DNA from: Clostridia bacterium
GTDB taxonomy: Bacteria; Bacillota; Clostridia; Oscillospirales; Acutalibacteraceae
NCBI GenBank assembly: GCA_017416765.1
Contig: JAFQBE010000035.1
Span: 1 to 64,000 of the forward strand
Direction of reading: 5' to 3'
Length of the DNA stretch: 64,000 nucleotides
Part shown: piece by piece, positions 1 to 64,000 of the stretch
Layout of the letters: the number at the start of each line of letters is the position of its first letter
Numbering within the stretch: the first letter of the stretch is position 1
Notes under the pieces: model-generated
Seen by the model: only the letters and a program-made list of their open reading frames with translations
Database searches by the model: none
What the model was told of the DNA's origin: nothing
Position numbers and translations under genes: made by a program

Positions 1-36
1 CACTTTAAAATGAAATTTTAATATACAAGAAAAGGA

Positions 37-75
37 AAATCCCACAGATAATGCTGGCGCATATCTGTGGGATTT
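37..75. terminator. Bidirectional hairpin terminator
   Basis: A perfect 13-bp stem (37-49 with 63-75, core ATCCCACAGAT) closes a 13-nt loop. It lies downstream of the minus-strand esterase gene, so it probably ends that transcript and possibly one entering from the left. No long U-tract is present. Confidence 0.6.
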
Positions 76-165
76 GACGCATTATTGTGCTTAAAATTCA
101 CATTTTAAAGAAATACTGCCTTGTCGGGCGTGGGCGAATGACTGCCGTAAATTTTTGCTGTTAAA

Positions 166-1212
166 TTAACCGAAAATCATTGCCATCAATGTGTTGAAAA
201 TACCCTTGATAATATCGAAAATGCCTACGGCATCGCTTAAAATACCGTCTGTATTACCGATTGTTTCAAGGTTGCCCCTGCCTGTGCCGGGTTCGCCGTT
301 ATAATCGGATGTGTGCGAAGTCAGCCATGAAATCATACCGTCGGGGTATTTAAGCTCAACCGTTTCGCCCTTACCGTTCACTGTTGACATATAGGGATAT
401 GCGCCGTTATCAACAGAGAACATATCGTGGTTTACGGCAAACCATGCGTGGTGGCTGCTGGAGGTTTTTGCACCGTCTTCATAGCAGACCGTTGTAAGCG
501 TTGAAAACCTGCACTTTTCGGCTACATTTGAAATTCTGCATATCTTTTCCCATGTGGGTGTAACATTCATGTAGTAGTTTACAAGCGGGTCCTTTGTACT
601 TGAAGTTATCCATATCGGCATATCGGCTATTTTTTCAACCGCCTTATCGCTCAGCGCCCATGCGGGGCAAATCGGAAAGGCTGCGGCAAACATTTCGGGG
701 TATGCAACTGCCATTTTGTAGGTCATTTTGCCGCCCATTGAAAAGCCGCCGACATAGATACGGCTAAGGTCTATATTAGCCTTGTTTTTTGCGACAAAAT
801 CGTCAATCGCAGCTCTGAGCGGAGCAACAAGTGCATTATCCCAGAAAAGGCCGTTCTCTTCGCGTGAACGCGCAGCAAGAATAAATGCGCCACCTGCAGG
901 GTCGAAGCGTGCCTGCATTTCTTCGCTTGCCCAGTAAGCAATGTTATTCTTTTTAACTTGTGCGCCTTCTTCGCCGCCTTCACCCATGCCGTGAAGCCAT
1001 ACTACAAGCGGATACTTTGTATCGTCGTTTTCTTTAACGGGTGAAAAATAGCGATAATCAACGCTGTAATTACCAACCTTAGGACCTTCTGCGGCAACAA
1101 ATTTTTCAACAAGCGCAGTTTTTGAATCTGCCAGATTTGCCGCCGAAACAGAAACAGAAAGCAACATGACCGCGGCTAAAACTGCAGCAAGAATTTTTGA
1201 AAATTTTTTCAT
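166..1212 (-). CDS. Secreted alpha/beta-hydrolase esterase (PHB depolymerase/LpqC-like)
   Basis: Predicted secreted serine esterase of 348 residues. The N-terminus is a clear signal peptide (MKKFSK, then an Ala/Val/Leu-rich core ending near SVSAA). The sequence has an oxyanion-type HGMGEGG motif and the nucleophile elbow GFSMGG inside YVGGFSMGGKMTYKMA, both typical of esterase D/PHB-depolymerase-like enzymes; a late His near SSHHAWF could complete the triad. The last ~20 residues are hydrophobic or amphipathic (GIFDIIKGIFNTLMAMIFG), which is unusual for a soluble enzyme and recalls the tail of the secreted protein at 47012-48541. The ATG at 1212 is preferred over the in-frame GTG at 1221, because that GTG lies inside the ribosome site GAGGTG (1219-1224). 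The substrate is unknown: carbohydrate ester or feruloyl-type activity is possible but not shown. Confidence 0.8.
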   Translation of the reverse strand: MKKFSKILAAVLAAVMLLSVSVSAANLADSKTALVEKFVAAEGPKVGNYSVDYRYFSPVKENDDTKYPLVVWLHGMGEGGEEGAQVKKNNIAYWASEEMQARFDPAGGAFILAARSREENGLFWDNALVAPLRAAIDDFVAKNKANIDLSRIYVGGFSMGGKMTYKMAVAYPEMFAAAFPICPAWALSDKAVEKIADMPIWITSSTKDPLVNYYMNVTPTWEKICRISNVAEKCRFSTLTTVCYEDGAKTSSSHHAWFAVNHDMFSVDNGAYPYMSTVNGKGETVELKYPDGMISWLTSHTSDYNGEPGTGRGNLETIGNTDGILSDAVGIFDIIKGIFNTLMAMIFG

Positions 1213-1342
1213 AAATTGCACCTCACAATTTTTCTTTTTATGAAAAACATTATAGCAAATATTGACAGAATAGTAAAGAAAATTTGCATAACATAAAAGA
1301 ATTATTTTTCCTAAAAATAAATAGGAAAGGTGTGATTAAAAA

Positions 1343-2356
1343 TTGACAGAGAAAAAAGGCAGGCAGACCGTACTGCTGTATAACCGACCAAAAATAATTG
1401 CCTCCGCCGGCGTAGTCGGCAAAAAGGAAGGCGAAGGTCCGCTCGGCAAAGAATTTGACCGCGTTTTTACCGACGGCAGAATGAACGAAAGCAGCTGGGA
1501 AAAGGCTGAAAGCGCACTTCAGAAAGCTGCTATAGACACAGCACTTCAAAAAGCAAAGCTTGAGCCCGAAGATGCGGATATGCTTTTTGCAGGCGACCTG
1601 CTAGGGCAGAGCATTGGCACAACCTTTGGTGTGCGCAGCCTTGGCATACCGTTTGCAGGGCTTTACGGCGCTTGTTCAACGATGGCACTGTCGCTCGGGC
1701 TTGCGGGAATTTTTGTAAACTGCGGTGCGGCAAACCGCGCGGTTGCGGCAACCTCGTCGCACTTCTGTTCAGCTGAAAGACAATTCAGGCTGCCGCTTGA
1801 GTACGGCGGTCAGCGTCCGCCGCAGGCACAATGGACGGCAACCGCCGCAGGCGCAGCAATTATTGAAGGTGACGGACACGGTCCTGCAATTGAAAGCATG
1901 ACCTTCGGCAGAATTCGCGATTATGGCGTAACCGATGCAAACAACATGGGTGCAGCAATGGCACCCGCAGCGGCGGACACCATCAGCGCATTACTCAACG
2001 AAACGGGACAGACCGCGACAGATTTTGATTTGTTTGTTACCGGCGACCTTGGCGCAATCGGCTCAAAGCTGTTGGTTGATTTGCTTAAAGAGGAACACAA
2101 AATTGACCTCGGAAGCAAGCACAAGGACTGCGGCACGATGATTTACAGCATTGACGAGCAGGATGTGAATTCGGGCGGAAGCGGCTGCGGCTGCAGCGCA
2201 AGCGTAATTTGCACACACTTTATGAAAAAACTGCTTTCGGGCGAAATTAACCGAATGGTTTTTATCGGTACGGGCGCGCTAATGTCCACCGTTTCAAGCC
2301 AGCAGGGCGAAAGCATACCCACCGTCGCACACGCTGTTGTATTAAGGGGGGTGTGA
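1343..2356 (+). CDS. spoVAD: Stage V sporulation protein AD
   Basis: SpoVAD belongs to the SpoVA membrane complex that loads dipicolinic acid into the forespore and releases it at germination. The protein has a thiolase-like fold. The 337-residue length, the opening of the type RPKIIASAGVVGKKEG, the central AGDLLGQ and LYGACSTM segments and the late GSGCGCSASV stretch match the family. It starts with TTG at 1343 behind AGGAAAGG; the upstream GTG at 1331 is out of frame and runs into a stop. In most spore formers it sits between spoVAC and spoVAE. Here spoVAC lies 14 kb away on the other strand and spoVAE is not in the window. Expression is expected late in the forespore, but no convincing sigma-G promoter was found directly upstream. 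Confidence 0.93.
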   Translation: MTEKKGRQTVLLYNRPKIIASAGVVGKKEGEGPLGKEFDRVFTDGRMNESSWEKAESALQKAAIDTALQKAKLEPEDADMLFAGDLLGQSIGTTFGVRSLGIPFAGLYGACSTMALSLGLAGIFVNCGAANRAVAATSSHFCSAERQFRLPLEYGGQRPPQAQWTATAAGAAIIEGDGHGPAIESMTFGRIRDYGVTDANNMGAAMAPAAADTISALLNETGQTATDFDLFVTGDLGAIGSKLLVDLLKEEHKIDLGSKHKDCGTMIYSIDEQDVNSGGSGCGCSASVICTHFMKKLLSGEINRMVFIGTGALMSTVSSQQGESIPTVAHAVVLRGV

Positions 2357-2359
2357 CTG

Positions 2360-2512
2360 ATGCTCAAAAAAATCTGCTTTGATTTCAAGCTTATACACTG
2401 CATGACCAAAACAATAATCTGCCTTGACGCAATAAAAAAATTCCTGTGCGTCACGCTGATTATTTTCGCACTTTTAAAAGGCATTTTCGTTTGCAAGAAA
2501 GTTTTTTGGTGA
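2360..2512 (+). CDS. 50-residue hydrophobic Cys-rich protein after spoVAD
   Basis: A short ORF begins 3 nt after the spoVAD stop, with a good ribosome site (AAGGGGGGTG) about 7 nt before its ATG. The product starts MLKKICFDFKLIHC, has one hydrophobic stretch (FLCVTLIIFALLKGIFV) that could span a membrane, contains five cysteines and ends in KKVFW. It occupies the place normally held by spoVAE but is far too short and shows no SpoVAE features. A terminator hairpin follows at 2535. The coupling and ribosome site favour translation; the function is unknown. Confidence 0.5.
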   Translation: MLKKICFDFKLIHCMTKTIICLDAIKKFLCVTLIIFALLKGIFVCKKVFW

Positions 2513-2534
2513 AAATCTTTTTATTGTTTTATGA

Positions 2535-2561
2535 AACAGCGTGCAGAAATCGCACGCTGTT
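2535..2561 (+). terminator. Terminator after spoVAD
   Basis: A 10-bp stem AACAGCGTGC / GCACGCTGTT (2535-2544 with 2552-2561) with a 7-nt loop. The same stem recurs at 3970-4001. The downstream U-tract is weak. Confidence 0.65.
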
Positions 2562-2580
2562 ATGTTATATAAAATTCAAG

Positions 2581-2609
2581 TTGAGTAAATCGGATACTTG
2601 TGTTAAAAT
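2581..2609 (+). promoter_or_regulatory. Sigma-A-type promoter of the GH39-like gene
   Basis: TTGAGT (2581-2586), 17-bp spacer, TAAAAT (2604-2609) with an extended TG two bases upstream. It leaves a short leader before the ribosome site AAAGGAGTG and the GTG start at 2630. Confidence 0.6.
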
Positions 2610-2629
2610 AAAAACAAAGGAGTGATTCC

Positions 2630-3961
2630 GTGAACAACATAACCATAGATTTTAACAAGCCCTTGGGCAAGGTCAAGCCCATGCACGCGGTAAACAACGG
2701 CCCGGTTTACAAATTTGCCTCTGACCAGAGAATTACGAATATTGTTTCTTACCGCGAAGCGGGTATACCCTACGCCCGCACCCACGATGCATCGTTTTAT
2801 GCAACATACGGCGGTGAACATACTGTTGATGTCAACTTCATTTTTCCCGATTTTGATGCTGACCCTTATGACCCTGAATCTTATGATTTCTGCCTGACGG
2901 ACGAATATTTAAAGGTTATTGAAGTTGCGGGTACAAAGCCGTTTTACCGTCTGGGTTCAAAAATTGAACATTGGAAAAAGAAATATAACACCCTGCCGCC
3001 AAAGGATTTTAAAAAATGGGCTGTTATATGCGAACATATTATAAAGCACTATAATTACGGTTGGGCTGACGGCTTCAACACGGGCATTGAATACTGGGAA
3101 ATATGGAACGAGCCCGACCTTGACCCGGATGACAGCACCCACAAGCGTTGCTGGGGCGGCACAAAGGCAGAATTTTTTGAGTTTTATGATGTTGCCGCTA
3201 AACACCTGAAAGCCTGTTTTCCCGAGCTTAAAATCGGCGGACCTGCATCTGTAGGCAATATGGAGTGGGCTGAGGATTTTTTAAAGCAGCTCGATGCACC
3301 ACTCGACTTTTTCTCCTGGCACATCTATGCTAACGACCCGAAAAGCATTGCCGCAAAGACAAAAGAGGTCCGCGATTTACTTGATAAATACGGGCATAAA
3401 AAAACTGAAAGCATACTTAACGAGTGGAACTATATCCGCGGATGGGACGGCGACGATTGGCTGTATTCACTCAAAGCGGAAAAGGGACTTAAAGGCGCTT
3501 CTTTTATTACCGGTACAATGTGCGTTGAGCAGTATTCATCGCTCGATATGCTTATGTACTACGATGCACGGCCCTGCGGAATGAACGGACTTTTCAACAC
3601 CGATTTTGTAAACGAATGTTTAAAAGGTTACTACCCGTTTAAAATGTTCAATGAACTTTATAAACTAAACGAGTGTGTAAAAGCAGTAAGCGACAGCGGA
3701 GAAATTTATGTCTGTGCCGCAAAATCGAAGGATAGAGCTGCAGTTATGCTGACGCATTTTTCAGACGACGATTCAACACCTGCAAAACAAACAGCGGTTG
3801 ATTTGCGTGGATTTGAAAACGCAAGAGCTGAAATCTGTCTGCTTGATAAAGAAAACGACTTAGTCCTTGTAAAAGAAGAAATCATTACAACAGAAAACTA
3901 TTCCCTTAATCTCAATCTTTCACTTTTCAGTTCGTATTTAATAAAATTAACAAAGCAATAA
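2630..3961 (+). CDS. GH39-like (beta-xylosidase-type) glycoside hydrolase
   Basis: Cytoplasmic clan-A (TIM-barrel) glycosidase of 443 residues with no signal peptide. The acid/base Glu is Glu161 in YWEIWNEPD and the likely nucleophile is Glu265 in ILNEWNY; this spacing and the WNEPD motif are typical of GH39 beta-xylosidases and related families. Residues 1-60 contain the RTHDAS segment also common there. The last ~90 residues look like a small beta domain. It starts with GTG at 2630 behind AAAGGAGTG. With no transporter beside it, it probably acts on imported oligosaccharides. The family call is fairly strong; the exact sugar (xylose, iduronate or another) cannot be read from sequence. Confidence 0.78.
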   Translation: MNNITIDFNKPLGKVKPMHAVNNGPVYKFASDQRITNIVSYREAGIPYARTHDASFYATYGGEHTVDVNFIFPDFDADPYDPESYDFCLTDEYLKVIEVAGTKPFYRLGSKIEHWKKKYNTLPPKDFKKWAVICEHIIKHYNYGWADGFNTGIEYWEIWNEPDLDPDDSTHKRCWGGTKAEFFEFYDVAAKHLKACFPELKIGGPASVGNMEWAEDFLKQLDAPLDFFSWHIYANDPKSIAAKTKEVRDLLDKYGHKKTESILNEWNYIRGWDGDDWLYSLKAEKGLKGASFITGTMCVEQYSSLDMLMYYDARPCGMNGLFNTDFVNECLKGYYPFKMFNELYKLNECVKAVSDSGEIYVCAAKSKDRAAVMLTHFSDDDSTPAKQTAVDLRGFENARAEICLLDKENDLVLVKEEIITTENYSLNLNLSLFSSYLIKLTKQ

Positions 3962-3969
3962 AAAACACT

Positions 3970-4001
3970 AACAGCGTGCAGTATAAAATCTGCACGCTGT
4001 T
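3970..4001. terminator. Bidirectional terminator between convergent glycosidase genes
   Basis: An 11-bp stem AACAGCGTGCA / TGCACGCTGTT (3970-3980 with 3991-4001) with a 10-nt loop, placed between the stop codons of the convergent genes on either side. Confidence 0.75.
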
Positions 4002-4006
4002 ATTCA

Positions 4007-5959
4007 TTACCGTTCTACCGTTATTCTTGTTTCGCCGTTTGAAACAACAGTAAGGGTCAGAGTTTTTGTTTCTTCATCCCAGTCGGCTCTGCCTTTTGAG
4101 CCGTTTGAACCCGTTGCGCCAACACCCGGCATAGAATCAAAGCCCGTCAGCTTGATAACGGTTTTTCTGAAATCGCGGGGATTGTCCATTTTTCCGCCTG
4201 CGGCATATGCGCGCATAAACTGGTCTTCACCCTCCTGACCGTTGCATACCGCATCGGTATCAAGGCGAAGGTTGCAAAGATCAATTTCAATACTGTTGTC
4301 GGTTTCGTTTATTATTGCGTATGTGTGGGCTGCAAAGGTTGCGTTTATCTGCTTTTTGCTCTTGGGCAGGGTGTAATTCACACTCTGCTCGCTGTCAACC
4401 GTTTTATTTTCATTGCTGTTGAAAATGTAGATATAATCGTTAATATCAAACAGAACGCCGTCGCCGGTATAGGTTTCCTCATAGCGTTTATTGAAAAATT
4501 TGGTTTTAATGGGATTAATGAAAAGCAGATTTATAAAATAAGTAAAATCGTTTAGTATTTCACTTTCGGGCAGCACTTCTGCGGGGTTTGAATAAATAGG
4601 CAGTATGGGTATAATGTAATATCTGCCCGTTGACGGCACCCATGTTTTTGTGCAGTCAAAATAAGGCGTAATATCTATTTTTTCTTCAATAAATGAAAAT
4701 GTGTCACAATACAGCCCCTGCAGAAGATGTGCATCGTTTCCGCTGAGCGCATATGCGCGTGGCAGACTCATTTTATAGGCAACCTTTATGTTTTGCTTTA
4801 CTTCTTCTTTATCGGGTACGGCACCGTTGAGAATCAGCTGATAAATCGGATAAAGCACATCGTAAAAGGTGGGGGTAAGAATTACCTCACCGTCAACAAA
4901 GTGATAAAGCCCGCCGCGGCTGAATGTGCCTTCAATTGCGTAAACGGTTGCACCGCCGACCATATCGGCTATCATATCAATACCGAAAAGCGCAGGCGGA
5001 TATTTAGCTGTGGTAATCGGGTCAGGCTCGTTGGGTGCAACACCGATATCATCGTATTCAATAAAGCCTTCTTCATACCAGAGGAAGTTTTCAAGGTTTA
5101 CACCCCAGTTACCGCAAACATCATCAAGCCAGCAGCCTAAAATATTTGCCTGGCTTGCAAAGTGTCTGCCGTGACCGTTGTGCTTATCCATTATAATAAC
5201 ATTTTCGCTGTTGGCTTTGAGCAGGTCATAAAGCTCTCTGTCCTTGAGAAGCTGGTTTACATAGTTAGCCTTTTTATAATAGATATATTCCATATCCTGC
5301 CAGATGAAAAGTCCGCCGTTTTCAGCGCAGGCTTTTACGCAGGATTTCATTCGGGCAAGAATATTTTTGTTTACGCCGTTATCCTCGGTAACCTCGTCAT
5401 AGGCAAGATTTTCGTTTGTTACACCGTTTGTTGAAAGCTCGACCTGAACAAAGCCGATAAGCGATTTATGCTCTTTGAATACAGCAGAAAGCTCCTCCTG
5501 AGTGAAGGGGTCGCGCGTTTTGTTGGTGCAGAAGCATTCGGACTGGCAGACAATCGGCACATTTGCCACATCGGTAATTGTCAGAAGCTCATCCCAGAAT
5601 TCGAGCTGGCGGGCAGGGGTCATATCCGTTGTGCCTTCGTCAATGTAAATAACAGCAAAGTTTCTTATATCCTCGGGCAGAGCATAGTAGGTTTTTATTG
5701 CATATTCCGCAAAGGCTTCACCCGTTTGCGGTCCGCCCCATATCGGACAGTTGCGTATCATAAACAGCGGGTTTTCTTCATCAACATACATTCGCAAGCC
5801 GTCAACCTGCCTGCGGGTACGGATTTGAGTTGTGCCGTTTGATTTTTCGGGCAGAAGCACTAAATCAGCCTCGGCTTGAGGCGCAGCATCTGCGGCAGCT
5901 TCACAGGGAAGCACAAGCAGCATAGATAAGGCAAGAATAAAACATAACAGTCTTTTCAT
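4007..5959 (-). CDS. Secreted GH98-like glycoside hydrolase
   Basis: Exported protein of 650 residues beginning with a signal peptide (MKRLLCFILALSMLLVLP). The segment RMYVDEENPLFMIRNCPIWG, then ALPEDIRNFAVIYID, then IGFVQVELS follows the pattern of GH98 catalytic domains: a substrate-holding sheet, the 'IPEDIRPYVVFNI' strand and a strand with acidic residues. A C-terminal half with TKTWVPSTGRYYIIPIL resembles the GH98 C-terminal domain. Known GH98 enzymes are endo-beta-galactosidases or xylanases that cut blood-group glycans or xylan. The ATG at 5959 is chosen because GGAG lies 7 nt upstream and the signal peptide starts there; the upstream in-frame ATG at 5998 would add 13 polar residues. 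The family call is from recollected pattern only and the catalytic acids are not assigned. Confidence 0.55.
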   Translation of the reverse strand: MKRLLCFILALSMLLVLPCEAAADAAPQAEADLVLLPEKSNGTTQIRTRRQVDGLRMYVDEENPLFMIRNCPIWGGPQTGEAFAEYAIKTYYALPEDIRNFAVIYIDEGTTDMTPARQLEFWDELLTITDVANVPIVCQSECFCTNKTRDPFTQEELSAVFKEHKSLIGFVQVELSTNGVTNENLAYDEVTEDNGVNKNILARMKSCVKACAENGGLFIWQDMEYIYYKKANYVNQLLKDRELYDLLKANSENVIIMDKHNGHGRHFASQANILGCWLDDVCGNWGVNLENFLWYEEGFIEYDDIGVAPNEPDPITTAKYPPALFGIDMIADMVGGATVYAIEGTFSRGGLYHFVDGEVILTPTFYDVLYPIYQLILNGAVPDKEEVKQNIKVAYKMSLPRAYALSGNDAHLLQGLYCDTFSFIEEKIDITPYFDCTKTWVPSTGRYYIIPILPIYSNPAEVLPESEILNDFTYFINLLFINPIKTKFFNKRYEETYTGDGVLFDINDYIYIFNSNENKTVDSEQSVNYTLPKSKKQINATFAAHTYAIINETDNSIEIDLCNLRLDTDAVCNGQEGEDQFMRAYAAGGKMDNPRDFRKTVIKLTGFDSMPGVGATGSNGSKGRADWDEETKTLTLTVVSNGETRITVER

Positions 5960-6107
5960 ATTTGAACTCCGTTTCTGCTGAAAAGCCAAAAATTTCATGG
6001 CTGAATTATACCATTAATCAAACACAAATACAACAAAAAGATAATTATACTTTGTATTTATTAGTGTTTGAATTATAATGGAATAAATTACAAAAGTGCA
6101 GCAAAAA

Positions 6108-6137
6108 AGCAGAGCAACTTTTTACGGTTGCTCTGCT
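6108..6137 (-). terminator. Intrinsic terminator of the EF-G-like gene
   Basis: An 11-bp stem AGCAGAGCAAC / GTTGCTCTGCT (6108-6118 with 6127-6137), followed on the minus strand by a run of six T. Confidence 0.85.
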
Positions 6138-6175
6138 GATATTTTGCGTTATTGCTGATTTTTAAATCTAAAAGC

Positions 6176-8233
6176 TTATGCTTCCTCTTCCATGCGTGCC
6201 TTTGCTTCTTCGATAACCTTCTGCTGAACGTTCATGGGAGCGTCTTCGTAGCGGACGAAATCGAGAGTAAAGTAGCCTCTGCCCTGTGTTACAGAGCGGA
6301 GAACTGTAGCAAAGTCGCCCATTTCTGCCATGGGAACTTCAGCTACGAATTCCTGAAGAGCGGGTTCATCGGAAGCACCCATACCGATAACGCGGCCGCG
6401 GCGCTTTGTGATATCGCCCATTATATCGCCGAACTTTGATTCGGGAATGTAAGCCTTGAGAAGACCTACGGGTTCAAGAATTGTGGGCTGTGCATCCGGA
6501 ATAGCTGCCTTGAAAGCAAGGGCAGCAGCAGTTTTGAATGCCATTTCGGAAGAGTCAACGGGGTGGTATGAACCGTCATGAAGGGCTGCCTTGATGCCGA
6601 CCATGGGATAGCCTGCAATAAGACCCTTTGCAATGCATTCTCTCAGACCCTTTTCAACTGCGGGGAAGAAGTTCTTGGGAACTGCGCCGCCGACAACCTC
6701 GTCTGATGTGAATACAAATTCTTCTTCGCCCATGTAGGGTTCAAAGCGAATCCATACATCACCGAACTGACCGTGACCGCCGGACTGCTTCTTATGACGG
6801 CCCTGCTTGTCAACAACCTTGCGGATTGTTTCGCGGTATGCAACGCGCGGAACTGTAAGGTCAACCTCAACGCCGAATTTAGCCTTGAGCTTGGACTTGA
6901 TAACATCAAGGTGCTGTTCACCAAGACCGCTGACAACCTGCTCGCGTGTTTCTTTATTAATCTGGAAACTGATAGTCGGATCTTCTTCTGCAAGGCGGAG
7001 CATACCGGAAGCAACCTTTTCTTCCTCGCCCTTCTTGCGGACTTTAACAGCCATGGAGATACAGGGTGCCGGGAAATCAACACCGTCAAGCTCTACTTCG
7101 TTTTTGGGAGCATAGAGTGTATCGCCTGTAACTGTGTTGGCAAGCTTTGTAACTGCGCCGATGTCGCCTGCGGGGATAGCAGCTGTATCTTCCTGCTTGC
7201 CGCCGCGGACTGTAACGAGCTTGCCCATACGCTCAGGTTCACCTGTACGGGAGTTGACAGCCTGAACATCGGATGTGAGCTTACCGGATACAACCTTGAA
7301 GTAGGACATTTTGCCTACAAACGGGTCAGCAACAGTCTTGAAGCAGATAGCTGCAAGCGGACCGTTTTCATCGCACTTGATGTCAGCTTCGCCTGCGTAG
7401 TCGGCTGCATTGGGAGCAAAGTTTACAATACCGTCAAGCAGCATATCAACAGCATCCATTGTATAACCTGCGCAAGCAAATACGGGAACAACAGCACCGG
7501 AAGCAACGCCTTCTTTAAGACCGTTTACAATTTCTTCCTGTGTGAATTCTTCGCCTTCAAAGAATTTTTCCATAAGAGCATCGTCTGCAGAAGCAACTGC
7601 TTCGTTGAAGATATCTCTCATGGCGTTTATTCTGTCATCATCGGGCATTGCAATTTCGCTTGCATTGCCGTAGGTATAGGAATAAGCCTTGTTTGTTACA
7701 AGGTTGACATATGCAACAATCTTTCCGTCAACAATCTGCGGAACAACCATCGGACAGGCGGAAGCACCGACCTGTGCAACAATAGTATTGAAGGTTCTGT
7801 AGAAATCGTTATTTTCGGAATCAAGGCGTGTAACGGCAAACATTTTTGCTATGCCGCGCTTATTCGCTGCCTTGAGTGCCTTTTCTGCACCGACATCGAA
7901 TTTTTCCATGCCGCCGCCTGTAACGATAAGTGCGCATTCTGCCGCACGCATACCCTCTGCTATGCCGCCTGCGAAGTCGAACATACCGGGAGTGTCGATT
8001 ATATTAACTTTTACATCTTTCCATTCAAGAGGTGCAACTGCTGTGGAAACAGATGCTACGCGGCGCTTTTCTTCTGCGTCGTAGTCAAGCACTGTGTTAC
8101 CGTCTGCTACTCTGCCAAGACGGTCAGTTGCCTTTGCAAGATAAAGCATAGCCTCGGCAAGTGATGTTTTACCTCTGCCGCCGTGACCTGCGATTGCGAT
8201 ATTGCGGATGTCCTTTGCGTTGTACGCTTTCAA
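6176..8233 (-). CDS. Elongation factor G-like GTPase (EF-G2/FusA2 type)
   Basis: Paralogue of translation elongation factor G, 685 residues. It has the P-loop GHGGRGKT at 17-24, DTPG in NIIDTPGMFDF, and the EF-G domain II-V order ending with the domain V motif GRGYFTLDF. Two catalytic features differ from true EF-G. The residue after DTPG that should be the catalytic His is Met (DTPGMFDF), and the NKxD guanine-binding motif reads TRLD. This is typical of the EF-G-like side family, whose role is less certain than that of EF-G. Translation starts at TTG 8233 with a strong AAGGAGGA at 8241-8248. A good promoter lies at 8345-8373, giving a leader of about 105 nt that contains a 9-bp hairpin (8255-8283). 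It is transcribed alone. Confidence 0.85.
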   Translation of the reverse strand: MKAYNAKDIRNIAIAGHGGRGKTSLAEAMLYLAKATDRLGRVADGNTVLDYDAEEKRRVASVSTAVAPLEWKDVKVNIIDTPGMFDFAGGIAEGMRAAECALIVTGGGMEKFDVGAEKALKAANKRGIAKMFAVTRLDSENNDFYRTFNTIVAQVGASACPMVVPQIVDGKIVAYVNLVTNKAYSYTYGNASEIAMPDDDRINAMRDIFNEAVASADDALMEKFFEGEEFTQEEIVNGLKEGVASGAVVPVFACAGYTMDAVDMLLDGIVNFAPNAADYAGEADIKCDENGPLAAICFKTVADPFVGKMSYFKVVSGKLTSDVQAVNSRTGEPERMGKLVTVRGGKQEDTAAIPAGDIGAVTKLANTVTGDTLYAPKNEVELDGVDFPAPCISMAVKVRKKGEEEKVASGMLRLAEEDPTISFQINKETREQVVSGLGEQHLDVIKSKLKAKFGVEVDLTVPRVAYRETIRKVVDKQGRHKKQSGGHGQFGDVWIRFEPYMGEEEFVFTSDEVVGGAVPKNFFPAVEKGLRECIAKGLIAGYPMVGIKAALHDGSYHPVDSSEMAFKTAAALAFKAAIPDAQPTILEPVGLLKAYIPESKFGDIMGDITKRRGRVIGMGASDEPALQEFVAEVPMAEMGDFATVLRSVTQGRGYFTLDFVRYEDAPMNVQQKVIEEAKARMEEEA

Positions 8234-8344
8234 TGTGGTTTCCTCCTTGCGGCATTTGTAAAAGGGAACTTAAATTTTACAAAGCCGTTTAAAAATTGTT
8301 TTAAAAATACTGTTTAGATTGCCGTAAAAGCAACTTCATAGCAG

Positions 8345-8373
8345 ATTATAACATATAAATTTATGTATTTCAA
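8345..8373 (-). promoter_or_regulatory. Sigma-A promoter of the EF-G-like gene
   Basis: Minus-strand TTGAAA (8373-8368), 17-bp spacer, TATAAT (8350-8345) with an extended TGT. The rest of the 8234-8529 gap holds the leader and the divergent promoter at 8475. Confidence 0.8.
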
Positions 8374-8474
8374 TACATTTTATTGGATTTTGCACAAAAA
8401 AATGTAAAAATACGAAAAGGTTTTGTGTAATTATTCGAGTAAAAAGAAGCAATAAAATATTTGCTATTATCATC

Positions 8475-8503
8475 TTGATGTTATATAATACAATAGATAT
8501 AAT
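8475..8503 (+). promoter_or_regulatory. Sigma-A promoter of the binding-lipoprotein/VanZ operon
   Basis: TTGATG (8475-8480), 17-bp spacer, perfect TATAAT (8498-8503). The start site would fall near 8510, only about 20 nt before the ATG at 8530. Confidence 0.8.
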
Positions 8504-8529
8504 ATGTGAAAATGGGTTGATATATAACA

Positions 8530-10167
8530 ATGAAGAGATATTTATGCAGAATATGTGCTTTTCTGACAGCGCTTGCCATTATCTGCGCCGCTTTTTCGGG
8601 TTGCTCCGACACGGTAAAGGATGCTGAAATCCGTCTGCCGCTTGCCGCAGAGCCGCTTACGCTCGACCCACAGATTGCCGAATCCGCAGAAAGCCGCACC
8701 GTTGTGGCAAACTGTTTTGAGGGTCTGATGAAGCTTGACGAAACCGGCAAGCCCATACCCGCAGCAGCAAGCTCAACCGCAATATCTTCCGACGGACTTG
8801 TTTATGAATTCAAGCTGCACGAAGATAAAAAATGGCACATCAACTCCAACCACGAGGCTCTTTTCGGTGAAAACTGGGAAAACGCAATTGATTTACGCGT
8901 AACCGCGCAGGATTTTGTTTTCGGTCTGCGCCGCGCACTTTCGCCCGAAACAAAAGCGCCCGATGCACAGCGCCTTTACATGATTAAAAACGCGGAAAAG
9001 GTTCACAAGGGCGAATTGCCCGCAACACAGCTCGGCGTTGAAGCTGTAGGCGAATTCACGGTGCGAATTACTCTCGAATATCAGAGCGGTGAATTTTTAA
9101 CCGTGCTTTCCGAGCCTGTTGCCATGCCCTGTAAGCAGGTTTTCTTTGAAGCTACGGGCGGCAGACATGGACTCGGTGCGGAATATATACTCTGCAACGG
9201 CAGCTTTTATCTTTCCCGCTGGTACAAAAATTCAACCATAATCCTGCGCCGCAATGCGGATAATCCGCAGGCACAGGCAAAAATATATTCGGTAACCTAC
9301 GCCTTTACGCAGGACCTCGAAATAATACTTGAAAAAATGTCCGACGGTACATATACAGCTGCACCCGTAACCGCAGACATGATACCCGCGCTTGAAAGCG
9401 AAGGCTGTACGGTAAAGGAATTTAAAAATACGGTATGGGGTCTTGCTTTTAACTGCGCCGATGCTGCAATGAAAAGCACGCGGTTAAGGCTTGCGCTGAT
9501 TATGGCTACCGATTTCAGCGAAATCATATCAGTTGCCGAACCTGAAATGAACGGCAGAGCAAACGGAATTATTCCGCCCTCATGTATGATGGACGGTATA
9601 TCTTATGCCGAGCACGCTCCGTCCGTAGGCTTACTCGGTTACGATGAAGCCGCTGCAAAGAAATACTTCAATGAGTATTCAGACGGCAGTATGTGCGAAA
9701 TCACCGTACTTTGCACACAAGCCTATGAAACAGCTGTCCGCCGCATTATTCAGAACTGGCAGCAGCTTTTCGGAATAAACATTTCCGCAAAGGTTGAGGT
9801 GCTTGAAAAAGCAGAGCTTGATTCACGCATAAACAGCGGCAACTATCAGCTTGCGTTAACCGATATTTCAACTGCGGCACAAACACCTGCGCAGTTCCTT
9901 TCAGCCTTTGCAAACGCTTCAAACATCTGCCGCCTTAATTCCAAAACCTACAACAAGCTCATCAATCAGCTGAACATGGCTTCGGGTCAGAACAGTGTAA
10001 TTGAAGGCTGCACCAAAGCGCAGCAGTTCATTATTCAAAACGGTGTTTTCTGTCCGCTGTTTTTCACAAGCAGCTACAGCGCGGTAAACAACCGCACAAG
10101 AAATGTTGTGTTCTCACACTCGGGCAATATAATAAACCTTACAAATACGGAGATACTTAAAAACTGA
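8530..10167 (+). CDS. Oligopeptide-type ABC substrate-binding lipoprotein (SBP family 5)
   Basis: Extracytoplasmic solute-binding protein of the OppA/DppA family, 545 residues, anchored by a lipobox (AAFSGC, Cys near 26). The family signatures are visible: RLPLAAEPLTLDPQ at the mature N-terminus, VVANCFEGLMKLDETGKPIPA, DFVFGLRRAL, and the late ALTDISTAAQTPAQFLSAF segment. It usually delivers peptides to an ABC permease, but no permease or ATPase gene is adjacent, so this is an orphan receptor that may share a transporter. The leader is very short and no clear Shine-Dalgarno precedes the ATG. The stop overlaps the next start (TGATG), which points to translational coupling with the VanZ-like protein. 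Confidence 0.88.
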   Translation: MKRYLCRICAFLTALAIICAAFSGCSDTVKDAEIRLPLAAEPLTLDPQIAESAESRTVVANCFEGLMKLDETGKPIPAAASSTAISSDGLVYEFKLHEDKKWHINSNHEALFGENWENAIDLRVTAQDFVFGLRRALSPETKAPDAQRLYMIKNAEKVHKGELPATQLGVEAVGEFTVRITLEYQSGEFLTVLSEPVAMPCKQVFFEATGGRHGLGAEYILCNGSFYLSRWYKNSTIILRRNADNPQAQAKIYSVTYAFTQDLEIILEKMSDGTYTAAPVTADMIPALESEGCTVKEFKNTVWGLAFNCADAAMKSTRLRLALIMATDFSEIISVAEPEMNGRANGIIPPSCMMDGISYAEHAPSVGLLGYDEAAAKKYFNEYSDGSMCEITVLCTQAYETAVRRIIQNWQQLFGINISAKVEVLEKAELDSRINSGNYQLALTDISTAAQTPAQFLSAFANASNICRLNSKTYNKLINQLNMASGQNSVIEGCTKAQQFIIQNGVFCPLFFTSSYSAVNNRTRNVVFSHSGNIINLTNTEILKN

Positions 10168-10646
10168 TGTTAGAAAATTACAGCAATGCAAGAAAATTCG
10201 GCATAGCCTTTTCATGGCTGCTGGTGGCAGTGTGCATGGGAATAATTTTCAGCCTTTCACACCAGCAATCGGAAGAATCGGCTGAACTGAGCCTTGAAGT
10301 AATGGGCTTTTTCGGCAGATTTTTCACAAAGTTTATTGAAGCCATAGGGCACGATACCTTCCGCAGCCTTGCGCATTTTCTTGAATACTGCGGACTTGCC
10401 GCGCTGCTTTACAACGCATTCCTGCAAACCTTTGGCAAACCGAAAATTTTATTAAGCTTCGCCGTATCGGTGCTTTACTGCACAAGCGACGAAATCCACC
10501 AGATTTTTATTCCAGGCAGAGCCTTTCAGATAAGCGATATTCTGATTGATGCCGCTGGCTCTGCTGTAGGATTAATCGGCTGTATTTGCATTTATGCAAT
10601 AATTAAAAGAATCATTGCCTCAAGGAATCCACTGAAAAACGGATAA
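10167..10646 (+). CDS. VanZ-like family membrane protein
   Basis: A 159-residue protein with about four hydrophobic helices and the VanZ-like signatures RSLAHFLEYCGLAALLY and SDEIHQIFIPGRAFQISDILIDAAGSAVG. VanZ itself gives low-level teicoplanin resistance, but most homologues have no known role beyond an envelope link, so no resistance is claimed. The ATG overlaps the upstream stop by one base. Its 3' end overlaps the end of the convergent MGMT-family gene by 27 bp. Confidence 0.85.
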   Translation: MLENYSNARKFGIAFSWLLVAVCMGIIFSLSHQQSEESAELSLEVMGFFGRFFTKFIEAIGHDTFRSLAHFLEYCGLAALLYNAFLQTFGKPKILLSFAVSVLYCTSDEIHQIFIPGRAFQISDILIDAAGSAVGLIGCICIYAIIKRIIASRNPLKNG

Positions 10647-10928
10647 ATCAATTTTGCCGTCGGTTACCTTGATTCCGTCACCCTCAAGCATTAAAATCTG
10701 CATGTTTTCGCCACCGAAAGCAAAAGCGGGCGAAACCCTGCCCTCACGGTTGACAACCCTGTAGCAGGGGATTGTATCGGGGTCAGGATTGACATGCAAG
10801 GCATAGCCGACTACCCTCGCCCACCTCGGATTTCCTGCAAGCAGAGCAACCTGACCGTAGGTTGCAACCTTACCGCGGGGAATCTGTTTTACAACATCAT
10901 ATATTCTTTCAAAGACGCTTTTATTCAT
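10620..10928 (-). CDS. MGMT-family (alkyltransferase-like) DNA-binding protein
   Basis: A 102-residue single-domain protein matching the C-terminal DNA-binding domain of O6-alkylguanine-DNA methyltransferase: winged-helix segment IPRGKVATYGQVALLAG, helix ARVVGYALHVNPDPDTIP, then the active-site loop PCYRVVNREGR. The acceptor Cys is kept (alkyltransferase-like proteins replace it with Trp), but the following His of the usual PCHRV is Tyr. It could be a short active alkyltransferase or a lesion-binding protein feeding nucleotide excision repair. AGGTGATT precedes the ATG. It is convergent with the VanZ-like gene and divergent from rlmD. Confidence 0.85.
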   Translation of the reverse strand: MNKSVFERIYDVVKQIPRGKVATYGQVALLAGNPRWARVVGYALHVNPDPDTIPCYRVVNREGRVSPAFAFGGENMQILMLEGDGIKVTDGKIDLSVFQWIP

Positions 10929-10987
10929 ACTTAATCACCTATTTATATATTACATAGATACGCAAAATTATTCAAGAGAGGTAAGCC

Positions 10988-12355
10988 TTGAAAAAGAACG
11001 ACGAATTTGAACTTGAAATAACGGGCATGACCGCTGAAGGCAGCGGTGTCGGTCACGTTGACGGCATGGCGGTTTTTGCCGCCAACACAGCCGTCGGCGA
11101 TAAAATACTTGCCCACGCAATAAAGGTAAAAAAGAACTATGCCGTAGCAAAGGCAATGGAAATCATCACCCCGTCGGCTGACAGAATTGAAGCTGACTGC
11201 CCCGTATTCAACCGCTGCGGCGGCTGCGTTTACCGCCATATCAGCTATGAAGCAGAGCTTAAAATAAAATGGCAGCGTGTTGACGATGTTTTCAGGCGCA
11301 TTGCAGGTATGCCGCTCAACATATGCGAAATTATCGGCAGCGAAAAAACAGCATACTACCGCAACAAGGCACAGCTTCCCGTAGGCAAAGACAAGAACGG
11401 CAACACAAAAATCGGCTTTTATTCAAGCCGTACCCACAACATAATTGACTGCGGCTGCTGTATGCTTCAGCCTGAAAAATTTTCCGAAATCGCAAACACG
11501 GTTAAAAGCTGGATTGACGAAAACAATATTTCAGTTTACAACGAAGAAACTCACAAGGGTCTTGTTCGCCACATTTATATACGCGCATCGGAAAACTGCG
11601 AAGAAATTTTGGTATGCATAGTCATTAACGGCAACAGACTTCCCCATGCAGACTTACTCAAAGATAAGCTTTCCGCCCTTGGTGTAACAGGGCTTTGCCT
11701 TAACATAAACAAAGGAAAAACCAATGTTGTTTTAGGCAAAGAAATGATAAGCCTTTGGGGCAGGGACAGAATTGAGGACACACTCTGCGGCACGCGGTTT
11801 GAAATTTCACCGCATTCGTTCTACCAGGTAAACCGCGCACAGGCAGAGCGGCTTTACAGCCTTGCCGCAGAATACGCAAACCTTAATGAAAATACAATTC
11901 TGCTTGATATGTACTGCGGAGTCGGTACAATAGGCTTGAGCATGGCAAAAAATGTCAAACAGCTTATCGGTGTTGAAATAGTACCCGATGCAGTAGAAAA
12001 CGCAAAGAAAAACGCCGCAAAAAACGGCATTGAAAACGCTCGCTTCATCTGCGGCGATGCTGCGGTTGCCGCCGCACAGCTTGAAAAAGAGGGCATAAAG
12101 CCCGATGTTATTATACTCGACCCGCCCCGCAAAGGCTGCGACGAAGCACTTATAAAAACGGTTGTAAAAATGAACCCTAAGCGTATAGTCTATATCTCCT
12201 GCGACCCCGCAACCCTTGCGCGCGACTGTGCAATTTTTGCAGAACTCGGCTACACCGTCCCCGAAAAAGACGGCAAGCACCTCGTCACCCCCGTGGACAT
12301 GTTTCCCCGCACCGCCCATTGCGAATGCGCCCTGGTTTTAACTGAAGGTGACTGA
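10988..12355 (+). CDS. rlmD: 23S rRNA (uracil-5-)-methyltransferase, RlmD/TrmA family
   Basis: SAM-dependent uracil-C5 RNA methyltransferase of 455 residues. Domains in order: an N-terminal TRAM domain (FELEITGMTAEGSGVGHVDG), a four-Cys Fe-S cluster region (CPVFNRCGGC plus a later CGCC), and a Rossmann methyltransferase core with LDMYCGVGTIGLSMA, ILDPPRKGCD and the catalytic YISCDPATLARD. In Firmicutes this family (RlmCD type) often handles two 23S uridines, so the exact target is uncertain. It starts with TTG at 10988 with GAGAGG about 7 nt upstream. The acyltransferase cassette follows at a gap of 30 bp and may be cotranscribed. Confidence 0.88.
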   Translation: MKKNDEFELEITGMTAEGSGVGHVDGMAVFAANTAVGDKILAHAIKVKKNYAVAKAMEIITPSADRIEADCPVFNRCGGCVYRHISYEAELKIKWQRVDDVFRRIAGMPLNICEIIGSEKTAYYRNKAQLPVGKDKNGNTKIGFYSSRTHNIIDCGCCMLQPEKFSEIANTVKSWIDENNISVYNEETHKGLVRHIYIRASENCEEILVCIVINGNRLPHADLLKDKLSALGVTGLCLNINKGKTNVVLGKEMISLWGRDRIEDTLCGTRFEISPHSFYQVNRAQAERLYSLAAEYANLNENTILLDMYCGVGTIGLSMAKNVKQLIGVEIVPDAVENAKKNAAKNGIENARFICGDAAVAAAQLEKEGIKPDVIILDPPRKGCDEALIKTVVKMNPKRIVYISCDPATLARDCAIFAELGYTVPEKDGKHLVTPVDMFPRTAHCECALVLTEGD

Positions 12356-12385
12356 CAAAAAAGCTATACAGAAAGAAAGATAAAA

Positions 12386-13351
12386 ATGACAAACACAAAA
12401 TCAAAACACATACAGATACTACGAGGACTTGCAATCCTTGCAGTAGTTATTATTCACACCATGCCTTCGGGAATGTATACGGTTTTATTAAGACCTTTCT
12501 TCAATTTTGCTGTAGGGCTCTTTCTGTTTTTGAGCGGTATGCTGTCAGATGTAAACAAATACAACCCTAAAAAACGCATTCTGAAAGTAATAGTACCTTA
12601 CATATTATGGACGCTGATTTATATTGTAATAAAAGATTTCAGCAACCCGACACAGATACCGGTTGAATTTATCAAACACCTTATAACAGGGCGTGCAGCT
12701 TCCACAACATATTTTATACCGCTGTACTGTGAATTCACCTTGCTCATACCGTTGATTGACAAACTTGCAAGGTCAAAATTCAGATATTTAGGATTTTTAA
12801 TAACCCCGATTGAAGTACTGCTTATGCGCACGCTTCCTGTAATACTTGGGTACGATTTAAACTCATATATTGAAATTATTATCAAGCTTTCCTGCCTCGG
12901 ATGGTTTACATATTTTTACCTCGGCTACCTTATGGGCAACAACCTTATTACAGTGAAGGCATCGACCAAAAAGCTGACTGCTTTACTTGTTGCATCCGTA
13001 CCGTTGCAGATGCTTGAAAGCTACTGGCGTTTTTCTCTGGGCGATACAAACAGCGGAACACAAATGAAGCTTACCGCAATTTTAACCGGCTCAATTTTTG
13101 TTATTCTTGCCTACCGCTTTGTAAATTCAGAAAAAGAATACAACTTCAGAATTCTCGAATTCTTCGGGAACCACTCGTTTGGTATTTTCTTTTCCCACCC
13201 TGCCATCAAATACTTTTTCAACCTGATTCCGTTATTTTTCAATTATGCACTTTTCCCTTTGAATACGGTTATCATAATTGCCGCTGACATTCTGCTGATT
13301 ATCGTTTTCAAAAAACTTCTGGGCAAGCACAGCAAATATCTCGCTTTCTGA
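12386..13351 (+). CDS. Membrane acyltransferase, acyltransferase-3 family
   Basis: A 321-residue polytopic protein with the family N-terminus: IQILRGLAILAVVIIHTMP carries the conserved RGL and the catalytic-type His near the end of helix 1, followed by LFLFLSGML and PYILWTLIYI. Members transfer acetyl or other acyl groups to extracytoplasmic sugars, wall polymers or lipids. It forms a cassette with the MFS transporter (gap 23 bp) and a second acyltransferase. The acceptor is unknown. It belongs to the small WecH/YiaH- or capsule-like forms with no extra C-terminal SGNH domain. Confidence 0.85.
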   Translation: MTNTKSKHIQILRGLAILAVVIIHTMPSGMYTVLLRPFFNFAVGLFLFLSGMLSDVNKYNPKKRILKVIVPYILWTLIYIVIKDFSNPTQIPVEFIKHLITGRAASTTYFIPLYCEFTLLIPLIDKLARSKFRYLGFLITPIEVLLMRTLPVILGYDLNSYIEIIIKLSCLGWFTYFYLGYLMGNNLITVKASTKKLTALLVASVPLQMLESYWRFSLGDTNSGTQMKLTAILTGSIFVILAYRFVNSEKEYNFRILEFFGNHSFGIFFSHPAIKYFFNLIPLFFNYALFPLNTVIIIAADILLIIVFKKLLGKHSKYLAF

Positions 13352-13374
13352 CTTTTTAAAAGGATTAGATTACC

Positions 13375-14583
13375 ATGAAAAAACACTCCCTTTTACCAAG
13401 CTTTAAAGAAGCCTTTACAGAAGGCTCGGGCTACAAACTGTTTTTACTTTCAATATTAATTACCGGACTTTCCTACGGACTGTACAAGGGCATGCTCGAC
13501 AACTACATGGCAGAAATTGTCGGCATGGGCGAAATAGACCGCGGTGTTGCGGAATTCTTCCGCGAAATCCCCGGTGTACTGCTTGTGCTTATTCTTGCCG
13601 CAGTCTATATGCTTTCGGCAGAAACGCTGTACAAGGCGGGTGCGGTAATAATGCTTTGCGGCATGGGATTACTTGCAATTCTGCCACCCGGTAAGATACT
13701 TGTAATACTTGCAATTGCCGTTTATTCGCTCGGTGAACATATTCAGCTTGCGATGAAAAACACCATATCGCTGAAATATGCCCGCCCCGGCAACGGCGGC
13801 GCAGCGCTCGGCGCGCAGAACGCAACCAGCCAAATCGGTACACTTATCGGCTACATAGTTGTTGTTATTGTTTTCTCCGTTTTTACGGCAAACCAGCCCT
13901 ACACATTTTTCTTTGCACTTGCCGCCGTACTCGCAGGCATAAGTGCGGTTTTCTCATTCAGAATCAAGGGCAAAAGTGAAACCGATTCAACAAAACGCCG
14001 CTTTTACTTCCACAAAAAGTACAAAAAATACTACATGCTCGAAATGTTTTACGGCGCTCGCAAGCAGGTGTTTTTCACCTTTGGTCCATATGTACTGATT
14101 CTGCACTACGGAGCTAATGCCGCAACGATAAGCCTGCTGTTTGCCATATCGGCAATAGCCTGTTTCTTTGCCTCGCCCATAGTCGGCAGAATTATTGACC
14201 GCATGGGCTACAAGGTTGTAATGATTTCCGACACGCTGATTCTTGTAATTGTCTGCTTCTTCTACGGCTTTGCTCACCGCATCTTCCCGGAAAATGTTGC
14301 GTTTATAATCTGTTGCATCAACTACATACTTGATGCTGTTATTTCGCTGGCTTCAATGGCTTCCAACCTTTATGTCCAGGATTTGTCCGACAATTCCGAC
14401 GAAGTAAAGGCAACCATTTCAACAGGGGTTTCCATCAACCACCTGATTACAATTTTTATTGCCCTTTGCGGCGGCTGGGTCTGGCAGACGCTCGGAATAG
14501 AACTGCTGTTTGTAGTTTCAGCAATACTCGGTCTGTGCAACAGCGCCTATGCCGCAACAATTAAAACGAAGAAAAAAAGCTAA
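13375..14583 (+). CDS. MFS transporter
   Basis: A 402-residue protein with about twelve hydrophobic helices. The central loop (RIKGKSETDSTKRRFYFHKKYKKYY) separates two six-helix halves, and the second half has a typical MFS loop 8-9 motif GRIIDRMGYKVVMISDT. AAAGGA precedes the ATG. The substrate is not identifiable. Its position between two membrane acyltransferases suggests export or flipping of a lipid or sugar that those enzymes modify, but this is inference from order only. Confidence 0.8.
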   Translation: MKKHSLLPSFKEAFTEGSGYKLFLLSILITGLSYGLYKGMLDNYMAEIVGMGEIDRGVAEFFREIPGVLLVLILAAVYMLSAETLYKAGAVIMLCGMGLLAILPPGKILVILAIAVYSLGEHIQLAMKNTISLKYARPGNGGAALGAQNATSQIGTLIGYIVVVIVFSVFTANQPYTFFFALAAVLAGISAVFSFRIKGKSETDSTKRRFYFHKKYKKYYMLEMFYGARKQVFFTFGPYVLILHYGANAATISLLFAISAIACFFASPIVGRIIDRMGYKVVMISDTLILVIVCFFYGFAHRIFPENVAFIICCINYILDAVISLASMASNLYVQDLSDNSDEVKATISTGVSINHLITIFIALCGGWVWQTLGIELLFVVSAILGLCNSAYAATIKTKKKS

Positions 14584-14606
14584 AAAATCCACGAGGTGAA
14601 TTGCCT

Positions 14607-15647
14607 ATGGCCGAACGTACGCAAAAATGGGATATACTTAAATTTTTTCTGATGTTTACGGTGGTACTCGGACATTTTCTTGATTACCACGCAGCTGAAT
14701 CGGAAGTAATCCGCAGTGCTTTCCTGTTTATCTATTCTTTCCATATGCCGCTGTTTATTTTTGTTGCAGGTCTTTTTTCAAAGAGGATGGTAAATGAAAG
14801 ACGCTGGGAGAAAATGCTCGGATATCTTGTGCTGTATTTCTTTACTAAAATATGCGTATTTTTATATGAATTAATATTCAAGCAGGAAACCGAATTCCGC
14901 CTTTTCGGCGAAACGGGACTTGCATGGTATATGTTTGCTATGTTCGCTTTTTCGGTTATTACCGTTGGTGCAAGCAGATATAAGCCGCAGTATGTTTTTA
15001 CAGTTTCGCTTCTTCTCAGCCTTTTTGCAGGCTACGACAGCGAAATCAACCATACACTTGTGCTTTCACGCATAATCGTTTTCTACCCGTTTTACTATGC
15101 AGGCTACTGCCTTGACCCGAAAAAGATTGAAAAGTTCAGCCACGGCATACTCAAGAAGCTTGCCGCACTTGTTGTTATCGGCGCTATTGCCGCAGTTGCT
15201 TTCAGCATACCTTCGGTTTACTGCGTGCGACCGATGTTTACGGGTCAGCACCCTTACAATACGCTCGGTGCGGGTGAAAGCTTCGGCTTTTTAATCCGCC
15301 TTGCGTGCTACGCTGTTTCCGCGCTCGGCTGTATCAGCCTTGTCGTTCTCACACCGGACAGAATCCACCCCCGTTTTATTGCAAAATGCGGTCAGTACAC
15401 TCTGCCTGTTTATATTTTTCACTACATAATAAAAATGCTGCTTTATAATACTTTTGAGTTAAAAGAATTCTTTGACGAACCCAACAGCTGGCTGCTTGTT
15501 CCGATTTCGTTGGCAATAACAATATTGCTCGGAAACAAATACTTAAATAAAGTTGTAGCCGCTGTATCTTCCCTGCCACAGATTGCAAGAAAAAAAGAAA
15601 GAGAAGAAAAACAAGAAAAAAATCAAAACAGTGTCGTCAGCCAATAA
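14607..15647 (+). CDS. Second membrane acyltransferase, acyltransferase-3 family
   Basis: Polytopic protein of 346 residues beginning RTQKWDILKFFLMFTVVLGH, with a helix-1 His, followed by SFHMPLFIFVAGLFSKR. This is the pattern of OafA/fucose-acetylase-like acyltransferases. The C-terminus is highly charged and basic. The ATG at 14607 is preferred over the in-frame TTG at 14601, because the ribosome site GAGGTG (14593-14598) is 8 nt from the ATG but only 2 nt from the TTG. It differs clearly in sequence from the acyltransferase at 12386, so the pair is not a recent duplication. It ends the cassette. Confidence 0.85.
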   Translation: MAERTQKWDILKFFLMFTVVLGHFLDYHAAESEVIRSAFLFIYSFHMPLFIFVAGLFSKRMVNERRWEKMLGYLVLYFFTKICVFLYELIFKQETEFRLFGETGLAWYMFAMFAFSVITVGASRYKPQYVFTVSLLLSLFAGYDSEINHTLVLSRIIVFYPFYYAGYCLDPKKIEKFSHGILKKLAALVVIGAIAAVAFSIPSVYCVRPMFTGQHPYNTLGAGESFGFLIRLACYAVSALGCISLVVLTPDRIHPRFIAKCGQYTLPVYIFHYIIKMLLYNTFELKEFFDEPNSWLLVPISLAITILLGNKYLNKVVAAVSSLPQIARKKEREEKQEKNQNSVVSQ

Positions 15648-15789
15648 ACAACTCTGCAGCAGTGCAGAATGAAGCACATATCTGCTTGAATGGATATTGA
15701 CTCAGCATAAATAAGTTTTAAAGATTTAAATTATACTTTTCATTCGACTTTTTGATAAAATATAGTTAGCATGAAAGCAGGTAAAAAAT

Positions 15790-16218
15790 ATGAATAAAAA
15801 AGAGTCGGAATTCGTCACCAAAGAACTCGAAGATTATTATGCTCAATTGTCAGATGCAGACAGAAAAAAGATAGAAGAAACTGCTCAAAAACTTGAAGAG
15901 TATTATGCTCAATTTCCGAATTGGTATTGGAAATACGGACTACATGATGCTTTTATCCTTTCTGTTTCTGAATTACAATCAGCCCTTGATCGTAAAGATA
16001 AAAAGCCTAAATTCAATTGTTTGGAAATAGAATTAGACAGCGATGCTGCATATGAAAGCGATATTAAAAAAATACGCTTATACAACTATGAAATTAAAAC
16101 ACCTGATATTGATATAAAAAGCATTAATAAATCTTGGTGGATCGGTGATACCATTAAGGAGTTACAGAACAAGCATTATTTACTTGAGCTTGAAACCGAA
16201 TCAACACAAGACGGTTGA
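15790..16218 (+). CDS. Hypothetical AT-rich protein, possibly cut by an in-frame TGA
   Basis: Not confidently recognised. The 142-residue product is acidic and charged, opens with a helical, probably coiled-coil half containing two similar segments (ELEDYYAQLSDADRKK and KLEEYYAQFPNWYWK), then WKYGLHDAFILSV and a beta-rich end (YLLELETEST). The LHD segment is seen in some immunity-type and DUF4085-like proteins, but that link is weak. Base use is visibly more AT-rich than neighbouring genes. After the TGA at 16216 the frame stays open for 15 more codons to TAA at 16264 and still looks coding (HFVIEFEFPEIERK), so the gene may once have been longer. It stands alone and may be a recent arrival. 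Confidence 0.6.
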   Translation: MNKKESEFVTKELEDYYAQLSDADRKKIEETAQKLEEYYAQFPNWYWKYGLHDAFILSVSELQSALDRKDKKPKFNCLEIELDSDAAYESDIKKIRLYNYEIKTPDIDIKSINKSWWIGDTIKELQNKHYLLELETESTQDG

Positions 16219-16267
16219 AAGCATTTTGTTATAGAATTTGAATTTCCTGAAATCGAAAGGAAATAAA

Positions 16268-16304
16268 TATAAAAGCGTGCGGTTGTCAACTGCACGCTTT
16301 TATA
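16268..16304. terminator. Bidirectional terminator between the AT-rich ORF and spoVAC
   Basis: A 13-bp stem TATAAAAGCGTGC / GCACGCTTTTATA (16268-16280 with 16292-16304). The right arm overlaps the spoVAC stop codon. T-rich flanks lie on both strands. Confidence 0.8.
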
Positions 16305-16746
16305 TTACAGTTGTAACCCAATATATAACCCCATAAACACAAGCCGCTGCGGTGCCGTAAACTATTACCGGACCTGCTATGGTAAACATTTTTGCCGCTG
16401 TGCCGAGTATACTGCCCTCGCTTTTGAATTCAATTGCGGGTGAAACAACGGAATTTGCAAAGCCCGTAATCGGTACGATTGTGCCCGCGCCTGCGTGGCG
16501 CGCAATTTTATCGAAAACGCCGAGCCCCGTAAGCGTTGCTGAAATTGCTATAAGAGTTATTGCAACAAAAATACTTGCATCGTCTTTGCTCGCACCGAGC
16601 TTTGTGTAAAGCAGATTAAACGCCTGACCAAGCGTGCAGATTCCGCCGCCGAAAATATAGGCTTTTATTGCATTTTTAACTTTGGGCGATGGCGGCATAA
16701 CCGCCGAAACCTTTTCGCTGTAAACCTTTTTGTCCATTCTTTTCAT
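16300..16746 (-). CDS. spoVAC: Stage V sporulation protein AC
   Basis: SpoVAC is a small integral membrane protein of the SpoVA channel for dipicolinic acid uptake and release; it acts as a mechanosensitive channel in Bacillus. The ~148 residues carry the family core almost throughout: AYIFGGGICTLGQAF, ATLTGLGVFDKIARHAGAGT, VPITGFANSVVSPAIEFKSE and AAKMFTIAGPVIVYG. Three in-frame ATGs (16761, 16746, 16737) are possible. The one at 16746 has AAAGG just upstream; 16737 is also plausible given the likely promoter at 16759-16790. In most spore formers spoVAC is directly followed by spoVAD and spoVAE, but here it stands alone. Confidence 0.93.
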   Translation of the reverse strand: MKRMDKKVYSEKVSAVMPPSPKVKNAIKAYIFGGGICTLGQAFNLLYTKLGASKDDASIFVAITLIAISATLTGLGVFDKIARHAGAGTIVPITGFANSVVSPAIEFKSEGSILGTAAKMFTIAGPVIVYGTAAACVYGVIYWVTTVI

Positions 16747-16758
16747 CCCGCCTTTTAA

Positions 16759-16790
16759 CATTATCTTTTACAATATTTTTTTGAATATGC
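16759..16790 (-). promoter_or_regulatory. Candidate forespore (sigma-G-like) promoter of spoVAC
   Basis: Minus strand: GCATATTC (16790-16783), 17-bp spacer, GATAATG (16765-16759), compared with the sigma-G pattern GYATRHWW ... CATWMTA. The match is partial, but position and target gene fit. A start site near 16752 would leave almost no leader. Confidence 0.4.
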
Positions 16791-16793
16791 AAA

Positions 16794-16828
16794 AAACAAC
16801 CGTGCGAATAAAATCCGCACGGTTGTTT
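16794..16828 (-). terminator. Terminator of the ceramidase-like gene
   Basis: A 13-bp stem AAACAACCGTGCG / CGCACGGTTGTTT (16794-16806 with 16816-16828), followed on the minus strand by T residues. Confidence 0.8.
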
Positions 16829-16846
16829 GATTTTAAAGGTAAGATT

Positions 16847-18769
16847 TTATTTTGTGATTTTTACAAGTTCTTCGAATGCATTCATAAGTGATGAGCCTGA
16901 GCTGCGGCTGAATGCGATTGTTTCCTGATAGTGGTCACCGAAGGGTTCCATATCGTCGAAGAAAATCATGCAGTAATCGTTATCGTTGAGGATATAGCCG
17001 ATTTCATCGTTGCAAAGACCGAAGCAGAGAAGAACATCGTCTTCCTTGAGGTCAAGGCTTTCGTTACATGTCTTTGCGTTGAAATCTGTGCCGGAGAAGG
17101 AATTTTCAGCGTCGATTGTAACACCGCCGTAAATGAGCTCGGGGCTGATTTCGCCGGGCATCATAGCAATCTTGATGTTTGTGCCGAATTCAGCGTAGCC
17201 GATTTCTGTGGGTGTGCTGAATGTACCGTCAGCATTTTCGATAATCTTATGGTTAACAAGACCCATTTTACCGACAAGCATAAGAACGGGATTTTCAACA
17301 GTAATGATAACTTCCTTGGTAGCAACGTTGAGAATAGGCTCAACCTTTGTTTCGGTTACAGGCTCCCAATCCTTGTACCAAAGGGTGTAGTGTTCGCCGC
17401 CGTTTGCGATTTCAGCCTGAAGCTTTTCGTTATTCTTTACATAATCGCTTTCTTTGATTTCTTCTTCGGTCTTGGTCATGCTCATTGTGATATAAGCAAG
17501 CTCCTTACCGTAGCGGTCAGCCTGCATCCAGCGTTCGTTCATTTCAACATCATCGTTTGTGGGACCTCTGTCAGAGTAGATACCGAGAGTTGCACCGATG
17601 ATGGGCATGAAGTTGTAGCCGTACTTGGTGAGTGTCTGATACATAGCTGCTGTGTAGTCGCCGGAGAGCTGCTTACCTGAGCTTTCGTCTGTTTTAAGAC
17701 CTGTGATATAGGGGTGAGCAGGCTCGTTGACGATATATGTTTCCTTTGCGCCTTCCTGATAGGGGTCAAAACGGAATACATACAGATTGCCGTCGTAGCC
17801 TGTGGGGTCACGGTCATCAGAGAAATATTCGGCGCAATCCTTCTTGCTGAAGTTGAGGTCGCCCTGCTTCATGTCTGCAACAGCGTCCTTGATGGACTGA
17901 GCTGTGCGCTCTTTAAGCAGCTGCATAAATGCTTCATCAGGACCGGACTTGGTTTTGAAGATAAACTGGCTTGTGAGAGCTGCGAGAGTGTTGTTTGCCA
18001 TCTTGAGGAAGAAGGGATTCCACAGACCCATTGTGTCGATTTCGCTGTGGCAATGGGTTGCTGTAACATTGATAGAAACGATGTTATTTTCTTTTGCATA
18101 GTCTGCAAGCAGTGCGCGGATATCGCGGATATCCTTATTTGAAATACCGATACATTCGATTGTGCAGAACGCAACCTTGCCTCTGCCCGAACCGTCGTCC
18201 ATAACTACTGTGTAAACCTTCATGTCGTCAAGAATTTCTTCAACTGTGTTTGAGGGGAAGTTCTGAAGAAGGTAACCGCCAAGGTAATAGGGACGGTCAA
18301 GAACATCGTCCGGAACAAGGCTGGATTCGTCATAACCGAGGCTCCATACGCCGCCGGGGTTGGAATCAATAAATTCAAGGTGACCGGGCATAAGGTTCTT
18401 GCTCTGATACTTTGCAGCATCTTCAAATGTTGTGTTTGCAACGGGTGCAGGAACAGCAAGAAGATTGAGAATATCCATGAACAGCAGTTCAAGGTATGTA
18501 TATGCGATTGTTTCCTTTTCCTGCTCTGTGTCTGCCTTTGTCATTGCAATGATAGCCTGAATGGGGTTGAGAAGGTTGTAAGGCTGACCATCAATTCTGA
18601 CATAAACGGGCTCGAAAAGCTTGCGGTTGCAAGTGATTGAGCTGGGAATGTAGGTGTTATCAACTTCTTCGGCTGCTTCTTCAGCGCTGACAGCTGTAGC
18701 TGCGGCAACTGCAGAAAAAACAATAAGAAGGCTGAGAACAACAGCGAGAACTTTTTTGAGAGTTTTCAT
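16847..18769 (-). CDS. Secreted neutral/alkaline ceramidase-like hydrolase
   Basis: Exported protein of 640 residues with a long Ala/Val-rich signal peptide ending at AVSAEEA. The centre matches the N-terminal catalytic domain of neutral/alkaline ceramidases: YTVVMDDGSGRGKVAFCTIECIG, then DIRALLADYAKENN and the metal-binding-type VTATHCHSEID. Further on, MPGEISPELIYGG and LCFGLCNDEIGYILNDNDY are also family-like. Typical ceramidases hydrolyse N-acyl-sphingosine, but many gut homologues are untested and the substrate could be another amide-linked lipid. The ATG is preceded by GGAGG. It is single-cistron with its own terminator at 16794. Confidence 0.72.
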   Translation of the reverse strand: MKTLKKVLAVVLSLLIVFSAVAAATAVSAEEAAEEVDNTYIPSSITCNRKLFEPVYVRIDGQPYNLLNPIQAIIAMTKADTEQEKETIAYTYLELLFMDILNLLAVPAPVANTTFEDAAKYQSKNLMPGHLEFIDSNPGGVWSLGYDESSLVPDDVLDRPYYLGGYLLQNFPSNTVEEILDDMKVYTVVMDDGSGRGKVAFCTIECIGISNKDIRDIRALLADYAKENNIVSINVTATHCHSEIDTMGLWNPFFLKMANNTLAALTSQFIFKTKSGPDEAFMQLLKERTAQSIKDAVADMKQGDLNFSKKDCAEYFSDDRDPTGYDGNLYVFRFDPYQEGAKETYIVNEPAHPYITGLKTDESSGKQLSGDYTAAMYQTLTKYGYNFMPIIGATLGIYSDRGPTNDDVEMNERWMQADRYGKELAYITMSMTKTEEEIKESDYVKNNEKLQAEIANGGEHYTLWYKDWEPVTETKVEPILNVATKEVIITVENPVLMLVGKMGLVNHKIIENADGTFSTPTEIGYAEFGTNIKIAMMPGEISPELIYGGVTIDAENSFSGTDFNAKTCNESLDLKEDDVLLCFGLCNDEIGYILNDNDYCMIFFDDMEPFGDHYQETIAFSRSSGSSLMNAFEELVKITK

Positions 18770-18833
18770 TTGTTTTTCCTCCGTAAAATAAATTTGCTGA
18801 ATTTCGGTATAGTAACCGATTTTTTACTGAATT

Positions 18834-18862
18834 ATAATAACATAAAAGAAGAATAAAAACAA
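18834..18862 (-). promoter_or_regulatory. Possible promoter of the ceramidase-like gene
   Basis: Minus strand TTGTTT (18862-18857), 17-bp spacer, TATTAT (18839-18834) with an extended TGT. Moderate match. Confidence 0.4.
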
Positions 18863-18937
18863 TTTGCGTATTCGTAGAATTTCATCACATAATATTGGTT
18901 ATATTTACTGTATTTTTATTTATTACTATATAAAGCG

Positions 18938-18966
18938 TTGACTATTTCTGTCGGTTTTGCTAAAAT
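18938..18966 (+). promoter_or_regulatory. Sigma-A promoter of the 19004-25965 gene run
   Basis: TTGACT (18938-18943), 17-bp spacer, TAAAAT (18961-18966) with an extended TGC. The first ORF starts about 30 nt downstream of the predicted start site. Confidence 0.75.
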
Positions 18967-19003
18967 GCAATAGAATGGAGTATTAGGTGAAAGAGGTTTG
19001 TTT

Positions 19004-19885
19004 ATGGATAAATTTGCTTTTATTAAACATCTTATGGGTTTTCTTCGCCTTCTGGGCAAAAAAACTCCGTTTCTGCTGCCGCTTACGGTGCTTGTCCTTG
19101 CCCTTTCTGGTGTGTTTGAGCTTGCAACCGCAGCCGACAGACCCGCAGAGGTTGACAAAACAATACTTCTCAATGCCGATTCGTGGGAGCATTCGCAGGA
19201 TATGACAACCGACGGCAAATACTATTACTTCACCTGCAAGCAGGGCATAATCAAAACAGAGCTTGACAGCAAAACCGTACTTATGCGCAATGCTGATGCG
19301 CTGCCCGATAAATTTGTTGAGGATTACGGCTCGGCACACATAGGCGGCATCAGCTACCGTGACGGCAAACTTTACTGCGCGGTTGAAGACAGCAAGGTAT
19401 GGCAGCATCCGCTGATTCTGGTTTACAGCGCATATACGCTTGAATACACGGGCGAATACTACGAGCTTGACCCCGCAAGACATACAAAAGGTCTGCCTTG
19501 GGTATGCGTTGACCCCGAAACGGGCATAATTTACTGTGCGGCAAGGGATAACGCAACCACACTTATGCGCTACGATACAAAAGCAAAACAGTATATTGAT
19601 GACCTTGTGCTTGTAAACAGCGACCCGGATTTTAATATTCATAAAATTCAGGGCTGCGAAATATACGGCGGCGTGCTTTATGCCGCAACGAACGACAGCA
19701 CCCAGGCAGTTTACACCGTTGATATTGCAGACGGTACAGCAGAAAAGCTGTTTGACCGCAACCTGTTTTCGGGCAGCGAAGGCGAAGGGCTTACTATACT
19801 TGAAACTGATGACGGTGCATTTATCCACGCAATGGACATGAGTCCGATTTTCCTTTCGGCATATGTCCGCCACTACGCAAAATAA
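19004..19885 (+). CDS. Membrane-anchored extracytoplasmic protein, beta-propeller-like
   Basis: Function not recognised. The 293-residue protein has an N-terminal hydrophobic anchor or signal (LLPLTVLVLALSGVFELATA) and then repeated four-strand-like units of the type GKYYYFTCKQGIIKTEL, GKLYCAVEDSK, TGIIYCAARDNATTLMRYD, GVLYAATNDSTQAVYTVD, spaced about 45-60 residues apart, which suggests a beta-propeller facing outward. The ATG at 19004 is preferred because AGAGG (18992-18996) sits 7 nt before it; the in-frame TTG at 18998 is too close. It lies 34 bp before sufC and heads the likely operon. Confidence 0.7.
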   Translation: MDKFAFIKHLMGFLRLLGKKTPFLLPLTVLVLALSGVFELATAADRPAEVDKTILLNADSWEHSQDMTTDGKYYYFTCKQGIIKTELDSKTVLMRNADALPDKFVEDYGSAHIGGISYRDGKLYCAVEDSKVWQHPLILVYSAYTLEYTGEYYELDPARHTKGLPWVCVDPETGIIYCAARDNATTLMRYDTKAKQYIDDLVLVNSDPDFNIHKIQGCEIYGGVLYAATNDSTQAVYTVDIADGTAEKLFDRNLFSGSEGEGLTILETDDGAFIHAMDMSPIFLSAYVRHYAK

Positions 19886-19919
19886 TTATTATTCCTATAC
19901 TACAGAAAGGCTTTGGCAA

Positions 19920-20645
19920 ATGTTAGAACTCAGAAATGTTTCCTTCACCGTCGGAGGCGAAAAAGGGCACGATATAATAAACGATGTTTCCCTTACGATT
20001 AACGACGGCGAATTCCTTATAATAACGGGTCCCAACGGCGGCGGTAAATCGACGCTGGCAAGGCTCATAATGGGTATCGAGCAGCCTACGGGCGGTCAGA
20101 TACTTTTAAACGGTCAGGATATAACAAACCTTTCCGTTACAGAACGCGCAAAATTCGGTGTCGGCTACGCTTTTCAGCAGCCGCCCCGCTTCAAGGGTCT
20201 TACCGTACGCAGGCTTTTAAGCCTTGCCCACGGCAGCGAGCTGCCCGAGGACGAGTGCTGTGCCTACCTTACAAACGTAGGTCTTTGCTCAAGGGATTAC
20301 CTCAACCGCGAAATTGACACCTCACTTTCAGGCGGCGAGGTGAAGCGAATTGAAATAGCTTCACTTATGGCAAGAGAACTCAAGCTTGCAATTTTTGACG
20401 AACCCGAAGCAGGTATTGACCTGTGGAGCTTTGCAATGCTTGTTGAAACCTTTAAAACAATGAGCCGCCGCAAGCACAACAGCGTTGTGATTATTTCACA
20501 CCAGGAGCGCATTATGCAGCTTGCGGACAGAATAGCCGTAATCGCAAACGGCAAGCTGAAAACACTCGGTCCCAAGGACGAGGTGTTCCCCCAGCTTATG
20601 AGTGAACTCGGCGAAAACTGCGGCTTCAGAGGAGGTAATGCATAA
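19920..20645 (+). CDS. sufC: SufC-like Fe-S assembly ATPase (SmsC type)
   Basis: ABC-type ATPase of the SUF/SMS iron-sulfur assembly machinery, 241 residues. Visible motifs: Walker A GPNGGGKST, Q-loop FQQPPRFKG, signature LSGGEVKR, Walker B LAIFDEPEAGID and H-loop ISHQ. It drives conformational change of the SufB scaffold in the cytosol. The start at 19920 (MLELRNVSF) has GAAAGG upstream; a longer in-frame reading from 19863 overlaps the previous gene and adds an unrelated N-terminus. The stop overlaps the sufB start (TAATG), so the two are coupled. Confidence 0.9.
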   Translation: MLELRNVSFTVGGEKGHDIINDVSLTINDGEFLIITGPNGGGKSTLARLIMGIEQPTGGQILLNGQDITNLSVTERAKFGVGYAFQQPPRFKGLTVRRLLSLAHGSELPEDECCAYLTNVGLCSRDYLNREIDTSLSGGEVKRIEIASLMARELKLAIFDEPEAGIDLWSFAMLVETFKTMSRRKHNSVVIISHQERIMQLADRIAVIANGKLKTLGPKDEVFPQLMSELGENCGFRGGNA

Positions 20646-21568
20646 TGTTTGATGCTGTACAGAAAAAGCTCCTCGAATCAATCGCCGATATGAGCGGCAT
20701 TCCCTCAATCGGTGCATACAATTTCCGCGTAAACGGTGAAGGCTTTGCCCGCAGCTCAACCGAAACGGTTACAATTGAGCCGAAAAAGGACAAGCAGGGT
20801 ATTGATATTATCGTAAAACCGTTCTCAAAGGCGGACAACGTGCATATACCCGTTATAGTTACCGAATCCGGTGTTGACGATGTTGTTTATAACGATTTCT
20901 TTATAGGTGAAGGAGCCCAGGTACGCATTGTTGCAGGCTGCGGTATCCACAATGACGGCGGCTGCGATTCAAAGCACAACGGTATTCACCGCTTCCACAT
21001 CGGCAAAAACGCAAAGGTCACCTACATCGAAAAGCATTATGGCGATGGCGAAGGCACAGGCGCACGAATCCTCAACCCCGTAACGGAAGTTTTCATGGAT
21101 GAGGGCGCAGAATGCGAAATGGAAACGGTACAGATAAAGGGTGTTGATTCAACCGCCCGCACAAGCACCGCAACACTCGGCAAAAACGCAAAAATGGTTA
21201 TAACCGAGCGTCTCATGACTCACGGCAAGCAGTATGCACGCAGCGATATGGTAATAAACCTGAACGGTGAAGATGCATCGGCGCAAATTATTTCGCGTTC
21301 AGTTGCAAAGGACGATTCCGAACAGATTTTCTATCCCCGCGCAGTAGGCAACTGCAAGTGCCGCGCACATGTTCAGTGCGACACGATTATTATGGACAGC
21401 GCAAAGGTCCGCTCAATTCCCGAAATTGCCGCCAACCATGAGGATGCACAGATTGTGCATGAAGCGGCAATAGGCAAAATCAACAATGACCAGCTTACAA
21501 AGCTCTGTACACTCGGACTTTCACCCGAAGAAGCTGAAGAAGTAATAATCGAAGGCTTCCTTGATTGA
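20645..21568 (+). CDS. sufB: SufB/SufD-like scaffold protein of a minimal SUF (SMS) system
   Basis: SufBD-family scaffold for Fe-S cluster assembly, 307 residues, so clearly shorter than classical SufB (~470). The beta-helix core (VYNDFFIGEGAQVRIVAGCGIHNDGG, HRFHIGKNAKVTYIEKHYG) and the C-terminal KVRSIPEIAANHEDAQIVHEAAIGKI stretch are typical. With sufC it forms the two-gene arrangement described as the minimal SmsCB system of archaea and anaerobic bacteria. No sufS, sufU, sufD or iscR is nearby. It starts one base inside the sufC stop. Confidence 0.88.
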   Translation: MFDAVQKKLLESIADMSGIPSIGAYNFRVNGEGFARSSTETVTIEPKKDKQGIDIIVKPFSKADNVHIPVIVTESGVDDVVYNDFFIGEGAQVRIVAGCGIHNDGGCDSKHNGIHRFHIGKNAKVTYIEKHYGDGEGTGARILNPVTEVFMDEGAECEMETVQIKGVDSTARTSTATLGKNAKMVITERLMTHGKQYARSDMVINLNGEDASAQIISRSVAKDDSEQIFYPRAVGNCKCRAHVQCDTIIMDSAKVRSIPEIAANHEDAQIVHEAAIGKINNDQLTKLCTLGLSPEEAEEVIIEGFLD

Positions 21569-21617
21569 TGTTATTAATTTGCAAAACAAGCAAATAAAAT
21601 AAAAAGGAGAACCAACT

Positions 21618-23108
21618 ATGGCAAACGAATTCTTCTGTGCGCCCGGCGGTAAATTCAGCCGTAAACGCACCATACTCACAGGCTTCGGCTTCATGGCAAG
21701 CTCCATCGCCTGGGCAATTTATGACCCGTACATCACAAAAATTCTCAACAGGCTTCTGACCGAGTCTGCAACAATTTCAAGCTGGAGCGCAAAGCTCAAC
21801 GAAGCGTTCCCGGTTCTTGCAAAGTTTGCAGAGGCACAGGGTGAAAATGTCAATACCGTCGGCGGCGGTATCACACTTGTTCCGCTGTTCATCGGTATTA
21901 TCATGACCTTCGATAATATCTTCGGTGTTATTTTCCAGCCCACCTTCGGCAAGCTTTCCGACAACTGCCATTCAAAGCTCGGTAAGCGCCGTCCCTTTAT
22001 AGTTTTCGGCGCACCTGTTTCCGCATTCCTTTTCGCAATCATTCCGTGGGTTGCTCTGAGCAATTCACTTACACTTACAATGCTCTTCATTATTCTCTTT
22101 GTTTTCTCAATGTCCCTGTGGAGAGCACCCGTTGTTGCGCTTATGCCTGCACTTACTCCCCCTGCAATGCGCAGCGAAGGCAACGCAATCATCAACCTTA
22201 TGGGCGGTGTCGGCTCGGCTATCGGTATGTTCGCAGGTACTATCGTAGGTGTTATCTACAAGCTCTTTACAGGCATCGAAGTTACTGCCGACAACGAGCA
22301 GATTGCCTTCCCCTACGTTTTCCTCACAGGTTCAATCGTTATGATTATAGGCATGCTTGTTATTCTCTTCTGCGTCAAGGAGCCTTCAAGCAAGCTTGAG
22401 GTTATTGCCGAGCAGAACCGCGCAGCCGATGCAGCTGCACGAGCAAAAGCAGAAAAAGAAGCCAAAAAAGCCGAAAAGGCTGCCAGAAAGGCTCAGAAGC
22501 TTTCCGGCGCAGAGAGAAGAAGCCTTATCTTTATGCTTGGCGGTCTGTTCTTCCTCTTCTGCGGTACAAACGCTATTACTACTTTCTTCGCACTTTTCGC
22601 AGCAGAAGTTCTCGGCAAGACTACAGCCGAAGCCACAATTATGACAACTCTGTTTGCTGTCTGCTCCGCTATAGCTGCAATTCCCGCAGGCTGGTTAGGT
22701 AAGAAAATCGGCAGAAAAAAGACTATTCTTATAGGTCTTGCCACATTCATGGCAGCATTTGTACTCTACCTTGTAACACGCACTAATGCCATTGTCTGGG
22801 TTGTTCTTGTTCTTGGCGGCTTTGCAAATATGTTCATTACCGTCAACACACTTCCCCTTGTTCTTGAAATCGGCGGCAATGACAAGGTCGGTACCTTCAC
22901 CGGCTACTACTACACAGCTACCTTCTCCGCTCAGATTGCTTCCCCCATCGTATACGGTGTAGTCCGTATGCTTTCCGGCACATATATGTCCCTTTTCTAC
23001 TACAGCCCCATTATGTTTGCGCTCAGCCTTCTGTGCATACTCATTGTCAAGCACGGTGAAGCTCTGCCTGACGAAGTTATCAAGGCTGCAGAAGAAGCCA
23101 ACGATTAA
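21618..23108 (+). CDS. GPH/MFS-type sugar transporter
   Basis: Major-facilitator protein of 496 residues resembling the glycoside-pentoside-hexuronide and SLC45 group: FDNIFGVIFQPTFGKLSDNCHSKLGKRRPFIV holds the conserved loop 2-3 motif DxxxKLGKRRPF. A long, Ala/Lys-rich and probably helical cytoplasmic loop (about residues 270-305, KAEKEAKKAEKAARKAQ) joins the two halves. AAGGAG precedes the ATG at good spacing. It is 49 bp after sufB and 33 bp before the GtrA-like gene. The substrate is probably a sugar, but none is identified. Confidence 0.8.
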   Translation: MANEFFCAPGGKFSRKRTILTGFGFMASSIAWAIYDPYITKILNRLLTESATISSWSAKLNEAFPVLAKFAEAQGENVNTVGGGITLVPLFIGIIMTFDNIFGVIFQPTFGKLSDNCHSKLGKRRPFIVFGAPVSAFLFAIIPWVALSNSLTLTMLFIILFVFSMSLWRAPVVALMPALTPPAMRSEGNAIINLMGGVGSAIGMFAGTIVGVIYKLFTGIEVTADNEQIAFPYVFLTGSIVMIIGMLVILFCVKEPSSKLEVIAEQNRAADAAARAKAEKEAKKAEKAARKAQKLSGAERRSLIFMLGGLFFLFCGTNAITTFFALFAAEVLGKTTAEATIMTTLFAVCSAIAAIPAGWLGKKIGRKKTILIGLATFMAAFVLYLVTRTNAIVWVVLVLGGFANMFITVNTLPLVLEIGGNDKVGTFTGYYYTATFSAQIASPIVYGVVRMLSGTYMSLFYYSPIMFALSLLCILIVKHGEALPDEVIKAAEEAND

Positions 23109-23141
23109 TTAAAAAAATAAAAACTGAAAAAGGTGAAAAAC

Positions 23142-23624
23142 ATGGCTGAACAGCAGAAACTGACAAAAAAGCAGAATATAGTTCAGACAATAAAATTTGC
23201 GCTGTTTTCAACAGGCGCCGGCATAATCCAGACGGTTTCCTTCACTCTTCTTAACGAAGTTTTCAAGCTCGATTACTGGGCGGCATATCTGCCCGCACTC
23301 GTGCTGAGTGTTCTGTTCAACTTTACGGTAAACCGCAAATTCACCTTTAAATCAGCAGCTAACATTCCGCTTGCCATGCTCAAGGTAGCAGGCTACTACT
23401 GCGTATTCACGCCCCTTTCAACCTGGGGCGGCGATGCGCTCAAGGCATGGCTTGATACTACCTTTGCAAGCACGGCAAGCTGGAACGAATACATAGTTCT
23501 CGCACTGACAATGCTGCTCAACCTTTCAACCGAATTCCTGTTCTGCCGTTTCGTTGTTTACCGCAACAATATAAACACAAACGAGCTTGGTAAAAAAGAG
23601 CAGGAAAGATACGAAAACAAATAA
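23142..23624 (+). CDS. GtrA-like membrane protein
   Basis: Small polytopic protein of 160 residues with four hydrophobic segments and the GtrA family pattern: an initial amphipathic KKQNIVQTIKFALFSTGAG, then LPALVLSVLFNFTVNRKFTFK and TMLLNLSTEFLFCRFVVY. GtrA-like proteins are thought to move undecaprenyl-phosphate-linked sugars. The ATG at 23142 is taken because AGGTG lies 6-7 nt before it; the GTG at 23133 lies inside that ribosome site. No partner glycosyltransferase is adjacent. Confidence 0.85.
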   Translation: MAEQQKLTKKQNIVQTIKFALFSTGAGIIQTVSFTLLNEVFKLDYWAAYLPALVLSVLFNFTVNRKFTFKSAANIPLAMLKVAGYYCVFTPLSTWGGDALKAWLDTTFASTASWNEYIVLALTMLLNLSTEFLFCRFVVYRNNINTNELGKKEQERYENK

Positions 23625-23634
23625 GGATTTCCAT

Positions 23635-24597
23635 ATGAAAAAATTGTTATCAATTCTTCTGTGCCTGGCTTTGGTATCAGCCGGCTTTTGCGGCTGTACA
23701 CAGAAAAAGCAAACTGTTATGACCGTAGGCGCAGCCGAAATAGACAACGAAATATTTGCCTACTTCTTTGATGAGGTTTATTCACAGACCAAGCAGGACG
23801 GCGGCGACCTTAACGACACGGCGGCAATGATTGAAGCGGCTGTTGCTAAGTGTAACGGCTATGTAGGCACTGTAACGCAGTACGGACAGTTTATGTTTGA
23901 AATGTCCCCGAAGGAAAAGCTTCAGATTGCCACCGAAACCGAAGAAGAATGGATGCTTTACGGCAAGTACTACAGCTCTGTAGGCATAAGCAAGCAGACT
24001 GTTACAAAAATAAACACCGCACGCGTTATGCGTACATCGCTGCTGCTATACTACTTTGGCGAAGGGCGCGAATATGAAGTCAGCGAAGCTGAAATCGAAT
24101 ACTATTTCGACCAGGCATATGTTGAATTCAAAACGCTCAACGGCTACCTTATTTCCTTTGACGAGGAAGGCAACAGCATCCCCCTTTCCGATACGGAGCT
24201 TGCCGCTGTACGGGCGGATTTTGAATCCAAAAGGCAGCAGTTAGCTTCCGGCACAGCTATTTCGGAATTCAACAACGGTCAGGATGTTGAAGCCTCCTTT
24301 GTTGCCGTTACAAACACCGCTTACCCCGAGGGTTTCCTTGCAAAGGTTGCCGAGCTTAAATACGACACCCCGACAATAATCGAAACGGAAGAATACATTT
24401 TTATTGTTATTCGTCTTGATGCCAAAACGGACAGCAACTACGAAAACTACCGCACAAGCTACATTGAAACCCTGCGCGGTGAAATGCTGACCGACCTGCT
24501 TGTTTCAACAGGTAAGGATTTCGGAGTGACGCTTAACGAAAACAGAATTTCCGATGTGGCAGATTCCGTTATTGATATAAGAAATTCTTTAGAATAA
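23635..24597 (+). CDS. PrsA/SurA-like peptidyl-prolyl isomerase lipoprotein
   Basis: A 320-residue lipoprotein with lipobox SAGFCGC (acceptor Cys near 20). The N-terminal part contains the SurA-N-like helical segment (VGAAEIDNEIFAYFFDEV), followed by EVSEAEIEYYFDQAYVEFKTLNGYLISF and a parvulin-like remnant region before the end. Such proteins assist folding of exported proteins at the outer face of the membrane. A complete PPIase domain is not obvious, so enzymatic activity is uncertain. The ATG at 23635 has AAGGA at good spacing; an upstream in-frame start at 23587 overlaps the previous gene. Confidence 0.72.
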   Translation: MKKLLSILLCLALVSAGFCGCTQKKQTVMTVGAAEIDNEIFAYFFDEVYSQTKQDGGDLNDTAAMIEAAVAKCNGYVGTVTQYGQFMFEMSPKEKLQIATETEEEWMLYGKYYSSVGISKQTVTKINTARVMRTSLLLYYFGEGREYEVSEAEIEYYFDQAYVEFKTLNGYLISFDEEGNSIPLSDTELAAVRADFESKRQQLASGTAISEFNNGQDVEASFVAVTNTAYPEGFLAKVAELKYDTPTIIETEEYIFIVIRLDAKTDSNYENYRTSYIETLRGEMLTDLLVSTGKDFGVTLNENRISDVADSVIDIRNSLE

Positions 24598-24609
24598 GGG
24601 GTTTTTCCC

Positions 24610-25965
24610 TTGGCAATTTTTGTAAAAGAAAAAAATTTTTATAAGTCCTTCTTTTCCATGGCGCTTACCATTTCCCTCGGCAACATAATTGTTTACGCCG
24701 TAAACCTTGCCGACAATATTATGATTGGCGGCTACAGCGAGCTTTCGCTGAGCGCGGTTGCGGTTGTAAACCAGATTCAGTTTTTGCTGCAGATGGTGGC
24801 ATTGGGTGCTTCAAACGGTTTGGGCGTGCTGACCTCACAGTATTGGGGTACACGGCAGACCCGTCCTATTCGCCGCGTATTTGCGGTTGCGCTTTTAATT
24901 GCGCTTATACTTACGCTATTAATTTTCTTTGCTGTTCTTTTTGCACCCGGGCAGGTGCTTACCCTGCTTACCGACCAGGCAGCAGTTGTAAAAGAGGCAA
25001 AGCTTTACCTTAAAATAGTCTGCTTTTCCTACATACCGTTTACTGTAACTCAGCTTATGGTTTCGCTCATGCGAAGCGTTGAGCAGACCCGCATCGGATT
25101 TGTAGTTTCGCTGGTTGCGCTTTTTACAAATGTTGTGCTGAACTATGGGCTTATCTACGGCAAGCTCGGTATGCCCGAAATGGGTATACGCGGCGCAGCA
25201 ACTGCAACCCTTATTTCCCGAATTGCAGAGCTTGTTGTAATATCAATATATGTATTTATTATTGATAAACGCATTAAGCTTAAAATTTCTGACCTTTTCA
25301 AGGTGCAGAAAAGCTATATTAAGGATTATTTTCATGTCGGTTTTCCGCTCGTGCTTTCGGCAGGCAGCTGGGGCATAGCAATGGCGGTACAGGGCGCAAT
25401 TTTGGGTCACCTCGGTTCAGAAACCGTACTCAGCGCCAACAGCATAGCAAGCACGATATTCCAGGTTATGAGTGTTGTTGCCTATGCAGGCGGTAACGCT
25501 TCCGGTGTAATAATCGGCAAAACCATAGGAGAAAACCGCATTGACGCTGTTAAACAGTACACCAAAACCTTGCAGGCGCTGTTTATAATAATCGGCGTAG
25601 CTTCAAGCGCATTGCTGTTTGTTTGCAAGGATTTATTTATTTCATTTTTCCGCGTTGAAGCTGAAACACAGGTGCTTGCACGCACCTTTATAAACATTCT
25701 TTGCGTAACGCTTATCGGTACGGCATACGAAGCCACAGTACTCGGCGGCATTGTTTCCGCAGGCGGCGAAACAGATTTTGTTTTCAAGAACGACCTTATA
25801 TTCATGTGGGGCATTGTGCTTCCCTTATCGCTTCTTTCCGCCTTCGTTTTCAAACTTCCGCCGCCCGTAACCTTTGCCTGCCTAAAATCCGACCAGGTGC
25901 TTAAATGTGCCGTTGCGGCGGTAAAGGTAAACCGCTATAAATGGATTAAAAATGTAACTCGATAA
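24610..25965 (+). CDS. MATE family efflux transporter
   Basis: Multidrug and toxin extrusion-type exporter of 451 residues and about twelve helices. Family marks include SLGNIIVYAVNLADNIMIGGYS at the first helices and the internal repeat SAGSWGIAMAVQGAILGHLGS in the second half. It probably uses a cation gradient; the cargo is unknown. It starts with TTG at 24610, with AAGGGG at 24596-24601 overlapping the stop of the preceding gene, so it is likely cotranslated. It ends the 19-26 kb run. Confidence 0.88.
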   Translation: MAIFVKEKNFYKSFFSMALTISLGNIIVYAVNLADNIMIGGYSELSLSAVAVVNQIQFLLQMVALGASNGLGVLTSQYWGTRQTRPIRRVFAVALLIALILTLLIFFAVLFAPGQVLTLLTDQAAVVKEAKLYLKIVCFSYIPFTVTQLMVSLMRSVEQTRIGFVVSLVALFTNVVLNYGLIYGKLGMPEMGIRGAATATLISRIAELVVISIYVFIIDKRIKLKISDLFKVQKSYIKDYFHVGFPLVLSAGSWGIAMAVQGAILGHLGSETVLSANSIASTIFQVMSVVAYAGGNASGVIIGKTIGENRIDAVKQYTKTLQALFIIIGVASSALLFVCKDLFISFFRVEAETQVLARTFINILCVTLIGTAYEATVLGGIVSAGGETDFVFKNDLIFMWGIVLPLSLLSAFVFKLPPPVTFACLKSDQVLKCAVAAVKVNRYKWIKNVTR

Positions 25966-25982
25966 AATTATTTTGTTTTTTG

Positions 25983-26011
25983 TTGACACTTTATTTTACT
26001 TATGCTATAAT
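25983..26011 (+). promoter_or_regulatory. Consensus sigma-A promoter of the sortase locus
   Basis: Perfect TTGACA (25983-25988), 17-bp spacer, perfect TATAAT (26006-26011) with an extended TGC. It is the strongest promoter match in the window. Confidence 0.92.
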
Positions 26012-26078
26012 TGTTTCTGTATTATAGGCGTTAATCCCATTCGCCCGATTAATTAAAGAAAGGTCCGGTGTACTACTT

Positions 26079-26492
26079 ATGAAAAAGGTATATGCAATTC
26101 TTCTTGCACTTGCTATGATTTTTGCAACAGCTTCTGTTGCTTTGGCTGCTCACAGCCCCGTTGCTCCGATTTATCCCGAATTCCCCAGCACAACAAAGCC
26201 GGTTGCAACTACAGCAGCTCCCGTTACAACAACAAAGCCCTCCACACCCGGCTCAACAACACCCACAAAGCCGGCTGAAACCACAACAAAGGCTGATGTT
26301 GACGAAGAAGACAAAACAACAACTTCTGTAACTCCTTCCGAAACTCAGACAGCAAAGCCTGACGACAGCCCCACTGCTCCCTCCACAGGTTCAGTTGCAG
26401 CCTCCGCAGGTAAGTTTGCAGCCGCTGCTTCAGTAGTCTGCCTTCTTTCAGCAGCAGGTGTTTATGTCAGCAAGAAAAAGGTAACAGAATAA
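26079..26492 (+). CDS. Thr/Pro-rich secreted protein with sorting-signal-like C-terminus
   Basis: A 137-residue surface protein. The signal peptide (MKKVYAILLALAMIFATASV) is followed by a low-complexity region of Thr, Pro and Ala with repeated TTK/TTT units (about 35-95), an APSTGS motif, a hydrophobic stretch (FAAAASVVCLLSAAGVYV) and the basic end SKKKVTE. The last three elements form a cell-wall sorting signal, with PSTGS where LPxTG or NPxTG would be. A class B sortase is encoded 84 bp downstream. The linker-like body has no enzymatic domain, so it may be a stalk or a wall-coating peptide. The promoter is very strong, but the AGAAAGG ribosome site is unusually far (about 15 nt) from the ATG. 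Confidence 0.78.
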   Translation: MKKVYAILLALAMIFATASVALAAHSPVAPIYPEFPSTTKPVATTAAPVTTTKPSTPGSTTPTKPAETTTKADVDEEDKTTTSVTPSETQTAKPDDSPTAPSTGSVAASAGKFAAAASVVCLLSAAGVYVSKKKVTE

Positions 26493-26518
26493 TTCTGTAG
26501 CTTTAATAACGCAATCTG

Positions 26519-26548
26519 AAGCCCCGTTATTCTGTGAAAACGGGGCTT
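26519..26548 (+). terminator. Terminator between surface protein and sortase genes
   Basis: A 10-bp stem AAGCCCCGTT / AACGGGGCTT (26519-26528 with 26539-26548), then TATTTAT. It probably attenuates readthrough so that the surface protein is made in excess of the sortase. Confidence 0.8.
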
Positions 26549-26576
26549 TATTTATCTAATAAAGGAGGATAACCGA

Positions 26577-27467
26577 ATGGACAACGAAAACAAGGGTTAT
26601 TCCGTAATTCCGGATGAAGATGTAACCATTTCCTACAAATCAAACAGCCCTCAAAAAGCAAAAAAGGGCAACAAATCAACAATAATTGCAATAGTGCTTG
26701 TAATTATAGCCATTTTGTGCTGCCTTGGCTATATAGGTCTTGTGCTGTTTCAGTATTTCACGGCTGAGCAGAGCTACGGTGAAATAAACGAAATTGCCCT
26801 TAACGGTAACAACAGCGATATAGTTGTTCCGCAGGATGGCGAGGTTGTTAAGGATGATAATTCCGCCGCACTCGGTCAAAGTCCGATTGACCTGCCCGCA
26901 CTGCAGGAAATCAACAGCGATGTTTACGCATGGATTCGTATTCCCGGAACTTATGTAGACTATCCTGTTGCGCAAAGCGTAATTGAAGATAACTATTACC
27001 TTCACCGCTCAATTTACAAAAACTACCTTTTTGCAGGCATGATTTATTCACAGTCCTGCAACAAGCGTGATTTCAGCGACCCTGTTACCGTAATTTACGG
27101 TCACAACATGCGCAACGGCACAATGTTCTCATCCCTTCACTACTTTGAAAAGCCCAACTTTTTTGAAGAGCATGAAGTGTTCTATATCTACACCGTTGAC
27201 CGCGTGCTGACCTACCACATTGTGTCAGCTTATAAATATGACAACCGACATATTATGAACGCCTTTGATTTCAACGACCCCGAAGTGCTTGACAACTACC
27301 ACGAATTTGTGCTTGACCCTGTTTCAACCCTGCGCAATGTACGCAAGGGTGTTATACTCAACAGAGAAAGCAAACTCGTTGTGCTCAGCACCTGCACAGG
27401 TAACGACAAAGGCTCAAGATATTTAGTAACAGGAGTGTTGGTAAACGATGTCCCGATCGAAGAATAA
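26577..27467 (+). CDS. srtB: Class B sortase
   Basis: Membrane-bound cysteine transpeptidase of 296 residues. A charged cytoplasmic N-terminus is followed by one membrane helix (IIAIVLVIIAILCCLGYIGLV) and a catalytic beta-barrel. The triad is readable: His176 in VIYGHNM, Cys273 in VLSTCTG and Arg281 in GSRYLV. DVYAWIRIPGTYVDYPV and NYYLHRS are class B marks. It cleaves a sorting motif and joins the protein to the wall. The gene upstream offers a matching substrate. AAAGGAGG precedes the ATG. Its end overlaps the LCP gene by 20 bp. Confidence 0.92.
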   Translation: MDNENKGYSVIPDEDVTISYKSNSPQKAKKGNKSTIIAIVLVIIAILCCLGYIGLVLFQYFTAEQSYGEINEIALNGNNSDIVVPQDGEVVKDDNSAALGQSPIDLPALQEINSDVYAWIRIPGTYVDYPVAQSVIEDNYYLHRSIYKNYLFAGMIYSQSCNKRDFSDPVTVIYGHNMRNGTMFSSLHYFEKPNFFEEHEVFYIYTVDRVLTYHIVSAYKYDNRHIMNAFDFNDPEVLDNYHEFVLDPVSTLRNVRKGVILNRESKLVVLSTCTGNDKGSRYLVTGVLVNDVPIEE

Positions 27468-28608
27468 ACCCAATAAGTACGATTCCGATATTGAGTATAC
27501 TGTAGATAAAACCAAAGTAAAGGCCTATTCAAGGGACGATGCTTTTAAGGATTATGTTCCGATGACCTATGTTTCGAATTCAGGTCAGAAGCCCAAGAAA
27601 AAGAGCAAGGCCGGTAAGGTAATTCTTATCATTCTGCTTGTTTTGCTGCTTTTTATTGCCCTGCTTGCAGGTGCGTTTCTATTCCTGCAGCATCAGGGTA
27701 AAAAAGAGCTTGTTTCTTACGAAGATGCCACCATCGAAAGCATTGACGATGCACTATCGGAGGACGACGGTAAAACAGTTTTCTACAACGGCAAAACCTA
27801 CCGCCTTAATGAAAACATTACTTCTATTGCCTGCCTCGGTGTTGACAAGAAAACACTCGGCACATACGGCAACAAAGTAGGTACGGGCGGTCAGGCAGAT
27901 ACCAATATGGTACTTGCCATTGACACAGCAACGGGCGAAATTACAGTTATTGCCATACCGCGTGACATAATGGTTGATATAGACCTTTATTCCGTCAGCG
28001 GCGAATACCTCGGCAACAGCCGTGAACAGCTCTGCCTTGCCTATGCATACGGCGACGGCAAGCACGCAAGCTGTAAAAACTCGGTTGCTTCAATTCAGCG
28101 TGTTCTTTTCGGTATGCCCGTAAATTCCTATATTTCGCTCGACCTTGCAGGCATAGGTCCGCTTAACGATGCTGTAGGCGGTGTTACCGTAACCTCACCT
28201 GAAACCATAGCCGGCTTTACAGCAGGTCAGTCCGTAACACTTCACGGCAGAGATGCCGTAACCTTTGTTCAGGAACGCGGTGACGATATAAACGCAAGTA
28301 CCCGCCGTATGCAGCGCCAGATGACCTACATCAGAGCCTTCGGCAATAAGGCAATCTCTGCCGCAATCCGCGATTTCGGCACGGTTACAAGGCTTTACAA
28401 TGCCGCACAGAAATACTGCTGCACAAATGTCGGCATTGATAACGTAACCTACCTTGCGACAACCCTGCTTTCAAAGGGCATATCCGATTTCAGAACTGTT
28501 TCCGTACCCGGCGAAATGAAGATGGGCGAAAAGTACGCAGAGTTCTATATGGACACTACAGCCACTTATGAAATGATACTTGATGTTTTCTATAACGAAG
28601 TAGTATAA
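27448..28608 (+). CDS. LytR-CpsA-Psr (LCP) family wall-polymer ligase
   Basis: A 386-residue type II membrane protein: charged cytosolic N-terminus, one helix (VILIILLVLLLFIALLAGAF), then the LCP domain with QADTNMVLAIDTATGEITVIAIPRD and the family core FVQERGDDINASTRRMQRQ. LCP enzymes transfer teichoic acid or polysaccharide from undecaprenyl lipid to peptidoglycan. The ATG lies inside the sortase gene with AGGAG 12 nt upstream, so synthesis is coupled. The sortase-LCP pair suggests a small wall-decoration unit. Confidence 0.88.
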   Translation: MSRSKNKPNKYDSDIEYTVDKTKVKAYSRDDAFKDYVPMTYVSNSGQKPKKKSKAGKVILIILLVLLLFIALLAGAFLFLQHQGKKELVSYEDATIESIDDALSEDDGKTVFYNGKTYRLNENITSIACLGVDKKTLGTYGNKVGTGGQADTNMVLAIDTATGEITVIAIPRDIMVDIDLYSVSGEYLGNSREQLCLAYAYGDGKHASCKNSVASIQRVLFGMPVNSYISLDLAGIGPLNDAVGGVTVTSPETIAGFTAGQSVTLHGRDAVTFVQERGDDINASTRRMQRQMTYIRAFGNKAISAAIRDFGTVTRLYNAAQKYCCTNVGIDNVTYLATTLLSKGISDFRTVSVPGEMKMGEKYAEFYMDTTATYEMILDVFYNEVV

Positions 28609-28624
28609 ATTTTTCTAAAAACCC

Positions 28625-28653
28625 TTTTATTTTATTAAAATATATGTTATAAT
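28625..28653 (+). promoter_or_regulatory. Promoter of the lipoprotein gene at 28710
   Basis: Perfect extended -10 (TGT then TATAAT, 28648-28653) with a weak -35 (TTTTAT, 28625-28630) at 17 bp. Confidence 0.55.
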
Positions 28654-28709
28654 TTCACAAAGTGCTGTACTTACCGTATAGCAGAAAACTGAAAGGAGTT
28701 TTCAGAACC

Positions 28710-29603
28710 ATGAAATCAAAAACTATTAAAATTCTCGCTCTCCTTCTCACAGCATGCGTATTCCTCGGCGTAACATCGTGCTCCGGCGGTTCAGGCGGCG
28801 AAGAAGAAACCACAGAAGCTACAACTATCGCAAGCGCAACTCCCCTCATGACCGAAAAAGCAGAAGTTCTCGCATATTTCAATAGCGTTATGGCTGCCGC
28901 AAAGGCAGGCAAGGCTGCCGTTAAATATTCCAGCAACTATGACCCCAACGGCTTTGAATGTGAAAACGCTACCTTCAAGGCAGCTCTCCCCACAATCACA
29001 AAGCTTATGAAGGACGGCTTCAATGCTGACCTCGGTGCAGAAGTTGCATACGGCGATTCCCTTGCAGACATTGTTCCCGTTAAGGGCGGCGCAGCACTTG
29101 CTCTTACAGAGGCTGATATAGTTGATATCGCTATCAACCCCGAAGCTTTCTCAAAGCTTGCTGAGGAAGAATCCAAGCTCGCTAACGACAGCGAATATTC
29201 AACAGAATCCGCTATCATCGTTGACGAAGATGTCCGTAAAATCACAATTACACTTGCTGACGAAGCTGATCCTCAGGCAGGTGCAGGTCTGTTCGGCAGA
29301 ATCTACAACATTCCCGACAGAGCTATGATTGCTGAAGAAATGGCAAAGGCTTCCGACTACATGACATACGACGGCACATATTCAGCAAAGTACACAGGCT
29401 GCTCCATCTACATGGAAATCGACAGAACAACCGATAAGGTTATCAAGGTTGAATTCCACCGCAACATCGAAGTTGATGTTACAGTTACAGGTGTAGGCAC
29501 ACTTGAAGCTCTCGGCACAACTCCTCTTCACTTTGTAGTAAACGGTGCAGATGTATACGAATTTGATTGGAACGAGCCCACAACAGTAGCAGAGGCTGAA
29601 TAA
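28710..29603 (+). CDS. Lipoprotein of unknown function
   Basis: A 297-residue secreted lipoprotein with lipobox LGVTSC followed by a Gly/Ser/Glu/Thr linker. The mature part has a helical start (EVLAYFNSVMAAAKAGKAAVKY) and alternating strands, including YDGTYSAKYTGCSIYMEIDRTTDKVIKVEFH, which recalls the paired lipoproteins that bind wall or lipid ligands in Clostridia; no named family is recognised. The ATG at 28710 is used, with AAAGGAG about 11 nt upstream; a longer reading from 28662 lacks a ribosome site and would bury the signal peptide. The pyrophosphatase gene starts 3 bp after the stop. Confidence 0.72.
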   Translation: MKSKTIKILALLLTACVFLGVTSCSGGSGGEEETTEATTIASATPLMTEKAEVLAYFNSVMAAAKAGKAAVKYSSNYDPNGFECENATFKAALPTITKLMKDGFNADLGAEVAYGDSLADIVPVKGGAALALTEADIVDIAINPEAFSKLAEEESKLANDSEYSTESAIIVDEDVRKITITLADEADPQAGAGLFGRIYNIPDRAMIAEEMAKASDYMTYDGTYSAKYTGCSIYMEIDRTTDKVIKVEFHRNIEVDVTVTGVGTLEALGTTPLHFVVNGADVYEFDWNEPTTVAEAE

Positions 29604-29606
29604 TCA

Positions 29607-30149
29607 ATGAATATACTCCACGATATTGACCCTTCGCGCATATCCCCGAACGATTTTGTTGCCGTAATTGAAATACCGCAGGGCAGCCGTAATAAGTACG
29701 AGCTTGATAAGGATACGGGGCTTATAATGCTTGACCGTATACTTTACACCTCTACGCACTACCCTGCAAACTACGGCTTTATTCCCCGCACCTATGCGGA
29801 CGATTTTGACCCGCTTGATGTGCTTGTGCTTTGCGCCGAGCCTATCCACCCGATGACGCTTGTGCGTTGCTACCCGATTGGTGTTATCAAAATGCTTGAT
29901 AACGGCAGGTCAGACGAAAAGATTATTGCTATTCCTTTTTCAGACCCCAACTACAACGGCTACCGCAGTATATTTAACCTGCCCCGCCATATATACGATG
30001 AAATTTCTCACTTTTTCAAAGTATATAAGCAGCTGGAGAATAAGGATACCGCAGTTGACGAAGTTTTTGATGACCGCGAAGCAGTACGCATTATTGAACA
30101 GTGCATCAATAACTACAACGAAAAATTCGGCAATAAAAGCGCAGAATAA
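29607..30149 (+). CDS. ppa: Soluble inorganic pyrophosphatase
   Basis: Family I inorganic pyrophosphatase of 180 residues. It hydrolyses pyrophosphate to phosphate and so pulls biosynthetic reactions forward. The metal-binding motif DDFDPLDVLVL (DxDPxD) is intact, as are EIPQGSRNKYELDKDTG and HYPANYGFIPRT. It follows the lipoprotein gene at 3 bp and probably shares its promoter. Only a weak, distant AGAGG lies upstream. A strong terminator ends the unit at 30156-30189. Confidence 0.94.
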   Translation: MNILHDIDPSRISPNDFVAVIEIPQGSRNKYELDKDTGLIMLDRILYTSTHYPANYGFIPRTYADDFDPLDVLVLCAEPIHPMTLVRCYPIGVIKMLDNGRSDEKIIAIPFSDPNYNGYRSIFNLPRHIYDEISHFFKVYKQLENKDTAVDEVFDDREAVRIIEQCINNYNEKFGNKSAE

Positions 30150-30155
30150 AAATTC

Positions 30156-30189
30156 AAAGCAAGGTATACCGCTTGGTTTACCTTGCTTT
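30156..30189 (+). terminator. Terminator of ppa
   Basis: An 11-bp stem AAAGCAAGGTA / TACCTTGCTTT (30156-30166 with 30179-30189), then a T-rich run. Confidence 0.9.
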
Positions 30190-30214
30190 TTTATTGCTGT
30201 TTAGCGCAGTAAAA

Positions 30215-30241
30215 AAACCGCCCGATTAAATCGGACGGTTT
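30215..30241 (-). terminator. Terminator of the zinc-ribbon membrane protein gene
   Basis: Stem AAACCGCCCGA / TCGGACGGTTT (one C-A mismatch) with a 5-nt loop. T-runs follow on both strands, so it may work in both directions. Confidence 0.8.
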
Positions 30242-30259
30242 GATTTTTTTTGCTTTAAA

Positions 30260-31039
30260 TTATTCAGCAGCAACTGCTTCCTTTTCAGCTTCTTCAATGG
30301 GCTGTGAGTAATCGGGAAGCTCTGTGTACTTAACAACAATGGGGTTCTTGACCAGCATAGCGTTGAGAACGATAACCGGAACATGAAGAGCCATTGTAAC
30401 GAAGGCACCGAAGCCGATACCTGCAGTAATCATTGTGGGGAATACAGCGTTGATGCCGGAAGCGAATACGCTGAATGTAGCGCAAGCGCCGACAAGAAGA
30501 AGAACGGAAAGAACGCTAACAACAATGTTCTTCTTGCAGGAAGAAGCCTTTGAAGAGCAGAAGCATCTGCCGAAATTGAGAATACCCATAACAATTGAAA
30601 GCGCAAGCAGAACAATTGAAAGAGCAAACATAAGCACGGGTGTACCGATAACGGGTGAGCCGAGTGAGCCGGTAATAAGGTTGAGGTCAAACAGCTCCAT
30701 AAAGTAGTCCATAACAATTGTAAGGATATTTACGTTGATATCCTTTGCCGCCATGTAGGGACCTTCGGCAATAGAAATTTTGGCAAGGGGCAGGAACAAA
30801 CCTGCAACGGGGATAATGGCAAGCACAAGGCGGGCAATCTGACGTGAGCCGCCAATGCAGGAAGCCTTGAAGCGGTCGAGACCCTTCTGGAATTTTGCGT
30901 GCTCTGCCTCTGCCTTTTCGGCATCTTTAAGCAGGCTTTCTTCCATGCCGTAGTAAACCATGTTTACACCGCACTTGGGGCATTCGGGACGCCAGTCTGT
31001 TAATTTAAGGTGGGCATTACACTTAGGACAATTAGCCAT
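30260..31039 (-). CDS. Zinc-ribbon membrane protein
   Basis: A 259-residue protein of unknown function. The N-terminus is a zinc ribbon (MANCPKCNAHLKL, then PECPKCG), followed by a short helical charged linker and about five hydrophobic helices (for example LVLAIIPVAGLFLPLAKISI, VLMFALSIVLLALSIVMGI, VSVLSVLLLVGACATFSVF). It ends with an acidic cytosolic tail. The start at 31039 has a full GGAGG site; a longer in-frame ORF upstream to 31132 lacks one. It is monocistronic. Confidence 0.75.
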   Translation of the reverse strand: MANCPKCNAHLKLTDWRPECPKCGVNMVYYGMEESLLKDAEKAEAEHAKFQKGLDRFKASCIGGSRQIARLVLAIIPVAGLFLPLAKISIAEGPYMAAKDINVNILTIVMDYFMELFDLNLITGSLGSPVIGTPVLMFALSIVLLALSIVMGILNFGRCFCSSKASSCKKNIVVSVLSVLLLVGACATFSVFASGINAVFPTMITAGIGFGAFVTMALHVPVIVLNAMLVKNPIVVKYTELPDYSQPIEEAEKEAVAAE

Positions 31040-31162
31040 AAAATTTCCTCCGTTTGTATGAATTTGTGCGGCAAGCGCACAATAACACTTTTGATTATTA
31101 ACTATAATAACATAAAATGTTAACAAAAGCAACCGATTTTTATATATTTTTAAAGAAAGAAA

Positions 31163-31429
31163 TTAAATACTGTTATTAAGTGCTGATACAAACAAGCGAA
31201 CCGCAAAGCTGACACCCTTTATAAAGGCCTCTTTTTCGTAAATATTGCACATTTCGCTGAAGCTGTCCTCATAGCTTTCAAACAACCGCTTTTGCGTATC
31301 ACTTAATGTATCAAATATTTTATCGTGCTTTTCGCTGTATAAATTTATAACGCTTCTGTCGCTGTCCGATAAATCAATCTTTTTCTCTATAAGATAGCTG
31401 TACCATAAATCTTCAAGCATGCTTTTCAT
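31163..31429 (-). CDS. Small helical protein, DUF6809-like
   Basis: An 88-residue acidic, all-helical protein starting MKSMLEDLWYSYL and ending in the segment EKEAFIKGVSFAVRLFVSAL. The layout (short N-terminal helix, a middle rich in Glu/Asp/Lys, and a final F-x-x-G-x-x-x-G-x-R helix) resembles the DUF6809 group, common in Clostridia genomes and often near mobile DNA. No role is known. GGAGG precedes the ATG. A 365-bp gene-free, repeat-bearing stretch lies upstream. Confidence 0.65.
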   Translation of the reverse strand: MKSMLEDLWYSYLIEKKIDLSDSDRSVINLYSEKHDKIFDTLSDTQKRLFESYEDSFSEMCNIYEKEAFIKGVSFAVRLFVSALNNSI

Positions 31430-31499
31430 CTGAAATCCTCCGTATGATTTTTATTAGATAATATCATACAGAAATGAAAAGTGTTGATTTTATAACCAT

Positions 31500-31794
31500 T
31501 TGGATATAAAAGTTACGGGCGATTCATGAATCGCCCGTACGGCGTAGATTGATAAATTACAGATTGTCAAGATGAATTGAAAATGGAAAGTGTAAAGTGG
31601 AAAATTAAGGGTCGCTGCGCTCCGAAATAAATAATTATTATCTATTAAATATTATATCTTATCTGTTATTTGAATGATAATTTACGCAGTATACAAGATA
31701 AGAGATAAAAGATAATAAATATGAGATAATAGAATTTAGTTTACAATTGGGTTGGGCGTAGCCCACCATCCGTTCTGCGTTCTGCACTCTGAAC
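31500..31794. repeat. Intergenic repeat cluster A
   Basis: No gene is seen here. It holds a perfect 26-nt palindrome at 31514-31539 (half-site TACGGGCGATTCA), a run of GAAAATGGAAAGTG-type A-rich words, a 24-nt repeat at 31601-31624 (core AAGGGTCGCTGCGCTCCG) and ATAAGAGATAAAAG-type words near 31700. The same words recur at 36432-36455 and, inverted, at 61494-61517. Confidence 0.7.
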
Positions 31795-32511
31795 TTAAAT
31801 TATTCCTCCGTCTACGCCGAGTACCTGCCCTGTGATAAAAGCAGAGGAATCCGCGGCAAAAAACGCAACGGCCTTTGCGACCTCTTCGGGTGTGCCGATA
31901 CGGCAAAGGGGAGTATCGTCTGCAAGGGCGGCAATATCCTCGGCAGAAAGGTTGGCATTCATTTTTGTATCAATAACGCCGGGGGCAATGCAGTTTACGG
32001 TTATTCCGCTCGGTCCTACTTCCTTTGCAAGTGCCTTTGTAAAGCCTATCAGCGCCGCCTTTGATGCGGAATAAAGCACCTCGCACGATGCACCGCAGAC
32101 ACCCCACATTGACGAAATATTGATAATTCTGCCGCTGTGGTTATGTATCATCGTTTTAAGCGCTTCACGGCTGCAGTTTACGGCAGAGAGCATATTTGCG
32201 CCAAAAATTTCATCGTAATCGGCGGTAGTGCTGTCGGTAAAGAGCTGTTGGCGGGCAACGCCTGCATTATTTACAAGCACATCAATTCCGCCGAACTTTT
32301 CTTCTATTTTTTCAAACATTTCTTTGACCTGCGCCTCATCACGCAAATCTGCGCCCACGCAAATTCCGCCGATTTCCTGCGACAAAGCTAAAGCAGGGGC
32401 GGCATTTTTATTGTAATGCAGGGCAACATTATATCCTTCGGCGGCTAAAAGCCGCGCACAGGCGCCGCCGATACCGCCGGAAGCGCCTGTGACTAAAGCT
32501 GTTTTTTTCAT
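31795..32511 (-). CDS. SDR oxidoreductase, 3-oxoacyl-ACP reductase (FabG)-like
   Basis: Short-chain dehydrogenase/reductase of 238 residues with the NADP(H) motif TGASGGIG, VNNAGVA, the catalytic Ser in NISSMWG, YSASK with Tyr/Lys, and the end VLGVDGGII. FabG-type enzymes reduce 3-oxoacyl-ACP, but isolated copies often serve other substrates. No other fatty-acid synthesis genes are nearby. It starts 3 bp after the stop of the upstream lipoprotein gene and lacks its own strong ribosome site, so coupling is likely. Confidence 0.82.
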   Translation of the reverse strand: MKKTALVTGASGGIGGACARLLAAEGYNVALHYNKNAAPALALSQEIGGICVGADLRDEAQVKEMFEKIEEKFGGIDVLVNNAGVARQQLFTDSTTADYDEIFGANMLSAVNCSREALKTMIHNHSGRIINISSMWGVCGASCEVLYSASKAALIGFTKALAKEVGPSGITVNCIAPGVIDTKMNANLSAEDIAALADDTPLCRIGTPEEVAKAVAFFAADSSAFITGQVLGVDGGII

Positions 32512-32514
32512 CGA

Positions 32515-33606
32515 TTACTGGAGTGAGCCAAGCATACCCTCAAGTGCTTCTTCTGTGAGCTTGGTGTAACCCTTGGGTATTTCAAAGATATTCTTGTTTA
32601 CGGAAGATGAGCAGGAATTGACCTTAATAATGCTTACATCGCCCTCGGGTGTTTCAACCTCAATACGCTTGAGCTGCTGTTTTGAATCAAAGTAATATCT
32701 GTTTTCATTTACGGAATCGTTATAGGTTTCGCAGGTATAGGTGTTTCTGCCGACCTTAACGGTTGAAGTGCTGACATAGTTCATTTCTGCACTGCCGATT
32801 GATTCCCAGATACCCATATCCATTTCGTCTAAATCTGCATCAGCAGCATCGCCGACCTGGTAGTATGCCTTGGCAACGGGGAACAGCATACTGACTGAAC
32901 CGTCATGAACAACCATGCGCAGCTTGAGTGCGCCGTATGAGAATTCGGTTGCCATGCTGTTGCCGGACATATAAACCTTGCAGGGCATACCTGTTTCCAT
33001 ACCAAGTGTTTCGCCGGTAATGATAACGCAGTCAAGGTAAAGCTGCTTGGATTCAGCAGAAGCGTTCATAATGCGCTTCATAAGCGGGTCTTTTGGCTGA
33101 CCGTCGGGGTTCATGGGAACTTCAATCAGCTCACCTTCGGGGAAGGGTACTTCCTCTTCCGCGGGGATTGAAATTTCTTCCGAAGTGCCTGCAGTTGTCT
33201 GCTCGGCTGTTGTGGTTTCTGCTACTGTTGTAGTTTCAGTATAAGGAACGGTCTGGGTAATAACTTCTGTTACAACCTCTGTTTTGATTTCTGTTACAAT
33301 TTCTGAAACAATTTCAGTAACAACTTCTGTAACAACCTCTGTTACGCCCTTGTTGTTTGTAACAGCTTCACCCTTCTTGTCTGTCTTGGGTTCAGTTCTG
33401 ATTTCTGTAACGATTTCTGTTTTAAGCTCGCTTACAACCTCAGAAACGATTTCGCTGACAATTTCGGTTACTTCCTCATAAACCTGACCGTCAGCACCAA
33501 CAACGGTAGAGGGTTCTTCGGGCTTTTCCTTACCGTTGCAGGCTGTAAAAATAATCAGCACTGCGGCAAGGGATGCAAGAATTGCAAATATGTTTCTTTT
33601 TTTCAT
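32515..33606 (-). CDS. Lipoprotein with TE(I/V)V tetrapeptide repeats
   Basis: A 363-residue lipoprotein (lipobox IIFTAC). Residues ~45-120 are a low-complexity tract of four-residue units such as TEIV, SEIV, SEVV, TEIK and TEVV, interrupted by a Lys/Asn-rich piece, then a Thr-rich spacer (TETTTVAETTTAEQTT). The C-terminal ~200 residues form a globular beta-rich domain that looks like the LolA/outer-lipoprotein-sorting or DUF4412-like fold (LRMVVHDGSVSMLFP, RYYFDSKQQLKRIEVETPEG); that link is tentative. The repeat probably acts as a stalk lifting the domain off the membrane. It has its own promoter at 33642-33671 and a GGAGG site. Confidence 0.7.
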   Translation of the reverse strand: MKKRNIFAILASLAAVLIIFTACNGKEKPEEPSTVVGADGQVYEEVTEIVSEIVSEVVSELKTEIVTEIRTEPKTDKKGEAVTNNKGVTEVVTEVVTEIVSEIVTEIKTEVVTEVITQTVPYTETTTVAETTTAEQTTAGTSEEISIPAEEEVPFPEGELIEVPMNPDGQPKDPLMKRIMNASAESKQLYLDCVIITGETLGMETGMPCKVYMSGNSMATEFSYGALKLRMVVHDGSVSMLFPVAKAYYQVGDAADADLDEMDMGIWESIGSAEMNYVSTSTVKVGRNTYTCETYNDSVNENRYYFDSKQQLKRIEVETPEGDVSIIKVNSCSSSVNKNIFEIPKGYTKLTEEALEGMLGSLQ

Positions 33607-33641
33607 CTTAATATCCTCCTTCAGATACAGAGATTAATTTT

Positions 33642-33671
33642 ATAATAAGATATTTTTGCTTAAAATGTCAA
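33642..33671 (-). promoter_or_regulatory. Sigma-A promoter of the repeat lipoprotein/SDR unit
   Basis: Minus-strand perfect TTGACA (33671-33666), 18-bp spacer, TATTAT (33647-33642). Confidence 0.65.
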
Positions 33672-33739
33672 GCATTACAGCGCAAAGGAAATAATTGTTA
33701 GACAAATCTTTGAACTTTTGTCATAGGTTTGCAACAATA

Positions 33740-35152
33740 TCAGTCCTCATCCTTTTCCCTCTGGCGCTTTGTAAACAGGCGGCGCTCATCTTCTTCATCA
33801 TCCTCGTCATCTTCTTCAACGGGAAGAATTTCCACCTTGAGCTTGCCTATGCGCTTATCTTCAAGGTTTAAAATGGTGAATTTAAGGTTTTTGTACTCAA
33901 GCTCATTCATTTCGCCATCCTTGGGCAGATAACCGAGCAGGCTGATAACAAAGCCGCCTATGGTATCGTATTCATCATCGGGCAGCTCAACGCCGACATG
34001 CTCATTAACCTCATCAATTGAGGTTGTACCGTCAACGGTGAAGGTGGTTTCGTCAATAACGGAGAATTCCTCTTCCTCGTTATCGTATTCATCCTGAATA
34101 TTGCCGACGATTGATTCAACAAGGTCCTCAAGCGTTACTATGCCCGCTGTGCCGCCGTATTCGTCAACTACAACAGCCATCTGCGTGCGTCGTGCAGTCA
34201 TTTCTTTAAAAAGCATTCCGCACTTCATTGATTCGGGAACAAAAAACGGCTCGCGCATAATTTTGCGCAGGCTTTCCTGCTTCGGCAGGGAAGAACCGAT
34301 ATAGCCTATAAGGTCCTTGATGTAAACAATACCTATGATTTTATCAAGGCTTTCTTCGTATACGGGTATACGGGAATAGCCCTCTTTTTCCGAAATTTCA
34401 ACAACATCCTGCACGGGGTCATTGACCTCAACGGCAGAAACATCGGTACGATGGGTCATAATATCGCCCGCATCAATATCATCAAACTCGAAGATATTGT
34501 TTATCATTTCCTTTTGCGTATCTTCAATTACACCCTTTTCGCCGCCGACATCAACCATCATGCGGATTTCTTCCTCCGTAACCTCTTCGGGTTCGGCATT
34601 CGGGTCAATGCCCATAACGCGCAGAATTGCGTTCATCGAAAGTGAAAGCACCTTGACAAAGGGCTTTGTAACAGACGCAACTACGGTAAGTATGCCCGCA
34701 ATGCGGAAGGAAATTTTTTCGGGGTTGTACATGGCTACACGCTTGGGAACAAGCTCGCCGAGTACAAGCGAAAAATACGATGTGATAAGTGTAATTACAA
34801 CCAGGCTGAAGCCGTCAATAACGCTTGCGGGAATACGGGTCAGCAGGGCAATTTTTTCCAATCCGTCTGAAAGCATGTCAACAAAGCTCTGCGATGCAGA
34901 AGCAGAGGACAGGAAGCCTGCAAGGGTAACACCTATCTGGATTGTTGAAAGAAAATTACTGGGATTTTGGGTAAGCTTTAAAAGTTTCTTTGCTTTTTTG
35001 TTGCCCTCCTGTGCCTGCTTTTCAAGCTTGGCATCGTTGAGGGATATGATTGCAATTTCGCTCATGGCAAAAAAAGCATTCACCAAAATAAGTACAAGCA
35101 AAAGCACTATTTTCAAAATAAGCGAAGTCGCAGACCCGGGGTCGCCGTCCAT
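33740..35152 (-). CDS. CNNM/CorC-type transporter-like protein with DUF21 and CBS domains
   Basis: A 470-residue membrane protein of the hemolysin C/CorC/CNNM group. Order: DUF21 membrane domain (ILVNAFFAMSEIAIISLNDAKLE and GVTLAGFLSSA), an acidic linker with EPEEVTEEEIRMMVDVGGEKG, two CBS domains (IMTHRTDVSAVEV; VVVDEYGGTAGIVTLEDLVESIVG) and a C-terminal CorC/HlyC domain (TFTVDGTTSIDEVNE, DTIGGFVISLLGYLP). Family members are linked to magnesium or cobalt efflux and sodium-magnesium exchange; 'hemolysin' is a historical label. The C-terminus is very acidic. GAAAGGAG lies upstream. It follows alr at 81 bp. Confidence 0.88.
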   Translation of the reverse strand: MDGDPGSATSLILKIVLLLVLILVNAFFAMSEIAIISLNDAKLEKQAQEGNKKAKKLLKLTQNPSNFLSTIQIGVTLAGFLSSASASQSFVDMLSDGLEKIALLTRIPASVIDGFSLVVITLITSYFSLVLGELVPKRVAMYNPEKISFRIAGILTVVASVTKPFVKVLSLSMNAILRVMGIDPNAEPEEVTEEEIRMMVDVGGEKGVIEDTQKEMINNIFEFDDIDAGDIMTHRTDVSAVEVNDPVQDVVEISEKEGYSRIPVYEESLDKIIGIVYIKDLIGYIGSSLPKQESLRKIMREPFFVPESMKCGMLFKEMTARRTQMAVVVDEYGGTAGIVTLEDLVESIVGNIQDEYDNEEEEFSVIDETTFTVDGTTSIDEVNEHVGVELPDDEYDTIGGFVISLLGYLPKDGEMNELEYKNLKFTILNLEDKRIGKLKVEILPVEEDDEDDEEDERRLFTKRQREKDED

Positions 35153-35233
35153 AAAAGACTTTCTCCTTTCAGTTTTGCGGTAAAAAACAGTTTTTGTTAC
35201 CGCCTTTTATTATTTATTTTTTATTAAAACATC

Positions 35234-36385
35234 TTATTCGATGATGTTTCCGTTTTTAATGTACACACGCGGTACACGCTTTGTAATATCGCAGACATAT
35301 TCGTAGTTAAAGCTGCCCGCCGTTTTTGCAAGCTCCTCAACCGTTAACCTTTCCTTGCCGCACACGCCTACAATTGTTACCTCATCACCCTGCTTTGCAT
35401 TGGGTATATCGGTAACATCAACCATAAACTGGTCCATACAGACTCTGCCCGTAACTGGTGCAGAGTGTCCGTTAATCAGCACCCTGCCCTTGTTTGTAAG
35501 CAGACGGGGATAACAGTCGCCATATCCGCAGGGAATGGTTGCAATTCTGCTGCGGCGCTTTGCCATAAATGCCGCACCGTAGCCGACGGTATCGCCCGCA
35601 TTTATCTCTTTGATATAGGCGATATGGCTTTTAATCTGCATAATGGGGGTAGTAGGCAGATTTTCAAACTTAACCTCGTCCGAGGGGTCAAGCCCGTAGG
35701 TTACAATACCGCAGCGCACCATATCCATACAGCCGCCGTCAAAATCCATTGTTGCGGCAGAGTTGTAAATATGGCGAAGCGGAATTTCAACGCCCTCTGC
35801 TTTAACCTTATCCGTAAAATCGGCAAATAGCTTTTTCTGCTCGTTTGCAAAGGATTTATCCGCAAAGTCGGCACAGGCAAGGTGAGAAAAAATACCCTTT
35901 ATTTCTATATTCGGCAAGGCTGCAATTTTTTTGATTTCTTCAAGGCTTTCATCGTTGGGTAAAAAGCCTATACGGTGCATACCGGTATCAATTTTAATAT
36001 GCACGCCCGCGGTTTTACCCGCAGCGGCAGCAATATCATTCAGTAGCTTTGCCGTAGAATATTCAAACACGGTTAAATCTATTTTGTTTTCAACAGCCTG
36101 CTCAAAAAGCTCAGGGAAGGCATAGCTTAAAACAAGAATCGGCTTGGTGATTCCGCTTTCGCGCAGCTGTATGCCCTCCTCAACCGTTGCCACACCGAAG
36201 GCGTATGCACTTGTATTTTCTTCAAGCGCCTTTGCAAGCGGCACAGCACCGTGACCGTAGGCATCTGCCTTTAAAATGACCATGACTTTAACACCGTCGC
36301 CTACTCTTTTCTGTACGGCGGCAATGTTTGCACAAGCGGCATCAAGGTCAATATAAGCGCAGACTCTGCTGAATTTGTTAGTCAA
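35234..36385 (-). CDS. alr: Alanine racemase
   Basis: PLP-dependent racemase that makes D-alanine for peptidoglycan, about 383 residues. The PLP Lys is Lys39 in VILKADAYGHG; the second catalytic residue is the Tyr of TVGYGAAF; HLACAD, GMHRIGF and the C-terminal GRVCMDQFMVDVTD are all standard. A TTG at 36385 with CAGGTGAT just upstream is taken as the start; another in-frame TTG at 36406 has no ribosome site. The promoter region between alr and metY is occupied by repeat words (36407-36535). Confidence 0.94.
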   Translation of the reverse strand: MTNKFSRVCAYIDLDAACANIAAVQKRVGDGVKVMVILKADAYGHGAVPLAKALEENTSAYAFGVATVEEGIQLRESGITKPILVLSYAFPELFEQAVENKIDLTVFEYSTAKLLNDIAAAAGKTAGVHIKIDTGMHRIGFLPNDESLEEIKKIAALPNIEIKGIFSHLACADFADKSFANEQKKLFADFTDKVKAEGVEIPLRHIYNSAATMDFDGGCMDMVRCGIVTYGLDPSDEVKFENLPTTPIMQIKSHIAYIKEINAGDTVGYGAAFMAKRRSRIATIPCGYGDCYPRLLTNKGRVLINGHSAPVTGRVCMDQFMVDVTDIPNAKQGDEVTIVGVCGKERLTVEELAKTAGSFNYEYVCDITKRVPRVYIKNGNIIE

Positions 36386-36406
36386 AATATCACCTGTTAA
36401 AAACAA

Positions 36407-36535
36407 ATTAAAAATTGAAAGTTGAAAATGTAAAATTAAGGGTCGCTTCGCTCCGGATTATATTTTTCGGGTGCGGGTGTCCCGCCAACAATTTTCCATT
36501 TTCAATTATACGTTTTACATTACGGAGTAATCGGT
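36407..36535. repeat. Intergenic repeat cluster B
   Basis: Between metY and alr. It holds A-rich AAATTGAAAGTTGAAAATG words, the 24-nt repeat at 36432-36455 (core AAGGGTCGCTTCGCTCCG), a small GC hairpin (GGGTGCGGGTGTCCCGCC) and the T-rich mirror words ATTTTCCATTTTCAATT. It appears to be a further copy of the clusters at 31500 and 61196. Confidence 0.65.
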
Positions 36536-37816
36536 TCAGCCGATTACTTCAAGTGCCTGCTCGATATCCGCAATAATATCCTCAACATTTTCAATGCCTA
36601 CGGAGAAGCGGATAAGGTCGGGCGAAACGCCGCATTCAACAAGCTCTTTATCGCTGAGCTGACGGTGAGTTGAGGAAGCGGGGTGAAGCACGCAGGTTCT
36701 TGCATCGGCAACGTGGGTAACAATAGCTGCAAGCTTTAAAGAATTCATGAATTCCTCTGCCTTTGCTCTGCCGCCCTTTACACCAAAGGAAACAACGCCG
36801 CAGGTGCCCTTGGGCATATACTTCTGAACAAGCGGATAATACTTATTATCGGGCAGACCGGGATAGTTTACCCATGAAATTTTATCGTTATTTGCAAGGT
36901 ACTCTGCAACCTTCTGAGCGTTTGCACAGTGTCTTTCCATACGCAGTGCAAGCGTTTCAAGGCCGAGGTTGAGGTAGAACGCATTCTGCGGTGCGGGAGT
37001 TGAACCGAAATCGCGAAGAAGCTGGGCAACGATTTTTGTAACATAGCCTGCCTTGCCGAAATCGCGTGTGTAAACTGCGCCGTGGTAGCTTTCATCGGGC
37101 TGAGTAAGTCCGGGAAATTTATCGTTCTGCTCCCAATCGAAATTGCCGCTGTCGATAACTGCACCGCCGATAATGGAAGCGTGACCTTCCATATACTTTG
37201 TAGTGGAGTGGGTTATGATATCTGCGCCGAATTCAAACGGACGGCAGTTAATCGGTGTGGGGAAGGTGTTATCAATAACAAGCGGTACACCGTGGGCATG
37301 GGCAAGCTTTGCAAACTTTTCAATATCGAGAACATCAAGTGAGGGGTTTGCAATTGTTTCGCCGAAAACAGCCTTTGTGTTGGGGCGGAATGCCTTTTCA
37401 ATTTCTTCCTCACTTGCATTTGGGTCAACAAAGGTAACCTCAATGCCGAGCTTGCGCATGGTAACATTGAAAAGGTTGAATGTGCCGCCGTAGATTGTTG
37501 CCGCGCTGATAAAATGGTCGCCCGCACCCATGATATTCACAAGGGCAAAGAAGTTTGCAGCCTGACCCGAAGAAGTCAGAACACCTGCAACACCGCCTTC
37601 AAGCATGGTGATTTTAGCGGCAACCATATCGTTTGTGGGGTTTGCAAGGCGGGTGTACATATAGCCGGGCTCAAGGTCGAACAGCTTTGCCATAGCCTCG
37701 CTTGTATCATATTTATAGGTTGTGCTCTGGTAAATCGGCAGAACTCTGGGTTCGCCGTTTTTGGGCTCATATGCGCCCTGAACACATTTGGTTTCAATTC
37801 TGTAGTTCTCTTTCAT
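36536..37816 (-). CDS. metY: O-acetylhomoserine sulfhydrylase (aminocarboxypropyltransferase)
   Basis: PLP enzyme of the Cys/Met metabolism family, 426 residues. It makes homocysteine from O-acetylhomoserine and sulfide (MetY), or cysteine from O-acetylserine. YQSTTYKYDTSE, MYTRLANPTND and the PLP-Lys site ITHSTTKYMEGH are in place, and the length and the insert FDWEQNDKFPGLTQPDESYHG favour MetY over MetB/MetC. GGAGAT lies before the ATG. No SAM riboswitch or T-box fits in the 64-bp gap to apgM. That gap holds a hairpin at 37855-37873. Confidence 0.9.
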   Translation of the reverse strand: MKENYRIETKCVQGAYEPKNGEPRVLPIYQSTTYKYDTSEAMAKLFDLEPGYMYTRLANPTNDMVAAKITMLEGGVAGVLTSSGQAANFFALVNIMGAGDHFISAATIYGGTFNLFNVTMRKLGIEVTFVDPNASEEEIEKAFRPNTKAVFGETIANPSLDVLDIEKFAKLAHAHGVPLVIDNTFPTPINCRPFEFGADIITHSTTKYMEGHASIIGGAVIDSGNFDWEQNDKFPGLTQPDESYHGAVYTRDFGKAGYVTKIVAQLLRDFGSTPAPQNAFYLNLGLETLALRMERHCANAQKVAEYLANNDKISWVNYPGLPDNKYYPLVQKYMPKGTCGVVSFGVKGGRAKAEEFMNSLKLAAIVTHVADARTCVLHPASSTHRQLSDKELVECGVSPDLIRFSVGIENVEDIIADIEQALEVIG

Positions 37817-37854
37817 CGGAAAAAATCTCCTTTTGATAGGATTATGCTTTTTGC

Positions 37855-37873
37855 GGACGCCCGATGGGCGTCC
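37855..37873. repeat. Palindromic hairpin between apgM and metY
   Basis: GGACGCCC-gat-GGGCGTCC, 8-bp perfect stem, followed by CTACAAATTA. It resembles the 'hairpin then CCTAC' repeats at 31514 and 46888. It may be a terminator for the minus-strand apgM transcript. Confidence 0.6.
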
Positions 37874-37880
37874 CTACAAA

Positions 37881-39089
37881 TTAATCATTTAAAAAATGCT
37901 TGATAAGACCAGGACCGTACTCAACAAAGTTGCCTGTTGCGGCGGCAGTTTTTTCGTTGATTGTTTCTACGCCGTTAATTTCGCCGTTCTTGTGGTAAAT
38001 CATATAGGGAACGGGGTCTGATGCGTGGGTTTTGGTCTTTATAGGTGTGGGGTGGTCGGGAAGAATCATAACCTTATAATCATCGTACTTTTCAAGTGCG
38101 TTAATCAGCATCGGAAGCACGCGTTCATCAATAATTTCGATTGAACGGACTTTGTTTTCAGGCTCGTTTCTGTGACCGCATTCGTCAGGTGCTTCAAAGT
38201 GCAGATAAACGAAATCACAGCCGCTTTCAAGCGCATCAATTGCCGCCTGTGCCTTGCCTTCAAAGTTTGTGTCGATGTAGCCCGTTGCACCCTCAACCTC
38301 GGGAACAAGCATATCCGCACCGATACCGATACCCTTGAGCAGGTCAACAGCGGAAACGATACAGCCCTTCATGCCGAACTTCTTTTCAAAGTTTTCGATT
38401 GTGGGCTTACTGCCTTCACCCCAGAGCCAGATTGAATTTGCAGGGCGCTTGCCCTCTGCCATTCTTTTGAGGTTTACAGGGTGGTTTTTGAGCAGGTCAT
38501 AGCTTTCGCGCATCATAGCTGTAAGCTTCTGCGCTGTGGGAGCAGTTGAAATATATGGGCCTACAACTCTGTCCGAAATATCGTGGGGCGGAGTCATTGT
38601 GCCGAGCTGAGTTGTGCCGCCGTGGTGGATAAGACAGTGGCGGTAGCTGACACCGGGGTAGAAATCAAATTCACCGCCGCCGAAATGCTCCTGAACGGTT
38701 TTGATTATCTCCGCAGCTTCCTCGCTGGAAATATCACCTGCGGAATAATCAACCATTGTTTTATCGTCATAATTTTCTTCGTCCGAAACGGTTACGAGGT
38801 TGCAGCGCAGCGCAACATCGGTTTCGCTCATTTCAACGCCGATGCTTATAGCTTCAAGCGGGGAACGGCCCGTATAGCAAACCTTGGGGTCGTAGCCGAG
38901 AACGCTTAAATTGGCAACATCACTGCCGGGCTTCAAGCCTTCTGCAACGGTACGGACAAGACCGACCTCACCCTTTTTAGCCATAGCATCAAAGTTTGGC
39001 TTTTTGGCGCATTCCATGGGAGTTTTGCCGCCAAGGGCATCAACAGGGTAATCTGCCATGCCGTCATACAGTACAACTGCGTATTTCAT
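37881..39089 (-). CDS. apgM: 2,3-bisphosphoglycerate-independent phosphoglycerate mutase, archaeal type
   Basis: Cofactor-independent phosphoglycerate mutase of the ApgM branch, 402 residues, converting 3- to 2-phosphoglycerate in glycolysis. It belongs to the alkaline phosphatase superfamily: VVLYDGMADYP is the first metal site, GLKPGSDVANLSVLGYDP carries the nucleophile Ser, and YLHFEAPDECGHRNE and ILPDHPTPIKTKTHASDPVP give the remaining metal ligands. The presence of the archaeal-type form rather than the GpmI type is common in Clostridia. It lies 39 bp after purL and may be cotranscribed with it. Confidence 0.92.
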   Translation of the reverse strand: MKYAVVLYDGMADYPVDALGGKTPMECAKKPNFDAMAKKGEVGLVRTVAEGLKPGSDVANLSVLGYDPKVCYTGRSPLEAISIGVEMSETDVALRCNLVTVSDEENYDDKTMVDYSAGDISSEEAAEIIKTVQEHFGGGEFDFYPGVSYRHCLIHHGGTTQLGTMTPPHDISDRVVGPYISTAPTAQKLTAMMRESYDLLKNHPVNLKRMAEGKRPANSIWLWGEGSKPTIENFEKKFGMKGCIVSAVDLLKGIGIGADMLVPEVEGATGYIDTNFEGKAQAAIDALESGCDFVYLHFEAPDECGHRNEPENKVRSIEIIDERVLPMLINALEKYDDYKVMILPDHPTPIKTKTHASDPVPYMIYHKNGEINGVETINEKTAAATGNFVEYGPGLIKHFLND

Positions 39090-39128
39090 TGATAAATCAC
39101 CTTAAATTTATTTATATGCAGAAATTGA

Positions 39129-42100
39129 TTATTTAAAATATTTAACACCGGATTCGAAAATCTTCTGATCCTTTTCAAACGGAACATTCTTGTAGAGGTT
39201 GTCGCCCTTACGCTCGCTGTGAGCCATCTTACCGAGAACTCTGCCGTCGGGACTTGTGATACCTTCAATAGCAAGTACAGAACCGTTGGGGTTGAAGGGA
39301 AGTGCATCGGCAACCTTGCCGTTTGTATCAACATACTGTGTGGCAATCTGACCGTTGGCAATAAGCTGTGCAATGTGCTTTTCGTCTGCAACGAATCTGC
39401 CTTCGCCGTGGGATACGGGAACAGCGTGGATATCGCCCGCCTCACACATTGAGAACCAGGGTGATTTGACCGAGGTTACACGGGTATATGCCATGTGTGA
39501 AATATGTCTACCGATTGTGTTGAAGGTAAGTGTGGGAGCATCCTCTGCCGTATCAACAATCTTGCCGTAGGGTACAAGACCTGTTTTGATAAGTGCCTGG
39601 AAGCCGTTGCAGATACCGAGCATCAGGCCGTCGCGCTGTTCAAGAAGAGCTGTAACAGCTTCCTTGACTCTCGGGTTTTTGAGTGCCGTTGCAATGAACT
39701 TACCTGAACCGTCGGGTTCGTCACCGCCGCTGAAACCGCCGGGAAGCATAATAATCTGTGAAGCGTTGATAGCCTTTACAAAAGCTTCCATACTTTCTTC
39801 AATATCAGCAGGTGTGAGGTTTTTGATAACAAGAATTTCAGCTTCTGCGCCTGCGTTTTCAAATGCGCGTGCAGAATCATATTCGCAGTTTGTGCCGGGG
39901 AATACGGGGATAATTACCTTCGGCTTTGCAACCTTGATTGCGGGAGCAGCTGTGTTGCGCTCTGTATAAAGCTCAACAGCGTCGCCGCCTGTCGGGCAGG
40001 CAGCATCTGTAGCAAATACACCTTCAAGCTTGTCTGTCCATGCTGCAATAAGGTCCTGAGTTGCAACCTTTTCGCCGCAAACGGTAAATACAGCATCAGA
40101 CTGAACAGTACCGAGCAGCTTACCGCCAACAGGGCTTTCACCTTCACATTCAATTACGAATGAGCCTGCAAGGGGAGCATACATTTCGCGCTTTGTGATA
40201 CCGCCTGCAAATTCAAAGCCGAACAGGTTGCCGAACGCCATCTTACATACGTTCGCGGCTGCACCGCCTTCTTTTACTACGGTTGCGCTGAGAATATTAC
40301 CTGCGCTTACATTTTCATAAACTGCGCTGATAAGTGCCTTTGCTTCATCCCATTCGGGAAGGAGAGTTTCTTTATTTACGGGCAGCTCAACAAGGTATAC
40401 CTTGCTGCCTGCCTTCTTGAATTCTGCGGAAGAAACCTTGCTTGCCTTTGCCATTGTAACAGCGAAGGAAACAAGTGTAGGCGGAACATCAAGCTCGTTG
40501 AATGAACCGGACATACTGTCCTTACCGCCGATTGAGGGGATACGGTATTTAAGCTGTGCCGTAAGTGCGCCGAGAAGTGCTGCTGCAGGCTTGCCCCAAC
40601 GCTCGGGAACAGCAGTAAGTCTTTCAAAATATTCCTGGAATGTAAGTCTTGCCTTGAACGGGTCTGCACCGATAGCGGCAAGCTTTGCAAGGGATTCGGT
40701 TACGGAGTATGCTGCTGCGTGGAAGGGACTCCAGCGGCTGAGCGCGGGAATAAAGCCGTAGCTCATTGCTGTAGCGCTGTCTGTCTTTCCGCCGGGTACG
40801 GGCAGCTTTGCACACATTGCTTCTTCGGGTGTGAGCTGGGTTTTGCCCGAGAACGGCATATTGACAGTAGCTGCACCGATTGAAGCGTCAAAGCGCTCTG
40901 CAAGACCAATCTGTGAGCATACCTCAAGGCGGGAAAGGTTAGCCTCAAGAGCTTCCGCACCGTCCTTATCGGAAAGAACAGCGGGTATAGCTTCACGGTA
41001 GTTATCCTCTGCCTTGGGTGCTGTGATTTTAGCCTGTGCCTTCTGTGTAACGCCGTTTGTGTTGAGGAATTCACGGCTGATGTTTACAATATTGTCACCG
41101 CGCCAGTACATGACAAGTCTTGCTTCTTCGGTAACCTTTGCAACAACTGTTGCTTCAAGGTTTTCGGTTGCGGCAAGTGCGATAAATTTATCAACATCGT
41201 TAGCATCAAGCACAACAGCCATACGCTCCTGCGATTCGGAAATTGCAAGCTCTGTGCCGTCAAGACCGTCGTACTTCTTTGTAACCTTATCGAGTTCGAT
41301 TTTAAGACCGTCTGCAAGCTCACCTATAGCAACGCAGACACCGCCTGCACCGAAGTCGTTACAGCGGCGGATAAGCTTTGCAGCATCGGGGTTGCGGAAA
41401 AGGCGCTGAAGCTTACGCTCTGTGGGGGGATTACCCTTCTGTACTTCTGCACCGCAGGTTTCGATTGATTCTGTATTGTGCGCCTTTGATGAACCTGTTG
41501 CACCGCCGCAGCCGTCGCGGCCTGTGCGTCCGCCCAGGAGAACAATGCAGTCGCCGGGAGCGGGAGTTTCACGCTTGACATTTTCTTTGGGTGATGCGCC
41601 TACAACTGCGCCGATTTCCATGCGCTTTGCCTTATAGCCTTCATCATAAAGCTCAACAACCTGACCTGTGGCAAGACCAATCTGGTTGCCGTAGGATGAA
41701 TAGCCGGCTGCTGCGCCGATTGTAATTTTACGCTGGGGAAGCTTACCCTCAAGTGTATCTTCAAAAGCTGCTGTGGGGTCACCGCTGCCGGTAACGCGCA
41801 TAGCCTGGTAAACATATGCTCTGCCTGAAAGCGGGTCGCGGATTGCACCGCCAAGGCAGGTTGCAGCACCGCCGAAGGGTTCGATTTCTGTCGGGTGGTT
41901 GTGGGTTTCGTTCTTGAACTGAACAAGCCACTGTTCGTCCTTACCGTCAACATCAACGGTAACTTCTATTGAGCAGGCATTGATTTCTTCACTCTCATCA
42001 AGGTCATTAAGCTCGCCCGCTTTTTTGATTGATTTTGCACCGATTGTACCCATATCCATGAGTGTGATGTCCTTTGCCTTACGGCCTGCATATACATCTT

Positions 42101-42881
42101 CACGGACCTTGAGGTATTCGTTCCATGCAGCTTCGATAACCGGACCTAAACCGTTCTGCTCAAACTCAACATTTTCAAGCTTTGTAAGGAAGGTTGTGTG
42201 GCGGCAGTGGTCTGACCAGTATGTATCAATAACCTTGAGCTCTGTGATACTGGGGTCGCGGCCTTCTTCGTTTTTGAAATAATCGCGGCAGAAGCAAAGG
42301 TCAGCCGCAGTCATTGCAAAGCCCATGGATTTGTGATAAGCGGCAACCTCTTCATCGCTCCATGTGATAAAGCCTTCAATACGCTTGATATCAGCAGGAA
42401 CTTCTGCAACGATATTGAGGTCAGCAGGCTTGTCCATTGATGCTTCGCGTGATTCAACGGGGTTGATAAGGTAGGCTTTGATTGCGCTGTATTCCTCATC
42501 AGTAAGCTCACCTTCAAAAATATAAACCTTTGCGCTTGCAACCGCAGGCTGTTCGCCGCAGGTAAGCAGGGCAATACACTGTGCCGCAGAGTCTGCTCTC
42601 TGGTCGTACTGACCGGGAAGATATTCGCTTGCAAGCACACGGCAGCCCTCGGGAATAACAAGCTCTGAACAGATTGTATCCGCATTGGGTTCGGAAAGTA
42701 CTGCGCTGCAGGCTCTTTCAAACTCCTGCTCGGTCAGCCCCTGAACATCATAGCGGTTAATAAGGCGGACGTTATCAAGCGAGACAATGCCGAGCGTTGA
42801 ACGGATATCGCTCAATACGCCGCCTGCTTCAACGTCGAAGCCTTTTCTTTTTTCAACAAAAATTCTCATAACTTCTTTCAT
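39129..42881 (-). CDS. purL: Phosphoribosylformylglycinamidine synthase, single-chain
   Basis: Large FGAM synthase of 1250 residues combining the PurS-like, PurL and PurQ parts in one chain; it catalyses the ATP- and glutamine-dependent fourth step of purine synthesis. The N-terminal PurS-like domain is followed by the catalytic core (DTYWSDHCRHTTF, FKNETHNHPTEIEPFGGAAT, GGRTGRDGCGGATGSS, GAGGVCVAIGE). The C-terminal class I glutaminase has Cys1091 in LGICNGFQAL and the VSHGEGRF His. The start is taken at 42881; a Met four codons later (MRIFVEKRKG) is an alternative, since neither has a strong ribosome site. It is transcribed away from murA. Confidence 0.95.
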   Translation of the reverse strand: MKEVMRIFVEKRKGFDVEAGGVLSDIRSTLGIVSLDNVRLINRYDVQGLTEQEFERACSAVLSEPNADTICSELVIPEGCRVLASEYLPGQYDQRADSAAQCIALLTCGEQPAVASAKVYIFEGELTDEEYSAIKAYLINPVESREASMDKPADLNIVAEVPADIKRIEGFITWSDEEVAAYHKSMGFAMTAADLCFCRDYFKNEEGRDPSITELKVIDTYWSDHCRHTTFLTKLENVEFEQNGLGPVIEAAWNEYLKVREDVYAGRKAKDITLMDMGTIGAKSIKKAGELNDLDESEEINACSIEVTVDVDGKDEQWLVQFKNETHNHPTEIEPFGGAATCLGGAIRDPLSGRAYVYQAMRVTGSGDPTAAFEDTLEGKLPQRKITIGAAAGYSSYGNQIGLATGQVVELYDEGYKAKRMEIGAVVGASPKENVKRETPAPGDCIVLLGGRTGRDGCGGATGSSKAHNTESIETCGAEVQKGNPPTERKLQRLFRNPDAAKLIRRCNDFGAGGVCVAIGELADGLKIELDKVTKKYDGLDGTELAISESQERMAVVLDANDVDKFIALAATENLEATVVAKVTEEARLVMYWRGDNIVNISREFLNTNGVTQKAQAKITAPKAEDNYREAIPAVLSDKDGAEALEANLSRLEVCSQIGLAERFDASIGAATVNMPFSGKTQLTPEEAMCAKLPVPGGKTDSATAMSYGFIPALSRWSPFHAAAYSVTESLAKLAAIGADPFKARLTFQEYFERLTAVPERWGKPAAALLGALTAQLKYRIPSIGGKDSMSGSFNELDVPPTLVSFAVTMAKASKVSSAEFKKAGSKVYLVELPVNKETLLPEWDEAKALISAVYENVSAGNILSATVVKEGGAAANVCKMAFGNLFGFEFAGGITKREMYAPLAGSFVIECEGESPVGGKLLGTVQSDAVFTVCGEKVATQDLIAAWTDKLEGVFATDAACPTGGDAVELYTERNTAAPAIKVAKPKVIIPVFPGTNCEYDSARAFENAGAEAEILVIKNLTPADIEESMEAFVKAINASQIIMLPGGFSGGDEPDGSGKFIATALKNPRVKEAVTALLEQRDGLMLGICNGFQALIKTGLVPYGKIVDTAEDAPTLTFNTIGRHISHMAYTRVTSVKSPWFSMCEAGDIHAVPVSHGEGRFVADEKHIAQLIANGQIATQYVDTNGKVADALPFNPNGSVLAIEGITSPDGRVLGKMAHSERKGDNLYKNVPFEKDQKIFESGVKYFK

Positions 42882-42952
42882 TTTCTGTCACCGCACCGTT
42901 TCTTTAAAGATTTAGTATATTTTAATATAATAAGTGCATTATATATTTTAGT

Positions 42953-42981
42953 ATTATAACATATCTTTTTGAAATTATAAA
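42953..42981 (-). promoter_or_regulatory. Promoter of purL
   Basis: Minus-strand perfect TATAAT (42958-42953) with an extended TGT and a weak -35 (TTTATA). The 331-bp purL-murA gap is AT-rich and otherwise shows only the divergent promoter. No purine riboswitch core was seen in the ~65-nt leader. Confidence 0.55.
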
Positions 42982-43075
42982 GAGATATTTTCAGTCATAG
43001 CGGAATTTTTATTAAAAAGAAACCTATGCTTTTTGTGAATTATTACAAAATTATTAAGATTTTCTTTTAAACCAC

Positions 43076-43104
43076 TATACAAATCCCTTTACTTATGTTA
43101 TAAT
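43076..43104 (+). promoter_or_regulatory. Promoter of the murA operon
   Basis: TATACA (43076-43081), 17 bp, TATAAT (43099-43104) with an extended TGT. The leader to murA is about 100 nt. Confidence 0.6.
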
Positions 43105-43212
43105 CACGAAGTTAATAGTGTCATTTTGTAACTTTTTCCCAAAATGCACTTTTTCTCACGCTTTGTATAAGCATTTTTCAAACTACCTGAAAGGAGCTGC
43201 CGTATAGTTATT

Positions 43213-44505
43213 ATGGAAAAAATAGTAATCAACGGCTCAACCCCGCTTCGCGGCGAAGTTGAAATAAGCGGCGCAAAAAACGCAGTCGTCGCCATACTCC
43301 CGGCAACCATCCTTGCGCAGGATGTCTGCCGTATCGAGAATATTCCCGATATCAGCGACGTTTCCATGATGGTTAAAATCCTTTCTCAGCTTGGTGCGGA
43401 TGTTAAAATGATTAACCGCTCCACGCTCGAAATTGATACACGCAATATAAATTCATTCATCGTTCCCAACGAAATGACAAAGCATCTGCGCGCATCATAC
43501 TATATGCTCGGCGCGCTGCTCGGCAGATTCAGCATGGCAAAGGTTTCAATGCCCGGCGGCTGCTGGTTCGGTGTGCGCCCGATTGACCTGCACCTGCGCG
43601 GCTTTGAGCTGCTCGGCGGCAAGGTTTCAATTGACAACGCTATGGTAAACGTAACGGCGGACAAGCTTATCGGCTCCGCAATTTATATGGATACGGTATC
43701 CGTCGGTGCTACGGTAAATGTTATGCTTGCCGCAGTTAAAGCAAAGGGGCTTACCATTATTGAAAATGCCGCCCGTGAACCTCACATTGTTGACCTTGCT
43801 AACTTCCTCAACTCCATGGGTGCGGATGTGCGCGGTGCCGGTACGGATGTTATCAAAATCCGCGGCGTAGAAAAGCTTCACGGCTGCACATATTCCATTA
43901 TCCCCGACCAGATTGAGGCAGGCACATACATGGTAGCTGCCGCCGCAACCAAGGGCGATGTGCTTATTAAAAATGTTATCCCCAAGCACCTCGAATCAAT
44001 AACCAAAAAGCTTATTGACTGCGGTGTTGAGGTTGAAGAATTTGACGAAGCTGTCAGAGTAAGCTGTTCCGGACGCCCGATGAAATGCAACGTAAAAACA
44101 ATGCCGCATCCCGGCTTCCCGACCGATATGCAGCCGCAGATGACTGTACTGCTCGCACTTGCAGACGGTACAAGCATTGTTTCCGAAAGCGTATGGGACA
44201 ACCGCTTCCGCTATATCGACCAGCTTACACGCATGGGTGCAAACATCAGCGTTGAAGGCAAGGTTGCCATAGTTCAGGGCGTTGAAAAGCTGCAGGGTGC
44301 GCCCGTCGGTGCAGACGACCTTCGCGCAGGCGCAGCAATGCTTATTGCGGGCTTTGCTGCTGAAGGCGAAACAATAATTGAAAACATTTCACATATCGAC
44401 AGAGGTTATGAACGCTTTGTTGAAAAGTTTACTGCGCTCGGCGGTGATATCAGAAGGGTAGAATTCCCGGATGACGATAAGGCCGAAGCAGAAAATGCAG
44501 GTTAA
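43213..44505 (+). CDS. murA: UDP-N-acetylglucosamine 1-carboxyvinyltransferase
   Basis: First committed enzyme of peptidoglycan synthesis: enolpyruvyl transfer from PEP to UDP-GlcNAc, the target of fosfomycin. The 430 residues fit the family. The catalytic Cys117 lies in MPGGCWFGVRPIDLH, the N-terminal GEVEISGAKNAVVAILPATIL is standard, and FPTDMQPQMTVLLALADG is the late signature. AAAGGAG (43191-43197) is about 15 nt from the ATG, longer than usual. It starts an operon with the walJ-like and rlmH genes (gaps of 3 and 0 bp). Confidence 0.95.
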   Translation: MEKIVINGSTPLRGEVEISGAKNAVVAILPATILAQDVCRIENIPDISDVSMMVKILSQLGADVKMINRSTLEIDTRNINSFIVPNEMTKHLRASYYMLGALLGRFSMAKVSMPGGCWFGVRPIDLHLRGFELLGGKVSIDNAMVNVTADKLIGSAIYMDTVSVGATVNVMLAAVKAKGLTIIENAAREPHIVDLANFLNSMGADVRGAGTDVIKIRGVEKLHGCTYSIIPDQIEAGTYMVAAAATKGDVLIKNVIPKHLESITKKLIDCGVEVEEFDEAVRVSCSGRPMKCNVKTMPHPGFPTDMQPQMTVLLALADGTSIVSESVWDNRFRYIDQLTRMGANISVEGKVAIVQGVEKLQGAPVGADDLRAGAAMLIAGFAAEGETIIENISHIDRGYERFVEKFTALGGDIRRVEFPDDDKAEAENAG

Positions 44506-44508
44506 ATT

Positions 44509-45300
44509 ATGGCACGATTCTGTTCACTTTTTTCCTCCAGCAGCGGCAACTGTATTTATGTCGGTCAGCCGGAGGGCGGAATATTAATAGATGTCGGCGT
44601 TAGCGCAAAGCGTACCGCCGAAACACTTGATTGCATCGGCGTTGATATAAACAGCGTCGGCGCAATTTTTGTTACCCACGAGCATTCCGACCATGTTTCG
44701 GGTGTGCGTGTGCTTGCTTCAAAGCACAAAATTCCCGTTTATTCAAGCGCAGGCACGCTTGAAGCAATGGCAGAGGGCGGAATACTCAACGGTAAATTTC
44801 CTGCGGAAGAAATAAACAAGCAGGGTATGGAAGTAAACGGTATGTTTATCCGCCCGTTTCACACTCCGCACGACAGCCGCGAAAGCCTCGGCTACACAAT
44901 TGAAACGGCAGACGGCAACCGCATAGCCATTGCAACCGACATAGGCACAATAACCGACGAGGTTTTAAACAACATTACCTGCAGCCAGCTTGTACTGCTT
45001 GAAAGCAACCACGATATAAGAATGCTGCAGAATAACCCGAATTATCCCTATATGCTCAAACGGCGCATACTGTCAAATCAGGGTCACCTTTCCAACGATA
45101 TGTGCGCTAAAACCGCACAGACCCTCATAGAAAGCGGTACAACGCGGTTGATTTTAGGTCACCTCAGCAAGGAAAACAACCTGCCCGAGCTTGCCTACCA
45201 GACAACGGCATCAGCCCTTTCAACCAAGGGTATGCAGGAGGGCAGCGATTACATACTGCGCGTTGCCGGAGTAGGCAACCCGAAAATGATGGTGTTTTAA
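44509..45300 (+). CDS. MBL-fold metallo-hydrolase, WalJ/YycJ-like
   Basis: Metallo-beta-lactamase-fold protein of 263 residues, YycJ/WalJ type. The metal motif THEHSDHVSG, the second site FHTPHDSRESLG and the Asp in IATDIGT are intact, and the N-terminus ARFCSLFSSSSGNCIYVG is characteristic. In Bacillus relatives it is linked to the WalRK wall-stress locus and to DNA/replication coordination. Its place between murA and rlmH fits the usual yycJ-rlmH neighbourhood, although walRK is absent here. Confidence 0.88.
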   Translation: MARFCSLFSSSSGNCIYVGQPEGGILIDVGVSAKRTAETLDCIGVDINSVGAIFVTHEHSDHVSGVRVLASKHKIPVYSSAGTLEAMAEGGILNGKFPAEEINKQGMEVNGMFIRPFHTPHDSRESLGYTIETADGNRIAIATDIGTITDEVLNNITCSQLVLLESNHDIRMLQNNPNYPYMLKRRILSNQGHLSNDMCAKTAQTLIESGTTRLILGHLSKENNLPELAYQTTASALSTKGMQEGSDYILRVAGVGNPKMMVF

Positions 45301-45780
45301 ATGAATGTAACGGTAATTTGTTTAGGCAAGCTGAAAGAAAGCTATCTGCGTGATGCCTGCGCGGAATACACCAAACGGCTTGGTGCATTCTGCAAAATAA
45401 ATATTGTTGAGCTCAACCCCGTAAAGCTGCCCGACAATCCATCGCAAGCGCAGATTGACGCGGCACTTGATACAGAAGCTAAGCTGATAACCGAAAAAAT
45501 TCCCAAGGGTGCGGCAATTTTTGCAATGTGCATTGAGGGTAAGCAGTATTCTTCCGAAAAATTCAGCACCCTGCTTGAAAATGCAGGTGTTGAAGGCGGT
45601 GCAAATGCCGTATTCATAATCGGCAGCAGCTTCGGACTCAGCGAAAAAATAAAAAAAATGAGCAAATACAAGCTTTCCATGTCCGAAATGACCTTTCCGC
45701 ACCAGCTTGCCCGTGTAATGCTGCTTGAACAAATTTACAGAGCCTTTCAGATTTCAAGCGGCGGGAAATACCATAAATGA
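45301..45780 (+). CDS. rlmH: 23S rRNA pseudouridine1915 N3-methyltransferase
   Basis: SPOUT-class methyltransferase of 159 residues (RlmH/YbeA) that methylates a pseudouridine in helix 69 of 23S rRNA. The N-terminal VTVICLGKLKESYLRDACAE, the SAM knot FIIGSSFGLSE (Ser where Gly is usual) and the C-terminal ARVMLLEQIYRAFQISSG with the final YHK are family hallmarks. The ATG follows the walJ-like stop with no gap, so translation is coupled. A long hairpin (45779-45801) starts at the stop codon. Confidence 0.93.
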   Translation: MNVTVICLGKLKESYLRDACAEYTKRLGAFCKINIVELNPVKLPDNPSQAQIDAALDTEAKLITEKIPKGAAIFAMCIEGKQYSSEKFSTLLENAGVEGGANAVFIIGSSFGLSEKIKKMSKYKLSMSEMTFPHQLARVMLLEQIYRAFQISSGGKYHK

Positions 45781-45981
45781 AGTTGAGCAAAGCTCAACTT
45801 CAGCGATATAAATCCCTTACGGGATTTGCGATATATTGCGTTGCAATGCGATATACCTGGCGGTGCGATATACGCTGCGGCGTACGGGGATTTATATCAT
45901 ATCGCAGGCGAGATTTATCGAGCCTATATCGCAATTTCAGAATGAAATTATATAGCATTTGCCGTCAGGCAAATATATCGC
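45779..45981. repeat. Hairpin array punctuated by GCGATATA
   Basis: A noncoding array starting at the rlmH stop. GCGATATA occurs at 45803, 45828, 45848 and 45865 on the plus strand, then as its complement TATATCGC at 45925 and 45974. Different short palindromes lie between: GAAGTTGAGC-AAA-GCTCAACTTC (45779-45801), AAATCCC-ttac-GGGATTT (45810-45827), TTGC-gtt-GCAA (45836-45846), CGC-tgcg-GCG (45873-45882) and ATTTGCC-gtca-GGCAAAT. It could act as a terminator or 3'-end element, or be a mobile intergenic repeat. It is not a CRISPR array: the 'spacers' are themselves palindromes and only about 10-20 nt long. Confidence 0.75.
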
Positions 45982-45990
45982 AAACTGTTA

Positions 45991-46021
45991 AACAACGCAC
46001 ACTTTTACGGTGTGCGTTGTT
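45991..46021. terminator. Terminator of the gene at 46025
   Basis: A 12-bp stem AACAACGCACAC / GTGTGCGTTGTT (45991-46002 with 46010-46021) with a 7-nt loop, between convergent transcripts. Confidence 0.8.
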
Positions 46022-46024
46022 TTA

Positions 46025-46558
46025 TTATTCACTTTCTTCGGGAACTTTAAGCCATGTAGCATCGTGACAAAGTCCTGCTATTTTAAGCTTTGTATAATCT
46101 TCGTTGAATTCGTATATGTAGCACTGTGTGCCGGGTCTTGCTTTTTCACCTGCGCCCGAATAAACAACGACCAAATTGTCACCTTCAAAATACCATGTTC
46201 CGTCACCGCTTCCAAATTCATAAAATTCCGGGTGCAGACACGGTTCATATTCGGGATTTCTGCCACAGTAGTAGCCCTTGCAGGTGCCGTCAGGAAAAAA
46301 TTCATACTCGTAATAATATTCAAACAGGGTTTTCCAACGCCCGATTATTGCTTCTTCATGCGGTATAATTACAGGCTCGCGTTTAGGTTTTTCTTTAACA
46401 AACAAAGGCTCAGCGCAGTAGTTGCAGTAGGTTGCATAAATGTTATTGGGCTTTTTGCAGCTTTTACAAAAGCCGCCGAAAGCGGCAACGGCAAACGAAG
46501 CAACAATTATACAAGCTAATATACAAGTTAAAATTTTTTCTATTTTGGTTAATTTCAT
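46025..46558 (-). CDS. Membrane-anchored zinc-ribbon protein with lipocalin-like domain
   Basis: A 177-residue protein starting MKLTKIEKI, with one N-terminal membrane helix (ILTCILACIIVASFAVAAFG), a zinc ribbon (CKSCKK ... CNYC), a basic linker and a beta-rich domain (IIGRWKTLFEYYYEYEFFPDGTCKGYY, GTWYFEGDNLVVVYSG, YIYEFNEDYTKLKI) of the lipocalin-like/DUF5640 style. The function is unknown. The ATG at 46558 has GAGGAT 6 nt upstream and is favoured over an in-frame start at 46606, which lies inside the leader terminator. The leader carries a structured RNA element and a terminator hairpin (46586-46752), so expression may be controlled by attenuation. Confidence 0.7.
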   Translation of the reverse strand: MKLTKIEKILTCILACIIVASFAVAAFGGFCKSCKKPNNIYATYCNYCAEPLFVKEKPKREPVIIPHEEAIIGRWKTLFEYYYEYEFFPDGTCKGYYCGRNPEYEPCLHPEFYEFGSGDGTWYFEGDNLVVVYSGAGEKARPGTQCYIYEFNEDYTKLKIAGLCHDATWLKVPEESE

Positions 46559-46585
46559 TTCTTTATCCTCTAATAAAATAAAAAA

Positions 46586-46605
46586 TGCGCAGCCGAAGCT
46601 ACGCA
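46586..46605 (-). terminator. UUCG-loop intrinsic terminator in the leader of the 46025-46558 gene
   Basis: Minus strand: TGCGTAGC-TTCG-GCTGCGCA, an 8-bp stem (one G-U) with the very stable C(UUCG)G loop, directly followed by TTTTTTATTTT. The gene's ribosome site lies a few bases beyond, so the hairpin sits between promoter and gene. Confidence 0.85.
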
Positions 46606-46629
46606 CGAAAAATACGCAGCTCTGCTGTC

Positions 46630-46752
46630 GCCAAACAAAAATCTACATACCCACATAGCAGCGTGTGCAGAAACAGAGCATCTGTATTTTTACCTGAATT
46701 AGATAAAAATACACACGCCTGATGCGGGTAAAATATTCGATTTTTGTTTGGC
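46630..46752 (-). ncRNA. Candidate structured RNA (leader regulator or small RNA)
   Basis: Closed by a perfect 14-bp inverted repeat, GCCAAACAAAAATC / GATTTTTGTTTGGC (46752-46739 with 46643-46630). Inside, read on the minus strand: TACCC (46652-46648 complement arm) pairs with GGGTA; the hairpin TGTATTTTTA / TAAAAATACA spans 46713-46683; and two further helices, GCATC:GATGC and GCGTG:CACGC, cross each other, so they are alternatives or a pseudoknot. A promoter at 46760-46788 would start transcription at the first base of the element. A strong terminator follows 24 nt later. No known riboswitch class was recognised; a 6S-like regulatory RNA is another reading. Confidence 0.6.
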
Positions 46753-46759
46753 AACTATA

Positions 46760-46788
46760 AGTTTACCACACAAAGTTTATTTATTCAA
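46760..46788 (-). promoter_or_regulatory. Promoter of the candidate structured RNA
   Basis: Minus-strand TTGAAT (46788-46783), 17-bp spacer, TAAACT (46765-46760) with an extended TGG. The predicted start (~46753) coincides with the 5' edge of the RNA element. Confidence 0.55.
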
Positions 46789-46838
46789 GAAAAATTTAAC
46801 CAAATAGAAATTACGCTGTTGTTTTATGTAAACCGTTT

Positions 46839-46908
46839 GGACAATTCACGAATTGTCCGCCGTAAAAGGAATATGATTGTGAATTACGGACGATTCATGA
46901 ATCGCCCC
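46839..46908. repeat. Paired palindromic repeats
   Basis: GGACAATTC-ac-GAATTGTCC (46839-46858) and, 30 nt on, a GGACGATTCATGAATCGCCC unit (46888-46907) followed by CTACAT. The second is an imperfect copy of the palindrome at 31514-31539. The remaining 46559-47011 gap is explained by the RNA element, its promoter and the terminator at 46943. Confidence 0.7.
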
Positions 46909-46942
46909 TACATACGGATAAACAATTCCCGTCAACTGCAAA

Positions 46943-46976
46943 ACCCGCAGGTTGAAATTTAACTCAACCTGCGGGT
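46943..46976 (-). terminator. Terminator of the EEP phosphodiesterase gene
   Basis: A 13-bp stem ACCCGCAGGTTGA / TCAACCTGCGGGT (46943-46955 with 46964-46976), followed on the minus strand by TTTTGC. Confidence 0.85.
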
Positions 46977-47011
46977 CAGTGTTTTATTCAGCTAATCAGA
47001 TAAGGAAAAAT

Positions 47012-48541
47012 TCATCTGAAATCGAAATTTGTGAAAATTTTAATCAGCACTCTGAATATCCATGTGATGGTTTTGATGAAATTATTTTCTGACTCTTCAA
47101 CAACTTCAAGCTGCTGTGTATCCTCTGTGAAAGCTGCAGTTTTGACAAAGGTAAATTCACATACTGCACCTGAATGGTCTGATACGGGCTGACCGTTTTT
47201 ATCCAGAACCTGAACATATTCAAAGCTTGTCGGCGCAACGCTTACTCCGTTGCTGCTCTTGTACATAAACCTTTCAACCGAATCCCAATTACCCCAGCCA
47301 CTTATACCAGAATCATACCATTTCTGATAATTGAAATAATCTCCACCGTTGTGAAGCTCGTTCCAAGCATCCTTCAAGCCACACTGTTCCTGGAAATAGA
47401 AATACATATCGCTGTCATAATTACAGCTGTGCATATAGGTGTTGAAATCGCCTGTTACGATTACGGGGCGGTCATTTTCTGCAGACCTTTCAAAGATAAA
47501 ATCAACAATCTGCTGATACTGCTTTTCTCTTGCTACAATAGAACCTTCATCAGAAAAAGCATCTGCATGGAGATTATAAAAATCAACATAAATACCTTCA
47601 CCAATATCAATTACCGTATAAATAAAGCCTTTTGGCGTTAGTTCATCAGCACCGTTAGCTAAAACACCGCAGGCATCATTCCACGCTACACGCGTTTCAT
47701 TATATATCGGCATGGATTTTGTAAAGATATTCAAACCGTCGCCGCCGGGCACACCGCCGGTGTGGTTGGTCATATAGTTATAGCCTTCAAGTCCTGAAAC
47801 AAGCTTGTTGTGATAATTGAAATCTTCCTGTACGGCAACTATATCGTAACCGTTTTTAACAATAAAATCTGCCGAAACTGTCTGCTGCGACGGCATGTTT
47901 ATAATCGGCAAACCCGAAACATTGTAGTTGAAAGCTTTTACGGTAACTTTATCCGGGCTGCTATAATCAACAAGCTCAATTTCAAAGAAATCTGTATAAG
48001 TATTTCCATTGCATTCGTATATGAGTTTCCAATAAATTTTATTGTAATCCTTGAATCCGCTGACTCCTTTGCCCATCAACAAATTCCTGTAAAGAACGCC
48101 GTAGTCATCCTGTTCTGCTGTAGATTCTCTTCTTATAAATGTAACGGGCTTGGTAAAATCGACTTCGCCGTTTTCATCCTTTCCCCAATAGCCGCTGTTA
48201 ACCTGGGGATTAATGCGGAAACCGAACCATTCCCCATCTTCATCAAGTGAAAGCAATACCTCTGCCTTTGTTGTTCCGGCAGGAAAAACTATGGTATAGC
48301 CAAGGTCATTTATATCCTTCGATATGGCATAGTCACCTGCATCGCTTGTGTCCTTTACATTATAATCTGCAAAACTCGGGAACTGCATGGTGTGGTCTGC
48401 AGATTTAAAAAGCACCTTCTCAATTGTAACCTGTACACCTGATTCGGTTTCAAAATATTCTGCATTTGCAACTATACCTGAAAAGCAAAAACAGCTTAAA
48501 ACCAATATAACAGCAATATTGAAAGAAACAAATCTTTTCAT
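47012..48541 (-). CDS. Secreted endonuclease/exonuclease/phosphatase-family phosphodiesterase
   Basis: Exported 509-residue protein with a signal peptide (MKRFVSFNIAVILVLSCFCFS) and two parts. Residues ~30-215 form an unassigned beta-rich domain (GEWFGFRINPQVNSGYWGKD). Residues ~220-470 form a metal-dependent EEP domain with KAFNYNVSG, VAVQEDF, DFYNLHADAF, VIVTGDFNTY and the terminal VSDHSGAV. The family includes sphingomyelinases, DNases and inositol phosphatases; the extracellular setting fits a phospholipase C/sphingomyelinase-like or nuclease role, undecided. The C-terminus is hydrophobic (FIKTITWIFRVLIKIFTNF), like that of the esterase at 166-1212. GGAG precedes the ATG. It follows the GPH transporter at 37 bp. 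Confidence 0.8.
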   Translation of the reverse strand: MKRFVSFNIAVILVLSCFCFSGIVANAEYFETESGVQVTIEKVLFKSADHTMQFPSFADYNVKDTSDAGDYAISKDINDLGYTIVFPAGTTKAEVLLSLDEDGEWFGFRINPQVNSGYWGKDENGEVDFTKPVTFIRRESTAEQDDYGVLYRNLLMGKGVSGFKDYNKIYWKLIYECNGNTYTDFFEIELVDYSSPDKVTVKAFNYNVSGLPIINMPSQQTVSADFIVKNGYDIVAVQEDFNYHNKLVSGLEGYNYMTNHTGGVPGGDGLNIFTKSMPIYNETRVAWNDACGVLANGADELTPKGFIYTVIDIGEGIYVDFYNLHADAFSDEGSIVAREKQYQQIVDFIFERSAENDRPVIVTGDFNTYMHSCNYDSDMYFYFQEQCGLKDAWNELHNGGDYFNYQKWYDSGISGWGNWDSVERFMYKSSNGVSVAPTSFEYVQVLDKNGQPVSDHSGAVCEFTFVKTAAFTEDTQQLEVVEESENNFIKTITWIFRVLIKIFTNFDFR

Positions 48542-48578
48542 GGAGCATTCTCCTTTACCGTAAAATTAATCAGCGAAC

Positions 48579-50999
48579 TTATTTTTTGTTCTTGCGGTTT
48601 GCGCGAAGCTGTGCGGCGTGTTCTTTTTCGGCGGCTTCCTTGCGTGCTGCTTCTTCAGCGGCAAGGCGTTCAGCCTCCTCGTAGCGGACCTTTGCTTCGT
48701 CATACATTGCGGCAATTTCATCGTAATGGGTGTAGTTTTCTGCCATTACAACAAGCTTCTTTGCGTCGGTATACGGCTTTGCGGCACGGTTAAAAAGTGA
48801 ACTATCGTCCGTTGCCTTTTTAAGTGCTTTTTCAATTTCCTTAGCTTCAGCCTTGTACTGCTTGATAAGTGCCATTGCTTCTTCGGCGGCGGGCTTGTTC
48901 TTTTCATCCCTTGCCTTGTAATAAGCATCATAAGCCTTATCAATCTTTTCGTTGATTGCATCTTCCTGCTCAAAAAGCTTATCAAACGCGGTGTTTTCAA
49001 CCTTTTCAATATCAAGGCCGTTCGGGAAGTGCTTCTTTGCAACCTTCTTTGCGTAAAGGCATTCCTTGATTCGTGTAATTTCTGCCTTGCGGTATGCCTT
49101 TTCCTCCTCCGTTGCGGTTGAAAGCACCTTTGCTGCAGCAAGGTCAGCCTTTGTAACTGTAAAGGTGTGGTTGATGCCTTCAGCTACAAACAGCTTTGCG
49201 TTTTCAAGCTGTGCCTTACCCTGAACGGTGTTGAAGCGGTTGAGTTCATCAACAACAAACTGCGAAACAATAATTTTTTCGTTGTGTTCAAGTGCCTGCT
49301 TTCTTGCTTTGCGGGCAGCCTTCTTTTCTTCCTTTGTCTTTGCCGCCTTGAGTGCCGATTTATCAACAGGGAGCTTTTCCTTAACGGAATATTCTCTGGC
49401 TTCGCGGACAAGCTCAATAGCCTTTACAAGGTCCTTATCGCTGAGTGCGTTTCTGCCGTAATCTTCAAACAGCGCACGCACCTGAAGCACCTTTACCATA
49501 CCCTTCTGCTTTACTTCCGACAAATCGTAGAAGAAATAGGGTATAACATTCATTGCCGCACCGACAACTGCAGTCATAATAAGCACGGCGAAAATGCTGA
49601 TAAAGGTTGGTCTGTGGTAAAGAACATTATAAACATTATCGGGCTGTTCGAGAACAACACCCGAAGCTAAAATTTCGGGCATAAGCTCGGCAAGCTTTGC
49701 ATCGTTAAAGCCGACAACCTCATATATTGCGGACTGAACGCTCGTTGTAGCCATTGTTACAACGCTGCCGATAAGACCTACTGCGGCAAACATACCGTCA
49801 ATTCGTTCACCCGTAACATACTGCTGATAGTCGCGGATATCGGCATTGAGGCTGGGCGTGAGAATGTGGGCAAAGGAGCCGACAAGCGCATTCATCCACA
49901 GGCACATCATTGCAAGCCATATCATGATTGATGCATCCGCATATTTTACAACAGGATAGAGTGCCGCAATAAACACAATGTTCATTGCATTTGTAAAAAT
50001 AAGTGTGTTTTTCTTACCGAATTTTTTGATTGAGAAGGGAGCGAGCAGCATACCCCAGAAGGAAGCGTTGCCGTAAATTGTAGTTAGCAATGCATACTGC
50101 GCAGATGTGCAGGCGTTCTGGTAAGTATAGAGCCAGCCGAGAATGCTGTTTGCCATGCTTTCAAGGAAACCGACCCAGCCTGCAAGGGAAATAATCCAGA
50201 AATATTTGTTTTTCATAACGGCACGGAATGCATCAATAAACTTGATGCGGACAACATGGGTACGTGCCTGAATGATTTTTTCTTTCGTGTTTTTATAGAG
50301 AACAAAGCTGATTAAGAAGCCGATAATGAGTAGAGGTGTCCATACATAGCGGTAGATTCGGATATCGTAAAGGTCTCTTTTGCCTGTGATTATTTCGCCT
50401 ATAATCGGAACAACAGCGTTAATAATCGTAGGCGCAAGCGAATCCGAAACAGCACGGATTGCAAGAACATTGGAGCGTTCCTGCGTGTTGGACGACAGAA
50501 CGGAAACATAGTTATCGTAAGCATCGTACAGGAAATTGTAGAAGAACTGGAAGCCGATGTTGAAGAAAACAACGGTTGCAATTTTTCCTATATCGCCCAT
50601 ATGCTCGTACGGCGCCCAGATGTAACCGATTGAAAGCAGCACCGTGGGCAGACCCATGCTGATGATATATGGGCGGTACTTACCCTTACGGCTGCGGGAA
50701 TTATCTATAATTTTTGCACGCAGCATAGTCAGCGGGAAGCCCACAAGCACGCTTGCAACATAAATTGCGTACATCTGCATGGGCTTTATGCCTATTGTGT
50801 TACCGACAAAGGCATTGTTCGCCGAAATAATTGCGGCCTGAACAAATGTGATTATCGTCTTTACACCGAAACCGCCGACAGACAGCGAAACGATTTCCTT
50901 ATAGTTCATGTAGTTGCCAAGCGGCGGAGTACGCCAGTAGGTACGCATCTTGGAAACACCGGTTTTAACGGTATTAATTCCTTTTTTTATTAACGACAC
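48579..50999 (-). CDS. GPH-family transporter with ~300-residue cytoplasmic C-terminal extension
   Basis: An 806-residue protein. Residues ~1-500 are a twelve-helix glycoside-pentoside-hexuronide:cation symporter-type domain (RAKIIDNSRSRKGKYRPYI is the loop 2-3 motif; FFYNFLYDAYDNYVSVLS; MANSILGWLYTYQN). Residues ~500-806 have no membrane helices and are highly charged, rich in Lys, Ala and Glu (KEEKKAARKARKQALEHNEK, and YEEAERLAAEEAARKEAAEK near the end), so probably long helices or coiled coil. GPH proteins are normally 450-500 residues; some family members carry a regulatory PTS IIA-like domain, but this tail shows no such sequence. It follows the epimerase gene at 22 bp. Confidence 0.8.
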   Translation of the reverse strand: MSLIKKGINTVKTGVSKMRTYWRTPPLGNYMNYKEIVSLSVGGFGVKTIITFVQAAIISANNAFVGNTIGIKPMQMYAIYVASVLVGFPLTMLRAKIIDNSRSRKGKYRPYIISMGLPTVLLSIGYIWAPYEHMGDIGKIATVVFFNIGFQFFYNFLYDAYDNYVSVLSSNTQERSNVLAIRAVSDSLAPTIINAVVPIIGEIITGKRDLYDIRIYRYVWTPLLIIGFLISFVLYKNTKEKIIQARTHVVRIKFIDAFRAVMKNKYFWIISLAGWVGFLESMANSILGWLYTYQNACTSAQYALLTTIYGNASFWGMLLAPFSIKKFGKKNTLIFTNAMNIVFIAALYPVVKYADASIMIWLAMMCLWMNALVGSFAHILTPSLNADIRDYQQYVTGERIDGMFAAVGLIGSVVTMATTSVQSAIYEVVGFNDAKLAELMPEILASGVVLEQPDNVYNVLYHRPTFISIFAVLIMTAVVGAAMNVIPYFFYDLSEVKQKGMVKVLQVRALFEDYGRNALSDKDLVKAIELVREAREYSVKEKLPVDKSALKAAKTKEEKKAARKARKQALEHNEKIIVSQFVVDELNRFNTVQGKAQLENAKLFVAEGINHTFTVTKADLAAAKVLSTATEEEKAYRKAEITRIKECLYAKKVAKKHFPNGLDIEKVENTAFDKLFEQEDAINEKIDKAYDAYYKARDEKNKPAAEEAMALIKQYKAEAKEIEKALKKATDDSSLFNRAAKPYTDAKKLVVMAENYTHYDEIAAMYDEAKVRYEEAERLAAEEAARKEAAEKEHAAQLRANRKNKK

Positions 51000-51021
51000 A
51001 GCTTTTCACCTGCTTTTAATC

Positions 51022-52026
51022 TTATTTCTTCTTTTTCTGGGGTTCGTTTTCCTTTATCCATGCAACCATATCGGTAAAGGACTGCTCTGCACTCATGGGA
51101 GCATAGCCGAGGTCTTCAGCTGCCTTTTTGTATGTAAAGTTGCAGTTGGAACAGAGCTTACGGATTGAGTAGCGCGTGAAAAGGGGAGTTTTGTCAAGTG
51201 CCTTGTAGTAAACCTCCATGAGGGGTGCTACTGCATTTGCAAGACCGAGGGAAAGCGGAATCTTCGGGTCTTTTCTGCCGCATATTTTTGCAAGGCAGCT
51301 GATAAGCTCGCCGCAGGTCATAACATCGCCTGTAAGGATATAGCAATGTCCGGGGATACCCTTTGTGGAAGCAAGGTACATACCGTTTGCAACATCACGC
51401 ACGTCAACAAAGTTATATGCACCGAAGGTAAGTGTTACGGGGAAAGCACCCTTGACGAACATTCTTACCATTTCGCCAACGCTGGATACCTTGAAATCGT
51501 AAGGGCCGATGCATGCACCGGGGTGAGTGACAACCGTTTCAAGGCCGTCCACACCGTTGTTTTCAAGCACATACTTTGTTGCAACAGCCTTTGTTTTTGC
51601 ATATGTACCTTCGAGGTTATCGGGGTTGAAATCATAAATTTCTGCCATTTCCTGATTGCCGGGCAGCGGAGGAATAGCGTCAACGGAGGAAGCATAAACA
51701 AGGCGCTTTACACCGCACTTTTTACAGGCTTCAACAACATTCTTTGTACCGTCAACATTTACCTTCCATACGGGTGCATCGTTGCCGGCTTTAATTTCAA
51801 TCATACCTGCAAGGTGATAAACAACCTCTGCGCCCTCAAATGCCTTTTCAAGGCTTGCAGGGTCAGTAACATCGCCGTATACTCTTTCCGCATTGAAGCA
51901 ATCAAAAATCGGCAAATCCTTTCTGATAAGAATTCTGACCTTTTCACCGCTGTCACAAAGCTTTTTAACAAGCGGGTAGCCAACGTGACCGGATGCGCCG
52001 GTTACAACACTGATTTTTTCGCTCAT
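51022..52026 (-). CDS. NAD-dependent epimerase/dehydratase (extended SDR)
   Basis: Extended short-chain dehydrogenase of 334 residues with the NAD motif TGASGHVG, the substrate-pocket Ser in LVYASSVDA, YAKTK as the catalytic Tyr/Lys, and GTKNVVEACKKCGVKRLV. The nearest named families are dihydroflavonol-4-reductase-like and 3-beta-hydroxysteroid dehydrogenase-like reductases; sugar epimerase activity is also possible. The Lys-rich tail (EPQKKKK) is unremarkable. It is probably the first gene of a unit with the GPH transporter and perhaps the secreted EEP enzyme. Confidence 0.82.
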   Translation of the reverse strand: MSEKISVVTGASGHVGYPLVKKLCDSGEKVRILIRKDLPIFDCFNAERVYGDVTDPASLEKAFEGAEVVYHLAGMIEIKAGNDAPVWKVNVDGTKNVVEACKKCGVKRLVYASSVDAIPPLPGNQEMAEIYDFNPDNLEGTYAKTKAVATKYVLENNGVDGLETVVTHPGACIGPYDFKVSSVGEMVRMFVKGAFPVTLTFGAYNFVDVRDVANGMYLASTKGIPGHCYILTGDVMTCGELISCLAKICGRKDPKIPLSLGLANAVAPLMEVYYKALDKTPLFTRYSIRKLCSNCNFTYKKAAEDLGYAPMSAEQSFTDMVAWIKENEPQKKKK

Positions 52027-52113
52027 TTTTAAAACCTCTTTCTCTTTTGCATATTAATACTTTTATTATAATACTAATTGTTTGCTTTTTAATTCTTAAA
52101 AAGAAAATATCAA

Positions 52114-52812
52114 TTATTCATCAATATCCTCGTATTCGTAGCTGTCAAAATCAAACGGCTCCTGACCCCACAGCATACGCTCATAGTCAAAATCGCGTTC
52201 GGGTTCGGGAATCTCACAGCTTGCCTCTACCTTTTTTCCGCCCATCCATACAGATGGTGTTATACGAAGCGTATAACCGCAACCGCTTGGGGTTATCCAC
52301 TCGTGTGCCTTGGCTTCGGGCAGGGCATAGCGAGCCATAAGCTGCATAATTACACCGCCGTGAGTTACAACAGCTGTGCTTTCAATACCGGATTTCAGCA
52401 TACCGTCAACAATTTTTTCAAAGCCTTCGCAGATTCTTCTGCCAAAAGCCTGCTGGTTTTCGCCAAAGGGCGGGTCAACCTCCGGGTCACCTGCGAGCCA
52501 CTTCGGGAAAAGGGGATGATTTTCGAGCTCTTCCGCGGTTTTTCCGTCAAACTCGCCGAAGTTGTATTCAATAAGGTCCGGCATTTCAACCGGCTCTTTA
52601 TCAGGCCAAATCATACGCGCGGTATCAACACAGCGCTTGAGCGGGCTGCTGAAAACTACCTGCGCGGTCGGGAATTTATACTGCTCAATAAGCTGTTCAA
52701 GCTGGTCTATACCCTGCTCGCACAGCGGCGAATCGGTATGACCAAGATATCTGCCCTCTATATTTTCCTTGGTGAGAGCGTTGCGAATTAAGTGAATTTT
52801 GTAGGTTTTCAT
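52114..52812 (-). CDS. Histidine-phosphatase-superfamily protein lacking the catalytic His
   Basis: A 232-residue protein of the phosphoglycerate-mutase-like (histidine phosphatase) superfamily: IHLIRNALTKENIEGRYLGHTDSPL, SSPLKRCVDTARM, EYNFGEFDGKTAEEL and VVTHGGVIMQLMARY line up with the usual N-terminal, Arg, Glu and second-His motifs. The nucleophile position of the RHG triad is Asn (Arg10-Asn11-Ala12, codon AAC, one base from CAC), so normal phosphatase chemistry should be lost. The acidic C-terminal extension (FDFDSYEYEDIDE) is also unusual. It may be an inactive, ligand-binding homologue. It is divergent from the XRE regulator gene. Confidence 0.8.
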   Translation of the reverse strand: MKTYKIHLIRNALTKENIEGRYLGHTDSPLCEQGIDQLEQLIEQYKFPTAQVVFSSPLKRCVDTARMIWPDKEPVEMPDLIEYNFGEFDGKTAEELENHPLFPKWLAGDPEVDPPFGENQQAFGRRICEGFEKIVDGMLKSGIESTAVVTHGGVIMQLMARYALPEAKAHEWITPSGCGYTLRITPSVWMGGKKVEASCEIPEPERDFDYERMLWGQEPFDFDSYEYEDIDE

Positions 52813-52842
52813 TTGTTTCTCCGAAACTTTTTAATTCTTTTA

Positions 52843-52871
52843 TTGACTTTTGTCGAATTTGCTGTTATACT
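52843..52871 (+). promoter_or_regulatory. Sigma-A promoter of the XRE regulator
   Basis: TTGACT (52843-52848), 17-bp spacer, TATACT (52866-52871) with an extended TGT. Confidence 0.75.
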
Positions 52872-52923
52872 TTTTGTATATTTGACAGAAAATTCCAAAA
52901 TTTTCCGAACTGAGGTATAATAT

Positions 52924-53586
52924 ATGTCCACTGCTTTTGCAAACAGAATAACATCCATGCGAAAAGAAAAGGGTCTGAGCCAGAAAGAAGTAGCCATGAA
53001 TTTAGGCGTTTCGCAGGCTCTGCTTTCCCACTACGAAAAAGGTGTGCGTGAGTGCGGGCTTGACTTTGTTGTACGCTGTGCAGACTATTTCGGCGTTACA
53101 ACCGACTACCTGCTCGGCAAGCAGGAAAGCAAGTACGGTCTGCTCAACGAAGAAGAAAAATACCACCTGCTTGAAAATCCGAACGACGGTCAGATTGATA
53201 TGCAGCTTGTTTTGCTTTGCATCAATTTCTTTGCTGAAAAGGTAAAGCGACCCGTTGATGAAAAATATGGCGACAAGCTGATGTGGAGCGCCGCAATAGC
53301 AATGTATAAGCTGATTGTACACAGTATAAATAAAGGTCACCTGAAAAAAGACTGGTTCAATTCAGATATAAGGAATGACGATTTTGTTTTCCAGAAAATT
53401 GTTGACCTTATCCAAACGGGTATATTTGTAAATGATTCCGTGGTTATCGGTCAGCTTACCGACAGCGGCGAAAAGCATTTCCCCGAAGCGTTCAACAACC
53501 TTATTGCTTCCGTTGAAAACTATGTAACCGTGAACGCGGAAAGATATATAAACACCGCCAAGGATAAAATTGACCAAATTAAATAA
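52924..53586 (+). CDS. XRE-family transcriptional regulator
   Basis: A 220-residue DNA-binding protein with an N-terminal Cro/CI-type helix-turn-helix (residues ~5-65: RITSMRKEKGLSQKEVAMNLGVSQALLSHYEKG, then DYFGVTTDYLLG) and a helical C-terminal domain of about 150 residues with no recognised ligand fold. TGAGGT lies before the ATG. It is monocistronic and convergent with the glycogen operon. Control of neighbouring genes is possible but not shown; no operator repeats were found. Confidence 0.88.
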   Translation: MSTAFANRITSMRKEKGLSQKEVAMNLGVSQALLSHYEKGVRECGLDFVVRCADYFGVTTDYLLGKQESKYGLLNEEEKYHLLENPNDGQIDMQLVLLCINFFAEKVKRPVDEKYGDKLMWSAAIAMYKLIVHSINKGHLKKDWFNSDIRNDDFVFQKIVDLIQTGIFVNDSVVIGQLTDSGEKHFPEAFNNLIASVENYVTVNAERYINTAKDKIDQIK

Positions 53587-53598
53587 AAAAACACTTTT

Positions 53599-53625
53599 CG
53601 GGCAACTGATAAATTCAGTTGCCCG
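53599..53625. terminator. Bidirectional terminator between XRE and glgA
   Basis: An 11-bp stem CGGGCAACTGA / TCAGTTGCCCG (53599-53609 with 53615-53625), followed on the plus strand by TTTTTATTTTT. Confidence 0.9.
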
Positions 53626-53639
53626 TTTTTATTTTTGTG

Positions 53640-55064
53640 TTATCCTTTTAAAACATTTTTGTACATGCGGATGTACTCGTTAGCCGAACGGTTCCAGCTG
53701 TTGTTGCATTCCATGGCGCGCTTGACAAGGATATTCCAGCCTTCCTTGTTCTGATAGCCTTCAACTGCTCTGCGGATTGCGTGGAGCATATCGTGTGCAT
53801 TGTAGCGTGCAAAGGTAAAGCCGTTGCCCTCGTTATCGCCGCTGTCAGTAATGGTATCCCTCAGACCGCCTGTTTCACGCACAATCGGAATTGAGCCGTA
53901 GCGCAGCGCAACCATCTGCGAAAGTCCGCAGGGCTCGCTCTTTGACGGCATAAGGAACATATCGCTGCCTGCATAAATCTTGCGGGCAAGGTCAGGCACA
54001 AAGCCCAGGCGCAGACCGAGCTGATTCGGGTATCTGCCTGCCATTTCCTTGAAGAATTCCTCATACTGCCAGTCGCCCGAGCCGAGTACAACAACCTGAA
54101 CATCGGTTGTGGCAAGCAGCTCATCAAGTATAACCTTTATAAGGTCAAGACCCTTGTGCGATACAAGGCGGGTTACAAGACCGATAACGGGTGTAGCTGC
54201 TTTTTCGGGAAGATTGAACAGCTTCTGCAGTTCTGCCTTATTGACAGCCTTTGCCGAGAAATCCTCGGAATTATAGTTTGCAAAAATATTCTTGTCAGTT
54301 TCGGGGTTGTAGTTTTCAACATCAATACCGTTGAGTATGCCGCTCAGTTTGAAACGGCGCTGTTCAAGAATATTATCAAGTCCGTGGCTGAACCACGGGT
54401 CAAGAATTTCGTTTGCGTAAGACGGGCTTACGGTTGTAACAACATTAGCTGTTTCAATTGCGCCCTTCATCAGGTTGACACAGCCGTTGTATTCAACAAT
54501 ATGCTCCGTACCGGGCTGAAGACCAAGCACATCGCCTATAAGCTCCATGCCGTAAACACCCTGATACTGAATGTTATGAATTGTGAAAACGGTTTTGATG
54601 TTTTCCCAACCGGGCTGGTCAGCATACATTGTGGAATAGTAAACGGGGGTCATGGCAGTCTGCCAATCGTTACAATGAATAATATCGGGCTTAAAGCCGA
54701 TGTAGGGTATAATTTCAAGCACGGCACGTGCGAAGAAAGCAAATCTCTCCGCATCGTCGTAGTGACCGTAAATTCTGTCACGCTTGAAATAATACTGATT
54801 GTCCAGAAGATAGTAAATTACGCCGCCTGCGCGTGCTTCAAAAATACCGCAGTACTGTCTGCGCCATGCAACAGGCACAGAAATGTGCGTAATAAAGGTC
54901 ATTGAGTCCTTGAGCTCCTGGCTGATTGTATCGTAAAGCGGCATAACAACGCGTGCGCCGATAAGCCTTTTACGAAGAGCCTGAGGAAGTGAGCCTGCTA
55001 CATCGGCAAGACCGCCGCTGGCGATAAAGGGCAGAGCCTCACTGGCTGCATATAAAACCTTCAT
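53640..55064 (-). CDS. glgA: Glycogen synthase (ADP-glucose)
   Basis: GT5 glycogen/starch synthase of 474 residues, adding glucose from ADP-glucose to alpha-1,4 chains. Marks: SEALPFIASGGLADVAGSLP at the N-terminus, DIIHCNDWQTAMTPV, VFTIHNIQYQG, and the C-terminal SKSEPCGLSQMVALRYGSIPIVRETGGL with the catalytic Glu. The Lys of the usual KTGGL loop is Ala here (IASGGL), as in some other Firmicutes enzymes. It is the last gene of glgB-glgC-glgD-glgA; the gap to glgD is 24 bp. Confidence 0.95.
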   Translation of the reverse strand: MKVLYAASEALPFIASGGLADVAGSLPQALRKRLIGARVVMPLYDTISQELKDSMTFITHISVPVAWRRQYCGIFEARAGGVIYYLLDNQYYFKRDRIYGHYDDAERFAFFARAVLEIIPYIGFKPDIIHCNDWQTAMTPVYYSTMYADQPGWENIKTVFTIHNIQYQGVYGMELIGDVLGLQPGTEHIVEYNGCVNLMKGAIETANVVTTVSPSYANEILDPWFSHGLDNILEQRRFKLSGILNGIDVENYNPETDKNIFANYNSEDFSAKAVNKAELQKLFNLPEKAATPVIGLVTRLVSHKGLDLIKVILDELLATTDVQVVVLGSGDWQYEEFFKEMAGRYPNQLGLRLGFVPDLARKIYAGSDMFLMPSKSEPCGLSQMVALRYGSIPIVRETGGLRDTITDSGDNEGNGFTFARYNAHDMLHAIRRAVEGYQNKEGWNILVKRAMECNNSWNRSANEYIRMYKNVLKG

Positions 55065-55088
55065 AGTGTTTCTCCTTATATAAAAAAA

Positions 55089-56204
55089 TCAGATAACAAT
55101 ACGCTTACCTACGTAAACGGGATAATCATCCGCACCGACGAGTGTTTTGCCGGGCTTGATTACAACATTTTTGTCAAGAATTACGTTTTCAAGGTGTGCG
55201 CCTGCGCCGATAAAGCAATCCTGCATCAGAACGCAGTTTTTGACAATTGCACCCTTTTCAACCTTGACACCTCTGCCAAGTACACTGCCGTTGACTTCGC
55301 CCTTGATTTCACAGCCGTCAGAAACAAGGCTGTTTTTAACCTTGCTGTCAATAGCGTAAAGTGCGGGCATATCGTCGCGCACCTTAGTGTAAACGGGACG
55401 CTTTTTGTTAAACAGGCAGTTTCTGTTTTCCTTATCAAGCAGCATCATGTTTGCGCGGTAGTAGGTATCAAGTGAATCAATGGAAACTGCAAAATTTTTG
55501 TTTTCCATTGCGCAGATGCGAAGGGTTGCATAGTTTGCCTGGAAAATATCGACAGTCATGCTCTTTTTGTGCATTGCAAATGCTTCGTTTATAAGGCGTT
55601 CAAGCAGAGCCTTTTTCATGAAGAAAATGTTGAGTGAATAGTTGCTTTCTTCTTCATCTGCACCAACGGAAACAGCCTTTACTCTGCTGTCCGCATCAAT
55701 ATCAAAGGTCATGATGTTTGAAAGTGAGGGCGTTTTACCCTTTTTGTAAACAACGCTTATATCAGCATTTGTTTCCTCGTGGAATTTCATAAGCTCATTA
55801 ACATCAAAGTTTGTTACAACATTGCTGTCAGCAAGAATAACATATTCTTCGCTGCTTCTGCTGATGAAGTTCATGTTGCCCTTGAGAGCTTCGATACGGT
55901 TATCGTTTGTGCTTGTTTCGCCAAGCAGGAAAGGAGGCAGCAGGAAAAGACCGCTGCGCTTACGGGAAAGGTCCCACGGCTTACCTGTGCCGAGGTGGTC
56001 CATAAGTGACTGATAGTTGCTCTTTGTGAGAACACCGACCTTACCTATGCCTGCATTGACAAGGTTTGAAAGTGTGAAATCTATAAGACGGTATCTGCCG
56101 CCGAATGGTACTGAACCCATGGTGCGCATATTTGTAAGCGCAGGCAGAGCTTCATCATATGAATTTGAATGGATAATAGCGAGAACATCGTTTGCTCTGA
56201 TCAT
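55089..56204 (-). CDS. glgD: Glucose-1-phosphate adenylyltransferase, GlgD subunit
   Basis: Non-catalytic or regulatory partner of GlgC in Firmicutes, 371 residues. A degenerate nucleotidyltransferase domain (VPFGGRYRLIDFTLSNLVNAGIGKVGVLTK) is followed by a left-handed beta-helix (KVKNSLVSDGCEIKGEVNGSVLG, then VLMQDCFIGAGAHLENVIL). The pyrophosphorylase loop GGxGxRL of GlgC is missing at the N-terminus (IHSNSYDEAL), as expected for GlgD. It probably forms a heterotetramer with GlgC and tunes its activity. The gap to glgC is 14 bp. Confidence 0.93.
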   Translation of the reverse strand: MIRANDVLAIIHSNSYDEALPALTNMRTMGSVPFGGRYRLIDFTLSNLVNAGIGKVGVLTKSNYQSLMDHLGTGKPWDLSRKRSGLFLLPPFLLGETSTNDNRIEALKGNMNFISRSSEEYVILADSNVVTNFDVNELMKFHEETNADISVVYKKGKTPSLSNIMTFDIDADSRVKAVSVGADEEESNYSLNIFFMKKALLERLINEAFAMHKKSMTVDIFQANYATLRICAMENKNFAVSIDSLDTYYRANMMLLDKENRNCLFNKKRPVYTKVRDDMPALYAIDSKVKNSLVSDGCEIKGEVNGSVLGRGVKVEKGAIVKNCVLMQDCFIGAGAHLENVILDKNVVIKPGKTLVGADDYPVYVGKRIVI

Positions 56205-56218
56205 TTTAATCTACCTCC

Positions 56219-57433
56219 TCACTTTGCTGCAGGCACATCTTCGCCTGCCATAGCCTTGGGAGCGACTTTTGCACCCTCGCCGACGGTTACGCCCGCGCCG
56301 ACAACTGCAACGCCCCAATCATCGCGGTTGGGTACATTTTCAGGCTTTTCGCCGACTACCGCGCCAGATTCGATAACTGCGTTTTCGGCAACGATAGCGT
56401 ACTGAACAACCGCACCCTTTTTGATAACCGTACCGGGCATAATGATTGATGAATCAACCTTTGCACCTTCTTCAACAACAACATCGGCAAATAGAACGGA
56501 ATAATCAATATCGCCGTCGATGCAGCAGCCTTCAGCCATCATTGAGTTTTCAACATTTGCTGCTTCGGATACGAAATGAGGCGGTGATGCGGGGGATTTG
56601 GAATAAATCCTCCAATCATCATCAGACAAATCGAGGTCAACGGAAGGACGGAGCAAATCAAGGTTTGCTTCCCAAAGGCTGTCAATTGTACCGACATCCT
56701 TCCAGTAGCCGTCAAAGTGATAAGCAAAAAGTCTTTCACCTGCGTTGTGCATTGCGGGGATAAGGTTTTTACCAAAGTCGTTGCTTGAATTCGGGTCAGC
56801 CTCATCTGCAAGCAGATATTCACGAAGCTTCTTCCATGTGAAAATATAAACACCCATTGAAGCCTTGTTACTGCTGGGTACCTCGGGCTTTTCTTCAAAG
56901 GCTGTGATTGAGCCGTCATCTGCTACAAGCATCAGACCGAAGCGTGATGCCTCTTCCCACGGAACTTCGAGCATTGCTATTGTACAGTCAGCATTCTTTT
57001 CCTTGTGGAAAGCAAGCATCTTGGAGTAATCCATTTTATAAATATGGTCACCCGAAAGGATGCAGACATATTCGGGGTCGTATCTGTCAATAAAATTAAT
57101 GTTCTGATAAATGGCATTGGCTGTACCCTTGTACCATTCACTTCCCTTAATCTGCTGATAGGGAGAGAGAATATGAACACCACCGTTTGCACGGTCAAGA
57201 TCCCATGCCGCACCGTTGCCGATATAATCGTTAAGCTCAAGCGGCTGATACTGTGTGAGTACGCCGACTGTGTAAATACCGGAATTCACACAGTTGGAAA
57301 GGGGAAAATCGATAATCCTGTACTTGCCGCCGTAGGGTACGGCAGGTTTAGCAATGTTTTTTGTCAGGATGCCGAGTCTGCTGCCCTGACCGCCTGCAAG
57401 AAGCATTGCAATACATTCAGCTTTTTTTGACAT
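56219..57433 (-). CDS. glgC: Glucose-1-phosphate adenylyltransferase (ADP-glucose pyrophosphorylase)
   Basis: Makes ADP-glucose from glucose-1-phosphate and ATP, the committed step of glycogen synthesis; 404 residues. [16 protein letters not shown] is the catalytic loop, [20 protein letters not shown] follows, then [10 protein letters not shown] with the metal Asp, and a C-terminal beta-helix ([22 protein letters not shown]). A full AAGGAGGT sits before the ATG at 57433. A 3' fragment of another gene lies between it and glgB (57457-57558). Confidence 0.95.
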
Positions 57434-57456
57434 TATGGTTACCTCCTTGGAGTTTT

Positions 57457-57558
57457 TTACAATTTTTCATATATATGCAGCACCCTGTCTGTCCATTCAT
57501 CAAGGGTGTAGCTTTTGCGGATAAGCTCTGCCTGCTCATTCAGCGGCAGAAAATAAAT
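57457..57558 (-). pseudogene. Remnant of a glycosyltransferase C-terminus
   Basis: The 141-bp glgB-glgC gap contains an open minus-strand stretch after TAG (57559-57561) that reads IYFLPLNEQAELIRKSYT, then [15 protein letters not shown] and a TAA at 57457. That is the typical last helix of a GT4/GT5-type glycosyltransferase ('...[17 protein letters not shown]'). There is no start codon or ribosome site, so it is a fragment, probably left when a glycosyltransferase gene in this operon was lost. Confidence 0.55.
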
Positions 57559-57574
57559 CTACGATATCGCAACA

Positions 57575-59470
57575 TTAAAGCACCGCTTTTTTGCGTACCG
57601 GATTCTTACGCACAAGCTTGATATAGATTGTACTCATACCTGCAAGCTCAAGCGAAAGGCTCTGCTCATGTCCGTGCATTGCAACGGGTATGCTCTTGAT
57701 TTTGCCGTTTGTACCCTTGCCCGTTCCGCCGAATTCCTCGGCATCGGAATTGAACACGACCTCATAAGTGCCTCCCGCAGGCACACCGATTTTATAATCG
57801 CTGCGGTGTACGGTTGTGAGGTTGGAAACAGCTATGATTTCCTTGCCCTTTTCGTCTATACGGCGGAAAGCGATAACGGAATTTGTGTTGTCATCGCTCG
57901 AAATCCAGCTGAAGCCCTCCCAGCCGTAGTCGATTTCCCACAGGGGTGAGTTCTTTTTATAAAATTTATTCAAAGCGCAGGTATAGTTCTGCAACTTTTT
58001 ATGCATATCGTAATCAAGCAGCAGCCAATCAAGTCCGCTGTCATACTTCCACTCGATAAACTGACCGAATTCGCTGCCCATGAACAACAGCTTCTTGCCC
58101 GGATGGGCGTACATATAGCCGAGGAACGAACGCACACCGGCAAACTTTTCTTCATAAGTGCCGGGCATTTTGTTAATCAGAGAGCATTTGCCGTGAACAA
58201 CCTCATCATGCGAAATAGGCAGAACAAAGTTTTCCGAAAAAGCGTAGAAGAAAGAGAAGGTCAGGCAGTTGTGGTTGTGCTTTCTGTGAATTCCGTCAAG
58301 CGAGAAATAGCGCATGCAGTCATTCATCCAGCCCATATTCCACTTGAAGTTGAAGCCCAGACCGCCCATAAATGTCGGCTTTGAAACCATGGGGAATGCC
58401 GTGGATTCTTCGGCTATCATCATGCAGTCGTGAAAATCGCGGAAGATTGATTCGTTGAGCTTTTGTATAAACTCAATTGCCTCAAGGTTTTCGTGGCCGC
58501 CGTGTTTGTTGGCTATCCATTCGCCGTCCTTACGGTCGTAATCAAGGTAGAGCATTGAAGCAACAGCATCAATACGCAATCCGTCAAAATGGTATTTATC
58601 AAGCCATACCGCAGCACTTGAGAGCAGGAAGCTCTGCACCTGTGTTCTGCCGTAGTCAAAAACCTTTGTGCCCCATGAATAATGCTCGCCCTTGCGCGGG
58701 TCAGCATATTCGTAGCAGGGCTCACCGTCAAACTCATAAAGACCGTGTGCATCCTTGGGGAAGTGCGCAGGCACCCAGTCCATAATAACACCGATACCTG
58801 CCTGATGGCACTTATCTACAAGATACATCAGGTCCTTGGGTTCGCCGTAGCGCGAGGTCGGAGCAAAGTAGCCGGTAACCTGGTAGCCCCATGAACCGTC
58901 AAACGGGTATTCGCTCAGCGGCATAAACTCAATATGGGTATAGCCCATTTTTTTAACATAGGGAATAAGCTCGTCCGCCAGCTTGCGGTAAGAATAAAAG
59001 TTGCCGTCCTCATACTGCTTCCATGAGCCTGCATGAACCTCATAAATATTTACGGGTGACTTGTAAACGCTTGACTTTCTGCGTTTTTCAAGCCATTCGG
59101 CATCCTTCCATTCGTAGCCGCTTATATCGTAGAGCTTTGAAGCATTTGCAGGACGCGTTTCCGAATGGAAAGCATACGGGTCGCACTTCATAAGCTCGCG
59201 TCCGTCATTTGTTCTGATGCAGAATTTATAGGTATCAAAAACATGCAGGTCGGGCACTGTGGCTTCCCAGACCTCACCGCCGTCAATTCTGTACATTGCG
59301 TTTACACCGGGCTGCCAGCCGTTGAATTCGCCGACTACGCTGACCGCAGCCGCATGCGGAGCCCACACCCTGAAGACAACCGAACCATCATCATTAAAAT
59401 GGGCACCGAGATACTCATAAGCCCTTGCATTTTCGCCCTTGTTAAACAAATAAAGCGGTACGTTATCCAT
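57575..59470 (-). CDS. glgB: 1,4-alpha-glucan branching enzyme
   Basis: GH13 branching enzyme of 631 residues that makes alpha-1,6 branches in glycogen. It has an N-terminal CBM48 ([21 protein letters not shown]) and a GH13 barrel with [24 protein letters not shown] (nucleophile Asp), IAEESTAFP (acid/base Glu) and [13 protein letters not shown] (third acid), then a C-terminal beta domain. The ATG at 59470 is used: AAAGGAG is 10 nt upstream. An in-frame TTG at 59497 lies above that site. It is the first gene of the glg operon, under the promoter at 59503. Confidence 0.95.
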
Positions 59471-59502
59471 AGCCTGTGTTCTCCTTTCAACCGCCAAGCA
59501 GA

Positions 59503-59531
59503 ATTATACGAAAATATCATATCAAATCCAA
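59503..59531 (-). promoter_or_regulatory. Promoter of the glycogen operon
   Basis: Minus-strand TTGGAT (59531-59526), 17-bp spacer, TATAAT (59508-59503). The leader to the glgB ATG is about 25 nt. Confidence 0.7.
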
Positions 59532-59650
59532 ACTGAAAATTCAATACCTTTAATGTATTTTGTTAGAAACTTAACTATAAAATTTCTGTTAAATTGTGCA
59601 TTTTGTTACAAATTTTTTGCCGTTTTGCCGATAAAAGTTAATTTTGCGTG

Positions 59651-59679
59651 TTGACACAAAATTACACTTTTGTTATATT
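59651..59679 (+). promoter_or_regulatory. Sigma-A promoter of the GPH transporter at 59714
   Basis: Perfect TTGACA (59651-59656), 17-bp spacer, TATATT (59674-59679) with an extended TGT. Confidence 0.85.
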
Positions 59680-59713
59680 TAAGATGTAAAATTATATTGA
59701 AAGGGGTAATCCC

Positions 59714-61168
59714 ATGATAAATCCCGTCAAGTATATCTTTTCGAAAGAAGAGCATGGCGACAGCGTGGCAAACCGCAGGCTGTTCAACTACGGTCTGGGT
59801 CTTGCGGGTCAGAACATGACCTACAGCTATATTTCGGGTTGGCTGCGCTACTTCTGCATCAACATGCTTCACATTGATGCTGCCAAAGTCGGAGGCATAT
59901 TTTTTGCCAGCAACATATGGGATGCCGTTAACGACCCGCTTATAGGCTCGTTTGTTGACCGCCACAGAAGCAAAAAAGGCGAAAAGCTCCGCCCCTACCT
60001 TATTTACACTCCACCGATAATCGGTGCATTGAGCTTTGCGATGTTCTTTAACATTGAAGGTCTTTCCGAAGTCTTAAAGCTTTGCTACATACTGCTTATT
60101 TTCTTTATCTGGGACTTTATCTATTCGTTCCAGGATGTTGCGCTTTGGGGCATGGTTTCCGTCTGTTCGCCCAGCTCGAAGGAGCGTTCACGCGCAGCAA
60201 AGTGGGCAGGTATCGGCGCAGGTGCAGGTTCAACTGTTGCAAGCTTTTTTCAGACCTTCCGCAGCGCATTCCTCGGCTTGGGTTTGAGCGATTACGAGGT
60301 CTTCCTGCTGTTTGCTTTTATCTTTGGTTTTCTTGGCGAAATTATTTCAATGCGCGCACACAAAATGCCTGAGCGTGTTCAGAGCGATACACCTAAGGAA
60401 AGCCTGTTCAAAACTATCGGCTATCTTAAATACAACCGTACACTTATCCTTATTTCCGTTGCAAGAATATTGTGCAACCTCAATTTCAAGGTGCAGAATG
60501 CATATTTCTTTGAAAGTTCAACCAACAATATCTTCAGCGGTATTGACGGCATGAACCTTGAATTCCTTTTCGGTACACTCAGCGGACTTACCTCCGCAGG
60601 CGCAGTATTCTTTGCCACACAGCTTGCCGAAAAATGCGGCGGCATGAAGAAGCTGCTTGTCACTGCAAGTGTTGCTGAAATTGCCTGCCGTGCTGTTGCC
60701 TTCTTTGTCGGCTTCAAAAGTCCCACTCAGGTTATTATCTGCGGCTTGCTGTTCAGCATTTTCGGCGTATTCACAAGCAACAAGGATTTTGCCCACCGTT
60801 CACTCATAAGCGATTCCATTGACGATGTTGAATACCGTACAGGCGTTAGAATTGAAGGTATATCCTTTTCAATGCAGAACTTTGTCAGCAAAATCAACAC
60901 CGGCACAACAAGCCTTATGGAGGGCATTATCCTGAAGCTTCTGCGCTATGACAGCAAAATTCCCCGCACAGCGCAGAACGCAACCTTCATGAAAATGCAG
61001 TGGCCGATGTATGCGCTCGGTCCGGCAATAGGCGCAGCACTTTACCTTATAGTTATTCTGTTTGTTAAAGATAATAAGGAAGAAAGGCTTCGCGTTGAAT
61101 ACGAGCTTCGTCAGCGCCGCGAACGCGCAAAGGAACTTGAACAAACCGAAAACGCTACAGTTAGTTAA
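59714..61168 (+). CDS. GPH-family (MFS_2) sugar:cation symporter-like transporter
   Basis: A 484-residue polytopic protein of the melibiose-permease-like group: NDPLIGSFVDRHRSKKGEKLRPYLIYTP is the conserved loop 2-3 motif, and FIYSFQDVALWGMVSVCS and NFVSKINTGTTSLMEGI are family segments. The cytosolic tail is short and charged (RQRRERAKELEQTE). AAAGGGG precedes the ATG. It is transcribed away from the glycogen operon, which suggests, but does not prove, supply of a hexose or disaccharide for storage. It is the third GPH-type transporter in the window. Confidence 0.85.
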   Translation: MINPVKYIFSKEEHGDSVANRRLFNYGLGLAGQNMTYSYISGWLRYFCINMLHIDAAKVGGIFFASNIWDAVNDPLIGSFVDRHRSKKGEKLRPYLIYTPPIIGALSFAMFFNIEGLSEVLKLCYILLIFFIWDFIYSFQDVALWGMVSVCSPSSKERSRAAKWAGIGAGAGSTVASFFQTFRSAFLGLGLSDYEVFLLFAFIFGFLGEIISMRAHKMPERVQSDTPKESLFKTIGYLKYNRTLILISVARILCNLNFKVQNAYFFESSTNNIFSGIDGMNLEFLFGTLSGLTSAGAVFFATQLAEKCGGMKKLLVTASVAEIACRAVAFFVGFKSPTQVIICGLLFSIFGVFTSNKDFAHRSLISDSIDDVEYRTGVRIEGISFSMQNFVSKINTGTTSLMEGIILKLLRYDSKIPRTAQNATFMKMQWPMYALGPAIGAALYLIVILFVKDNKEERLRVEYELRQRRERAKELEQTENATVS

Positions 61169-61195
61169 ATTACAGTTTAGCGAGTTCCTCGCAAA

Positions 61196-61560
61196 ACTGT
61201 AACAATGTAAAATGAAAAATTAAAAATGGAAAATTGTGGGAGGGCTTTGCCCTCACCCATTTGAAAATATTATTTATTATCTGACGAGAAGTTAAAAATG
61301 TTCTGAATTGAAAATTAAGATAACAGATAAGAGATAAAAAATAATAGATAATAATTGTCGGCGATTGCCGGTGGGATACCCTAATCCGAACGTAGAATTC
61401 GCTGTCATTCTGAGCGTAAGCGAAGAATCTTAAAGGTTTAAAAGATCCTTCACTTCGTTCAGGATGACACTCTGTAAGGTTTCATTTTAAATTCGGAGCG
61501 AAGCGACCCTTAATTTTCCACTTTCCATTTTCAATTTTCAATTCAGTTTGACAAACTGCA
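61196..61560. repeat. Intergenic repeat cluster C
   Basis: The 411-bp gap contains no gene. From left: A-rich AAATTAAAAATGGAAAATTG words, a GAGGGC-ttt-GCCCTC hairpin (~61240), AGATAAGAGATAAAAAATAA words, an imperfect inverted repeat of ~28 nt (61403-61431 with 61442-61469; arms begin TGTCATTCTGAGCG and its complement), an inverted copy of the 24-nt repeat (61494-61517), then T-rich mirror words. It shares its parts with the clusters at 31500 and 36407. Confidence 0.75.
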
Positions 61561-61579
61561 ATTTGAAAGGGAGTACATC

Positions 61580-62323
61580 TTGACCAAACGACCACGCATA
61601 CATTTAATTGACGAAATACGCGGGCTTGCAATAATTCTCATGTTTTTTTACCATGCGTTTTATATGCTGGGGTATCAGTTTGACTTTAAACTGATGAGTG
61701 ATGCGCAAAAATTTTTTGAGCCGCTTCAGCCACCCTTTGCCTGCCTTTTTATACTGATTTCAGGCTACTCGTCAAACCTTTCGCACAGCAATTTCAAGCG
61801 CGGACTGCGTCTGCTGTTAATTTCGCTCGGGTTTACAGCGGTTACAGTTTTGCTGCTGCCAAAGCTCGGCTTTTACGGCGCAGAAATTTATTTCGGAATT
61901 CTTCACCTGTTAAGCGTTTCCATGCTTCTCTTTGCATTAACTCAAAAGCTTTCCGCAAAAATTCCCGAAAAGGTCGGTATAATTCTCTGCCTTTTGCTTT
62001 TTATTCTCACCTACAGCGTGCAAAGCGGCAGATTGCTGTTCATTAACCTGCCCGACGTACTTTACGCAAACGGCTTTACCGCAATTTTCGGTTTTATGCC
62101 CGCAGGCTACTATTCAGCGGATTATTTTCCGATACTTCCCTATGTTTTCATGTTCTTCTGCGGTGCTTTTATCGGCAGGTATTTTGAAAAAAATACCCTT
62201 CCGCGCCAGTTTTATGCCCTGCATTGCAGGCCTTTGGCGGCAATCGGCAAAAAAACTTTAATAATTTATATACTTCATTGGCCTTTAATCTTCGTATTGG
62301 GCTTGATAATCTCAAAATTTTAA
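61580..62323 (+). CDS. Membrane acyltransferase-like protein, DUF1624/HGSNAT type
   Basis: A 247-residue polytopic protein. The N-terminus RIHLIDEIRGLAIILMFFYHAFYML carries the DUF1624 (heparan-alpha-glucosaminide N-acetyltransferase catalytic) signature with a conserved helix-1 His; LFILISGYSSNLSHSNFKRG and the C-terminal IGKKTLIIYILHWPLIF support it. It probably transfers an acyl group across the membrane; the acceptor is unknown. It starts with TTG at 61580 behind AAAGGGAG. zapA follows at 40 bp. Confidence 0.82.
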   Translation: MTKRPRIHLIDEIRGLAIILMFFYHAFYMLGYQFDFKLMSDAQKFFEPLQPPFACLFILISGYSSNLSHSNFKRGLRLLLISLGFTAVTVLLLPKLGFYGAEIYFGILHLLSVSMLLFALTQKLSAKIPEKVGIILCLLLFILTYSVQSGRLLFINLPDVLYANGFTAIFGFMPAGYYSADYFPILPYVFMFFCGAFIGRYFEKNTLPRQFYALHCRPLAAIGKKTLIIYILHWPLIFVLGLIISKF

Positions 62324-62363
62324 TGTATAATATGTTTAATTATAAATTAAGGTGGCTATACTA

Positions 62364-62708
62364 ATGGATAAAAACAAAATCAGACTTAACATCTGCGGTA
62401 CAGACTATTCCATCACAACAGAGGACGATCCCAAATATGTTCTCGCTCTCGGTGATGAGCTTGATGCCCTGCTTACCAAAACTCTCCGCGAAAATTCACG
62501 ACTTTCCGTAACTCAGGCTGCTATTCTTGCCGCACTTGAATATGCAGACATGTACAAAAAGGCAGAAGTCAGCGCAGACAACCTGCGCAGCCAGATCAAG
62601 GAATACCTTGAGGATTCTGCCCGCTCAAAGATGGATGCTGAAATTGCAAAGCGCGAAGTAGAAAGACTTACAAGGGAGCTGCAGAATGTTCAGGCAAAGC
62701 TCGGTTGA
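62364..62708 (+). CDS. zapA: Cell division protein ZapA
   Basis: A 114-residue FtsZ-associated protein that bundles FtsZ filaments at the Z-ring. The N-terminal globular part (KIRLNICGTDYSITTEDDPKYV, then LALGDELDALL) is followed by a long C-terminal coiled coil. The ATG at 62364 has AAGGTGG at proper distance; a GTG at 62352 overlaps that ribosome site. Its end overlaps the U32 peptidase gene by 23 bp. Confidence 0.9.
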   Translation: MDKNKIRLNICGTDYSITTEDDPKYVLALGDELDALLTKTLRENSRLSVTQAAILAALEYADMYKKAEVSADNLRSQIKEYLEDSARSKMDAEIAKREVERLTRELQNVQAKLG

Positions 62709-64000
62709 GATACTTGCCCCTGCAGGAACATATGAGGCTGTCGAGGCGGCAGTGCGCTGCGGCGCAAACGCTGTTTACCTCGGCGGCAAAGCCCTTAATG
62801 CCCGCCGTAACGCGGGCAATTTTTCTTTGCAGGAGCTTAAAAGTGCGGTTTCATACTGCCACGCACGCGGCGTACAGGTTCATATGACGCTGAATACCCT
62901 TGCAACCGATGCAGAGCTTAAAAACGATGTGCAGATTTGCATACGCGATGCGTGTACAGCGGGTGTTGACGCGCTTATAGTTCAGGACCTCGGCGTTTTT
63001 GCAATAATAAAAAAATGCGCGCCGGATATGCCCGTTCACGCATCAACTCAGCTTTCCGTTCACACCCTTTCAGGTGTAAAGCAGCTTGCGGAAATGGGCT
63101 TTACCCGCGCCGTACTCGCAAGAGAACTGTCGCTTGATGAAATTGAATATATAACAAAAAATTCACCGATTGAAATTGAGGTTTTTGTTCACGGTGCGCT
63201 GTGCATGTGCGTTTCGGGTCAATGCCTGATGAGCGCAATGCTCGGTTCGCGCAGTGCAAACCGCGGACTTTGTGCGCAACCCTGCCGTCTGCCCTTTGCC
63301 GCAGAAAACGGCACGGGCAACGACCTGAGCCTTAAAGATTTATCGGCGGTTGATTACCTTAATAAGCTCAAAGAATTCGGTGTAAAATCGTTTAAGATTG
63401 AGGGCAGAATGAAGCGCCCGGAATATGTTGCCGCGGCAGTTACAGCCTGCAACAATGCGCTGAACGGTGTCGAAGATTCAGCCCTTCGAAATAACCTGCG
63501 CGGTGTATTTTCACGCTCGGGCTTCACACACGGCTACCTTACAAACGAGCTTGGCAGAGATATGTTCGGCATACGCAGTAAGGACGATGTGCTTTCCGCC
63601 CGCCCCGCACTCAAAGAACTTGCACACCTTTACGAAAAGGAAGTGCCGCTGGTTGGTGTCAGCTTCATGTTCTGCGCCTACGAAGGGGAAACTGCATCCC
63701 TTTCCGCAAAGGCTATGGGCAAAAGCGTTTTTGTTGAGGGTGACGCAGTAGCTGAACCCGCAAAAAATGTACCGCTCAGCGAAGAAAAAATAAAACAGCA
63801 GCTTGAAAAATGCGGCGGTACGGCATTTTTTGCCCAAGAAATTGAAACCGATATTGACGAAAACATTTCTCTTCCGCTCTCCTCAATTAACGCATTGCGC
63901 AGAGCGGCATTAGACGCACTTTACGAAAAGTTAACCGAGCCTTACACACGCCCCTTCCACAGCACAAATGTGGAAAACTCGGTGAAAAAGGTGAATAACC
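62686..64000 (+). CDS. U32-family peptidase (partial, runs off the window)
   Basis: The reading frame is open from ATG 62686 (AAGGGAG upstream) to the window end, at least 438 codons. It opens SSVEILAPAGTYEAVEAAVR and GANAVYLGGKALNARRNAGN, and carries the U32 signature EVFVHGALCMCVSGQCLMS followed by SANRGLCAQPCRLPF and KSFKIEGRMKRPEYVA. U32 proteins include collagenase-like peptidases and Cys-rich RNA-modification enzymes (RlhA, TrhP). With a probable DUF3656-like C-terminal region this resembles the RlhA (23S rRNA C2501 hydroxylation) type, but the end is missing. It is translationally coupled to zapA. Confidence 0.9.
   Translation, partial: MFRQSSVEILAPAGTYEAVEAAVRCGANAVYLGGKALNARRNAGNFSLQELKSAVSYCHARGVQVHMTLNTLATDAELKNDVQICIRDACTAGVDALIVQDLGVFAIIKKCAPDMPVHASTQLSVHTLSGVKQLAEMGFTRAVLARELSLDEIEYITKNSPIEIEVFVHGALCMCVSGQCLMSAMLGSRSANRGLCAQPCRLPFAAENGTGNDLSLKDLSAVDYLNKLKEFGVKSFKIEGRMKRPEYVAAAVTACNNALNGVEDSALRNNLRGVFSRSGFTHGYLTNELGRDMFGIRSKDDVLSARPALKELAHLYEKEVPLVGVSFMFCAYEGETASLSAKAMGKSVFVEGDAVAEPAKNVPLSEEKIKQQLEKCGGTAFFAQEIETDIDENISLPLSSINALRRAALDALYEKLTEPYTRPFHSTNVENSVKKVNN

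Follow-up and report, generated by a model that had tools for sequence, protein, structure and literature searches.

The window analysed here is the whole 64,000-nucleotide stretch of contig JAFQBE010000035.1 from a Clostridia bacterium assembly (GCA_017416765.1). A gene encoding a 177-aa protein lies on its minus strand (46025..46558), with an ATG at 46558 and a ribosome-binding site, GAGGAT, at 46565..46570. At its N-terminus the protein carries a hydrophobic helix, and it contains two CxxC motifs. The first-pass annotation, made from the sequence alone, had named it a zinc-ribbon protein; the zinc-ribbon resemblance is weak (E 0.065) and below the cut-off. A search of 58 other genomes at E <= 1e-8 revealed no relatives of the protein. 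The upstream gene on the same strand (47012-48541) belongs to the endonuclease/exonuclease/phosphatase family (PF03372) and by eye has a signal-like N-terminus. A terminator-like hairpin follows this gene, and the terminator scan lists one at 46943-46976 on the plus strand. A palindromic repeat of the GGGGCGATTCATGAATCG type occupies 46860-46915 and is also seen, by eye, near two other leaders of the same genome, L003 and L007.

The region between the two genes contains a minus-strand leader whose parts had largely been recognized in the first-pass annotation. A promoter is present, with a -35 hexamer TTGAAT (46783..46788) and an extended -10 hexamer TAAACT (46760..46765, with TGTGG before it) separated by a 17-bp spacer. 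An automatic promoter scan of 46000-47100 returned zero calls at a cut-off of 9 of 12 matches, and the window hexamers score 8. Transcription would start at about 46753-46752, close to the first base of P1, a perfect stem of 14 bp formed by GCCAAACAAAAATC (46739..46752) and GATTTTTGTTTGGC (46630..46643). This stem closes an element of 123 nt overall, as had been claimed. Inside it, folding and covariation in relatives define a second stem, P2, with its 5' strand at 46712..46730 (46730-46722 and 46718-46712) and its 3' strand at 46648..46667 (46667-46661 and 46656-46648). The previously described 10-bp inner hairpin is P3, in which segment A (46702..46711) pairs with 46685-46694. The latter positions are part of a longer segment, A' (46672..46694; GGTAAAAATAC..GCTCTG), whose partner is either A, in P3, or segment B (46608..46627), in a pseudoknot that would serve as anti-antiterminator. 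B can alternatively pair with the 5' arm of the terminator to give an antiterminator hairpin (46596..46622), in which 46622-46612 pairs with 46606-46596 over 11 bp. The intrinsic terminator (46580..46606) has a stem at 46606-46598/46593-46585, a UUCG tetraloop and a U-tract, and is followed by the GAGGAT site and the ATG, just as had been noted.

The 202-nt window leader folds with z = -8.9 relative to shuffled sequence. This value, together with the recurrence of the pieces with compensatory changes in relatives, argues that the structure is not due to chance. The computed energies, which ignore the loop cost of the pseudoknot, are -17.2 kcal/mol for the A':B duplex and -11.5 kcal/mol for P3. 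For the antiterminator, the fold of 46626-46592 gives -15.8 kcal/mol, a small stability advantage over the terminator (-14.2 kcal/mol). Since these helix energies are close, the choice between on and off could plausibly be tipped either way.

When the element was compared with its own genome by BLAST, further copies came up, and six of these, aligned over the 3' half (alignment A2), were used to build covariance model R1. A covariance search with homologues, as proposed in the first-pass annotation, recovered a family with abundant compensatory changes in the paired arms. R1 found 12 copies in the window's own genome at E <= 5.5e-9, the next candidate having E = 2, and another genome carries 14 copies. 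Copies were present in 10 of 11 genomes of the genus and 52 of 150 of the family (both at E <= 0.001). At the level of the order, 68 of 197 genomes had them (E <= 1e-6). In the family and order searches, where stricter filters lose weak matches, roughly two thirds of the genomes gave no R1 match. A sample of the phylum gave a match in only one of 299 genomes (E <= 1e-7), the window's own, and included at least two other members of the order, in which no match was seen. A pattern scan of named genomes returned at least 120 stretches, 118 of them confirmed by R1. They came mostly from metagenome-assembled Oscillospiraceae, Ruminococcaceae, Clostridia, Ruminiclostridium, Ruminococcus, and Monoglobus, many of them from herbivore guts. 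Pattern matches outside this group, in Algoriphagus (L091) and Spirochaetes (L125), were not confirmed by R1 and were taken as chance. A contig listed as viral in IMG/VR also carries one leader copy at its end (L204, 6466-6578).

For the comparisons below, 77 of 88 model matches were used, leaving out overlapping duplicates and the window copy, which is equal to L012. A second collection contributed 127 of 131 matches, after two that were cut at an end and two duplicates were set aside. Removal of identical copies reduced the resulting 204 to 199 distinct ones, drawn from the genomes of one order and from metagenome-assembled Clostridia; together they would make up a large unrecognized regulon. 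Of these, 195 had usable flanks; a P1 score of 18 or more was reached by 189, and 178 copies were anchored on P1.

Each proposed helix was tested by comparing the pairing of partners taken from the same copy with that of partners taken from different copies, using 68 non-redundant copies (from the 77) and 2000 permutations. Same-copy partners paired far better for P1 (z -20.2), A:A' in P3 (z -11.7), the A':B pseudoknot (z -11.9), the B:T5' antiterminator (z -8.1), and the T5':T3' terminator (z -16.2), and none of the 2000 permutations was as good in any of the five cases. P2 gave z -35 with 90 copies. Control pairings that had not been proposed gave +0.4 (A':T5'), +1.6 (P1':T5'), and +3.3 (A:B) in the 68 copies. 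The controls do not remove the relatedness of the copies, but they argue against it as the source of the pairing signal. The first-pass annotation had also described two helices that cross each other. One of them, GCGTG:CACGC, forms the upper end of P2, a conserved stem; the other, GCATC:GATGC, has little or no support in relatives. As a conserved switch this second helix, which uses part of A', was rejected (z -2.1 with a wide window and -0.7 with a narrow one, 68 copies). The alternative pairings that find support are A:A', A':B, B:T5', and T5':T3'; the switch that they form around B had been overlooked in the first-pass annotation. As expected of an attenuator, B:T5' and T5':T3' share T5' and are mutually exclusive, and both are supported.

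Compensatory changes were counted in alignment A3 (76 distinct rows), which was fitted to the A':B and terminator helices and not to the antiterminator. In A':B and the terminator together, 16 of 22 modelled pairs changed on both sides, compared to 8.0 in shuffles; double-sided changes affected 9 of 14 pairs in A':B and seven of eight in the terminator. The antiterminator showed 24 double-change cells compared to 8.8 in shuffles, and 91.6% of its cells were paired compared to 88.8% in shuffles. Seven of its pairs had double changes, a number reached by 19 of 500 shuffles. Judged by these counts, the antiterminator is the weakest-supported helix of the set. The first 10 pairs of P1 were formed in 110-113 of 113 distinct copies, with swaps among GC, CG, AT, and TA; pair 3, for example, is GC in 54 copies, CG in 42, AT in 10, and TA in 6. 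These P1 counts are biased toward pairing, because the best complement was taken as the partner. In the anchored copies the letters of P1 (GC.ACACAA) and GCAATCGGAGC are also conserved in primary sequence. Conserved unpaired stretches include an AATA-like sequence after P1, GCAA between P1' and B, and a run of U after A', all of which could also reflect protein or tertiary contacts.

The promoter found in the window recurs at the same place in the relatives. With the 178 copies aligned on P1, the TTG at the -35 place is present in 97, 86, and 81% of copies, and an extended -10 element (TG-n-TAtAaT) with a 17-bp spacer lies six bases before P1, seven in the window. The promoter is thus nearly fixed relative to P1, and therefore promoter and RNA belong together. 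Fifteen of the 199 copies have another copy within 700 nt downstream, an undercount for pairs split over two loci, and tandem arrays of two to four units occur. Some tandem or solitary copies could act as free RNAs. A gene with a PIN-type domain at L077 is directly preceded by four tandem copies (1018-1933 and 1953-2327), spaced about 267 nt from one another and each with a promoter and terminator by eye; the single PIN7 match (PF18475) among the 121 proteins scanned with Pfam was taken as that of L077. The antiterminator is weak in the three upstream copies of this array (-6.0 to -8.4 kcal/mol), as if they were now plain terminated RNAs. At L054 (1251-1625), tandem leaders are separated by a seven-codon remnant of a gene start, which suggests duplication of leader and gene followed by the loss of one gene.

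The leaders are closely linked to the genes that follow them. A start on the same strand, preceded by a ribosome-binding site, lies within 450 nt of 169 of the 184 non-tandem copies; for 96 copies the gene starts 15-24 nt past the terminator. With the same gene finder, starts at this spacing were called in only 1 of 181 and 12 of 415 controls. No gene was called within 450 nt of nine copies although the sequence was long enough, and six more run off the contig. The 12 copies of the window's own genome have a gene within 25 nt in three cases, a gene at 80-218 nt in seven, only a 52-aa ORF at 431 nt in one, and no gene in one.

The downstream proteins are biased toward export. Among the 103 downstream proteins with 120 aa or more, a simple hydropathy rule assigned a signal- or TM-like N-terminus to 79 (77%), compared to 121 of 573 background ORFs from the same loci (21%). 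A Pfam scan covered 121 of the 127 downstream proteins that start within 60 nt, each cut at 390 aa. It detected BspA-type leucine-rich repeats in 31, AMP-binding domains in four, CHAP domains in three, double zinc ribbons in three, and dockerins in two; 65 families were found altogether, many of them once. The candidate regulon consists mainly of accessory exported and cell-surface proteins. At L043 and L044, near-identical leaders from two species precede different exported genes, as if leader and gene had been exchanged separately.

Neither the window nor any of 14 further loci gave a match to any of the 4227 Rfam 15 models at the gathering threshold. Permissive searches gave scattered sub-threshold hits, none of them consistent, and the 6S covariance model had no match in the window in either the threshold or the permissive search. 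A sub-threshold match to Gut-1 RNA was seen at L054 (500-576; 41 bits compared to a cut-off of 50). No description of the RNA was found in the literature at the level of abstracts. In word searches of three large discovery papers (PMC11109978, PMC8040213, and PMC8632094), the terms "Ruminococc" and "secreted" had zero occurrences, as did "Oscillospir" and "Faecalibacterium" in PMC11109978 and PMC8632094. The family is apparently undescribed. It may sit unnamed in a large published candidate list, since supplementary tables and most subscription papers lay outside the literature search.

We propose that the element is a cis-acting transcription attenuator of a family absent from Rfam, organized as a promoter-plus-leader unit, and we place the probability of this reading at about 0.8. 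Weighing against it are the tandem copies, the copies with no gene called, the wider gene spacing in the window's own genome, the comparatively weak antiterminator, and the family and order genomes that gave no match. RNA polymerase would start at about the first base of P1, and P1, P2, and the P3 hairpin (A:A') would fold first. While P3 holds A', the emerging B would be free to take up the 5' arm of the terminator, forming the antiterminator, so that transcription would continue and the gene would be on. If A' leaves P3, a long-range pseudoknot between A' and B, closed over P1, would result; the 5' arm would then be free, the terminator would form, and the gene would be off. A signal that stabilizes or prevents the P1/P2/pseudoknot fold would set the choice. 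This signal is most likely a small metabolite or ion; a small-molecule trigger is favoured because the fold is closed and complex and has conserved unpaired stretches. The element would then be an orphan riboswitch. A bolder version, in which a new riboswitch class spans the order as a portable promoter-plus-attenuator cassette before many fast-evolving genes for exported or surface proteins, is tentative and falls a little short of an even chance. If it holds, a single intracellular signal would determine the surface protein complement of uncultured gut Clostridia. The defined RNA, with its candidate switch, would also offer a handle to a signal that controls surface proteins (BspA-type repeat, CHAP-domain, dockerin, and zinc-ribbon) in poorly studied gut bacteria.

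The proposed arrangement resembles that of the preQ1, ZTP, and c-di-GMP-II riboswitches, which terminate transcription and have an aptamer that includes a pseudoknot. The element shares with these a leader with its own fold, a long-range pseudoknot that competes with an antiterminator, and an intrinsic terminator located just before the gene. In contrast to them, the element has no match at the Rfam threshold, its promoter lies at a nearly fixed distance, the sequence of P1 is conserved, and its genes are diverse and mostly exported rather than of one pathway. Because P1 starts at the promoter, there is little room for a leader peptide.

The first-pass annotation had left two roles side by side, a riboswitch-like attenuator and a free RNA, 6S-like or other. 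The conserved antiterminator and anti-antiterminator pairings and the clustering of gene starts just past the terminator fit the former. For the typical copy, the tight link to a downstream ribosome-binding site and the lack of any match to 6S or another Rfam family speak against the latter, in which the functional product would be the terminated transcript of about 170 nt, either 6S-like or regulatory, with only an incidental gene downstream. The conservation of the promoter in the 178 anchored copies, a terminator within the model itself, the tandem arrays of two to four units, and the copies with no gene following would all suit such an RNA. 6S RNA is likewise a rod of similar length with a closing stem and its own promoter and terminator. 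Unlike 6S RNA, however, the element is multi-copy, is linked to downstream genes, and has a pseudoknot and antiterminator. About half of the copies have their gene start tied to the terminator, and B is conserved for pairing with the terminator arm, which a plain small RNA would not need. A free small RNA is therefore improbable as the general explanation. Drum RNA occurs in tandem arrays, and some copies of the element are also arranged head to tail; unlike drum RNA, the element has no Rfam match and is mostly a single leader (only 15 of 199 are followed by another copy), and by eye each of the four tandem units carries a promoter and a terminator. The number of copies per genome (12 here and 14 in another) and the closing stem at the ends could also suggest a dispersed repeat or MITE-like mobile element whose terminal inverted repeats only seem structured. 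This is very improbable, since diverged copies keep their pairing by compensatory change, inner helices included, the promoter is nearly fixed, and most non-tandem copies (169 of 184) have a same-strand gene start within 450 nt.

The remaining alternatives concern what works the attenuator. The regulons of c-di-GMP riboswitches resemble the present set of surface and exported proteins, and a variant of these riboswitches would account for the type of genes controlled. GGDEF domains are present in four of the 10 RNA-carrying genomes of the genus, including the window's own (one domain), but six of the 10 have none at E <= 1e-5, and completeness reaches 90% or more in four of the six. Because of these six carriers, and with no Rfam match, c-di-GMP has only a very slim chance of being the signal. 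A protein or trans-acting RNA that binds the conserved P1/B sequence could switch the same attenuator in place of a small molecule, and we regard this as unlikely, though worth serious consideration. It would fit the conservation of P1 and B, which extends beyond pairing to the letters themselves. LicT/SacY and ANTAR proteins act on leader attenuators that have alternative terminator and antiterminator hairpins, as the element does; unlike those leaders, the element is a closed P1-P2 rod with a pseudoknot. A search for LicT-type CAT_RBD domains found none in the 11 genomes of the genus; the control search detected them in 4 of 14 well-known genomes. ANTAR domains were absent from the window's own genome and were found in 5 of the 11 genomes, one of which (G010) has no copy of the RNA, and in none of 14 control genomes. 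For an RNA partner, the candidate is L007, a transcript-like element of the same genome. It runs antisense to the P1'-B stretch of the leader in the window, with a computed duplex energy of -48.9 kcal/mol, compared to -43.3 kcal/mol for the best of 200 shuffles. Four of the 12 leaders of the genome beat every shuffle in this comparison, but eight did not. The antisense part is also not conserved, since among the 10 other genomes of the genus one matches only the 82 nt on the operator side and one only a 24-nt tail; L007 is therefore retained as no more than a lead. The preferred signal for the attenuator is still a small metabolite or ion.

L007 itself (1441-1665 on contig C7) has a promoter, an inverted-repeat operator, and a terminator, and is divergent from an XRE-type gene. 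It may be an antisense RNA, or else a leader copy that has decayed and is read in reverse. Read by eye on the other strand, it resembles a decayed leader before the XRE-type gene.
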